From contig FN649744.1 in the NCBI GenBank assembly GCA_000310025.1, positions 246,045 to 310,044 on the forward strand: a stretch of 64,000 bases of DNA, written 5' to 3'. The notes under the pieces are model-generated. The model did no database searches. It saw nothing but the letters and a program-made list of their open reading frames with translations, and had not been told where the DNA came from. The position numbers and the translations under genes were made by a program. The number at the start of each line of letters is the position of its first letter. Position 1 is the stretch's first letter. Source of the stretch: Ectocarpus siliculosus (Eukaryota; Sar; Phaeophyceae; Ectocarpales; Ectocarpaceae). This document shows positions 1-64,000 of the stretch, piece by piece.

Positions 1-44
1 TGGGGTGCTCCAACAAGCTCCCCTCTTCCCAGCCTTCTTTCGGT

Positions 45-83
45 AACCCTCGTTAACCCTAACCCTAGTTAACCCTAACCCTG
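45..83. repeat. Degenerate telomere-like CCCTAA repeats
   Basis: Several imperfect CCCTAA and TTAACCC units occur in a row near the left edge. They are the complement of TTAGGG. The array is too short and impure for an active telomere and reads as an interstitial remnant. A second, cleaner array lies near the right end of the window at 62549-62587. Confidence 0.6.
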
Positions 84-687
84 TTCCGGTGGGCAACCAA
101 AACAAACCAGTTTGAGTGTGCTGCCGAAGGACGAACGACCTGCAGTAGTTTAGAGGTCTTCATCGGGCCTCAGGCCCAGCGCCCCGCACCCAACAGAAGT
201 AACCCCGCGTGTCTTGTGTGTTTGTGTGTTTCTTACTCTTAAGCGCCAGGGTATACACCACACCCCACTGCTGTGTCAATGCCCCGAACAACAACAGGTT
301 TCGTCGACAACGCCTCAAGAGCAGTGAAAAGGAGCATCATATGCATAGCATCATCATCACCCTGGGACACTGAGAGTAAAATCAGGACAGGTAAAAGTTG
401 GAACCCTCCCTATAACTCACGTATCCTTAACAAAAAGACAAAGAGCAACTCGATTTGACAAGCCTTTCAGTTATCTTCTCCTGCGTCCTACCGGTGCTCA
501 TGCCTCGACAACGCGTGGTCACGATCACCTGACCTATCAGCACAGATGCCGAACACCGTTAGCAGGATGCAGCGCACCCTCCGTACGACTCGCCGAATAC
601 GTCACGGCGCTTCGCGCTCCGTGATGTAACAGCCTGGTCCGGTCCGGCGCGCTCCGTCCCGGTTTTGTAGGGATGCGAGGTGAATGG
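84..687. other. No gene seen; possible continuation of the PPR gene
   Basis: I see no convincing coding exon on either strand here. The minus strand could hold a further exon or the 3' untranslated part of the PPR gene, whose last recognisable exon ends in a splice-donor-like site at 838/837. A run of about 15 cytosines lies just to the right, at 721-735. Confidence 0.4.
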
Positions 688-837
688 TCAAACAACTAAG
701 CCATGCACGACTATGAGTACCCCCCCCCCCCCCCCGCCCCCCCTGGGCGCCCAACCCAACATCGTTCCGGGGTAATCCTTCCAAAGCTTCGGGGTGTTTG
801 TGATTGGTCTACCCAGCGGAGAGTTTGTTCGTCTCAC

Positions 838-3800
838 CCCCAGCTCGTCCATCTCCGAGATAAGGTCCATCGCCTTCTCCCACTGGGCGGCGTCCTTCAA
901 CGCGTCCAGAGCGGTCTGAAACGCGGCCACGTCCGGCGTGGACCCGTCTTCCTCCATCTCATGCAACAGCTGCAACGCCCTCTCCCACCTGCCCCCCGTC
1001 GAGCACGCCTTCGGTGATGACGTCACACGCGAGAGGGGAACTTTTCAACAGCGAAGGACACCATATTCTAAAAAGGGTCTCGACACGCAGCAGCCGTGGC
1101 TCCGATATAAGATAAGAGGGTGGTGCGACAAAGGCCCTAGACCCTCTTACATCGGAGCCCCCTCTTCTACCGGAATAAAAAGGGTACCCAACTTACTGTA
1201 GAGGGTCGAGTCCGCGACAACCGATTTCGGCCCTCTGATATTGGAGTCACCCTCTTGTATTGGAGGTTCCCCCTTATATCGGACCCACGACTGCAACAAT
1301 TTCAAGAGGCGTCCGCTTGAAAGAGAGGGACGGGGGGTCATGCCATACTGTATGTCGTATGGGAGTGTGAGGACGGTTTTGGCGGGGAAAGGGAACATGA
1401 CGTCAACGGCGTTCCATGGTAAGTCCGTCTCGATGGCATCTCTTGCCAGTTTTCGTGTGAATGTGTTCGTTGTGAGTGACCACGTTCTCGACGCTGGAGA
1501 CGAGCTTGCGATGCGTTGAACAATGACGACAACGACAACGACGACGACAACAAACGACAGCAGCGGCGGCCGCACCTGCCACAACAACGTCAACAACAAG
1601 AGCAACAATCAATCAACATCACCGCGAGGAGAAAAACCACACGTCACACCACACATCGACAGGAACAGAAAAATAGCAACATCAGCAGCAGCAGCAGCAG
1701 CTGCGGCGACAACAACCACAAAAACACGAGTAGTCAGTAGTCAGTACAACGCACCTGCATGGCGAAGCGGTAGCTGTTCTGGTCCGGCCTCAACCCCTTA
1801 CTCCTCATTTCCCCGAGAAGGTTCAAAGCCTTTTCCCACTGTCCCTTCTCGCCACACTGCACGGAGGGAGCGACGTAGTGGTGATTAGACTATAGGGGGG
1901 GAGCGGGGGTCATACTGACTTCTTTGCTTTCCCTGAGGACAACGAAACCCAACACAACAACCACTGGGAGGTTGAGCACTCGGAATGCTTAAATCTGATT
2001 TTCGCGGTGCTGTCTCGTGTCTCCTGCACAGGACCCATTCACTGTTGTTATCCACGTCAGCTGCCTTAACACCTTAACCTTAACTGCGCTTGCTACGCGA
2101 GGGCACAAACTACGGTGGTCTTTCGCTCTCTCAGGCAATCAGGCAAGACAGGGCCAAGGAACCATCACACCTACTCTGCACAGCGCAGGACCGCGATGAG
2201 CGTCGCTAGAGCAATGGTTTTCAAGGCGTGCACACACCGAAAAACACGTTTTTCTTTTTGCCAGGAATGATCCCGGTCGGTTGCGAGGCTGCTGTCCTAT
2301 CCATTCCTACCGAAGAGGCACGGGAAGCCGACTGCAAAAGCACAATATTTCGTGCATCGACACCAGTCGCATTATACTTGTCGCATGTCCGCCATAAATC
2401 AGCACGTGCAATCTATAACAACCGTCGCTCATCACAGAACGAAGAACCAAAGCACCAAGCTTGGCAAAATAAAGCTGAACCCAAATAGAAATCATGAAAT
2501 TCTCAGCAGCAGTAAACGTCTTCTGTGGAGAAGAGAAGACATGCGATGGGATGGGCGAGAGGCTATTTATATATTCGCATACGACCCCAAGCCCTCCAAG
2601 GACTCACAGCGATGATGGCCGAATTGTAGGCCGTCTTGTCTGGCAGTAGGCCCTCGCGTGACATCTTCTCCATCAGCGACAACGCCTCCTCTGTTAACCC
2701 TGCGTCTCCACAGGCCTGGATAGCCGCGCCGTAGCATATCATGTCCGGGGCAATCCCTGTAGAGTAAAGGACGACGTTTGCCCGAAAGAAGAGATAGAGG
2801 TGGGTGGGGGGTGGGCCACGATTTTTCTGTAGTTTCCTTGTGGACGTTTGACCTTAAAAACACGCATATCTTGTCGATACGGACCACCGTTCCTAGCACC
2901 GTTCCTAGAACCGTTCCTGATCCTGCTCGACAGACCGCGAATCTTCGCACTCTCCACGGTTCTGTCATCACAGCCGCCAAACTATAAAATTCTTGCTTAT
3001 CATTTTTGCATGTCTCTCCTATGCAATGTAGCACTATGGAATCCGGGAGTCTCGCTCTCGAAGTTGTGACGGGATTAAAGTCATAGTCCCGTTTGTGGCA
3101 GCTGCATAGAGTGTACTCCGTTCAAGAACATCGTTCTCTGCAACTATTACAATACTGTTGCTCGACCTTTGCCCCACAACATGCAAATGAAAGCAGGCCG
3201 ACCCAACATGTGGCTTCCGATGAGCGGGCCGGCGCGTATGTAGTGGCATAGACCTAAACGCCCGGGGGAAACTCACACAACTTTCAACAGACTTGTTGAC
3301 GCGCGGCTCACCGTGCACTTGGACCATCTCGTCCAGCAACTCTAACGCCTTCCTCGGCTGCCCCCCCCTCCCGCAAGCAACGATGACAGAGCTGTAAGTG
3401 AACTCGTCGAACGCAATGCCGTCCTTCTCCATCTGCTTCATCATGGACATGGCCTCCTTCCACCGCCCGGCCTTGCTGACCGCACTGATCGCACTGTTGG
3501 GGGCGGGCGGGGTGGCATCATGGTGCATGCAGCGCGCGTGAGGAAAGGAAGAGCGGCGGTTGTACAGAGTAGATGTTTTGCACGGTGTTTTGCCTACTAC
3601 AGCGGTAGCATGAGAGAAAGACCAGCGAGTTCCCACAACTCAGTCAAAGAAAGAGCTTGGGATTCCTACGATGGTATGGTATCTGCAACAGCTTCGTCGC
3701 GCATACAGTGCTCCCGGAGGGACATCGAAGAAGCTCCCAAAACACACACGAAGCCTATAATAGCATCAATCAACGACCGAACTTATTTATCGTAGCGATA

Positions 3801-5576
3801 CAACACAACGATACCACACTACCCATATTGATGTCAACGATAGGGTGAGCATGAACACGAGCGGTGGACCACGCCAAGCGATTGACTCGTCCGCAACCGA
3901 CCACACCTGTTGTACATGTACACGTTCACAGGCACTCCGCGCACCCTCGCTCCGACCAGCGCTCTCGTCGCGTCCTCCCACTGGCCCCGCTGGCCAAGCT
4001 TCTTCAGGTCCGCGGCGCACGCCCTTTGGGCCTCCTCGACGGGATCCAACTCCCGCTTCCCCTGCCCCCGCCGCCCCGTAGCTTCCTCCATCCCCATGCC
4101 GGGGCCGTCCTTGTCCCACCAGCTGACGCCGCTCTCGCCCTTGCTCGTCCAGGCGTCTCCCGTCCCCCAGTCGCTCGACCGCCCTCCCGCCCCCTGTTCG
4201 CTCCTGCTCTCTGGGTCCCATGGTCGACTTGTCCCTTCGGCGGCCGCACCGCCCCCGGGGCTACCGCTGCTACCGCTGCTGCTGCCGGTGCCTCGCGCGC
4301 GGCGTCCCATGACGTTGCTTCTCCTGGGAGCGTCCGCGCTGCTAACGGTGTTGGCCTTCCAGCCTTCCAGCTGGTTCGACCCCTTGATAACGTCGCCGAA
4401 GCTGCCGCTGGCGCTGCTGCTACCGCTGCCGAAGCTGCCGCTGGCGTCGCCCTCTTTCGCCGCGAAGTCCCACGGGTCGTCCTCGAGACTCCCTCGGAGT
4501 CGCTGCTCCTGCTGGAACGGTGCCGCGGGCTTTGACGACTTGGTCCTGTCCTGGTTGTTGTTGTTGTTGTTGTTGTTGTTGTCCTCTTCGAGGAGGTCGT
4601 TCAGCCAGTCGTCCAGAGCAGCGGGGGTGTCGGCGGGATTGGACGGGGGAATTGGTACAGCGTCCCCCGTAACGGGGCGGTCTGGGACCTCGGCAGCAGA
4701 GCGGGGGCCGTCACCACCACCGCCGCCGCCTCCGGTAACGTCGTCGATCAACGATTCGAGGATGCCGCTGGCAGACGACGGACCGGCGGCGGCGGCGGCG
4801 GCGGCAGCCTTGCCGCCGGAGGAAGAAGAGACCTTAAGGTCTTCGTTGTCGAGGTCCAACAGGTCGTCCAACCAGGACTCCGACACTGCTGCTGCTCCGC
4901 TCGCGGAGGAGGGGGAGGGTGCTGGAGGCGTGCTAGTACGCGCTGCTCCTGCTGCTGCTGCCGCCGGCCGCCTGCCTGCGGGCGCCTGGTTCCCAGGTGC
5001 GGGTGCCCCGCCCGCCGCCGGGGGTGGGAGTTCGCTCAGCAAGTCGTCCAAGGAGTCGGTAATCACCGGGGAATCCAGCTTGGCAAATGGGTCGATGTCG
5101 ACGTCGCTGCTCCTTGAACTCCGGGGCGCCCTGGGCGAAGAAGAAGAAGAATCGTCCACGCCAAGCAGGTCATCCAGGGCGCTGAAGCCGTCGTCGAAGC
5201 TGGCTGCTGCCGGCGCGGCCGCTTGTCCCCCCAGTTGCTGCTGCTGGGTTGCTCCAGCCTCACGCCGCAGCTGAGCGTCGAGTGCGTCAAGGTTTCCGTC
5301 CCACCCGTCATCGTCGTCGCCCACTCCCAGGCCATCGCTCCCTTCTGTCGCAGCGCTTAGGCGGCCGAGCGCGGCACGGCGGGGCGTGGTGCCCGATGAT
5401 GTTGCATCTGCTGTTGCTCTTCGTGGGTTTGCATGACTGCAATAACCGCTGCGCGTTGTTGCAGCAGCAGCAGCAGCCCTTGACGGCACTTGCTGGGGAG
5501 TGGAAGCTGGTGGCGGCACGAAGCTGTTGGCCGAGGCTAGCAGGAGGGATGAGGCGGCCAGCCTCCAGAGCGTCAT
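838..5576 (-). CDS. Pentatricopeptide repeat (PPR) protein, probably organellar
   Basis: PPR proteins bind organellar RNA and direct its processing, editing or translation. Five exons join in phase on the minus strand: 5576-3907, 3493-3312, 2756-2608, 1856-1755 and 1008-838. They encode about 758 residues so far. The first 480 or so residues are low complexity (Ala, Ser, Pro, Gly, with a run of nine Asn). The remainder is a tandem of 35-residue PPR motifs: one degenerate, then VYMYNSAISAVSKAGRW..., EFTYSSVIVACGRGGQP..., MICYGAAIQACGDAGLT..., KTAYNSAIIACGEKGQW..., QNSYRFAMQACSTGGRW..., and a last one that is cut off. The N-terminus, MTLWRLAASSLLLASANSF, resembles a heterokont signal peptide with an ASAF-like plastid motif. 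Exon edges recur at similar places within the repeats. The 3' end is unresolved: either a donor at 838 leads to an exon outside the window, or the frame runs on to a stop near 688. All other introns are GT-AG. Confidence 0.85.
1091..1293. mobile_element. MITE-like inverted-repeat element in a PPR intron
   Basis: The two ends are inverted copies of each other: the left starts CAGCCGTGGCTCCGATATAA, and the right, read in reverse, starts CAGTCGTGGGTCCGATATAA. The right half repeats the motif CCCTCTTATATCGGA several times, like the subterminal iterons of pogo/Tigger termini. No clean TA duplication is visible. The element is about 203 bp long, non-coding and old. Confidence 0.6.
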
Positions 5577-5803
5577 GCTCTCCTAGGCTTTGCTTGTTCA
5601 AACTGCAACTTGCTTGTTGGATGGTTGTGGTGGTGCAGCGACGGGCCATGATGCGGGGGGATAATGTTCGGCCCCATACCCTCTCCCCTGCTGCACTTCG
5701 CGGAGCCCCTTGGATCCTTGGATCTTGCATATCCATGTACATCTTGCTTTCCTATATCATCATAGCACGGCAACTCGGCGGTGTCTCGGCACGTGCAGAC
5801 GCC
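5577..5803. promoter_or_regulatory. Divergent intergenic region, PPR / TTC12-like
   Basis: Only 227 bp separate the two proposed start codons, which face away from each other. The region must hold both 5' leaders and probably a shared bidirectional promoter. I see no clear TATA box or other named motif, so the promoter role is inferred from layout only. Confidence 0.4.
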
Positions 5804-8800
5804 ATGGCCATGGCGACGGCAGGGAAACCCGGGGGGGGATTCGACGTGGACCGCGTGCTAGACTTCGAAAAGCGTAGCGGCATCAAGAATGGAGAAATCG
5901 AGAGCTTTATTACGAAAGTCGACGCGGTGAACGCCGCGATCCAAGCAATGAAGGCAAGGGAAAGTAGGCCTAGAGGCGGGGGCAGCTGCGTGAGAGGAAA
6001 CGACAAGTCGCCGGGACAAAAACTTGTTGGGTTGTAATGTTGCAACCCGTTTTATGCTCGCATCATGCGAAGATTGCAGATGTGTACCATCTCACCGCAT
6101 CAGATTTTGGGGCCCCGCCGTTGAAAGATTCTGCACGTCTATGCTACAATGTGCGCCGCGACAAGGGTTATCGCAGCACACGCAGCGTACAACGATCAGC
6201 CACGTAGGGGCATACGCTTGGTTCGTTTCCCCCCTTACCAACCTTCCAGTGAAGTAACGATCAGTCTGCACCTCTCGCCACACTGCCAGCCGTTGTCCGC
6301 CACTTCGTGTGTGTAATAATGTACGTTGATGATGTGCTGATTTGTGCTTCTCGACTATTCCTTGCAGGATGGCGAGCTGGATCCAGCTGATGTACACGTG
6401 GACGGTGTACCGACGATAGAAGAAGAGCGCCAGATGGTAGAAGAAAAAAGGTGCCGCTGGGGCCGGTTAATACGTTTAGCCATTTGTCATCGCGACAGAT
6501 TACAAAGTCCAGTCTACACACACACTGGCTGTAGGTTCCTTGTAAAAGAACCTACAGTACCATTCATCCCCAAGTGCTGCTTCCTTATATCACATGAGGA
6601 CTGGGTTGACAGACAACGCACGGGATGAAGCTCAATTTGTTCAGGGAACGCTAAGAGACGCTGAAAGCCGCATCCTTCGAGGCCGAAGTTTGCTTCTCTA
6701 GTGTACCCCCCCCCCTCATACGTAGCTCGATGGCGGGCACGGCCCTCTGCACAGGAGGAAACGGCTAGAGCTTGCGAGGAGAGAGCAGGAGAACCGAGAA
6801 AGACAGAAGAGACAAGAGAATGAAAAGTGGTGGAGGTAAGAGACGGCCAGACATATCGTTTGTCAAAGCATCCATCGCTTCACCCGTCTCTCGACAATGG
6901 ATATGAGAGCGTACCGCTAGACAACACTGCTGATTGTTCTTTAAACAACAGCAGTTCCAGCCAACACCGCAGGAAGCCAACGGATCCCTGTCAGGTCTTT
7001 TCGACCTGAACTCCTCTGGAACGGTTGATCCTGTGCGTAGCTATGGAAAAACATACCAAACCAATGCCGCGAGCGCATCGAAGACGTACATGAGAACATT
7101 GAACACGGAGATCGACATGAAAAAAACACCTTCGTTCGCAACAGTGGCGCTGAGCTACTCTACGGCGAGAGGAAGCGGCGGTCTGGAGCAACGGCTGTGG
7201 AAGAGTCTAGGACGAGTGGTTGCGGCAATGCTAGAGACGGCGAGAAGACATCTCTGTCGATCAGGTCCTTGAGCGAGGTTGAAAGGCTGCGGTTGAAAGA
7301 GAGATACAGCATGGAGTACAGCAGGTACGCGTGCGCGAGGGCTAGAAAAGATGCAGCCTAAAAGTACTTGCAAACACGAGCGTGCACGCCCGGAGGCCTT
7401 CGGTACTGGTTTTCGGAAAGGGCTACCAAAGCTGACGTTCACTACCCCTCGCTTGAGGATGCTAGACCACCGTGAACCATAGGGGATCAACCTATTTTAC
7501 CGTTGCAACGTTGCTGCCATCTCTCTTAAAAAGCTATTTACCGATGTCGTGCTTCATACCGCTTCCATACAGAAGTAGGAAGGCCTTAGCCGCGCCAGTA
7601 ACTATACCTGCCAAACTCATGGTGGGCACCAGCGTTGTTCTTTCGCCACTAATGACGAGACATCCCCACTACTGCTGTTACTTGGTCGGAAGGTGGGACA
7701 CATGGACCCCAACGGACCCAGCAACAATGGCAGAAGCAGAGGAACGCGAGGAAGAGGAAGACCGAAAGAGAAGCAAGGAGTTCGAGGAAAACAACCCGCA
7801 ATTCTGCAAAGAGATGGTGGACGACATGAAGACTCGCTCGGAAGCCAGGCCAGTGTACCACGGATCGGTCGTTTTATGTACTCATTCTGCCTGCCGTACC
7901 GCGCAGAGCGTAGCGTGCCTACCGCACGTCGTGAGATCTGTTCTGGGATTGCCGAGATTGTGAGTTGTGCTACATAGATTCTTGCGTGACGCTGCCAGCT
8001 CAGCGTAGCGCTCTTCGAAGCACACCCAGAACACACGAATACTACCATATTTATCTCGGTTCCCGTCTGTGTACCGTCCGTACCTCGTCGAAATGAGCAG
8101 TGAGAAGAAGGACTCGGAAGCAACGACCGCGCGGCTCAAGGGCAACCGATTTTACAAGGCAAAGCGCTGGGAAAAGGCACTCGAGCTGTACATGACAAGC
8201 CTCAAGGCCAGGCCGTACGCCGTCAACACGCTAGCTAATGTTGCTCAGGTGGGAGATTATTCCGCCCCCTTTGTGCGTGCGGGAGGCAACATTGGGGCCA
8301 AGAGACGATTCATACTGGTTGAACTACAAGATAACAAAACAAATACCCTCAAAACTTTCATCTGGAGTGTAGCAATCCCGACCCTCGGTCTTCGTAGAAT
8401 GCACCACCCTGATCGGCGGTGTAGAGAGAGCGAGGTACACCAAAAATGATCTGTCCCTGGCTCTATCACATGGGCGTACGAAGCCTGCTGTACGTCTTTG
8501 CAAAGTAGAAACGACCTGAATTGTCTCTTTTTTCTCCCATCTCGGTGCTGCTGTTGATAGCGACAACGTTGTCTTTGGCGAAACTACAAACAAAAGACAC
8601 GCGCGTGCTGTGCTTCTGCAGACCTTGATCAAATTGGAGCGGTGGCTAGACGTTGTGGAGTTCTGTGATCGCGCGCTTCACGTGGACGGTACGTGTGTCA
8701 AGGCTTTTTCGCGGCGGGCATCGGCGTTCGTCAAGCTTGCCGAGGACTCTACCACTTCGGGAGTTGACGCCGCCGCTGCTCCTTCTCCGGTCTCGCCCCC

Positions 8801-11800
8801 TGCAGACGCGGTCGACAGCACCGTCACTCAGACGGAGGTCCTTATCGAGGGCGGCACCAGCGTTTCGATTGACGTCAGCGACTTGGCTCCGGCAGAGAAC
8901 GAGAAAGAGACTGTTTCAGGGCAAGAGGGCGACGCAGAAACCAGCGGAAGGGGCGAAGAGCAAGCCTTTCGCGTACGTTTCGGGGGGAGGGAGGGACTCA
9001 TGGCATTGGCGCTGCTCGACCTGCACGCGGCCGTTGCGGCGGACCCCGATAGCGAAGATATCGGGCGGCAGAGGGATAGCCTCAGCAAGGAAATTGAGGA
9101 AGAGAAGGTGTGCGTTGCGCTGGCTGCTACTTCCGTCTGTTACATACACGAAGATTTATCCGAGTACCCAATCCCGGAGTCCTGGCCCTACGCTCTTCCC
9201 ATATGTACGAGGCGAGCTGGCAATGAACCGAGTGTATGACACGTATAGCAGTTGGTCTTGGGAGTTGTCACTCAATATGCAAAATACCAACCCACTGTTC
9301 GGGGCATGCATACAACCATTGAAAAGTGGCACCACCCCTCCCTCGAACACCGATGCAGGCGGAGGCGGCAGTCATGAAGATGGTGAAGGGTACCTCTGGA
9401 ACTTACCCCTCTCGCAGCAGCAGCGGGGTCTCTGCCACCGAAAGACCAAACCTGGGAACGGAAGGCCTTGGCGCGTCTCCGGATGGGAACCAAGACCAGG
9501 ATGTTACCGCTCAACCGCGGGATACGAGAGCTCGAACAATCGAGCGGCGTACCGAGGCTTTGTCCTGCTTGCCCCTGCCCGAACGCGAAGAGCCCACTGA
9601 GGCAGGGAAGGGCAAAACTTCTATCGACGTGAAGGCTTTGGGGGATAAGAACGATCTGCACACCGTAGACAAGATATTAGAGGAGGTACTTGGAGGTGCC
9701 GAGGTAGGCGCTAAGGGGCTGGAGGCTACGAGGCTTGAAAAGGCGACGGAGGGCGGTGAGTATAACAACCTCGCAGGTATGCGTGTGCTTTGAAAGTGCG
9801 TCTTCTCCACCGGTGCCTATTACATTGCGGCCACTGTGAGGTTTCCCAATAATTAAAGGGGCGCCGTCTTTGTAGCCACAATCGAGACGCGATCACACGT
9901 GCGGTGTGAATCTAGAGTAGAGAACGTCACAGACTTCGCAATCGGGAGAAGTGTAGAAGACTCACGCTGTGAATCTACGTGCAGACGGGGACTATCACGG
10001 AGAGAACAACCATGGGGAAAGAAGACGTACGTTGGGCTCGACACACTCTGGCATTCGATCTCTCCCTGGCCTAACGGAGATGTTGGCTGCACAGCGACTG
10101 ACACCGGTCGTTTCCGTCCGCGATTGTCCCTGCCCGTCTTACCCAACTACAGCAGGCACGACTCACCAGCGACACCAACTTCTTCGCCTAGCATCCATTC
10201 TGGAGGACAACCCCACTGCGAGGGTCTACTTCAGGGCATCCGGCGGGCTTGCCCGGCTTTCCGAAGCTACTGCCGCCGCCGCCGCTGCCGCCGCTGGCGC
10301 TAGCCGCCCCCACCAAGATGTCAGCAAGACGAGCACACGCGCCAGCACTTCTTCTCCGTTGGTTCTTCCACAAGCTCGTGGTGCCGAAGGGATGTCTGTT
10401 GGTGCCGTCGAAGACGGCGGCGGCGACGGAGACGGAGACGTCCCAAGCGGAGGCGCCGATAGTGGTAAGGATCCGGTTCGGTTTGCATCGATGCTGGTGG
10501 CCGTTTCGGCGGCTATCAAGGGGGGAGAGAGGCTCACCCAGCTGGAGGTGTTCAAGTCTGGACTCCTGGGCGACCCATGTGCCGATGCAATGAGGAGGGT
10601 AGTCGAGGACGGCGCGGAGGGTATGGTCGCGACTACAGGGGTGGTAGCTGCCGCGGGAGCGGCCGCTCTGCTGATGTCTCGAGCTATCGATGACGTCTCC
10701 GTGCGCGCGTATGTTGCCAGGTAAACTTGGAGAACAGCGCTGGCGAAACGTGCTAGACGTGACTGCTCTGCTTTCTCGTACCCCCTCAATATTATGTCCA
10801 CCGGCAAGAGGGACTCGGAAAGCAGCCATATATTCTGCACGTATTGAAATATTGACATACAACATCGTTCCCTGGCCACCCTGTAACTACAGGAAAACGT
10901 GCTGGAGTTCGCCGTGTGCTTCACCCCGACGGACTGCGTGTGTGGCCCATCCGATATCTGTAATACGATAGGCACCGTGACCGTACCGAAACATGACTCG
11001 ACTCTCTCGTTTCCACGTACTCTTTCTGTGGTACATGCTCGCTGGATGTTTTCGTTCAGGAGAATCGATCTACTAGCAGGCCTAGTAGACATTGTCGGTG
11101 CCGGCTCCATGCCTCCGCTGGACGTCGAGGCTGCCGCCGATACCCTTCGCGCCGTCCTCATTGGTCGCACCGCTCCAATCGCTGCCAAAACGCTGAGTAT
11201 CGAAGCTCCGTCCGCGACATCGGTGTCGACGGAGGCGGGGTTGATGGAACAGAAGAGGATGCTTTCGTGCCCTGCGACGGCTGTAGGAAGGGCCTTGCTT
11301 GCATGGAAGGAGGGAAGCGGTCCGATGAAGGTTACGACCGGTTGACGGAATTTGACTGTGACAGCAACACCGTTAAGCGTGACAGCATCCCCCTCGGCCC
11401 TTTCTGGCGACACGGGACAACAGTACAAACTGTTGCATTAATGAAAGTCGTGAAAATGAGAGAGAAAAAACGCCAGCAGAAGGGCGAAAAACGAACACGA
11501 GGGCTTGGTTCGTCTTTCGCTTTCAAACAAACTGTATGTATTTCCTTTCCACGACTGACGATGCCTCAAATGTTTTGGCCGTGTGAATCCATGGTTTCCT
11601 ACCAGGGCGCCCCAGCGTCTACTGGTTTCGCTCTCTGCAGCGTGCTGGCAAATCTCGCCATGAACGAGAACTTCAGGGAAAGTTTCGCGAAACCCTACAT
11701 ATCCAAGTCAATGGGGGGCGGAGTGGATGTTGGCGGAGTTTCGACGGTGGCTGCCGTTCTAGTCCTCGTCGCCCGCGACATGAAGGTGGCTTGGTGTGGT

Positions 11801-14333
11801 TGCTGTCGAACATGTCGTGCGACGCCATTGTGGGCAGCGAAGGACACGCGGGGCAGTGTGTGAGGACAGGCGGGAGATTCGAGTGTATGCATCGGAAAAC
11901 CAAGAACTACGAAGGAACCCTTTTGAGGAGTATTTCATAAGTCTCTTTGCCTGTTATTGTCAAGCGTGTGGATGAGATAGTTTTCAACGTTTGCTCTAGA
12001 TTTGTTAGTACCGGCAACAAGTTTCGACCACGTCACCAGCACGTCAGCGTGTCTCACAAATCAATGTCCTGCGGCGAAATACCTGTGCTCCCTCTTGCGT
12101 GTCTCACACTGGGTGGGCATGGAGCAGGCCGGTCGCTCGGAGGCGAGGTCGGTGGCGCTCGCGGCGTTAGTAAACGCCTGTCTGCACAACCACAGGTAAG
12201 ACCCCACGTAATGGTAGACAGAAAATGCATGATCACAACGGAGACTGTTTATGGAACATAGATAGGTGGCTCCAGAACTGAGACTCTCATCTCCTCGAAA
12301 CCTCTTTGAAATCGAGCAGGAGTCCATCCACTCTCGCCAAATACACATCTCGTCAACTGCTCGATCAGTATCGACCTGCGGGTGGTGGTATGCGTAACGC
12401 CGCCAAATTTGCAATGTCTATCCTGGTCCAACGCTTTCTCACTTCATTCCTGGTATACTCGTGCGACAATTCCATTGGATACTTGTTGTAGCGTGCAGAA
12501 AGCGACGCTGGCAGCAGGAGGGTTAGCTTTTGCCCTGGCCACGCTGTCGCTAGAGGGAAAGGATCGTGTACTCCACGTGCCCCCGCTGGTGGCAGCTAGA
12601 TCGGCGGGGCTGCTAGCGCGCTTGTCTCCGCTACCTGAAGCGCTCGAGGCCATGGCTCGCCCGGGTGTCGTGGACAGAATCATTCAGGTGCTTTTTACTG
12701 CGGAGGACTTAAAACCCAATGGTTGGCTACTGTAAAATGTGTATTTATGTGTTTGATGGTTGAGGGTTCGGTGCCCCTTTGTGCTCGGGAATAATATGGA
12801 CGCTTGAGAATGGATGCGTCAATATCGTCTCGCGAAGATGGTTTTGTTTGTACATGCAACGGGAAAAAGAACACACGCTGTCGTCGTCGGATGCAGTGAT
12901 GGTGAAATCGTTGATGGACACACATCCTTGCGTTTCAAGGAAATATGTACAGAGCGCCGGCAGACATCTTCGGGTGACAGAGTCGATTGATCGCGTAACG
13001 ACAACTCCCGTGGACAAATGGAATAGTGCGTCTTGTGGTCCTCACCCACGTCTACCAGGCTACCGTACGGAGCTCAACTCTCGGAGGCGACCTCTACACA
13101 AACGCCACCCGAGCGAAACGCGTGGATGATGCGGCAGACGACCTAGCCGCAGCGGCCGAAACAGAAGCCGCGGCAACCTCAGCCGCGAACGCCGCCGAGA
13201 GAGAGAACCTTGTCCGCGTTCTGGGCTCCATCTTGCGCTCAAAGCCGCCAGTGCACACCGCTGCCTGTGACGACGCGCGGAGGCTTGGATCACCGGCACC
13301 CTCCTCTAACGTGCCCGGAGTGACGACGACCAACGATGGGAAGGACAAAATTGTCACCACAGCGAGACAGCTGAAGCTTGCCGAAGCGTTGATATCTTTC
13401 CTTCCGCCTGCTCGGGAGGATGGAACGGAGGGTGTCACTACCACATCTGTGTCGTTGAGGCCCAAGTGGCTTGCACCTCCCGCGGTGACGGGTAACGTTT
13501 GCGTCTGCCTTCTGCACCTTTTAAACGGCGAGGGTTCCGGCCACATCGCCACCCAGGTGATATTTCTTGATGGGGGGGGGGGGGGGGGGGGGTCAACCCA
13601 TCTGGCAGTAGCTGGGGATTGCCGTGGCGTCGTGTGGTGTTTGCGCTCTTCGGTGCACACAAACACAAAGGCGCCCAAAGATAGTCAGTCTCCTTCAGTA
13701 AGGCTGACGTGAACGCTTGTGGGGACACGGCTTGCTTGGCAAAGCAATCAGCCGTTGAATAACATGGAACTAACATTGTTGATGGTCGCCGTCACCTCCG
13801 ACAAACGTCTGTTTTACGCATAGATTGTCGACGCGGGAGGAATTCCCCGCCTCATTTCGCTCTTCGCCAACTCAGGAGGCGAGGGGGGTGCTCTATCAGC
13901 ACGTACCAACGCTGCCATCTGCTTGGCAAAACTGGCACGCGATCCTATGCACAAGCAGGTGACATCAAACCCCGTCGACAGTTAATTTGCAAAATCGGTC
14001 ACGACGCATCATGACCCCCGCCAGCATGTTTATAGCTGCCCAAAGACCTCTCTATCTCGTAAGACTAGAGCGTGCCAGGTCATTGGTGTTCATCTCTCCA
14101 TTATATGCCTTGCGGCGGGGAACGCAAGCGGTGGAATGGGAGTATGGTTGAGCTCACAGTGAGGTGTTTCAAGGTAGCTAGACTAATGTCCCCTTTCCCC
14201 CACACACCCCTCTCTCTTGTCCCTCCTCAAACGAACGTCGATCGGTTTTCTGCCTCACTACCCCGGGCAGATGATAGCCGACCTCCGCGGCATGGAGATG
14301 CTTGTCCAGGTTGGCGCTGGATTGCCTGTATGA
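5804..14333 (+). CDS. TPR and armadillo-repeat protein, TTC12-like
   Basis: TTC12 proteins combine TPRs with armadillo repeats and assist cytoplasmic pre-assembly of axonemal dynein arms, which suits an alga with flagellate gametes. Exons placed: 5804-5953, 6368-6450, about 7734-7852, about 8105-8248, 8622-9107, 9359-9755, 9985-10720, 11060-11330, 11606-11785, about 12128-12195, 12492-12687, 13059-13556, 13824-13958 and 14271-14333 (TGA). All joins from 8105 onward keep phase. A small exon is probably missing between 6450 and 7734. The product is about 1,175 residues, longer than animal TTC12 (about 700). Residues 1-80 are a helical leader (FITKVDAVNAAIQAMK, then DGELDPADVHVDG). A TPR follows (RLKGNRFYKAKRWEKALELY... 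VKAFSRRASAFVKL), broken by a Ser/Thr/acidic insert. The rest is ARM-like (ALCSVLANLAMNENFRESF; NAAICLAKLARDPMHKQM). The C-terminus, RGMEMLVQVG, resembles the TTC12 end as I recall it. UNC-45 is the main alternative. Intron 1 appears to be GC-AG. Confidence 0.7.
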
Positions 14334-15478
14334 CGAGGGAAAACGGCTGGCTACGAAGAAGAGATGATGGAAACCTGTTTGTTTGGTCGGCGCACATCAC
14401 AAAACGCGACGAATAGTGCCCTCGATGGTATCGGCGCCTCTTGTCTGGTTAATAAAAGCGGCAAGATCTAGACTTCGCATCGTAGCGAGGTTTCATTGGA
14501 AGGGGGATGGCCTACACCACGGCAAGCACCGGATTTCACGCTCCGTGGGGGTTTAGACTGCTGCTGCGTGCGTGGAGTGGCCATGGATGAAGAAGATGTA
14601 GACTAGACTAGTAGTCTACGCGGTTGACATCAGCTTGCACCCTGCTTCTCGTGATACCCGGCTCCAACGGCCGGCTTTTTCCCCTTGGCCTCTTGTTCCC
14701 ACAAGTGGGTGACAACACGGTTGATCACACGACCGGACTACTGTGCGTTTCGTTGTTGTGGTATACAGTTAGCGCCCGTGATTAAGAAACAGAGGCTCAT
14801 TTTTTGGCGATAACAACTGTAAGAAAAATCGACTAGTCTACACCTCAGCCGTGGATCCTACACTGAACTCTATACAATGAAGTATACCTACGCTCGACGG
14901 TGGTGACGAAATAAGAAATCGAGCCTCGGTCCCAAATTGACGCTTCTTAAACGCGGGCGCTAACTGTATGTGTAGTCTACAGCAGTAGTAGTCTTTCACA
15001 GGGTTGCCGGAAAAGTGTAGCAAGTGTAGCAAAAAAAATGGTTGGTTGTAGACTAACATTGACAAGCAACGTGTCGGCAACAGGCAGTTTTTAGTCTAAA
15101 GCGACTGTTGTACATAAATCAGTACAAGGAACCAGGCTTCAAGTACACCCAGCGGTCGATCGATCGATGTGATAGAAGATTATGTGTGTATCAGCGAAGC
15201 AAGGAGAGGGAATCAAAGAGCCGAGGAGAGCAGCTACGGATGGATGGTCGTCCCATTCTCGTTTCACATGTTGCTTTTCACCCGCCACTTTGGTCTCGTC
15301 GGGGTGATACGGAATAATTCCGGGGTATCTTCAGAATAGGAACAATCAACATTGAATCTTTACCTGTACATATCATCCCTGCCATCACGCATCCATCCGC
15401 GGACCTCATCAAATACACCCATCCCGATATCACTCCTCTAGCTATCGCCACAAGACCTTTGGCTTCAGTGAATCCACC
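14334..15478. other. Intergenic region with one MITE
   Basis: I see no coding exon. The left part is the presumed 3' region of the TTC12-like gene and the right part the 5' leader of the beta-helix gene. The only structured feature is the inverted-repeat element at 14766-14966. Confidence 0.6.
14766..14966. mobile_element. TA-flanked MITE, family A
   Basis: The 201-bp element starts CAGTTAGCGCCCG and ends with its inverse, CGGGCGCTAACTG. TA dinucleotides stand on both sides. Subterminal stretches also pair (AAGAAAC and GAGGCTC on the left, their inverses on the right). It has no coding capacity. Its right half is clearly related to the right end of the element at 45617-46218. TA target sites and CAG termini fit the Tc1/mariner-pogo superfamily. 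Confidence 0.8.
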
Positions 15479-18400
15479 ATGAAGGCCGTCATATCTGCGC
15501 TGGGGCTGCTGGCTCACTCATGCTTCACGAACGCCGTCTATGTCGCGACCATCGACATTGGTATGTCCCCTCTCATGTCTGATGATTGATACGTCACGTA
15601 CGGATATGTACAGCCGACGGCAAGCAGTTGGTCCACAGACCCAAGTAAAGTTGGCGCGATTTTCTCTTACAGCAGCAAGGGCCTACCGAACGCGCTAGGC
15701 GGTAAACGTGGCCGAAGGGCGCGTACGAGACGGTTGACGCTAGATTGGACTACATGTGATGTACATCACACACTTGCAGCAAACACGAAACGTCCCGCTG
15801 CCTTCACTCTCAGATACAAGCAGCTGTAGATACATTTTTACTCCGGCACAGAAAGAATGAGAAGTTGTGCATGCTTGGTCCGTAAGGTAATATTCTACAA
15901 GCATGTGTGCGTGCTGAACGCTCTCCCTTTCTCTCTCCTGCACCTCAACTGTGGTTTGCTCTGCCGCAGCCAGCTGCGCCGACCTTCTGACGGCTGCTGA
16001 CGCTCTCTCCGGAGGAGACATCGAAGCCAACATCATGGAAGCCGACATCGCTTGCGACGAATGGACGACGGTTGAAGTCGGGCAAAACAAGCTCAAGTTT
16101 GTCGGGAGCGGGGCCACTTTCACCAGCGCCCGCTTCGTCGTGGCTGCAGGCGCGGTTCTGCGCGCAGACGTGCCGCTCGTGCTCACGGGTGATCAAACAC
16201 AGGTACTAATATGGTACTTGCATGTGGTTTCTTTGGCGTTTTGAGGTCGAACCAAGGCCTTTATTATTCCAGTTTCCCTCCCCCGTGCCCCGTGGTGTTT
16301 GATAGCGAAGAACACGACGGTTAGAATGTCGGATCGAAGGGTTTGGTTTCGTTTTCGGTATATATATTTATTTTCGAACAACATTCATTTTAGCTGGTTA
16401 CAGAGTATGCATAGTACCCAGGTTAGTCTCTACCACACGTGTATGCAAGTCTGCTTACGGCAGTAGCCCAACCAAAAGAAGCGTAAGAAAGTTAGACTAT
16501 GCTATGCATTATGCATTATGCTATATGCGTAGTGTCGGTGAAACAAACAAGCAGCCAGGTCGGAGGCGACGAACATGAGGTGGTATACGCCACACCAATT
16601 GCAGGCAGCAAACGCACGTTCATATGATACGCAAAACATTGTGGTAATATCATCATGCCCGTGGCAACCTGTCTGAGCATCCGTGATACCAAGGGGCGAT
16701 CGGGTTGATCCATAACGAACCGAATGCACCCATCCCCGTTCGGTCCTGTCCGTGATACTTGTGATACTACAGAAGAGTACTCCGTCATTTGTTTCTTATC
16801 TTTTGCTTTTTGCTTTTCTTTCACGACGTCGCGGACATCCATTGTGTATGAATCCCCTGCGAAGATTACGCATTTGGCCATGACTGTGATGCATAACTGA
16901 TCTACAGATCTCGTCGACAGTTAGGACAGATGACTAATTGCGCCCCGGGCCTAGTATAATAGGGTTGCAAGGAAGGATTGGTTACAATTTCTTCGATTCA
17001 ATTGCATAGTTTATCGGATCTCTTGGTTGGCATTGCGTGCCGATGGGGGGGGCGGGGGGGTTGGCGATGGACCCCATTTAGAATGACCTGGAACTCCAAT
17101 AATCCTCCGTATGCCCGATATTTCACCAGCGACGGTTGACTGTTGTCCGGCTGGGAGCCTTACCGTCTACCATATACATACATACACTCTTCTTCCATGT
17201 GGTGATTTTCGGGGTCGTTCCTTCCTTGTTATTTTCTTTGCTTTTAGTAGCGAAACGTGTGTAATGTATGGCACCGTTTTGCGAGAGTCGGCCTGTGACG
17301 ACCATGCATGGAAGGCGTCTGTGTTCCTTGGACGGTACAGATGTTTGGAAGGTACAGACTGAGCAGAGACCGGAAGGGATTTTAATGTGAACACAACAAT
17401 ATCAACAATAATGTGAACCTTAAATCGATTGGCCGGGACACACATCATCGTCAGTCAGCGGAACCCAGGTGGTGCGCGGACAATGCGGGGGACGGACCAA
17501 GCCACGGTATTACCCCGAGATATGGAGTGTTTTTTCATATATCCAATATATAGTGAGTGGACACCTATCTAACATATCTACACATCTACACTGTTCTGTT
17601 GTTTCCCAGAAAACACCCCGTTGAGTCTGCGAGCCCCAACAAAAAACGGGATTGAATCGTTGAATCCTAAAACCGCACATTTCGTTGATTTTCGACGATT
17701 ATTTGGCGGCCTTAAGTTTGGGATTGCACGTTATTATCCATTATGGCTTTAAGAGAGGCAAGAGAAAGGGATGAGGGCACTATCGTTCGCCAGACAAGTA
17801 GCATCATCGTGAACGGACGTGTTCTGTTGTTGTTGCCGTTGTATCATTTGTCTATTTGTTGCCGGTCATGCCATGCGTCGACCCAGGCGGTGAACGGAGG
17901 TTTGCTCAATGTGGCCGACGGGGGCAAGGCCCGGTTCCTCGACTCCGTGGCAATGAACGACGTCGGAGTCCTGTCTGTTTCGGAGGAGGCCATGGTGCAC
18001 GGGGGTTGCGTCTACAACGAGGTGGGCTTACCACATTTGTCTTTGATGATAAAACATGTTTTCGTCCGTTCATCATCTCTGTCCCGACGTAAAGTTAGGG
18101 TCTATAACCATCCCGTCAATGGGAATTTAAAACCCGGAAATTCCCCCAAAGATCGCAGCAGTCAGTTGGTTTCTCAGCATGAAACCATCACCCGATGGGT
18201 GTATCTGCAGGCGGCCAGTGGTGATCATCCTCAGGGCGAGCATGCCAGTAGGTGACACCTACAACCGTGTGTACTCAATGCACCAAGGAGGGTCGTACTG
18301 TGACGTCATAGCACCCGCTTCCTGGGTTCGGGACGGGACCGATAATGTCTGGCTGGAGGAGCTCCAAATGGGGTCCACCGTTCTTTGACTGCTCGCAACA

Positions 18401-21400
18401 AAATGGAGAAAAGTGCTATAATACTGGTACACTAAACGAGGTAGTAGTTACGCCAACTTTAAGACCGCTCATGCTGCCGATTCCTTGTCATTCATGTTGC
18501 CAACGCCCTCACGCCCAAGGCGCCGCTAGCCACCACCATGATACCGATGTCTTATTCTCTACTCCCTGCTGCCCGCGTTGCTATCAAATACACACTGCTT
18601 CCTGAAGGGCCTCATTCGGTTCGAGGGTACTTTCTCCGCCGATGGATGCAAGACTGTCTCGTCAGACACTGCGAGCGTTATCCCGGGCGACGGTGGAGGG
18701 CTGTGGAATGGACCCGGTGGCAAGATCGTCTTCAAGGAGGCCGTGGAAATGAAGAACTGCGGCGAAAGGGTGCGTGAGATTAAGGCCGTCGTTAAGTCCT
18801 CGGACGACACCGGGCGTACTGAACTGGAAGAAGATAGAGTATGCAGCATTGCATGTAAAAAGCTTGTATAGAGTTAAAAGCATGTAAAGGGGACGAGCGT
18901 CCTGATGATGGGAACCCAAGATTCAATTGAAATGCCACGAGATTTTTCGGCGAAACCCGCCACGAGGCCGGAATCATTCGCGTGCGCTGCTCCCAATCTG
19001 TGTGAGCGGCTCCCTTGGAGATGATGATGAGAGGAAAACATACGTCTTTCGGGCTTTGTTTGATAGCGGGGCGGCTTGTCGGCCGTACGAAGAAGAAGAA
19101 GAAGTTGAAGAAGACGTCGGTGTCCTCTTCTCTCGGTACGTGTACGTTTGTTTGCAGCCTGATGAGCGGTTGCTGCAACGGTGTGGGCTGATGTGTACGG
19201 TGGACCACTAAATATCAGGGGCAACGCTTTTTCCGAGTCGCATTTGGCAAGGCGCCGCGCGTTTCAGCTTGTGGTGCCGTCGTACTATCTGCAAAATGCA
19301 GTCGTCGGATCGCCTTCCACCCGTTTCTATCAGTTACGCTCGCGCCATTGCTGCTGCTGTCGTCGGTCGCCCGTGTGCTTGTACCAAAGACCGGGCTTAG
19401 GAGCTGGAGGTCTCAAGGCCTTGACGGAGGTGCAATTTACACGGACGGAAAGGTTTCGTTCTACGAGGATGCCCAGTTCACCGACAACGAAGCAGACGTG
19501 AGAGCGTGGGAGGGTCATACACACACTGACGTCTTTTCTTTGGCCAGCTGGTTATTCGCGGTCGATGCTAAAACTAAGACACAGAGAGAGAGAGAGTGGG
19601 ATGGGCTTCTTTACAGAAAGAGTAAAGAGTAAGTTTATTGCGAACGCCAAAGTTTCCCCTCTTACTGCTAGTGTACTAGGGCGGTATGTCACCCACCACG
19701 CGAACCCATCCATCCCTATAGGGCAAAACTGTCCCGTTCGTGGTGCTACAGTACTTTGGAGTGATGCTACGGTAGGGGGGTCACCTCATACATTTGACAC
19801 TTTCGGGTAGGGAGACACCCCCTACGTGAACCTGTCGGCCGCGTCCTATTTCGCCGTAAGATCACAGAAACAGGACTATTTATACACACTTTCTCCAAAA
19901 AGTGTAAGATGCCGCCCTCAAAGCGCACTCCCCCTACCGTTGCATCAGTCTGTACAGCACTAGACGTTTCTGTGGTTTCAGAAGGCTAGCTAGCGTTTCT
20001 GTCATCGGGGCGGCTGGTATCCTATACTCAATACCCTGTACTTGGTTTACCAATGGAAACTCTCGGATCTTTAGCCTGAAACCCGTTCGTCACAACTTGT
20101 GATCGGGCTTTATTCTTGCATATTGTCGTTTTCGTTCGACTCCATCGAAATTGATTACTCCTGGATCTCGATACTGCATGACACGTGCAGGAAACAGTGA
20201 TTTCATTTTCTACAGCAGCAGTAGTTTCCCGTCTGCTCTCGTTTTTTCATCATACTGCTGTGTTGCGGCCATCAACGTGTTGTCGCATCATCAGGAAGGG
20301 GGGGCTATCTGCATCGGGGTCGACGGCGAGCTGAAGTTCTTGAAGAAGGCGAAGGTCACCTTCACGGGAAACAACTCGGAAGGCAGCGGCGGCCACATCA
20401 ACAACGATGGTACTTTGGTGCTGAGGAATACCGGCGTGTTCTCCGATGGGTATGCAGGAGGTTCCGGCGGCGCCATATACGCCGGCGATTTCTCCAGCAT
20501 GCTGTGAGTGCTCATGTGTGCCTTGCCCTTGTCCTGAATGCCGTTTTTTTGTTTATTGTGATGAAGTAGGCACATAGTGCTTGCTATTCGGAGTGTGTGT
20601 GTCTAAAGTATTTATGGGAGGGTACGCCAGCACCGTGTTGAATGTTCACGTAGTACGGCTTGATGTACGCGTACAGGCTGCCTTGCTGAGAATGGATTTG
20701 ATCTTACCGCTTGTCTATCTCGATAAACTTAGTCTCGATTCAATTAATTGTGGCTGCTTTTTGGTTTTCCTCTGGTGGATGATACTTGTATTATGTTGGT
20801 CGACGCAATGTGGAATGGAGTTGGGCCCGTCAGCTTTCCCCAATCTTCTCCAAGCCCCTAACAACAGGGGTAACTACTGCATCGAGAGGTCAGAATGGTT
20901 TGACAACAACCGACCGCGGCAAAATGATGAACAATTTCACCCACCCTTGACTACATTGTTGCATTGAGGTGCATCGAATCGACGGTATCAGCTCATGCTA
21001 TGTTGTGGCCTGGCGGTGCTGGCTGGCGCGTTCTGCGCCCAATTTCCCCTAGTTCCTAATTTCCTCCCACCCCTCTTTTTTCGCAATATTTCCTTGCTGT
21101 GTTGTTTGCGACCGGCCATCTGCGACGACGAACGGCGGGGGCAGCTTCGTGAAGCACGTGGACTTCTTGGACAACACCGCCGGCGCCCACGGCGGAGCCA
21201 TCGCCACCAGCTACCCGAACATCGACGACTTGCCGGAAGACGCGACCTACCAAGGAAACTCTCGCACCAACGTGAGCAGCAACCGTTGAACGGCGCGAGC
21301 AAGTACATGCAGGCCGATAGACTTGATGGTATTTTGCTTCTTGGCCAGGCTTGCCGTGTTCGTGTCGGAGTGCAGAACGGGCCGCCAAAGAAAATACATG

Positions 21401-22745
21401 GCCGTTACGAAACTGAGGCTCAAGCTTTCACGACAAACAGAAAAATTGTGGGTGTGACACACAGCTACAGCTCAGCGGGCAATCCTACGCTACAATTCCT
21501 ATTCGGGAATGTAATGCATGTTCGATGTTCGATGGTGACAACCGAATATGAAACCGGGCCTTGACCTGCAAGACGGTCGAGGAAGGGTATGCTCTGTGGC
21601 GCTTGCATATTGTTTCGAGGACTGTAGTTTAAACAGGTTGACTATTCGACCAACAAATACATGGCCGGCCTTGTTTCTGGCATCGTATATCGCGTCAAAT
21701 CGTTCACGTAGTTCAATATCGTTGTGTCACATATCTGTCTCTTACGTATGTGGTTCTTGTTGGCACCGTCCCATCCGTCGCGCCCAGTGTTCCCTGCATA
21801 CTTTGATTGTGCCGCAAGGTTTCCTCTGCGAAGAATGCCTCCATGGCTTGGTTGCTTGATTGCATCCAAATTTGTTGTTTGAGTTCACCACGTGTGTGTA
21901 TGGATGAGTGCGAGGATGGAGAACCTTTCGACGTGACTTTTCGTGACTATAAAATATATGCGCCATGTGTGATACGTGTTTTTTGTCGTGAAACATGTGT
22001 GATTTATGCTTAGCATTTCAGAAACGATCTTTTTGTTTATATACTTGTAGTCACCACGGAAGTTCTACCAACCGGATGGCGTGGGGTTGATCTGCACAGC
22101 TGTCCTGGGTATCTGGGAAGGGGGGTGGGTGGGTATTATCCATCTGTTGCGTGCCTCTGTGGTTTTGTCCCAGAGTGACTCATCCCCTCTCTTCACTCTT
22201 GCATGCTAGCAACGGTCGTCTACTCAATGGTCGTTCTCTCGCTTCTATTACAGTAGGTGGCCCGATATAGTGGCAACCTGAACAGTGGAACTGCCGATAT
22301 AGTGGCATCAAAATCTCTTGCCACAATCTCAACATGTACATGAAGCCGATATATCGAATAGTGGAACTGCCCTGAAAAGTAGCACATTCTCCTCCTGCCC
22401 CTACATGTCACTGTATCGAGCCACCTACGACTGTATTCAGCGTTCTAAACCACGGTAGTTCACCAATCGGACGACGGGGCGGCGGGGGTCACGTCAGACA
22501 CAAGGGGGCCAGGCACAAGGATACGGCATTGCTGTGAACTGCTCGTGAAACCTCTTCACCACAACGGCATTTGATAGCGAACTAGGTATGTTGTAGACTA
22601 AACAGTTGTTCTTGTTTGCTGGCCATTGACCTCACTCGTTTCGCACCTGCTTCCATTGCAGGCCGACAGCGACTTTGAGTGCAACAACGTCTACGTCAAT
22701 GGAGATGCGGGCGGCGGCGAAGATGGCTACATTTGCATCCCTTGA
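15479..22745 (+). CDS. Secreted right-handed beta-helix protein with Pmp-like repeats
   Basis: Eight exons join in phase: 15479-15560, 15970-16202, 17887-18021, 18608-18769, 19390-19497 (start tentative), 20295-20503, 21145-21271 and 22662-22745 (TGA), giving about 379 residues. The first 20 or so, MKAVISALGLLAHSCFTNAV, look like a signal peptide, so the product is probably secreted or on the cell surface. The body carries the paired motifs of chlamydial polymorphic membrane protein repeats, GGAI/GGAL and FxxN: DGGAIYTDGKVSFYEDAQF then FTDNEAD, EGGAICIG, FTGNNSEGSGG, GGSGGAIYAG, and FLDNTAGAHGGAI. These form a parallel beta-helix. No epimerase or lyase catalytic motif is seen, so a structural or adhesive role is the safest inference. 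The protein is short for this fold. The last exon ends DGYICIP. Two MITEs sit in its introns. Confidence 0.75.
19749..19952. mobile_element. TA-flanked MITE in a beta-helix gene intron
   Basis: The left end reads CAGTACTTTGGAGTGATGCT followed by ACGGTAGGGGGG. The right end in reverse reads CAGACTGATGCAACGGTAGG. Both sides are bordered by TA. The ends match apart from a short extra stretch on the left. It is non-coding and about 204 bp long. Confidence 0.6.
22251..22433. mobile_element. TA-flanked MITE with GATATAGTGG iterons
   Basis: The 183-bp element begins CAGTAGGTGGCCCGATATAG and ends in the inverse of CAGTCGTAGGTGGCTCGATA, with TA on both sides. The unit CCGATATAGTGGCA is repeated inside the left end, and a related CCGATATATCGAATAGTGG lies further in. 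Such iterated GATATA motifs are typical of pogo/Tigger-type ends. It lies in the last intron of the beta-helix gene. Confidence 0.75.
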
Positions 22746-24350
22746 GGCGCCGGCAGCAGCTACAGCATCTAGATTGATTTGCTGCAAACAGAGCGATCTC
22801 AACCACGCTGTATCATCAGCCTTCAGACGACCAGATGGTGTTGCCATGTCGTTTTTCCAAGTCTTTGTCTTTATATCTAAGTCTTTGTGTTTTGTTTTAT
22901 CTCTTCCTATGGGATACGGCTTGGCATGCCAAAAAATGTTCCTCTTGTGTCTTGCGAAACGCGTTGCATGAAGACAGGCATACTCCAATGAAAAAAGCCG
23001 ATCTGTCAACGCTTCGTCATCTTGAGCAACAAGGGATGCGTGCACTAAACGGAGAGAATTCCCAGGCGTTTCAAGAACAAAGCCCCGGGATCGACCAAGC
23101 AAATGGCTTCGACCTGTTGATGTTTCGGCGGCAGATTGGATTCTAATCTGTCACGTCCCGTCCGTTGCCTTCGTGTGGTGTTGTTGTTGTTGTTCTCGTG
23201 GTCATCTTCTCATTTGGGACACGTTTTGTCCTTTCTTTGAGGTAACACGTGAGTTTTTTTTTCGTGGCCCCGCCTCCTCTGCCCTACAAGTAGTAGGTGT
23301 TTTTGGCTCTGCGTGCAACATGAGAAGAAACCAGATTCTTTTTGGCCGATACATATCTGTTTGGTAACCGACGGCGACGGTGAAAAGGGCTGACGTCAAT
23401 CAATCGGCAATCAGACGGTGGCCCACAAAACCTGTGGCTTGAAACTTAGTAGATGTAACGGAGTGTTCCTCTTTCTCCAACCGCCTTGGTTGTGATACAT
23501 AGTTTTCTTCACTTGTTACGTACCAATATGCATGCTTTTATGAATTTGCGCAACACAATACAAGTAGACTAGGTTAGCCAAAGGTGGGCAGGGTACGTAC
23601 GTACATGTTCGCGACGCACAGAAGGTTAAGTAAGCTGCTCTTTCTACCACTATATATTCACATTGTGGGGATCGCATTGTGTTGTTGTTTCGCCTGCGTT
23701 GGCAATGCGTGAGATTACAAGGGTTAACCTGGTAACGGGTTTGTCTTTAGACGGACACAGGCGCAAGCCGTAACCGCGGTGTCCCATCGGCGGTAATGAT
23801 TTTTTTTTACGAACCCGGTAAAACTGTAATATGGCGGTAGTTTTCGGTGATATTGCCATGCGACGGTGTAATTGTCTTGGGGGTTTGCTGTTTTGCATTT
23901 GCCGGCGGTGGTAATGTCTTTGGAGGGGGCTGTGAATTCGGCGGTTTACTTGCGGTGGTACCGTCGACCTGGCTTGGGCGGGATTGCATGGTGGAGGCGG
24001 TGGCGGTGCAATACCGAGTAGTAGGCTCTTTTCTTGTTTGCTAGATTATTTTTGACGAAAATACCAATTGGAACATAAATACAGGTATTGCAGGTGCTTG
24101 GAGCATGTCTTTCTGAACATTAACTACAACTGTTACTGTGTCGGACCTGTCTCTGTGGTGCGGGGGTGGGTGGGGAGGCGTGTTGAGTTACACCACACGC
24201 CAGTATAATAAAAACTGTAAGTTGAACTCATTGATTGATGTTGATGATAACAATGACGCAGCACACGTTTTACGCATGCGATGATGGCCGCAAAAAAAAG
24301 CCTCTGTACATCTTCCTGACACGAAAAGTGTCTCTCTTCTTTATTCTACG
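22746..24350. other. Intergenic region, no gene seen
   Basis: Short open frames occur on both strands, but none has splice support, a recognisable domain or biased composition. The stretch holds simple T- and G-rich tracts and a small GTAC repeat near 23597. It probably includes the 3' end of the beta-helix transcript. Confidence 0.5.
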
Positions 24351-24357
24351 GAGTACT

Positions 24358-24428
24358 TGTGACCACGGGAATCGACCCCGTCAAGTGTTAGACTAGTACG
24401 GTCAGAAGAAGGTACTGGGCAGAGAGGA
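24358..24428 (-). repeat. tRNA-like dispersed repeat, copy 1
   Basis: Read on the minus strand, the end of this stretch folds as a T-arm (stem ACGGG/CCCGT around a 7-base loop, GTCGATT) followed by GGTCACA. An A-box-like TGCCCAGTACC lies upstream. The same roughly 70 bp recurs almost unchanged at 27654-27724 and in diverged form at 34034-34095. A tRNA-derived SINE or a decayed tRNA is likely. It is not a functional tRNA, because the acceptor stem does not pair. Confidence 0.55.
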
Positions 24429-24932
24429 CGACACGGAAGACAACAACAACAACGCAAGGGTACACGTGAAAAACAATTCAAGACACACAGGCCTAATAAT
24501 CGAAAATGGGGGTCATTTGGGGGGGGTGGGGGGTGTACTCATAGTGTGCATGCCGCAGTCGTTAGACCATTGACCTCGCATCCCTATAAAGCCTAATCGG
24601 CGAGTCGCATGAAGGGTGAGCTGCATCCTGCTAAGGGTGTTCGGCATCTTGTGCTTACTTCCTTGCGTACGGATGACAACTGCGTATGACTTAACTTATT
24701 TTCTGGTGCGTTCACTTCCAGGGACAGTTATAAGCACTGTGTAACTGCCTCGGGGATGCTTGACCATTTTAACACAACGTGGTGCGATCATCCCCCTTGC
24801 GCGGAGTGAGGTTTCTCCACCCCGCACAACATGATCTACTCGACCACCATTTATTATGGTTACCGCCAAAGAAAAAACAGAGGCAAAAAAAGAAAACGGT
24901 AACCTGGTTGCCGAGTTTACGAAGTAAATTGG

Positions 24933-25197
24933 CTTGTTTTACAACGTCGTTGCCAAGCGACGAAAACCCAATCCCGATGGCAAACACCGAGGGGGGGCTT
25001 GTTTTACAACGTCGTTGCCAAGCGACAAAAACCCAACCCCGATGGCAAACACCGGGGGCGGCGGCTTGTTTTTCAACGTCGTTGCCAAGCGACGAAAACC
25101 CAACCCCAATGCAAACACCGGGGGGGGCGGCTTGTTCTTCAACGTCGTTGCCAAGCGACGAAAACCCAACCCCGATGACAAACACCGGGGAAACTGG
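24933..25197. repeat. 66-bp minisatellite, four units
   Basis: Four head-to-tail units of 65-67 bp each contain ACAACGTCGTTGCCAAGCGA or a close variant, then AAAACCCAACCCCGATG and CAAACACCGGGG. Units differ mainly in the length of their G runs. Open frames run through on both strands because the unit lacks stops; I do not regard them as genes. Confidence 0.85.
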
Positions 25198-25198
25198 T

Positions 25199-25460
25199 CA
25201 TTTGGGGGGGGGGGGGGGGGGCCTTAACCCCTGTTTCCCCGGGTTTTCCCCCAAAGGCTCGGCCCTTCGGGGTCATTTGGAAAGGGGGGNNNNNNNNNNN
25301 NNNNNNNNNNNNNNNNNNNNNNNNNNNNNNNNNNNNNNNNNNNNNNNNNNNNNNNNNNNNNNNNNNNNNNNNNNNNNNNNNNNNNNNNNTTTAACCAGGT
25401 TTCCCCGGGTTTTCCGCGGGGCCCCGTGGGCGTTTCAGGATCCTTTGGGGGGGGGGGGGG
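25199..25460. other. Poly-G tracts around a 100-N assembly gap
   Basis: Runs of G (about 25204-25220 and 25446-25462) border exactly 100 N at 25290-25389. The size suggests a placeholder gap. The flanks on both sides share GTTTCCCCGGGTTTTCC and similar words, so the gap probably hides more of a GC-rich tandem repeat. Confidence 0.8.
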
Positions 25461-26429
25461 GGATATACCCTTGTATTTCCGGGTTTTCTGCCGAGGCCTC
25501 GGTGCTTTCGCGTCCCGCTCTCGCATGGTGCGCATCACCACTGGCGCTGCTGGCGCTTTGGAGCTGTGGAGATCCCCGAGAGATGACAGACACCCCGCAC
25601 ACAACAGGGTCATCTTCGCAATCTTCGCATGCATACCCCAGGAGCAGCCGCTATGATAGCCCGCCAGTCGCCCGTGTGGCCGATTGGTCCAGTAACAAAA
25701 TACTACAACAAGAAGACCAAGGCAACGAGTAGATTTGCGAGGCTTTGTTCCCTATTGTGCAGTGCCAGAGGAGGCGGCAAGGGCAAGTTTGCAAGGCAGG
25801 TGGTGACCTGTTCCAATTGAATTGGAATGATTTCGAGCGTTGATCGATTACTACTTGTACTGTAACTACTACTACTGTACTCTCTTGGTAGATATGTACT
25901 CTTCCAAACCTGAAAAATAATTAACTAAATTAAACACGCCCATATATATTCATTGTAATACTATCGTTTTGGCCAAGAGTCAACGATCGAAAACCTTCAC
26001 TACGTGATGCAAGAAAGACAGCTTACAATGAACGTTCCGGTACTCCCTAAACCTGAAAAATAATCAATTAAAGTAAACACACCCATACATATTCATATAA
26101 CAAACACATCGGACAGAAATCTCTGGCTGATCGAAGCAGAACGAAAGTCTCGCTGATCCCAAACCAAACTTGTAAGCGAATAACGAACGGCCGAGAGACA
26201 TTGCACGCAGCAGCAGCAACAGCCCAGGTTCGTATTAGCGCTACACGAACTAGGCTGCTTGTTTCCGTGTGTTCCTGTGGTATTTAGCACGGCTGGGTGA
26301 ATATGGGCTGCGGCATCGATGACGAGGAGGTAGATGCAGAACGGGTAACGAGCGTGAGGCACGTTTACGATCCATCTACTACTACTGTAACCTCTCATAG
26401 TAAATTTCGACGATTCATGGTACATTCCG

Positions 26430-27650
26430 AATTTCTTCCCCCTCCCGGGGGGTGGTGGTGGTGGCATATGTGTCCGTATTTTTTACCGCGTGTACCGGGA
26501 GATCAATTACCGGAGCAGAGCAGCGTGGGTGTGCGTCAGGAGATATGGCCAGGAGCTCTTCGAGGCACTGCTGTACGGCTGCATGACATTGGCCCCACGT
26601 CAAGACCAATACCGGACGTTGCGGACGATATACACCACCGACTGCTCCTGCGAGTTATCGGTTACCAACGCAAGAAGGGCACCTACCGGCAGCTTTCCTA
26701 CGCCCAGACCCTGAAGAGGGTAGGGTGCCAGAGCGTGGAAACCACTATCCGGCAAGGGCGCCTGCTGTTCGCGGGAGTGCTGGTAAGGCAGCCAGACGGA
26801 CGACTCCCGAAACGGGTGATGCTTGGCGAATTGGTGGGGGGGGAGGGTCCAGGCAGGGGGAAACCGGAGCAAAGCTGGCAGATGTGCCTGAAGTACGACC
26901 TCAAGATGTTCGAAGCAGAGCACGGATCTACGGACGCCGAGCCATGCTTCTTCGTAGTCCCGGAAACAACTTGGATGGAGGTGGACCGGGGGTACCGTGG
27001 CATACAGGGGTACTGCAGGGAGCTAAGAGGTTCATGGCCTCCTGGCACAAGAAGGAAGAGGAGGCTAGCCGACAACGAGCGCTCAAACGAAACAAGAAGC
27101 CCGACAACAACACGGACACAGCAACAACCACGGGCGGGGGTGGGAGGGGGACAGCAGGCGGACGAGACGGCGAGGAAAGGCAGGAAACGCGAAGAGGCGG
27201 ACCGAGTGGCGGCAAACACTGTGCCGAAATTAACCTCTTGCTTGACGTATCCCCCTCCCCCCCCCCCGGCACTGCACCATGGCACCAACCCCCCGCGAGC
27301 GATGACGTGCATAGGCTGTGGCTCGAGTGGCCCGCTTTGTCTTGTGTTGTTTTGTGTTGTTCTGTTTGTTTGTTGTTTGTCGCTACGGCGTGTGTCTTTC
27401 TCTGTCTGTGTCTTTCTCTTTCCCTTTGCTCCTCTCCATCTGCTCTCTTCCTTTCTTTTTCTTGTTATTTTTCTCTTTCTTTTTCCTTTTCTTTTTCTTT
27501 TTACTTTCTATCTTTTTCCAATCTAGGGTTACCTCGCATAGAGTGCAGAGAGGCGAGCGGAGTGGCCTACACTATCTGTCGTTGACTTTTATTGGCTTGT
27601 GGACCTTTCGGATCCATTTTATTTTCGTATGCCCTTTTTTGGGTAAGTTA
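26430..27650 (+). mobile_element. 5'-truncated LINE (non-LTR retrotransposon) fragment
   Basis: This is the 3' end of a LINE ORF2 reverse-transcriptase polyprotein, downstream of the catalytic palm. Recognisable pieces in order are FEALLYGCMTLAPRQ near 26540, LLLRVIGYQRKKGTYRQLSY near 26640, SVETTIRQGRLLFAG near 26735, GRLPKRVMLGELVGGEG near 26810, and FMASWHKKEEE near 27030. These sit in three plus-strand frames, with frameshifts near 26625 and 26990, so the copy is dead. The tail is pyrimidine-rich and ends close to the tRNA-like repeat at 27654. The polymerase core and endonuclease are absent. Confidence 0.85.
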
Positions 27651-27653
27651 GCC

Positions 27654-27724
27654 TGTGACCACGGGAATCGACCCCGTCAAGTGTTAAACTAGTACGGACA
27701 GAAGAAGGTACTAGGCAGAGAGAA
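27654..27724 (-). repeat. tRNA-like dispersed repeat, copy 2
   Basis: A near-identical copy of the repeat at 24358-24428. In this copy the outermost bases pair (GCCT at one end, AGGC at the other on the minus strand), giving a longer imperfect stem. It begins about 125 bp after the last LINE-derived frame closes. Confidence 0.55.
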
Positions 27725-28497
27725 CGGAACGGACACCAACAACAACAACCCTTGACAACACTTGAATTATCATCGCGTTATTTTCTCTTGGGGAAACCTC
27801 AGGCCTATCACTTGAAATTAGTACAGAGCATCCAGGGGGCGTTCGCGCAGCGCATATTGTCTGGCCGCAGGCATGCGATGACAACTGGTGTATGTCGTGA
27901 TATCCTCCTCGTCACCTGTTGACGCTGGCCCCGGTACTCTGGTCCTGCTCAGCTGCTACTGCTGCTGCTGTGCACATGATGACACGAAGCAAGTGTGCTC
28001 TGTTTTTACCCCCACCCTTGAGAATCATCCCGTACGTAGCATCTTGCGTCTGCGAAGAGTGAACTACTACCACCAGTATTGCTGCTATAGTGCCACACCG
28101 ACCTCCCTCCTCGAAGAATCATCGTGCATGATGGATATATCGTGCATGAACGCAATCCAAGGGGGGTCCACAGAAGAATCCCACCCCCCCCACCCCCCTT
28201 CCTTCGCCTGGCATGGGCACGGTTCTGTTCTCTGGGACGTCATACAGCATACAACTGCTGTGAAAGGGTCCGCAAGAGAGCGAGGGAGAGGGGAACGACG
28301 CCGGCACAGGAGTATAGTATACACACCTACACCTCAAGTCTTTGAAGATTAACAAGGCACCTTTCAAAGGTGTGAGGCACCGGGGCCAGGGCACAAGCTG
28401 TCGAGAAAATACGTGACTCGTGACCCTCTTGAGAAAGAGCGCGTTTGGATAGGCCCCAATCCCCAATAGCAGCGCGAGGGGGGTTGCCATCACCATC
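27725..28497. other. Upstream region of the UEV gene
   Basis: I see no coding exon. The stretch probably holds the promoter and leader of the UEV-domain gene that starts at 28498. It contains no recognisable TATA motif and several short C- and CTG-rich runs. Confidence 0.45.
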
Positions 28498-31400
28498 ATG
28501 TCGTCGCTCTCCAACGGAAGACTCAAAGCTCCCAGCGTCTCGGCCGGGATCACGGTGAACGTGGCCGAGCTCGTAGAGGCGTTTCCCAACTACCAGGTGA
28601 GGTGGCATGATAGGCAAGGCCTTCTGTTTCGCTGAGGCATATGCATGCTCGCATGCACATGCACCGCGGTTGCCGTTGGAAACAGCAGTGGCAGACTGGG
28701 CACGGGATTCGTTGCGCGTTTCGTATCTTGTGCGATTGTGTGGCGAGCGGTTGCCCCTAGCCCACAAAAATAGCTTGTGTATCGAAACTGGATACGGCAG
28801 TGTAGGTTTCGTAGACCCATGCTGCGCATCCTTGCGTCGTTGTCGCTAGCGTTAGTCCTCGAGGTTCGAGGTTTGGCGGTTCAACACGCTGCGGCGGGTT
28901 TTTTCGTGACACGGGCATGGTCAGACAGCAGCTGCGTGCGGTATGAAGTCTACTGCTGTACTAACCTACAGTATGCAATGCACATGACCTTCATGATGGA
29001 GCCAGGTTCACGGGCGCTGTTTGGTACCCTCTTCTCCGCGCAGGACAGCAGTGATGTCTTGGTCGAATGTGTATATCAAACCATCCGGCACGCCTCGGGA
29101 GGTGCGTGATTTTAGAACCCCCCAAACTCTCCGCAAAACACGTGAGAACACACGAACCATGCGTACATACACAGCAGCACACATGCACGCAACATCGACG
29201 TATGTAGTCCATGCATCTGACGGCCAAGGAAAGCTGCACACGGCAGGAAAGAGGCGCTCTGCAGCAGTATGCGTGGGTTATTCCGGTGCGGGTCGCATGA
29301 GGGGTCGAATCGAATTCGTTCTGCTTGTGCTACTACTAATACATGCTGCTGCCCGTCCTTGGAGGGAAAACATGGGAACAAAAGGGGAAAGTCACAACCC
29401 ACCGCCCATCTCCACTACAACCATGAGAGTTATCTGTGCGTATGCAAGAAGAGACGACATGGAGTACAGTAGTCGACCCCGCTTTAAAGACACATATCAT
29501 TGAAAGTGTCACGGGGAAGAGTCTTTGGGTTTACGGGGGTGATACCTCGCCGTCCCCGGGGTCAACGGCGGCGTAACATGCGCCTTAGAACGCGCGATCG
29601 CAGCAGGATACTGTAGCACGACACCATCTTGAACTTGACGATCACAACATGGAGGTCGTTGAAAGTTGCACGTACTTGTTTATCACGTCGTTCGCCGTTG
29701 AACGTCAATTAGCACTTCACCCCACATTATACTTCAGAACCGTGGGTGCAGAGCTGCAGGACGAGGTGTTTCAGTAACAGAATATGCGTTGTAGTTGTTG
29801 TTGACTGTATTACCTTGTGGTGTCGTCCCCACCTTGAAAACCTTGCCGAGATGAAGTCCTACAGGTGTGTGTGCGTGCTGCAGCATTACTTCGGGAGTCC
29901 CGAATAATGAAAATGTCATTTTGTATTGTTTTGTTGAAAAATGACTTCGGGTCTGCTAAGACTGACTGCTGTGTAGTCAACAACAGTTCCCTGGTTTGCT
30001 CGTTCTAGATTGCTTTGTGTGTTCTTTTCAGCAAACATCATGCCTCCTGAAAAGAGGCTCTCACTGAAAACAAGATAATGGGTTGATGACGCAAGTCAGT
30101 AGTCTACTGTTCAAGTGACCTGTGCTACGGCTGTAGCAGCAGTGAGCAAGTATGGTAAAAGAAAGGTGTGCCACACCTTGTTCACAGGTGTGCGGAGGTA
30201 CGCTGTAGACGTGAGTCTACAACCAAATGAGAAATTTGGTTGAAAGAGAAATGAAAAATATGTTACAATTTTTTCATGTTGTTGAGCTGGGCGAGCGCTC
30301 TGCCTGGTCAGCCTTTTTGTCGATTACCGACGAAACTACGAAGAACCTTAGTACCAGTCCGGAACCATTACGGAACCGTTCCGGGAACCAAATACCGTTG
30401 GGGCATCCTGCTGCTGAAATTTTTGTGTGTCCTTAAAGCGGGGATTTGACGTAAGATGAGTGTCTTTGAAGCGGGGACGACTGCTGTGGACTACTGGTAT
30501 TCTTATGCTACAGCTGTCGTTGTTTAGGGAAGCAACAGAGATGCACTCGAACTTGGCCGTTAGTGTATTTTCGTGGATGGTTCGCCCGCGTCCGTCCTTG
30601 TACAGAAGGCGCCGACACTTGCAAAAGAACAGCAGAACGGGAGTGTTGAAAGAACCGCAGGCTCGAAGAAGCTCAGGCCTTCAGAACGCGACCAAAAATG
30701 ATAGGTGCCCGGGTAGGAATCCTAAACTAAAACCTACCTTCAGCAGATAGGATAACCCCATGAAGAAAATAAGACGTTCTTTTTATGTATCGACTATGGA
30801 GCCAGGTCGTGGAACACTCGAAAGCCACAACCAGAGCGGAGGAAATGCAGCGCGTCTCATCTACGAAAAACATTCTTATTTTGCTCCACCGTGCGGTTCT
30901 TCTCGTAGAAGTGGTGTACAGAACACGCCACCAACCTTGAGAACGTCGTTCTCATGTTCTTATCATGGCCGAGGCTCGTTTCTTGTTTTGTCTATGGGGT
31001 ACACTACCTCCATGGTGACTATATATATAGGGTTTAGTGTAACCTTCTTGACTGAGCACCAGTTGTTGTGACCAATCTCATCTCTTAGATTTTGATTCTT
31101 TTTGGCACAAGTTGTTCAATTCTAAGTTCTTATGTGGTGGCGCGTTCTGTAGTGCATCTCTGGCACCTACTACTGTACGTTCAGCTGGACCTTTTGTCAG
31201 AGAGCTCTTCGTATAGTATTTTGGTATTGTGACCTACAGATAACGCGCGCCCTTTTTAAGACACTTGTAGTTAAAAACGCCACATACGAACTTGGGCATC
31301 TTTCGTGGGCCTGCTAAGAACCCCTACACAAAAACCTATCAACGGTCATTTATAGACCACAAGACAGCCTGATATTTGCGAGAGGCGGAACATTGCTGCG

Positions 31401-34400
31401 TGCTGCTACGTAACTAAGTGACCCTCGGAACAATGAGATGTAATATGTCGTTGATGTCGTTGTTTCTGGCTAACCAAAGGCCAGGTTTTGATGGTGGAAG
31501 ATGAGAGTGAGAGAGAGAGGCGCACGAGCCAGCCTGCCATCACTAAAAACAATAAAAACAATATCTACGGTCGGGGACCCCAATTAGCCAACCGGCTATG
31601 GGTGAGTTCCCCCGAGAAACTTACTATTCTGACCGTTCGCTGACAGTCCCGTACGTGAACGTGTCTCTTGCTCTTCTTTAAACTATACGTGTCTGCTAGC
31701 TACTGCTAGTTGCTGATACCCATTCTATGGCATACTACAGATTTTCGCGCTCATGCCATCGTACTGTCATAGCTTGGGTACTACTCCTACTATTGCCCGT
31801 GTTGCCAACAGCGAACACAGAAGGAATAGAAATTGGCTACTGTCTACATGGGCATGTAAATCTCCCTGACATACTCATGCATTTGCATGCATATCGGGAG
31901 GAAACACAATACCTCCACGACAAGGACCAAGGCGATGATCGTGCCGTTCATGCTTGACTGTGCGCGTGGGGTGTGGTTTTCTGGCCGCAACAACTGTCGT
32001 CGCTTGCACACCTCACTTGCTGCTTCGTTCCCGACGACGACGATGATGATGATGATGATGCTTGCGAGCAGGAACCGGACCGTGTGCAGCGTGATGTGCT
32101 GGAGCTCTCCAAGAGCTGCAAGACCCTGGTCCCCAAGCGAGGGAGCGTGGGTGAGCACCGCGAGCGCGCTCGGCAGCAGTATTGCACAATGCGCCCAAGG
32201 GGTCGTACGTTGATGGTGGGAATACGCCCAAACAACGCCAGAACGGAGCGGCACCCCAAAAATCTGCCACGGCGTTCGTTAGGGTACAGCCGGCGCACCA
32301 TGTATCGCTCATTTCTTGGCTTGGAGTGCTCTAATTTTTGTTTTGTGCAGATTAGGTTGGAGGTCAGGGAACGGGTCTATTGGTTACTATAGTACGTAAG
32401 CCCTCACCAAGAGCCAACACGTGTACTCTACGCAACAACGGCTGTTGTTTTCGCAGTTGTTGCTGCTGTTGCTGCTGTTGCTGCTGTTGCTGCTGTTGCT
32501 GCTGTTGCTGCACTTGTTGTTTCTGGCGGCCAGTCCAAGACCAGGTGCCAACTGACGTTTTTCCATAGCAGGCCACCCACGGCTCATCGCGGAATGTAGG
32601 AAGGACCGGTGTTCCATGTACAGTCGAGGGCTTGGCGGTTGTAATCATTCGTTCGCGACGCACCCCCATGCGCATGTGATCTCCCCTCGCCGCTTTTACC
32701 ATTTCGTCGCTGTCGTCGCTCATCTTTCTTTCGCCGTTCCTTGTGGCAGATTTGGAATCTGGGCGAACGGAGCTGTTGACGCTACACGGGACGTTTCCCA
32801 TGGTGTTCCGCAACGCGCAGTACTTCACCCCTGTGCAGGTAAGCAAAAAATGGCTGTATGTCTTCGTTTCGCATATATTGAGGTAGGTAGACGACATGAG
32901 TTTTACATAGATTTCGTGTCGGGAACATACATTTGTCTTCATCCCTTCAAGACACAACCAGGAGGTAGTTTTTTTCTTTTCTTTTTCGATGTGCAAACAT
33001 TTCTGAAAATGCGCAACGTACCAAACCTGTTTTTTGTTTGGTTGTTTTTTCCGGTCACCGATGATACGTTTTTCATCGTGTTGTCTGTTCATTTGTTCAT
33101 TTTCTCAGATTTGTTGCCGCGAGTTCGGGCCTCCCCCTATTCAATACTGCAGCCATTTCTCTGTATGATGTTCTTATGCTCAGCAGCTCTGCGTCTGTTT
33201 CCCCTGCGGCGACAATTTTTTTGTTTGGCAATATGCCTTCATGTAAACCAAAGCATTGGGTGCACTCACACTATTCCCCAATGCCCCCGTCTCTCTCCGA
33301 TCTCGGTGTCATTCCGCGGGTTGCCTTTTATTCATCTTTCTTGTGTTCAGATCTACATCACGGAGAGCTACCCTGCTTCTCCCCCGGTTTGCTACATCAT
33401 ACCCACTCCTGGTGGGTACTGGAGAGACGTACATGTATGGACGATTCTCGTGCACCGCAACGCGGCGGAATCACTCACGGAAATCGTTAGCTAGCTAGCT
33501 CTTGTGCTGGGGACGGTAAGAACCGGCGCTAAGTAGTTCGAATTGGCCCCTGAACGGATAGTGGTGGATATTGTTTGCAATAGCTGTCGATTGCCCGGCA
33601 GTTCTGTTTTTATCCCTTTGCCCGTAGTTCAATTTTTTGTTGCCATTTCCCTTTGCCCATGGTTGTGCCGCCATTTCTACGTCGCTGAATTTTCCCATGT
33701 TTGTCTGGCTGCCAGGGTGTGGCTGATTTTTGCGGTGGTTTACCACTCCTGGCACCGAGAGAGTGACGTCGCATCGACCCGCACTTCGTACGCCGCGCGC
33801 TGTGTGGCGCAGCGTTGCGTGTCAGACCTATTAATCGTTGCGCACCAGACCCCCCTAGACCTCGTCGGTCGTACTGACCGTGCCTTCTAGGGTTAGGAAC
33901 ATGTACCCTTCTTTTCACCAAAACAGATCGTGTCTGAAGCCCCTCTGTTGTAACCATGGGCCTATCTCATCACAGCCATATCTGGTGCTTCTCTGTGTTG
34001 ATAGTTTGTGTACCCCTTTTGGGGTGATTGGCCTGTGACCACGGAAGGTGTCCGCGTCAGCTGGACCAGCGTGACGGAAATTAACAGGTCCTGAGCAGAT
34101 ACCGATCTTTTTTTAATGCGAAGTCAAATGTACAAGCACCGCACGAACTTCAAGGATGGCGCGGCACCCGGCCCTACCATGTCTCTTCATCTTCTGCGGT
34201 CGAGGGCAACTTGCTGCTGTCAACGCCGCCACCGCCGCCCTCTCTCGCCTTGCCTCACTCTTACTCTAACAGACCGCATCCTTGCTCGAACGCGGGCACA
34301 TGGCAGCCGCTTTTTCGCCTAACCATGCCACAACCTTAGCCACGTGGTGGTGTGCTCCCTTCTTTGGCGTTCGGGCAACCCATCCGGCTTTGCCTTTTGA

Positions 34401-35563
34401 TCAACCAACCAACATTAGGTATGTCCTTGAGAGCTGGCCATCAAAGTGTCGACGAAACCGGCTTAGTCTCCCTGCCCTACTTGCAAGGCTGGAGCGCCGC
34501 TCACAACCTGGTGGAGTTAGTGGGCACCATGTCGACCGTTTTTGGAGCGCAACCCCCGGTAAGCGCCTCCCGTACCGACACCAACACCATCATGACTTCG
34601 AGGAAGACATGGTGGGAAGCAAAGGCTTCAAGCTTGAACGGCAAGCACGCCTAAAACATGAAGAACCGAACGTCGACGTAAACCTTAAACCTTTCCACTC
34701 CGCGTAATGGGGGAGGGCTTGGTGTCCCCCTTTTGTTGCTTTCGTCCGTGCGTTGTTGTGCCGTAGACACTCGTTTTCGAGATGAGTCACCGTCCATGCT
34801 GCGCGTAGAGTCATAGATAAAGTCTTCACCGTAGTCGGGTGATGTTCGACTTCGGTTTTTGTAGCATTTTTCACGAGCATGTTTCGCTATAACACCTCCC
34901 CTTTTTTCGGCCGCCTGATGTTGCCACCATCTGCATCCACCGCCTGCAGTCGTAGAGCGAACTTTTCTCTCGATGCTTGTCATTGCCTTGTAGCGTACCA
35001 AACCCCGTAGACGTCACACACTCCTCAAGTTTCCCCACCTCCACCTCCTCCTCCTCCACGGCACGCGTCCATGTTATTTGTTTTTCCTCCTTGTATGCAT
35101 AGCATTCAACGCAATTCCTCATGTTGAGTGGATGCTACTGCCATCTGCTCCGCCACACGACACTCCTATATGTTCCGATCCAAGGACCCAACGGACCTAT
35201 CACTCGCCCTATGTTCACAACATTCAAGAGCAGTACACAAGTACATACGTGAAGCTAGATGGGACAGACACTTCGGAGGGCACGAGCAACTTGGCGGAAG
35301 TGCAGTAATGGATAATCCCACGAAACTGACCTTTGACGTGCACCTACCTTGGACTCCCGAAAATTCCGTACCCATCCCGCCCCCTTCCCTTCTCTCGCCT
35401 TTCTGTCTGTCAGCTCTTCGCCACCCCCTCGCCCAGTTCCTCGACTCCCACCAAGACCACAAAGGTGTGGTGGGCGTATGATTTTGCGGGTGGTCGCCGA
35501 GCTTCCTTGATTTTGTTCGTCGCTGTCGCCGTCGCTGCGATCGGCCTAGGCGTTTTGAAATGA
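28498..35563 (+). CDS. UEV-domain (TSG101/Vps23-like) protein with C-terminal membrane anchor
   Basis: UEV domains are E2-like folds without the catalytic cysteine. In TSG101/Vps23 (ESCRT-I) they bind ubiquitin and P(S/T)AP peptides. Six exons join in phase: 28498-28596, 32072-32150, 32750-32838, 33351-33411, 34419-34558 and 35414-35563 (TGA), giving 205 residues. The domain fills residues 20-156: LELSKSCKTLVPKRGSV, ELLTLHGTFPMVFRN, IYITESYPASPPVCYIIPTP and LVSLPYLQGWS all match the TSG101 order. Where E2s have the active-site Cys there is none (GLVSLPYL). The last exon is a Ser/Thr/Pro linker, then ASLILFVAVAVAAIGLGVLK at the very end: a 19-residue hydrophobic anchor after Arg-Arg. The coiled coil and steadiness box of TSG101 (about 390 residues) are absent. 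Intron 1 is 3.5 kb and carries a transposon. An alternative last exon (35128-35308) is discussed under rejected items. Confidence 0.75.
29467..30486. mobile_element. 1-kb non-autonomous DNA transposon in UEV intron 1
   Basis: The left end reads CAGTAGTCGACCCCGCTTTA followed by AAGACAC. The right end in reverse reads CAGCAGTCGTCCCCGCTTCA followed by AAGACAC. Inside the right end the CCCCGCTTTAAGGACAC unit is repeated once more. The left flank is TA; the right flank is TG, one base away. No transposase-like frame is visible inside. The iterated termini fit the pogo/Tigger style. Confidence 0.65.
32455..32512. repeat. GCTGCTGTT 9-bp microsatellite
   Basis: About six units of GCTGCTGTT lie in the intron between UEV exons 2 and 3. 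Frames through it give poly-Cys/Leu or poly-Gln/Asn/Ser and are not genes. Confidence 0.9.
34034..34095 (-). repeat. tRNA-like dispersed repeat, diverged copy 3
   Basis: On the minus strand the last 28 bases align to copies 1 and 2 without gaps (GACGCGGACACC then TTCCGTGGTCACAGGC). The rest is more diverged. It lies in the UEV intron before exon 5. Confidence 0.4.
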
Positions 35564-36496
35564 TCTGGGATGACTTGTGAAGTGAGTCCGCAGGGCCGTC
35601 TAGAGCAAGTTAGGTTGTCCTGTCCCTCTGGTCGATTGATACAAGAGTATTTGTAGTCGTTGCCTTCTCCCACTCACGTCACAGAAAATGAACCGTCCAT
35701 CAACGAAGAACTACCCTCTTCGAGACAATGAATGTGGATGCAATATTATTTATGCAGTGCAGCTTCAGTGGCGACTACCGGAGGCTGGACTTGACTGAGT
35801 CGGTCATGGTCCCATTCCTTCCTTCCCCGTTGCTTGTCGATCGGGTGTATTGGCGTTGACCCAACCCTTCCAAGAATGGATGGAGACTGTCGGTCGTTTG
35901 GTGCAATCTCTATGGGTCCCGTTGCTTGTGCAACCGGTTTAGCTTTCCTGACCGCGAATCACCAGCACAACTTGTCGAGTGATCCGCTTTTTCGCCCTCT
36001 CTGGGGTTTGGGATACCTAGAAACCTCTCGTAATGCATCCCGTCAATGCCACTCTGGCGTGGCATAGAGGAAAACACTTTCTTGCGTGAGAAACACCGTA
36101 CAACGTTCTCTTGACCGGTTTCAGAAGTGATAGGTGCGTGACCTTCTCTGTCCGTCTATGCATATCTCTCTCTCGGTAGCCTGTCTGATCAACATGAACG
36201 GTTGTTTTGGTGAGCTGGATGAGGCGATTTTCATCTGTCGATTCTTCATTCGCCTTTGCCTGTTTTTTGTTGTACTGTAAGTTGTCTGCCTCCGGCAAAG
36301 TCCCCCTGCCCGCTGTCTCCCGTGGAGGACAGAAATGGTCACCCTGAAGCCCTAGAGAAAGGTCGACAGGGAGTAAATGCCATAATATTTTGTGCAAAGT
36401 ATTGCCCAAGCGCAAAGAACATCTGGAATTCCGCCGTGTGCTCCGTTGGGAGAGACGGCTTCTCTCCATCCGAAGGGATGCGTATTCAGTGATGAC
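35564..36496. other. Intergenic region, UEV to sulfotransferase
   Basis: I see no coding exon or repeat of note. The two genes point the same way, so this must contain the end of one transcript and the promoter of the next. An ATG at 36492 is followed at once by a stop; the next ATG, 36497, is the one chosen for the sulfotransferase. Confidence 0.5.
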
Positions 36497-44619
<8,123 letters not shown>

Positions 44620-47355
44620 GGAGAGCGAACACGGCGTTCCGTTTCGTGGAGTGCCTCTGGACGCCGGCATCTACTTTTCTTCTCGGAGCGGGGACGCAGG
44701 ACTCGGCTGCCACGGCTCCTTCTTCTTCGTATTGCTGCGTTGCACACGAACACGATAGTCTCGCCGGCTGCCTTTTCCGTGCCACCATCAACGCCCATGC
44801 GTCTTGCCGAGACGTGCCGTTCTGAATGGGTCGCCTTTGCATGGCTTGCTACCTGACACCACCAGGATGCGACCATGGTTGCGGGGAACACGGGCCCACA
44901 CCACTGCTGCTCCACGTATTTGCTGCATCAAGTACGAGCTGCACGCATTTGACGCGTTGCAAGCAAACAAAAAAGGGCCGTTTCAAGCTAGGGCACAACA
45001 AGGCCGCTGTCCTATCTCGAGCTCTCATGTCGATCATTTCGTAGCCCCGGATGCGCGGACGTTGTCAAAGTGTGCTGGATGGGCAGAGGTTGTCGGGTTT
45101 CCTAGGGTAAACAGAGCGCATCACCAGTAATATGAAGTCATGTTGCTTGTCCGAGAGCTGGCGGTGGTTGCTTGATCCCCACAGATTGAGTTCGATTTTA
45201 CACGGGACGGATAGGGGAGGAAAACATTTACCGTGTGGAAATGTCGGTGTTGCTTTCGTAGTGCTTTGGAGGCTTGGTAGACGGGAGAGACCCGCAACTA
45301 ACTGCATTCAGTTGTCATCTACGCCTTGGTGGTGGCAAGTAAATACTCTTAATCTTGCTTGTATGCATGCCACCGTTTTTGTCTCGCACTTGAAACTTGG
45401 CGGTGTTGGTGATGTGAAGACTCACAACTCACACGTGGCAAGAAGAAAAATGTGGACTTTCAAAGCATACAGTAGCCTGGACGGTGCAACACGTACTGTG
45501 ACTGATGTGTATTGTCGGACATGTGTATCTACCCTTCCGGGTTATGGATGGTTTCATGTCTGGTTACGTTAACGTCAAGACGTATACTACGACACGCGTC
45601 AGTGAAATTCGGGGTACAGATGGGGCTCGCAGTTAAGAAAAAAATTGTCAAGAAAAAAGGCTCAAACTTTCACGGAAAATAAGAAAAAAGGCCTAAGAAA
45701 CACAGCTCAATCTCGGGCACAACATAAGAAACATCCCAATAAGAAACATGATCGTGCGATACCCCAAGACAAAAGAAACAAGGGGTAGAAGCTGGGGGAG
45801 CGTGTCCAAAAAAACGTCCCACTGCTGATGCTGCTGCCATGCTCCCACCTCCTACCTAGCTCATGTCATGTAATTTTTGGTAACGACGGAGAGGTGGTTA
45901 TTTTCGCGGCGCCCCCCGCGTCCCAGCGCCACCGCGGGCTGCGCTACCCACTGCTGCTGCTGCTACTGTATTTCTGTACTGCCACAACCCCCATGTTCGC
46001 CACATCGAGCTGAGGGCTTTTGGTGTGTTGTATTCTTCGCGATCAGAAATAAGAAAACACATACAGCAGGAATAGGAGAATCAACAGGATGCGACAGCCC
46101 AAAGGAATAAGAAATGCGTTTTAAGAAATTGACCGACTTCGGCTGGTCCTTCCTGCCCAGAATAAGAAATTGAGGCTCCACCCAATTTTGACGTTTCTTG
46201 TCTCCGGCCCCTATCTGTCTGCATTGTGTGCGTTTTCGATGAAGAACCCACGAAAACAAGAAGAAAATAGAAACGAATTGTGGTACCAGGCTTATAGACT
46301 AGTCGTGTATTTTTTTCTCCTTTGGCATCCGCAAACGTACATGTATTCGAGTCAGTGGACAGTTAAGTGCCCTGCCGCAAGAGGGCCACAACATCGGGGC
46401 TGGAAGTACAATTTTTTTCATTTGGCCATGATCGAGTTTTTTTGTGGTGTTCATGTATAGCGAGGCGAGGCTGGCTGTGGTACTTCCGCGACGCGAAAGG
46501 AAAGGCCCATCGCCGGTTTCGCCCCCTCTTGTTGGCCGTCATGGCGTAGATCTCTGCTGCACAGCTAGAAAAGAGTTCAGTTCATCGATCCGCGCGTGTC
46601 AAATCCTTCCGTCGACTAGGAATAATGAATGTTGCGTGAGAGGGGGCGCGAATACCGTGAGAAAGACTGGACACGAACGGACTGGACGCAATAACAAACA
46701 TAAACAAACATAACAAAACAGTTAGTTTCAACACAAGGTCCGATACAAAGCGGAAGGAGGAGCGTTTGTATACGACACACGAAACCACCCCGAGGGCGAA
46801 AAAAAACAGGCTACAAAAAATACTATAGTCTAGTCGCTATAGGCAAAAAAAGTATCCTCCGTGTTTTAGGTACATAGAAGTACAAGAGACGACTCCATGT
46901 TTTATCTGAGTGTGTTTTGTGCCAGGGTGTTTTTTTGTCTGTTGTCCTCTGTAATATGCATATAATAACTACTGTACACATATCATGTAGTTTCATGTTT
47001 TGATGTTTTTGGACTCAACTGACCCACACCCGTACGTTGTGTTACACGTTTGTTTGTTTGGCGTGAAGTGGGTGACAGCAGCAAGCAGCATCAGGCTCTC
47101 GTTTTCCACCCCATCAGCGATGATATTGATGACGACACGACTTCAGTGTATACCGTGGATAGTACTTTCGTTAGGTTGGCGTGCACTGGAGACAGACAGA
47201 CAGACAGACTATGCATCCATCTGTAGTTATTCATCTCCCCGACCGTCTCTCGAGTTACCTCCCCCTGTTCACATTCAACGCCATGGGGTTGGTTGGTTGA
47301 TGTGTTGCCAAAGTAAAGTCAAGCAACAGGCGTAATTTCTTGGCTCGCGCGGTCA
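44620..47355. other. Intergenic region with one MITE
   Basis: I find no host exon. The region holds the MITE at 45617-46218. The remainder is unstructured at the level I can read, apart from a short CAGA array near 47197. The LTR fossil begins at 47356. Confidence 0.5.
45617..46218. mobile_element. Larger relative of the family A MITE
   Basis: The left end, preceded by TA, reads CAGATGGGGCTCGCAGTTAA then GAAA. The right end in reverse reads CAGATAGGGGCCGGAGACAA then GAAACG. Further in, the right side matches the right end of the 14766-14966 element (GTCAAAATTGGG against GTCAATTTGGG, then GAGCCTCAATTTCTTATT against GAGGCTCGATTTCTTATT). AAGAAA words recur throughout. It is about 602 bp and non-coding. 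Confidence 0.65.
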
Positions 47356-47820
47356 TGTAGCAAGTGGAGAGACTGTAATCTGAGAGGGATCCTGTGACTT
47401 GAGAAGGTCTTGTAGGAGAAAACTCGAGCTTCTGGTTTAAGGCTCGCAGGGGCCACATATGCACATGTCTGGTTTCTGAGAGGATCCCACGCATGACTAA
47501 ATGGTGACTAAACAGCTACCGACCTGTTGGTAGCAGTCTCTCGCTCTTGCACCGAGTTCGAAGGAGCGCTTGAACAGCGGTAGAGAAAGCCTAGAAGGAG
47601 GCTTGTGGAACGTGGAGAAGGTCTCCGGTCGTGGATACGGTATTCGCTTTGATTATTGCTAAGCACAAGTGCCAACAAAGGAAGTGAGCAGCGTGTGCGC
47701 GGGCGACACGCTCTACAAGGAGCTCTGCGGAATGTACAGAACTATACAGCACCCTATGGGCATAATGCAAACCTCCCAAAGGTGCAACTCCTTGAAACCG
47801 TAACTAAATTAACCGTGACA
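47356..47820 (-). repeat. Downstream LTR of the gypsy fossil
   Basis: A 465-bp direct repeat of 54385-54849, with TG...CA ends on the minus strand. The flank just left of it ends in GTCA. Confidence 0.9.
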
Positions 47821-48947
47821 TCCCCACTAGCATGAACAGCTATTTGTCAGCTGTCACATGCTAAACGGTAGCGGGAATTGCGGACACCGCAAAGTGGCGC
47901 ACTTCCTCTTGAAAAACTACCATGCGATGCCTATAAGTTGGACCGAAAGTTCGACCGAGAATATCGAGAGGGGACAGCGAAAAAACCTACATAAAAACCG
48001 CTCGTCTCGACATTCTCACTGCGCTTTGAACAGGCCCGACATCGACTTGTGCGAAGGAAAAACCCGGTGTCCGGGAGAAACCCTTCGCCCCCATCCCGAG
48101 GGTCAAAGAATTCAGGCCAGCGACCGAAAACACCAAGTGCCACTTGGACGTAAAATACTCTTACAAAAAACCGTCCTTCACTTGGTGAATTCACTGTAGT
48201 GGCTGGCCCGACCCTCATCTACAGCGCGGGAAAAACCTGGCCATCCAGGGATAATCCCATTGCGCAAAGCACCTACAACACCAAACCAAAACCAAAACCA
48301 CACCGCAGCTGCAACCGTACAATTCGATCACTGCGATGGCACTCGTACACCTACGACACAAAATCAACACACTCCACGCATCAAGACGCCACTACGAAGT
48401 GCCCACAAGGGTGCTACCGGGTACTGCAAAATCAGCAACCAGGTATCAAATCATCCGGCTAGACAAGTACAATCAGGACACACACAACACTCAAAATACC
48501 CTACGCTTCACAAGGGCTAAATAAAATAGTACGTCTAGACACGCGAAACAATCTACTCGCCAAAAGGAAACCGTGAACTACGCGCGCTACGGCAAGGTAC
48601 ATACTCCAAACTAACTATCTATTGGGAGAATCAGAACGTGCCGACTAGTGTACGGGTATTGTAGAACTACCTGCATACGGACGCACTATTCCTAGGGCTT
48701 CCAACTACCACCCACACGCATCGGGGGAATCAGCACGTACCGACCAGTGTACGGGCATAGTAAGACTGCCTGCATACGGACGCACTATCCCTAGGAATCA
48801 ACACCTACATCCTACCACCCAACGCAGCGCAAAACCGACTCGTGTACTGGCGTCTCTGGACCACCTGAAAACGGCCGTGCCCCGTCTAAGAAACGAACGT
48901 TCTGCAATCGAAAGGCACCATAGTCCGGCCACGCAAGCCATTGGCCG

Positions 48948-50016
48948 CTACTCCGCCAGTCGCTCCAGCTCTCGGCGGGAGAGCTCTTCCCAGTTCTGGT
49001 CGTTGTAACGTACACGCCAGTAAGGGTGGAGATAGTCGTACACCTGGCCTTGCAACCTGATTCCTCCATCCAGCTCCTTCCAAAAGGTGAAACCTATCGG
49101 AAACAGCTTCAGAGCTTCGGCGTGCGACAGCGGGGCACGGGACTTGGGTAAGACAGGCAAAGGATCGGTGGCGCGTTGCGGGTAGTACAGATGCCACAGT
49201 GCGACGAAGCCATCCAACTGAAGGGGCGTGAAACTCTGCAGCATGACCTCTTCTGACACCCAGTCCGACACCACCCCATTTCCAGACACCCCCTTATACT
49301 CCCAAACTAACTGAGCGCCAGAGGTTGATCGGGTTCTACGGCAGTCCGCAATGGAGACAAATCCCAACATCTCTGCGGCCCCCGCAGGGAGTTTGAAATC
49401 GGGTCCCGAAGCGTAAGTCGCGAACTCGTCGGCGATGGAATGTCTGAGCGGGGGGGGTCGAAGGTGGAAAGGCTTAACATCGGCGGTAGACACTCTCCGG
49501 CTACGCTTCTTTCTACCCTGCATGCTGACTCCTACACTAAGACCCGGTTGTATCACGTCCGTTACTTTCCAGGGCCCTGTGTACAAGTCGTGCTGCAGCT
49601 TCCTCCCTCTGCGATCTCGGTGTCGTCGACTGTCGGTCTCGCGGACCAGCACTAAGCTGTCCTGTCCCACCGCCACTCCTGCGGATGACCGCTCGATCGA
49701 CGCGTTGGCTTTCGCCCGCGCCGCTACCTGCAACTCGTGGCGCTTCTCGAGTGCCAGCCGTACTTCGCGGAGATTCTGCTTGCGTCGCTCCACGAAATTG
49801 TCAAGGCCTCGCTCCTGTCCTGCCTCGTCTGTGAGAGGCACTAACGAGTCCAAAGTCGTGCGGGGCTTGCGGCCGAACAGCAGCTCGAAAGGGGTCATGT
49901 GGGAGGGGAGCGAAGTGTCTGGCAGTGTACGCTTGATCCAAATCGACGGTGAAACACACTCGTCCCACCTGTCAGGCCACGACCTACACAGCTCCGCCAA
50001 TAGCTCCTGGAGCCAT
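48948..50016 (-). other. Integrase C-terminal part of the gypsy fossil
   Basis: Minus-strand coding-like sequence with the integrase-tail signature TPFELLFGRKPRT, then a long coiled, basic stretch and a Tyr/Trp-rich end (YWRVRYNDQNWEEL), perhaps a chromo- or GPY-like region. It is separated from the integrase core by the inserted element at 50017-53360. Between this part and the downstream LTR is about 1.1 kb of non-coding sequence with an imperfect 85-bp direct repeat. Confidence 0.8.
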
Positions 50017-50381
50017 TGTTCGTGAGGTGGATTATGCCATCCTTACGAAGGCTACTGCGGTAGTACTCATGTGTGGTTTTGAGCTATGCAGGTGCGCAAG
50101 TGCGTGACCGTCCATCGGTCATTTGGATCTTCGGGGTATCTCCGGTAGTAGGATCTTTGGCAAGTTGTCGCGCATTCCTTGCTGTCATGTATTCCGAGTT
50201 CCGAATGCGTCTTGCGACTGTTGCTCGCGTGCCTCGGTGTTTGTGATGCACCTGGGTGCCCACTCTCTTCCGTTGCTTGTGTCTACGAGGACGACCAATA
50301 AAACGACTTTACCATCTCTTCACATTGTCAAACGGGACAGCCGTGCTCATCCAGCAGCACTCGGCTTGGGGCCAATCAACA
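50017..50381 (+). repeat. Left LTR of the gag-only element
   Basis: A 365-bp direct repeat of 52996-53360. It contains a possible polyadenylation signal (AATAAA) near its middle-right part. Confidence 0.9.
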
Positions 50382-50416
50382 CTCTAGAGTTCTTGTGGCG
50401 TTAACGTCATAGTCTA

Positions 50417-51754
50417 GTGCGGCAGACACACATGTCTTCGAACGACTCTGTGAACTCTGGCGGGGGCGAGGCTGGCCCGACTCATGAGGAGCTTAGGACG
50501 GCCATCGACGACGCCGTGGGCGACGCCAGCACCAGAATGGAGAAGATGGTGACGGAGAAACTGGAAGGCATCATGAACACCTTGTCCCGGTTAGTGCCCG
50601 GGACACCGCCCGCCGGAAGTGCGACCGGAGCGGGCGGCGGGGGGGAGTCACAGGGGAGGACGCACGCCTTCCCTGGCGCGGGTCAGCTAGACCAAGCGCC
50701 GAATACTGGACGAGGGCTCGAGGGAGCGAGAGGACTGCGAGGCCCGGAAACACGAGAGCCTACACCACACGGTGCTATCTCGCGAGAGGGAATCAGCAGA
50801 GAGGAGCAAGCTTCACGGTATGCTTTCAGCTCGCATGCCCGTATCCCACGCCTGAAACAGTTGGACTTCAACGGAGACGAGAAAAACTGGCTGATGTTCC
50901 GAAACGATTTCATTACGCAGGTTCAGACTTGTGGGATGGGTCGCGCCTTGAGCGACAGCAGAGACATTGAGGTCCTAGGCGTAGACGATGACGGCATGAT
51001 AGAGCAAGGAGTGGAAGTAGGGGAGATAGCCATGTACCGGGATTTGTGGGGGATGCTGACCGGAGCGATATCCAACAACTCCACAAAAATGCTGGTGTAC
51101 GATCGAAAGGGGCCCTCGGCAGCGTGGCGTGCGTTAGAAGAAACATTCACCCCCTTGACCGGCGGCGAGCAGATCTCGCTGATCGGAAAGTTTTATAATG
51201 CCCAACAAGGGAAGAACCAGGAACCCCGAGTGTTTTTCCAGGAGTTCAAGTCCGTAGTGACTAACCTAGAGTTGGCATTCGACCAGCCCATCCCAAAAAT
51301 GCTCGTGTATGCACGGTTCCTCGATGCGCTTTCCCCGGAATTCGAGATTCAAAAGCAACAGCTGCTCGCCCAGAAAACACTCGATGAAGAAGAGATTTTG
51401 AGAGTGCTTCGCACACGGGCTGGGCAACTGAAAGCGGAGGAAAAGAAGGGGAAGAGTGATCGGCGAGCGAACCATCATGCGTTCGTAGCAGTAGAGGGGA
51501 AGGGGGGAGGAAAGAGACGTCCGAAACAAAACCGAGGTTACGAAGAGGCGAATATAGCTAGCGATAAGAGAGTCAAGTGCTACGTCTGTGATGGTGACCA
51601 CTATGCGAGTGCATGCCCAGAGAAGCTTTGCCAGAGGTGCGGAAAAAAGGGGCACAACGCGAAAAACTGCCCATCGAGAACTGAAACTGCAGTCGCCGCG
51701 ATTGAAGTTGGAGTCGGTGGTGTTGAGTTGGACGTCGCATACGAAGCACTCTGA
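50417..51754 (+). other. Gag-type polyprotein of the nested element
   Basis: A single frame of about 445 residues. The first 120 are Gly/Glu-rich. The middle resembles the retrotransposon gag/UBN2 fold (WLMFRNDFITQVQ; AWRALEETFTPL; FFQEFKSVVTNLELAF). The C-terminal quarter has a basic stretch and two zinc-knuckle-like motifs, CYVCDGDHYASAC and CQRCGKKGHNAKNC, of which the second is the classic CCHC. It is a capsid-type protein of a virus-like element, described here as a fossil part. Confidence 0.85.
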
Positions 51755-52995
51755 TGTTGTCTAGATCTGTTTTCCCAGCGGTGCATCAACGCCCGTTCGC
51801 TTTCGTGCCTTGCGTGCAATTCGGCTCGTCGGCATTTCCCCATCAAGAGCCGATTTTGATGATACGACTGACGAAAGTACAAAGGGGAATTTTTTCTGGC
51901 CTGTTACTTTTCCGCCGTTCGCTCGTTGTTTTTTTTTCTTGTGTGTTCGATCGGGATACGAACGCAGTCCATGAAACTCGATGTTGCCTGTCCGGTATAC
52001 CATGCGCATCTCAGTAACTAACCGCGTAGGTTGAGCCATGATGAGGCTTATTGCACGATGAAATACTGAGGATGGTGTGGCATTCCGTTGTCGTCTCACT
52101 TTGAGGAATGGTGATCCGCAGGGCACTGCGGTCACACCAATTTGATTGATGATGTTCGGAATTATTTTGCCTGAAATCAGGGAGGGCTGATGAATGACGC
52201 CTTTTTCCGTGATAGATGGCTACCAGCGTCTCTCATATTAGCAGGTACCGGCAGGCTGGTTGATGAACTGTTTGTGATTGATATGCTGCTTCGATCGTCC
52301 TCTGATGTGTAGGCTGAGAGGGGGCACCCTCCCCTAACATGTGGTTGATTGCCCTTTTATATGATCTTTCATTGATGTACAGACCGAGGGGGGCACCCCT
52401 CACTGTCATGTGATCGACAATGGTGATCGGGGTTGGTTGCAGACGCGCCCCGTTGCTAACAGCAGCTGGATACAGCAGTAGGGATCCTGTTGCTGGGAGG
52501 GAGTTACTTGTGAAGGAGTAGCAAAAAATGTCTAGGTCCAGTGTCTCTCGAAGCGGGGTACCGTTGTGGTTGAGATACTGCTTGATCTTCCTCTTGGTTG
52601 ATCGCCCTCTATAAAAATGTCATTTAGCGATGTAGCGTTAGGTTTTACGTTTTTCCGCTGCAATTTGGCATTGGTGCTTGTGGCCTTAGGCGCGCCGCGG
52701 TGCTGACAGCAACTCGATACAGTAGGGATCCTGTTGGCTGGGAGGGGACTACTTGAAAAGGGGTAGTACAAATGCCTGACAGTTGTAGACGTGTAGGTTT
52801 GCAACTTTGTGACTGATGTGTTGATTGTGTTGACAGTTCAATCAGCAGGATGACCCGTGGGGGCGGAGGGTTTTGATCCGGTGGCCGGGTTTCCCTTCGT
52901 TTGTTTTATTTTTGTTTCTTTTTGGAGTTTTCTATGAGTACCCCGAGCGCTTTGGTTTTGAGAGCATTCGTTATGATGTACAGAATCAGGGAGGG
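51755..52995 (+). other. Non-coding interior of the gag-only element
   Basis: No long frame is seen. It contains two imperfect direct repeats of about 73 bp (near 52457-52530 and 52700-52773, both with TAGGGATCCTGTTG) and two GGGGGCACCC-type units near 52320 and 52385. A purine run, GGGAGGG, abuts the right LTR and fits a polypurine tract. Confidence 0.7.
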
Positions 52996-53360
52996 TGTTC
53001 GTGAGGTGGATTATGCCATCCTTACGAAGGCTACTGCGGTAGTACTCATGTGTGGTTTTGAGCTATGCAGGTGCGCAAGTGCGTGACCGTCCATCGGTCA
53101 TTTGGATCTTCGGGGTATCTCCGGTAGTAGGATCTTTGGCAAGTTGTCGCGCATTCCTTGCTGTCATGTATTCCGAGTTCCGAATGCGTCTTGCGACTGT
53201 TGCTCGCGTGCCTCGGTGTTTGTGATGCACCTGGGTGCCCACTCTCTTCCGTTGCTTGTGTCTACGAGGACGACCAATAAAACGACTTTACCATCTCTTC
53301 ACATTGTCAAACGGGACAGCCGTGCTCATCCAGCAGCACTCGGCTTGGGGCCAATCAACA
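52996..53360 (+). repeat. Right LTR of the gag-only element
   Basis: A 365-bp direct repeat of 50017-50381, followed by the GCCAT target duplication. Confidence 0.9.
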
Positions 53361-54306
53361 GCCATCCCCCCAGCCTCTCGACAGACCCCTGACCTCGTGG
53401 ATGATCCGCAGGGCCAAACACGATGTCTGCATGCAACCACCTACACAGATGCCTCACTACCTCCGCTCCGAACTCTGAACCCCTATCGCAGCGAATGGTT
53501 TTTGGAACACCGAAGGTCAGGCATAGCTCGATCAAGACGCGCGCAACGCCTACTGCCTGCTTTGTCTCTAACGGGAAACCGAAAGGGAACTTAGAGGCGC
53601 GGTCTACCACGAGCAGAACGTAGTTGTTGCCGGTCAGCGACGGCGTGTCAATCTTGAGGATATCCATTTGCAGCTCATCCCACGGCTCGAGCGGTCTACC
53701 TGGCATCATGGCTACCCGTCTACTCTGCGGTCTCTTGCGTTTACGGCAACTACACGACAACACGTACTGTCGGGTGTCTCGCGTCATCGTGGGCCAGTGG
53801 AAATGATTTCGCAGTAAGGACAAAGTTGCTCCCGTCCCGGCATGACCATGCAGCGTGTGTACCAGAGCGATGATGTCTGCTACCATGGAGTCGGGGATAG
53901 CGGGCAGTTTCCTACCCTTACCATCCACGTACCGGATAACATCATCTTCACCTAGGTCGTACCGCTTATCCGCCCTTCCCCCCTGGCTAGTGTTCGCATT
54001 CTCATTCAAACTCTTGCGAACCTGACCCAAGAGAGTGTCGTCTCGTTGCCGTTGAGCCAGCAGGGCTGGCTTGGTGAGCACCTGTGCAGTCGAGTCGATG
54101 ACTGCCGTTCCACTCCAGCCTGGTCCTGAGGACGACCTCGGAACCTCCCCCCGTGCAGCAAGCACTTCGCCGATGTCGTCATGGCCCGGTTGGACGGGTA
54201 ACGGTGGAAGCGTCGGGAGCGGGGGCACCGGGTCTGCCGACTCGACTGGCGTAGGGCCGGCCGCCATCCTGCTCGGTAGACGCCCCGTCTCCCCGGCCGG
54301 TGGCAA
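53361..54306 (-). other. Integrase N-terminal and core part of the gypsy fossil
   Basis: Minus-strand sequence with the HHCC zinc-binding region (HTLHGHAGTGATLSLLRNHF; CSCRKRKRP) and the DDE core (ELQMDILKIDTPSLTGNNY; VLLVVDRASKFPFGFPL; KTIRCDRGSEFGAEVVRHL). These identify a Ty3/gypsy-type retroelement integrase. Confidence 0.85.
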
Positions 54307-54345
54307 CTGTACGTCGCCGATGGGCCGCAGACGTACGGACGGCGT

Positions 54346-54384
54346 GCTGTGGAAACCCGAGTTCGATTCTCGGATTGGACACCA
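54346..54384 (-). other. Extended tRNA-like primer-binding site
   Basis: On the plus strand, CCCGAGTTCGATTCTCGG is followed by ATTGGACACCA and then directly by the LTR. This is the 3' end of a tRNA: T-stem CCGAG/CTCGG around TTCGATT, then the acceptor strand and CCA. On the element's strand it starts TGGTGTCC, as expected of a primer-binding site. Complementarity covers about 29 bases or more, longer than the usual 8-18. Confidence 0.65.
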
Positions 54385-54849
54385 TGTAGCAAGTGGAGAG
54401 ACTGTAATCTGAGAGGGATCCTGTGACTTGAGAAGGTCTTGTAGGAGAAAACTCGAGCTTCTGGTTTAAGGCTCGCAGGGGCCACATATGCACATGTCTG
54501 GTTTCTGAGAGGATCCCACGCATGACTAAATGGTGACTAAACAGCTACCGACCTGTTGGTAGCAGTCTCTCGCTCTTGCACCGAGTTCGAAGGAGCGCTT
54601 GAACAGCGGTAGAGAAAGCCTAGAAGGAGGCTTGTGGAACGTGGAGAAGGTCTCCGGTCGTGGATACGGTATTCGCTTTGATTATTGCTAAGCACAAGTG
54701 CCAACAAAGGAAGTGAGCAGCGTGTGCGGGGGCGACACGCTCTACAAGGAGCTCTGCGGAATGTACAGAACTATACAGCACCCTATGGGCATAATGCAAA
54801 CCTCCCAAAGGTGCAACTCCTTGAAACCGTAACTAAATTAACCGTGACA
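54385..54849 (-). repeat. Upstream LTR of the gypsy fossil
   Basis: A 465-bp direct repeat of 47356-47820. The flank just right of it begins GTCA, matching the left side. Confidence 0.9.
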
Positions 54850-54942
54850 GTCACACATGAATGTATACTGCTGTACAGTCAGCTACCTAGACTGTTGGGA
54901 CAAACAAAGAATAACGGTTCCATCCCGTTTCAAGGTCACGTG

Positions 54943-55134
54943 TCTGTGCCGCTGGTAACTCTCGGTGCTACACTGTGAGCTATACTCTGTAAGTCAACCA
55001 CCGCTAGTAGAAGACTTTTTACTCTTTTTACAGCAGTACTGCCAAGGGCGCACAAAAAAAGTCTTCCCGCCCCCCCGCCTGACTCCCAGAGTATAGCTCA
55101 CAGTGTAGGACCGAGAGTTACCAGCGTCACAGAC
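54943..55134. repeat. Inverted repeat with arms of about 47 bp, abutting an N gap
   Basis: The left arm, 54943-54990, contains GCTGGTAACTCTCGG and CTACACTGTGAGCTATACTC. The right arm, 55088-55134, carries its inverse and stops exactly where the N run starts. A spacer of about 97 bp between them contains the left end of the 55031-62492 element. The right arm may continue into the gap. Confidence 0.7.
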
Positions 55135-55955
55135 NNNNNNNNNNNNNNNNNNNNNNNNNNNNNNNNNNNNNNNNNNNNNNNNNNNNNNNNNNNNNNNNNN
55201 NNNNNNNNNNNNNNNNNNNNNNNNNNNNNNNNNNNNNNNNNNNNNNNNNNNNNNNNNNNNNNNNNNNNNNNNNNNNNNNNNNNNNNNNNNNNNNNNNNNN
55301 NNNNNNNNNNNNNNNNNNNNNNNNNNNNNNNNNNNNNNNNNNNNNNNNNNNNNNNNNNNNNNNNNNNNNNNNNNNNNNNNNNNNNNNNNNNNNNNNNNNN
55401 NNNNNNNNNNNNNNNNNNNNNNNNNNNNNNNNNNNNNNNNNNNNNNNNNNNNNNNNNNNNNNNNNNNNNNNNNNNNNNNNNNNNNNNNNNNNNNNNNNNN
55501 NNNNNNNNNNNNNNNNNNNNNNNNNNNNNNNNNNNNNNNNNNNNNNNNNNNNNNNNNNNNNNNNNNNNNNNNNNNNNNNNNNNNNNNNNNNNNNNNNNNN
55601 NNNNNNNNNNNNNNNNNNNNNNNNNNNNNNNNNNNNNNNNNNNNNNNNNNNNNNNNNNNNNNNNNNNNNNNNNNNNNNNNNNNNNNNNNNNNNNNNNNNN
55701 NNNNNNNNNNNNNNNNNNNNNNNNNNNNNNNNNNNNNNNNNNNNNNNNNNNNNNNNNNNNNNNNNNNNNNNNNNNNNNNNNNNNNNNNNNNNNNNNNNNN
55801 NNNNNNNNNNNNNNNNNNNNNNNNNNNNNNNNNNNNNNNNNNNNNNNNNNNNNNNNNNNNNNNNNNNNNNNNNNNNNNNNNNNNNNNNNNNNNNNNNNNN
55901 NNNNNNNNNNNNNNNNNNNNNNNNNNNNNNNNNNNNNNNNNNNNNNNNNNNNNNN
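55135..55955. other. Assembly gap (821 N)
   Basis: This run of N falls inside the coding sequence of the zinc-finger gene and next to an inverted-repeat arm. The boundaries of both are therefore uncertain. Confidence 1.
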
Positions 55956-57425
55956 GTCCTCAACCGAGTCCCCCTTCTCCGCTGACGACTCGTCTGAGAG
56001 TGACTCGTCTGAGAGCGACTCATCTGTACTATCAACCCCCACCGCCCCCGACGAGACCTTACGGCGTACTACGGGGGCTTTGCCAGCCGTACTCTTCTGG
56101 TGTGGGACCGTTCGGCGTGCGACGGGGGCTCTGACAGCCGTACCCTTGCCCTGTAGCTTTCCCAACACCGCCGCCTTCTCAGCCTCGCCTACGGCAAAGC
56201 TCCTTGTGAACTTCTCAGTGTTGGGATCTGCCTCGTTCAGCGCCAACGAAGTCGCATGCTCGCTTTCTACGTGGTGGGACATGGAGTACTTCCACACCCA
56301 CCTGTCAGGGCTGCAAAACAAGCACTTCAGGGGTGCGTTGGTGCAAGGTGTAGATGACGTGGACTTCAACAACGCTTTCAGGCCTAAAGCAACGCGACTT
56401 GATCGCGAGTCCAACTTGGGCGCGAGAGAACAGGTGGAATGTATCTGAGGCGCAGCCTTCCCCGTCTTTGCTTCGACAACCCACGTCTTGCACTTCTCCC
56501 CAACGTCCCCGCCACAAAAGCCGCACGTGTTGCGCTGCTGTCGGCCCTGTGGGAGCGGCAGTACCACGAACAGAAATGCATTCAAAACAAAACGTTGTCA
56601 GCGTTCCTGCAGGTTTTTGTCCAACTTGGAATGTCAGGCAATCCTTTGAACTCACAGAAAAAAACGGAGTGCACGTGCGTACGAGCGTCCTACCTCATTC
56701 TGAAGGATGTGCCCCCCCATGTGCTGCGGCAGTAGTTTCGCGCCCACCTCCGAGAAGCACAGCGGGCACTCCACTTTCCCATCAACAGAAGCTGTCGGAA
56801 CTTCCTCCGCCTCGCGAGCCCCGCCCGCCATGCAAGTGAGGTCATCATGAAGAGGAAGAGGGGCGACTTGGTTGCGTGGTGGGGGTCGCACGTCAGGGAC
56901 CGCCGCCCAGCCTTGCACCCTTTCCACCTCTGCTTGGAGTACGTGCTGTGTGGTGATCAACTCGTCGATGCTGAACACGTACGTCTGCTTGTCCACCTCC
57001 AACGTCGGGTTCAGATCCTCGGCAAGGGCAAGGGAGCAGCTGTAAGTAGTAGCTGTGTGCAGCTTTCGGTTCTCCCACTCAAACGTCGAACCATCGCCGT
57101 CACCTCCGACCAGCTTTATCCTCATTAGCTGCCCCTTGACCACCTGACCATCTGCGGCCTCGCCGCCAGCTGCTGGTGGCGCAGTTACGACTAGAACTCC
57201 GACACAGTAGCTCACGGGTTGTTGACGTCCTGCGCGAAGCCTGAACAGCGCCGCAAACGGGGAGCCGACCTGCAACGCTGTGCCCGAGTCATCTAAGCTA
57301 GTGCTACCCTCCGCCAGGCGTCCGCCTGCCAGCGTCGTGAAATTCCGCACACGTGCGAGCCGATCCCTGGAGGCCTTGCCGGCGTGAGGCCCAGTGTACT
57401 CCTTAACCGCGGAGGCCTTGAAGAT
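55956..57425 (-). CDS. Transposon-borne zinc-finger protein, partial
   Basis: Two exons are supported on the minus strand: 57425-56694 and 56546 running into the N gap. They join in phase. The protein starts IFKASAVKEYTGPHAGKASR (an earlier exon must exist). Near the exon end it has ECPLCFSEVGAKLLPQHMGG followed by HILQNE, then after the junction GRQQRNTCGFCGGDVGEKCK and a later Cys. Further on is KCLFCSPDRWVWKYSMSHH followed by VESEH, a C2H2-like finger. The end before the gap is Ser/Asp/Glu-rich with a repeated SDES motif. The layout H-x3-HIL...CGxCG...C resembles zinc-binding proteins I recall from fungal transposon families, but I cannot name the family. No catalytic domain is visible. 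Confidence 0.55.
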
Positions 57426-58163
57426 CTATCATAAACACAAAGTTACACCGAAAGATACGTGTCATGGCCGACAAACAGCAGGACACGCGCAAAATAGAGC
57501 TCGGGATTAGGTTTGCTTGCATCTGCGTGTACCGCAACGGTGCGTGATTGACGTTCAAGAACGGGTCGCAAACAAACGTTACTAATTTCAACCGTAGACA
57601 CGACTAGTCTTAGTCCATTGCTTGTCACGCCCAAAATAGTTGTGTACAAGATGGTTGGTGGTGCGTTCACATGGTGTTCACTGGACGAATATTTGGTACC
57701 TTGCCTGGCCTGGGAAAGAAAAGCACCTCGCACCTTCTTCTCGCCGACTTGCACATATGGGCTGTGGGTAGATGAGCTTGGCTCTTCTCCCTGCGTGTCC
57801 AGCGCCTCTCGGAGTACAGCGTTGTCGGAGTCCCCGCCACCGTCACTTGGCGGTGCTCGTCGGTTTCCGAAAACTCAGCAGTGTATTTTTTTGCCTCTTA
57901 GCTTGAGCAGCATTCCTGCGCATGTGAGTAAATGTTGATTCACCCGCCGCTTAGAGACCGAAGCAAGTATTGTCTAGTTGTTCTACATACATACGTAGGC
58001 GACGTTTTCACGCACATCGACAAACATATCAACAGAGTTGCCTGCACCCTTTGATACTTTGCGCGACGTTCAGCGAGATCTTGGCAAGTCTCGGACGAGT
58101 TGAAACAGAGGTAAGCACAAGTAAACAGACCACATAATGTGAATGTGGACACCGCCATCGCCC
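57426..58163. other. Interior of the TIR element, no clear exon
   Basis: Probably intronic or exonic sequence of the zinc-finger gene on the minus strand. A stretch near 57770-57930 reads as an acidic, Ser-rich segment (DGGGDSDNAVLREALDTQGE) that could be another exon, but I could not fix its splice sites. Confidence 0.35.
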
Positions 58164-58421
58164 TCACTTGTGTGCGGTCGACGCCTCGTGCTGCTTTACT
58201 TGAAACTGGCTCAGCCCTTCGCCGGTGCCGAAGTAGTGCTGGCACGTGCTGCAAACCCAGTTGCCGCTGCTGTTCTTCGCAGCGATTTGTACAACAGGCA
58301 AACGGGATCTGTTCGCATGCAATGGGCGGGCGGAAGTGGCAGGCAAGGGCAGGAGACACAAGTTGGGCAGCACGGGTTGAGTGGCCAGCTCTGCAGAGAC
58401 ACGAATGCCCCCGCGGCACAC
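58164..58421 (-). CDS. Zinc-finger segment of the TIR element gene (downstream of the hAT insert)
   Basis: The frame ends in NWVCSTCQHYFGTGEGLSQF followed by QVKQHEASTAHK, a Cys-x2-Cys ... His-x5-His zinc-binding motif. It resembles the motif at 61989-62195. It is probably one exon of the multi-exon gene on the minus strand; its ends are not resolved. Confidence 0.4.
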   Translation of the reverse strand: MCRGGIRVSAELATQPVLPNLCLLPLPATSARPLHANRSRLPVVQIAAKNSSGNWVCSTCQHYFGTGEGLSQFQVKQHEASTAHK

Positions 58422-59034
58422 ATGGTGCCAACTGGGTGGTGCCGGTCTGCATTTCGCGCTTTTTTTTTCTCAAACTTCGTCATGCTGCTGCTGCTACCGC
58501 TGCGGCTGCTGCTGCTGCTGTTGAGATTCCTGCTTCTGCCGCTTCCAGCCGCACGGGAAGCAGCACAACACAACCCCCGCAGCTGTCGCTGCCAGCTACA
58601 CGTAGGCCCTTCCCCCGCCGGCGATCGCCGAAAACACCGATTTCTGAAAAATGTCACCGAAAAAACAGCTGAAAAAAAAATCGCCGGAAAAAAAAAAAAA
58701 GTCGCCGATTCTGAAGGGGGCTCCGCCGAATCGAAAAATATGTCGCCGATTGTCGCCGATTAAATTCACGGTGCCCCCTGTACCTCCTTCGCAGCTCTAC
58801 AAAGCAGAAGGCTATGACATATAATAACATGTTATTACATGTCATAGCTTTGTAGCTCTGTACAGCTGCACAGCTTCACACACGGCTGAACGGCGGTGCT
58901 ATGTCGTCGCCTCTTAGCGGTATGCAAGCCTGCTCTAATAGTAGGTGGGATAATAGCAGTGAAAGCGAAGGGGATTCGGACAATGAGGTGTAATTTGTCC
59001 GCCAAAAGACAAGTGCCGCGGCTGCCACCAGCGG

Positions 59035-59118
59035 CGACAGCGGCAGCGGCAGCGGCAGCGGCGGGAGCAGAGGCAGCGGCAGCAGCGGCACTGGCAGCGG
59101 CAGCAGCGGCAGCGGCAA
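59035..59118 (+). repeat. GGCAGC-type hexanucleotide repeat
   Basis: An imperfect run of GGCAGC and CGGCAGCAG units inside the hAT element. One frame gives Gly/Ser, another Ala; a low-complexity linker of the old transposase is possible. Confidence 0.7.
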
Positions 59119-59261
59119 AGCCGCACCACCTGCTTCCGGTGCAAGAGCTTCGTCGCGGGTCTCTTCTGCTGGTTCAGGTTCTTCTAGCAGCAGGGCCTCT
59201 CTGCACGCCAACACAGCGTTGGTGGCACCACTTCCGCCGAAACTTCAAAATCGATGCCGCT

Positions 59262-59391
59262 TTTGCAACCATCCTCTGCGTTCATGGAACGAGTGTTTTC
59301 CATCCTGCGGTGTTGCTTTAATGAACGACAAGAAGAGAGCGTGTACAGCGACCGCACTGCTCAAGTACAACAGGGGCAGGGTCCAAAGTAG
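59262..59391 (+). pseudogene. hAT transposase C-terminal fragment
   Basis: The frame reads LQPSSAFMERVFSILRCCFN followed by ERQEESVY and ends at a TAG. PSSA-x2-ERVFSxL is the signature of the hAT dimerisation region near the transposase C-terminus. The DDE core and BED zinc finger are not seen, so this is a relic. Confidence 0.6.
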
Positions 59392-59889
59392 CAGAAGAGA
59401 AGGAGGAAAGCGCCGCAGATGCCAACAACGGCGGCGGCGGTAGCGACGAAAGCGATGACAGCGATGAAGACAGCGACTGAAGACCTGTGATTTGTAAATT
59501 TAATGCTGATTTCTTTATTGTGTCGTAGGTCGTAGGAGCAAAACATTTTGTTGCCCCCAAGTCGCGCGTCATCCTATCCTATTTCAGAATTTTTTCGATG
59601 TTGAGTGCAGGTTAGGAATATTGCATGCTGTTATGCTGTCTCTAGCAAAGAAATAAAGGGCAAACTACTTCGTTCGCTAATCGCCGGCAGGTGACCTCTG
59701 CAGCAGTCCAACAGTCGACAGCCTCGCGACCCGCTCGTTTGTGTGTACTAGAAGCACATGTAGGCGTCCCGAAAGTCGCTTCGATGAAGTCGCTGAAGTT
59801 AAAAATAGCATAATAAGGTAGCAGCCGAAGAAAATAAGAAAATCGCCGAAAATCGCCGAAAATGAAACAGGACTCACCGAAAAAACATA

Positions 59890-61692
59890 CAGTGGGGGGC
59901 CCTCTATAGTGCCGGTACGTGCGCAGGGCGTTCACCGGCACTATAGCGGGCACCGGCACAACTGGGAATAGTGCCTCAATAGTGCCAAACGGCACTATTC
60001 GGGTGATCGATATCCCTCAGTAGTGCCGGTCTGGCACTACTGAGGCACTGCTGTTTGAGTTCATGGTGTATCGCTTACCATTTGCGAGGCCAACAGAGTA
60101 GCATGTGGATCGAGTGTGGTGAATATACTTTGTGGGCGGCAGGGGCAGCCTTTTCTGAGACAAATGTGGGTTCCACTCTGATAGCTGAGTTTGCCGCGAA
60201 ACCATTCCCGCATGCACGCGCAGAATTCACCTTCGGAGCCAAACCCCGTGTACAGCTCCTGTCCGTGCAACTTAGTATACTTGAAAAAATATCACGTTCC
60301 TCGCTGCCTCCCTACGATGTTGCGTGATGAGACACGCCAACAAAACCAATAAACGCGCCAGCAACGAAGCGGACAAAAATAAAACAAAACAAAAAGAAAA
60401 AAACTGCGGTATAGCTGTCCCCCCCTCACTCATCAACAAACTCTCTCATGTCTGTCTGGCGCACGCCCTTAGCGGCATGCGCCGCGATCATCGCCATCTT
60501 CGCTTTCGATAGGTGGAACGCAGCGTCCCCGTTTTCCACTCTCCCGCGCGGCCACCTCCAGGACGCCGAAGTGAGAAGACAGTTCACCGTAAGCCGGTGG
60601 GGCGCGGCGGCCGCCCCCCGTGTCCTCATGATCACTGTCCGCCTGCTTGTTTGTTTTGAAAAAAAAGCGGGTGCGAATATGTACACAACAGTGCTCTTTC
60701 AATTTCAAGGACAAATAATCGGAAGGTCTATGAGTGTGGACATCGAGGACCTCAAAGGCCAAAGACATAACAAAAAAAGGAGGTGACATGAAAAAAAAAA
60801 ACACCATATGATACATACGAAAAGACGAAAAGGGAAAGGCAAAGAAACAAGGAAGGGCAAAAAAAAAAAAGGTACAGCAGTAGAAATCGGCGACATGAGG
60901 GCATTTTTGAAAAATGGCGGGGAAAAACAACGTTCGAGAGGAAATTGCCAGGCATGTCGTGTACTCTACCTACCTCCGGAAAGTCTCCTCTGCGTGCGGT
61001 TTTCTGGCTTCCGTCGCCTGCAGCTGCCTTAGCCTCCACTTCCTTCCGTTCAGCGTTCACCTTGCAGACCAGCCGTTCCGAGCACTTAAAGCGATCTGCT
61101 ATCTGCTCATGAGAAATCTTGGCATCCAGCAGCTTGAGGACCTCAACCTTGTCAGCGTTGCTCAGCCGCGCGCGAGAAGCCTTCTTCCCCCCCCCTTTCT
61201 CTGTCGGACGTTTAGATGGTCCCGCCCCAGCATCAACCCCAGCTGCGGTCGCTTTGCGCTGTGCCAGTCTTAGCAGCGACGCAAGAACTGCAGATGCGGG
61301 ATGTTTCGAAGTCACCCTCCACGCTGCCGCAAGTGCCATGGAGCCGCCCGCCACATCCTCCCTTGCAGACGTGGCCATGAGGGGCCTTCGGCGTTCTGTT
61401 CTGTTGAAGGCACAGTTCACCTTCCGCACACGGCATGGTGCGCCTCTGCGTAGAGCTGTGTTGGACTGCAGCAGCACGGTGTCTGTATTTTGGGAGTGTG
61501 GTGGTGTGTGTGCGTGCGTGTGTGAACCGGCACTATTGCGGGCTGACGTGGTGCCCAACCGGCACTATACCAGGCCCGCCCTCAATAGTGCCGTTTGGCA
61601 CTATTGAGGGCGCTTTCTGTGTGGAGAGATTTTACCGGCACTATACCGGCAGTTGGCACTATTCAACCGGCACTATAGAGGGCCCCCCACTG
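59890..61692 (-). mobile_element. pogo-like (Tc1/mariner) transposon inside the hAT element
   Basis: The ends are perfect inverted repeats of about 27 bp starting CAGTGGGGGGCCCTCTATAG and going on TGCCGGT, flanked by TA on both sides. Inside each end the unit CCGGCACTATA is repeated many times in both orientations (59890-60050 and 61520-61692). The minus strand encodes a CENP-B-like DNA-binding protein. No DDE core is recognisable, so it may be a non-autonomous derivative. Confidence 0.8.
60974..61558 (-). CDS. CENP-B/pogo-type helix-turn-helix protein of the transposon
   Basis: The exon starts at an ATG (MGTTSARNSAG) and ends at a donor-like GAG/GTAGGT at 60974. A basic stretch leads into RLSNADKVEVLKLLDAKISH followed by EQIADRFKCSERLVCKVN. 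This is the CENP-B N-terminal/psq-type helix-turn-helix used by pogo and Tigger transposases to bind their ends. About 195 residues are covered. A downstream exon may lie near 60430-60690, but nothing there looks like a DDE domain. Confidence 0.6.
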
Positions 61693-61988
61693 TACTGAAT
61701 CGCCGAATGTCGCCGAAAAAGGGTTTTTTTCCATCAGTAGTATTTGCCGAAAAAAAATCGTGAATCGCCGAAAAAAAAAAAGAAAAGTCGCCGGCGGGGG
61801 AAGGGCCTAGCTACACGGGCAGCAGTAGGACGACGTTTGGTATGCACAGCATGACGACAGATTGCTCCGCATTTCGCCGCACACTTCATCTTGCGCTCAA
61901 AGTTGTGTGTGTTGTTGCTATTGCTGCTGCTACGAGGCAGGTTATTGCAAAATGCACGCAAGGAATGTCACAGAATAGTCCTCTACAC

Positions 61989-62195
61989 TCACTCTTCGTG
62001 CTGTTGCGAAGTCTCATGCTGCCCGGCGGTGCGCTCGTCCACTCCTGAACCGTCGCCAAAGTTGTATCCACAGCGGCAAACGAACTCCGAGCCATCTGCT
62101 CGCTCTCGGCAAACGCGGTTTAGCCAAGCCGTCTTGTCGAAGGGAGTCGTTGACAGGTATCCCCTCCCAAAGGAGACTATGCTCATTGTGACCAC
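61989..62195 (-). CDS. Zinc-finger segment of the TIR element gene (upstream of the hAT insert)
   Basis: The frame contains FVCRCGYNFGDGSGVDERTA followed by GQHETSQQHEE, with the Cys/Cys...His/His spacing of the segment at 58164-58421. Further along the minus strand, next to the hAT insertion, is another Cys-rich piece (KCAAKCGAICRHAVHTKR). Together these suggest a DNA-binding N-terminus of the element's protein. Confidence 0.4.
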   Translation of the reverse strand: MVTMSIVSFGRGYLSTTPFDKTAWLNRVCRERADGSEFVCRCGYNFGDGSGVDERTAGQHETSQQHEE

Positions 62196-62492
62196 TCCTC
62201 CCAGGCTCTCTCTCTCTCCTCTTCTACGGACGGTACCGTCAGCCGTTGCTGCGGTGCCAAGCTCAGCTCGCCCACAGGGGCTACGTGGGTTGCCACTACC
62301 CCCGTGAATGAAATGTGCCCCCTTTATATATAGGATTTAGTATAGGCGTGATTATATAGGATGTTGTATGGCGTCGAGGGGGGGGGGGGGATGGGCCTTC
62401 GTAACCCCTCCCCCCCCCGGAGAGGTCTCAAAAAAAGTTTTGTCGGGTAGGTGTTGGAATTTTTTTTGTGCGCCCTTGGTACAGTACTGCTG

Positions 62493-62954
62493 TAGTACCA
62501 CGAACAGAAAATTCGATGTTCTTGCGAATTTCGGACATACATGTATGTAAGGGTTAGGGTTAGGGTTAGGGTTAGGGTTAACCCTAAAGAAGAAGAGCGA
62601 ACGACGCCCGCTGATTGGATGGCGCAGACATTTCCGTCCATGGGTGTGCAAGTGCAAAGCTTCTTCTGCCTTCTTCCCACCTGAGCTTCTTCTCTTGTCG
62701 AAAGAATCGAGGGGAGGGCGTTCGTTAGAGAACAGCTGGCGGGAGCGTGGTAAACGGGGAACGAAAATGAGTTTTTCTTCAAGATAGTCTACTTACAATA
62801 CATACATACATGCATATTCCTCTGGAAAGCGAGATCTTCTACCAAGCCCTAGGTTACCCGGTGCCTCCCCTCATCAGCGGGCTAATGCGAAAGTAGTCGA
62901 GTAGTACTCGTAGCGGTTTCCAGTTAGTTTCCACCCAAGAGTAAAAGAAGACCG
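62493..62954. other. Right flank with interstitial telomeric array, no gene seen
   Basis: Outside the TIR element I see no coding exon. The only structured feature is the TTAGGG array at 62549-62587. Confidence 0.5.
62549..62587 (+). repeat. Interstitial telomeric repeats, (TTAGGG)5 facing AACCCTAA
   Basis: Five perfect TTAGGG-phase units end in TTA and are followed immediately by ACCCTAAA, so the motif turns around at 62580. This head-to-head junction is what a telomere-telomere fusion or a repair event would leave, on a very small scale. Confidence 0.85.
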
Positions 62955-63042
62955 GTCGCCCCGGTGGTCTAGTTGGCTGGTTGGTATCCGCGAAACCTTC
63001 TAGAAGAGGTCAGGTCAGGGGTTCGAATCCCGGCGTAAGCGA
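62955..63042 (+). repeat. tRNA-derived SINE-like element, plus copy
   Basis: It has an A-box-like GGTGGTCTAGTTGG and a perfect B box, GGTTCGAATCC, about 55 bp apart, and is followed by a T run at 63044. The acceptor arms do not pair over seven bases and the middle does not give a normal anticodon arm. I therefore call it tRNA-derived rather than a tRNA gene. Confidence 0.55.
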
Positions 63043-63816
63043 GCTTTTTTCCTTTCAAAGTGAGTTTTTCTCTCGCTTCCGCTCCTTCCTCCTCCTCCTG
63101 GCTGGTCTTCTAGTGGATAGATAGCGCTAGTTCGTGTGTACACAGAGGGAAGAGAGTGCTGAACTCTTCTCGCATTAAAAATTGAAGGCAAAGCACCGCA
63201 GGAGGGGAGGGTAGAGAGGAGCTCTTCTTCTGTGTGACCACTGGTTGCAGTAAACGACACTACTACTAGTTACTAGTGCATGCTGTGAGCGCTGATTTGA
63301 AGTGAAGAATAATAAAAAAAAAAAGACGCGGCGCAACTTCGCTGCATGATCGTCCCACGATTCGACCTGTCATTACCCTCATACCCCTCAACACTCTACA
63401 AAGCATCCTACTTGAGTTGTCCCTGTGTACCCCGGCACCCCCCTTGTCGAGTAGTTCAAAGGAGGAGACAACCATGTGCCATTCTTTGCGAGGTAAAGAG
63501 GTAAACAAAGCAGGTAGGTGAAGATGCGCACAAATAAAGGCGCTCTCACAGCGTGTCTGCCGAGTAGTACGAGTTCCATCCAGTCCGCGGTCGCGTGCAG
63601 AAGGGTTCGTCCGTTCTGCTTGCGGTGCTTGCCTTCGATTTTTAAAATAGAGAATGAGTGCAGCGGTATAGCACTCTCTTCCTTTCTCAAAACGTGCACA
63701 CACACGAAGTTGGGTGCTTTCCAAAAACAACAACAACAACAGGAGGAACGAACGAACGGAAAAAAACAAAAAAACGAAAGAGAGAAAAGGCCCACAATGC
63801 TTGATGTGGACGAAAG
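63043..63816. other. Spacer between two inverted tRNA-like copies
   Basis: I see no gene. It is rich in short A and T runs and CAA/GAAC repeats. Minus-strand frames here are hydrophobic by composition only. Confidence 0.5.
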
Positions 63817-63863
63817 GCTTACAAGAGCCGGGTTCGAACCCCTGACCCGCCCGCTAGAAGGTT
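63817..63863 (-). repeat. tRNA-derived SINE-like element, minus copy
   Basis: Read on the minus strand it shares AACCTTCTAG, GGTCAGGGGTTCGAA and CCCGGC with the copy at 62955-63042. Only the B-box half is evident. The two copies face each other across about 775 bp. Confidence 0.5.
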
Positions 63864-64000
63864 ACGATTAGGATAAAATACGAATGTACTGGACTGTACA
63901 AACTTACAGATCAGTCTCCGTGTCTCCATTCGTGTGGAACAGCAGTATCCATCGTGTCCAGAAAAAAAAGCATTCATCATCGTGTCCGGATCCATCGTGT

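Follow-up and report, generated by a model that had tools for sequence, protein, structure and literature searches.

The window analysed here, a stretch of 64,000 nucleotides of the Ectocarpus siliculosus genome, carries on its plus strand, at positions 28498-35563, a gene of six exons that we rebuilt from the sequence. All of its borders are of the GT-AG type and its phases join into 205 codons followed by a stop, as the original prediction of six phase-matched exons and 205 residues had stated. In the predicted protein a TSG101-type UEV domain precedes a linker of 26 residues, a hydrophobic segment of 19 and a single lysine. The splicing, as we infer from the sequence and from a paralogue in the same genome, yields the following features (slashes mark exon borders):

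28498..28596, plus strand: exon 1, residues 1-33; ATG start; donor CAG/GTGAGG, phase 0
32072..32150, plus strand: exon 2, EPDRVQRDVLELSKSCKTLVPKRGSV, first part of the UEV; 79 nt, phase 0 to 1
32750..32838, plus strand: exon 3, part of the PTAP pocket (T74, F79, R80, Y84); phase 1 to 0, as in paralogue exon 3
33351..33411, plus strand: exon 4, IYITESYPASPPVCYIIPTP; 61 nt, with the length and phases of paralogue exon 4
34419..34558, plus strand: exon 5, end of the UEV with the vestigial active-site region (Ser127), closing in VFGAQPP; phase-0 end at PP/, as in paralogue exon 5
35414..35563, plus strand: exon 6, 49 amino acids: LFA (the last PTAP-contact positions), a Ser/Thr/Pro linker, the predicted membrane anchor and the stop
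35501..35557, plus strand: predicted transmembrane segment, residues 186-204, from hydropathy scales

The end of exon 1 is aligned with that of exon 1 in the paralogue (...FPRYQ/). Intron 1 measures 3.5 kb.

Profile searches bore out the TSG101-like UEV that had been proposed. The Pfam UEV family (PF05743) matched residues 39-157 over profile positions 2-121 of 121 (hmmscan, E = 9.3e-27), which is the full domain length, and the score of 93.8 bits passed the curated cut-off of 27; exon 5 by itself gave 35.5 bits to this family in a whole-genome profile search. The score for UQ_con was 22.9 bits, below its cut-off of 27 (hmmscan). Eight distinct PDB sequences were matched by the protein (phmmer), seven of them named TSG101, which we take to be human, and one the yeast Vps23 (STP22, E = 0.00065); the best TSG101 match covered residues 16-161 (E = 2.4e-21). 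Ser127 of the window protein occupies the position of TSG101 Tyr110, presumably the place of the E2 active-site cysteine, consistent with the predicted loss of that cysteine. The alignment with TSG101 also spans the join of exons 5 and 6, pairing PP/LFATP of the window protein with PP/VFSRP of TSG101. Viral contigs gave 4 pattern matches to the window protein and 26 to a three-sequence alignment, and prokaryote genome contigs gave 11 matches to that alignment, none of which was confirmed.

A canonical TSG101/Vps23 gene occurs on the same contig (C19), on the minus strand from position 222980 down to about 213000. It was modelled with 10 exons and 353 residues, the last residues and the GC donor of exon 8 being uncertain, and its protein combines a UEV (E = 3.6e-34) with a proline-rich linker, a coiled-coil stretch and the Vps23_core domain, or steadiness box (E = 1.5e-22), behind it. 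The start of this gene is 51,562 bp from that of the window gene (C19:274542), and since the two lie on opposite strands they are divergent, pointing away from each other. Whole-genome profile searches, which score the best candidates only and therefore give counts that are lower bounds, recovered the UEV in at least two exons, one in the window gene and the other at C19:218058-218204 (minus strand), and Vps23_core in at least one match over the cut-off, at C19:213064-213234 (minus strand) in the canonical gene; a second Vps23_core match, on contig C45, was below the cut-off (E = 0.95). The predicted absence of a steadiness box from the window protein was thus upheld, the sole genomic match over the cut-off among the best candidates being that of the canonical gene. 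When the whole window protein was searched against the genome, all nine matches fell inside these two genes. The ESCRT-I parts VPS28 (at least three exon matches on C16) and VPS37/Mod_r (at least two matches on C18) are present in the genome as well.

The window gene and the canonical gene have all five of the UEV introns in common (5/5 at aligned codons, in phases 0, 1, 0, 1 and 0), exons 2 and 4 are 79 and 61 nt long in both, and the sixth exon of both opens with CTCTTCGC, encoding Leu-Phe-Ala, after a phase-0 acceptor. Because the canonical gene has these matching introns and phases and the same LFA start of exon 6, the originally proposed join of 34558 to 35414 appears to be the ancestral junction, and for the same reason we rejected the idea that it arose by chance. 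Past the start of exon 6 the two copies show no recognisable likeness, the canonical one continuing to the ESCRT-I core and the window copy to the predicted anchor. A central coiled coil of the canonical type was not encountered, as the predicted window protein ends 48 residues past its UEV match. We also discarded the possibility that the tail is a remnant of the proline-rich canonical exon read in a shifted frame, for the other two frames of exon 6 hold stops and no resemblance was seen by eye. A steadiness box or canonical C-terminus farther downstream was rejected by the whole-genome Vps23_core search and by a tblastn search of window positions 34559-64000 with the C-terminal part of the canonical protein (residues 147-353), in which the best match had an E-value of 0.18.

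With a TSG101 gene with homologous introns sitting 51.6 kb away, the window gene is best understood as a TSG101 duplicate. Comparison of the window with C19:200001-246000 (blastn) returned seven matches, one of which was exon 4 (68 bp, 81% DNA identity). The remaining six look like dispersed repeats. A recent local duplication was rejected on this result, which suggests that the duplication is old or that its flanks were left behind.

Residues 186-204 of the window protein, ASLILFVAVAVAAIGLGVL, are preceded by two arginines and followed by a single lysine, in keeping with the 19-residue hydrophobic end after Arg-Arg, and hence the predicted C-terminal anchor, of the original prediction. Their Kyte-Doolittle mean is 2.69 over 19 residues, compared with a top 19-residue value of 1.24 in the canonical protein, and their sum on the biological insertion scale is -2.1, whereas residues 1-170 reach +8.9 at best and the canonical protein +7.7. 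On the biological scale the protein has a sole hydrophobic segment, located at its C-terminus, and none elsewhere; the Wimley-White octanol scale is not discriminating, as the tail sums to -5.5 on it and part of the UEV core to -4.9. As a background we took mock terminal exons, beginning at a YAG site and open for at least 25 amino acids, on both strands of the window and the preceding 46 kb. Fifteen of these 2680 mock exons, exon 6 included, reached the Kyte-Doolittle value of the tail in their last 25 residues, and 29 reached it anywhere; among the 1146 with a length of 35-65 amino acids the corresponding counts were one, which is exon 6 itself, and three. The biological scale, applied to the last 25 residues, likewise singled out 15 of all mock exons and one of the 35-65 amino acid set. 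The hydrophobic end is rarer than chance on the Kyte-Doolittle and biological scales. No second copy of the tail was found in the genome, the next match having an E-value of 0.88, and we do not think that the target membrane can be read from the RR and K flanks.

Twelve TSG101 residues, among them Val141, Phe142 and Ser143, touch the PTAP peptide according to the accessible part of a published account (PMC7650771). The window copy is identical to human TSG101 at six of these twelve positions (T58, R64, Y68, T92, M95 and F142), carries conservative changes at three (Y63F, V141L and S143A) and differs at three (D34T, N69F and I70T). With the canonical copy of its own genome it is identical at 10 of the 12, to be set against 85 identities across an alignment of 149 residues (hypergeometric P = 0.049, for a set picked after the fact). 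The counterparts of Val141, Phe142 and Ser143 are L157, F158 and A159, the first three codons of exon 6, so that the PTAP pocket would be incomplete without this exon. Ubiquitin is bound in TSG101 by the hairpin of residues 43-48 and the vestigial active-site region, as described in an excerpt of another report (PMC9944984). At the six hairpin positions the window copy matches human TSG101 once (G47) and the canonical copy twice, and the counterparts of TSG101 H102 and Y110 in the window copy are both serine. Since six of the twelve PTAP contacts are kept but only one of the six hairpin residues, binding of P[ST]AP-type motifs looks likelier to have been kept by the window UEV than binding of ubiquitin.

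The predicted architecture of the window gene, that of a diverged TSG101/Vps23 duplicate that became a membrane protein, is quite probably real. Membership in the UEV family, a homologous gene structure, the absent steadiness box, the hydrophobic end and constraint on the UEV are established at the level of sequence. Judged by its predicted parts, the product is a TSG101 duplicate and not an ESCRT-I subunit: with the coiled coil and steadiness box missing, it should not enter ESCRT-I.

The best explanation as a whole, to which we assign a probability of roughly 0.55, is that this anchored duplicate acts through its UEV as a local receptor facing the cytosol. On this view the duplicate retained its five UEV introns along with the opening codons of exon 6 but lost the proline-rich linker, coiled coil and steadiness box, in whose place it would now have a short linker followed by a C-terminal membrane anchor. 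The protein may be inserted post-translationally as a tail-anchored protein with the UEV on the cytosol side, held within about 26 residues of the bilayer. Client or adaptor proteins could be bound there by their P[ST]AP-like motifs, and perhaps by their ubiquitin, and so be gathered on one particular membrane, with the window protein serving as a membrane-fixed receptor alongside the cell's own ESCRT-I. Taken separately, the mechanism of a cytosol-facing UEV held near one membrane, be it as receptor or as sink, has about even odds. Of the interpretation originally offered, the UEV with its predicted C-terminal anchor, the lack of a steadiness box and the exon join have stood, and recruitment without ESCRT-I keeps the rank of a proposal. 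A bolder version, which we put forward only tentatively, is that in this lineage a TSG101 duplicate became a UEV receptor embedded in a membrane, bringing P[ST]AP proteins to one organelle outside ESCRT-I and constituting a new class of tail-anchored UEV proteins.

An unlikely alternative, although the one that fares best, is that the anchored UEV works as a brake, capturing at a membrane what TSG101 would otherwise bind, be it P[ST]AP ligands or ubiquitinated cargo, and keeping it away from ESCRT-I in the manner of a natural dominant negative. The two copies have the same residue at 10 of the 12 contact positions of the pocket, while the parts for ESCRT-I assembly were not found in the window copy, as would suit such a sink; however, recruiter and sink are inseparable by sequence alone. 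The role of local receptor seems to us the likeliest, and that of a sink for TSG101 ligands less so.

It is improbable that the anchor exon is an artefact of prediction, the real transcript either ending in a retained intron 5, to give a soluble UEV-only protein, or leaving exon 6 for other exons through a donor inside it. The reading frame does run on from exon 5 into intron 5, up to a stop at 34652-34654, candidate donors are present in exon 6 at 35465 (phase 0, score 3.5) and at 35470 (phase 2, score 6.5), and the available portion of one report describes a second Entamoeba protein, of 283 residues, that lacks the Vps23 core (PMC8588831). Nevertheless, the acceptor at 35414 corresponds to the one of canonical exon 6 and carries on the conserved PP-[LV]-F; with 14 pyrimidines out of 17, its tract has the highest count among the 23 candidates listed. 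Only one of the 45 YAG sites at 34601-37200, namely 35414, continues with [LVI][FY]; on both strands of the window and the preceding 46 kb, 74 of 5900 YAG sites do so, and 23 continue with [LVI][FY][ASG]. The GT donors internal to exon 6 score at most 6.5, compared with at least 7.6 for the 13 donors of both genes, on a matrix built from those same 13 GT donors with one GC donor left out. The downstream region is also without a steadiness box (profile search) or canonical C-terminus (tblastn of the canonical sequence).

Slightly less probable still is a decaying duplicate, poorly expressed or silent, whose hydrophobic end is a random extension at the place where an exon was lost. The window copy has changed more than the canonical one: with human TSG101 as the third sequence, 14 of 142 sites are unlike the other two in the window copy alone and 5 of 142 in the canonical copy alone. 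The 3.5-kb first intron and the lack of another genomic copy of the tail (next match E = 0.88) also speak for decay. Against it, the 205 codons are free of stops and frameshifts and all ten splice borders are intact. Between the window and canonical UEVs, which are identical at 83 of 142 aligned residues, dN and dS are 0.31 and 1.26 (NG86) or 0.31 and 1.17 (LWL85) over 142 aligned codons, a ratio of about 0.25 that is to be read with dS above 1, near saturation, and that covers the UEV codons. The UEV of the window gene thus looks constrained, and the extra change in this copy fits a new function as well as a weakening constraint. Finally, a membrane-bound Ubc13 partner of the Mms2/Uev1 type, helping to build K63 chains at a membrane, is very improbable: the C-terminal extension of Arabidopsis Uev1A/B reportedly bears a putative prenylation site and plays a part in membrane association (so the title of Wang et al. 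2020 says), but the window protein scores 93.8 bits to the TSG101-type UEV family against 22.9 to UQ_con (cut-off 27), and its intron-by-intron homology points to TSG101.

Should the proposed receptor truly have an anchor, and a conserved one, the head by which ESCRT-I reads adaptors would be separable and could be fixed to a membrane merely by replacing the exons behind the UEV, providing a natural test of a UEV acting on its own. The E2-fold proteins, which already include tail-anchored E2s, would then gain a membrane-bound reader, and a trafficking step peculiar to the lineage would be indicated.

Among the matches listed from open-licence literature on UEV, TSG101, ESCRT-I and tail anchors, seen as titles and starts of abstracts, no UEV with a transmembrane anchor was described, a negative that weighs little; literature pairing a UEV domain with a C-terminal transmembrane segment concerns other proteins, as far as the partial texts go, and no ESCRT literature naming Ectocarpus was among the matches listed. 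UEV and Vps23 core domains are included in a table of calpain fusions, in the accessible part of one paper (PMC3563603). VPS37A is, as predicted for the window protein, a UEV-like protein taken to the membrane by its own segments; in the excerpt available, these are curvature-sensing motifs in the N-terminal region of an ESCRT-I subunit, and not a transmembrane anchor (PMC10942982). The Entamoeba protein of 283 residues is likewise a second Vps23-like copy without the Vps23 core, beside EhVps23, but a membrane anchor goes unmentioned in the available portion of its description (PMC8588831). In plant Uev1 proteins, too, a C-terminal tail sets a UEV apart from its sister proteins, and that of BdUev1A governs location according to part of one report (PMC5067413); these are, however, Mms2-type partners of Ubc13 with a putative lipid anchor, whereas the window protein has a TSG101-type UEV and a predicted hydrophobic helix.

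A survey of ESCRT proteins, in its available part, gives Vps23 a UEV, a coiled coil and a steadiness box (PMC10936438). The canonical TSG101/Vps23 copy resembles the window gene in its UEV, five introns, LFA start of exon 6 and 10 of 12 PTAP contacts, but continues into a proline-rich linker, a coiled-coil stretch and Vps23_core where the window copy ends in a predicted anchor. UBC6 and UBE2J are tail-anchored E2 enzymes, composed of an E2-fold domain, a linker and a C-terminal transmembrane segment. The window protein shares this layout, its transmembrane segment being predicted; yet UBC6 and UBE2J are enzymes, whereas the window protein carries a TSG101-type UEV with Ser127 at the active-site position and falls below the cut-off for UQ_con.

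Retroelement-like sequence, PPR repeats and a pair of overlapping open frames are found in the window, at the following window positions:

53329-54465, minus strand: two integrase domains, H2C2 (E 3e-13) and rve core (E 3.5e-10)
50405-51751, plus strand: open frame of 449 aa, whose CCHC zinc-knuckle and copia-gag signals both fall below the cut-off
3037-3639, minus strand: PPR repeats (E 5.8e-15)
3837-5582, minus strand: long open frame of 582 aa, overlapping the next on the opposite strand
3886-5271, plus strand: long open frame of 462 aa, overlapping the preceding one

The segment bearing the integrase domains is a portion of a retroelement, and the 449-aa frame is perhaps a retroelement gag. 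The PPR repeats probably represent an exon of a PPR gene, and neither of the two overlapping frames matched Pfam at E 0.01.

Repeats (about 55-110 bp) occur at window 631-738 and 24519-24593, with copies on the same contig at C19:236340-236453 and C19:239763-239820 (83-86% identity). Triplet-type repeats were also observed within the UEV gene, in intron 1 (window 32033-32060, just 5' of the exon-2 acceptor) and in intron 2 (32456-32511). In its paralogue, the canonical TSG101 gene, which lies outside the window, the modelled donor of exon 8 (C19:215404) is GC rather than GT (CAG|GCAAGG).
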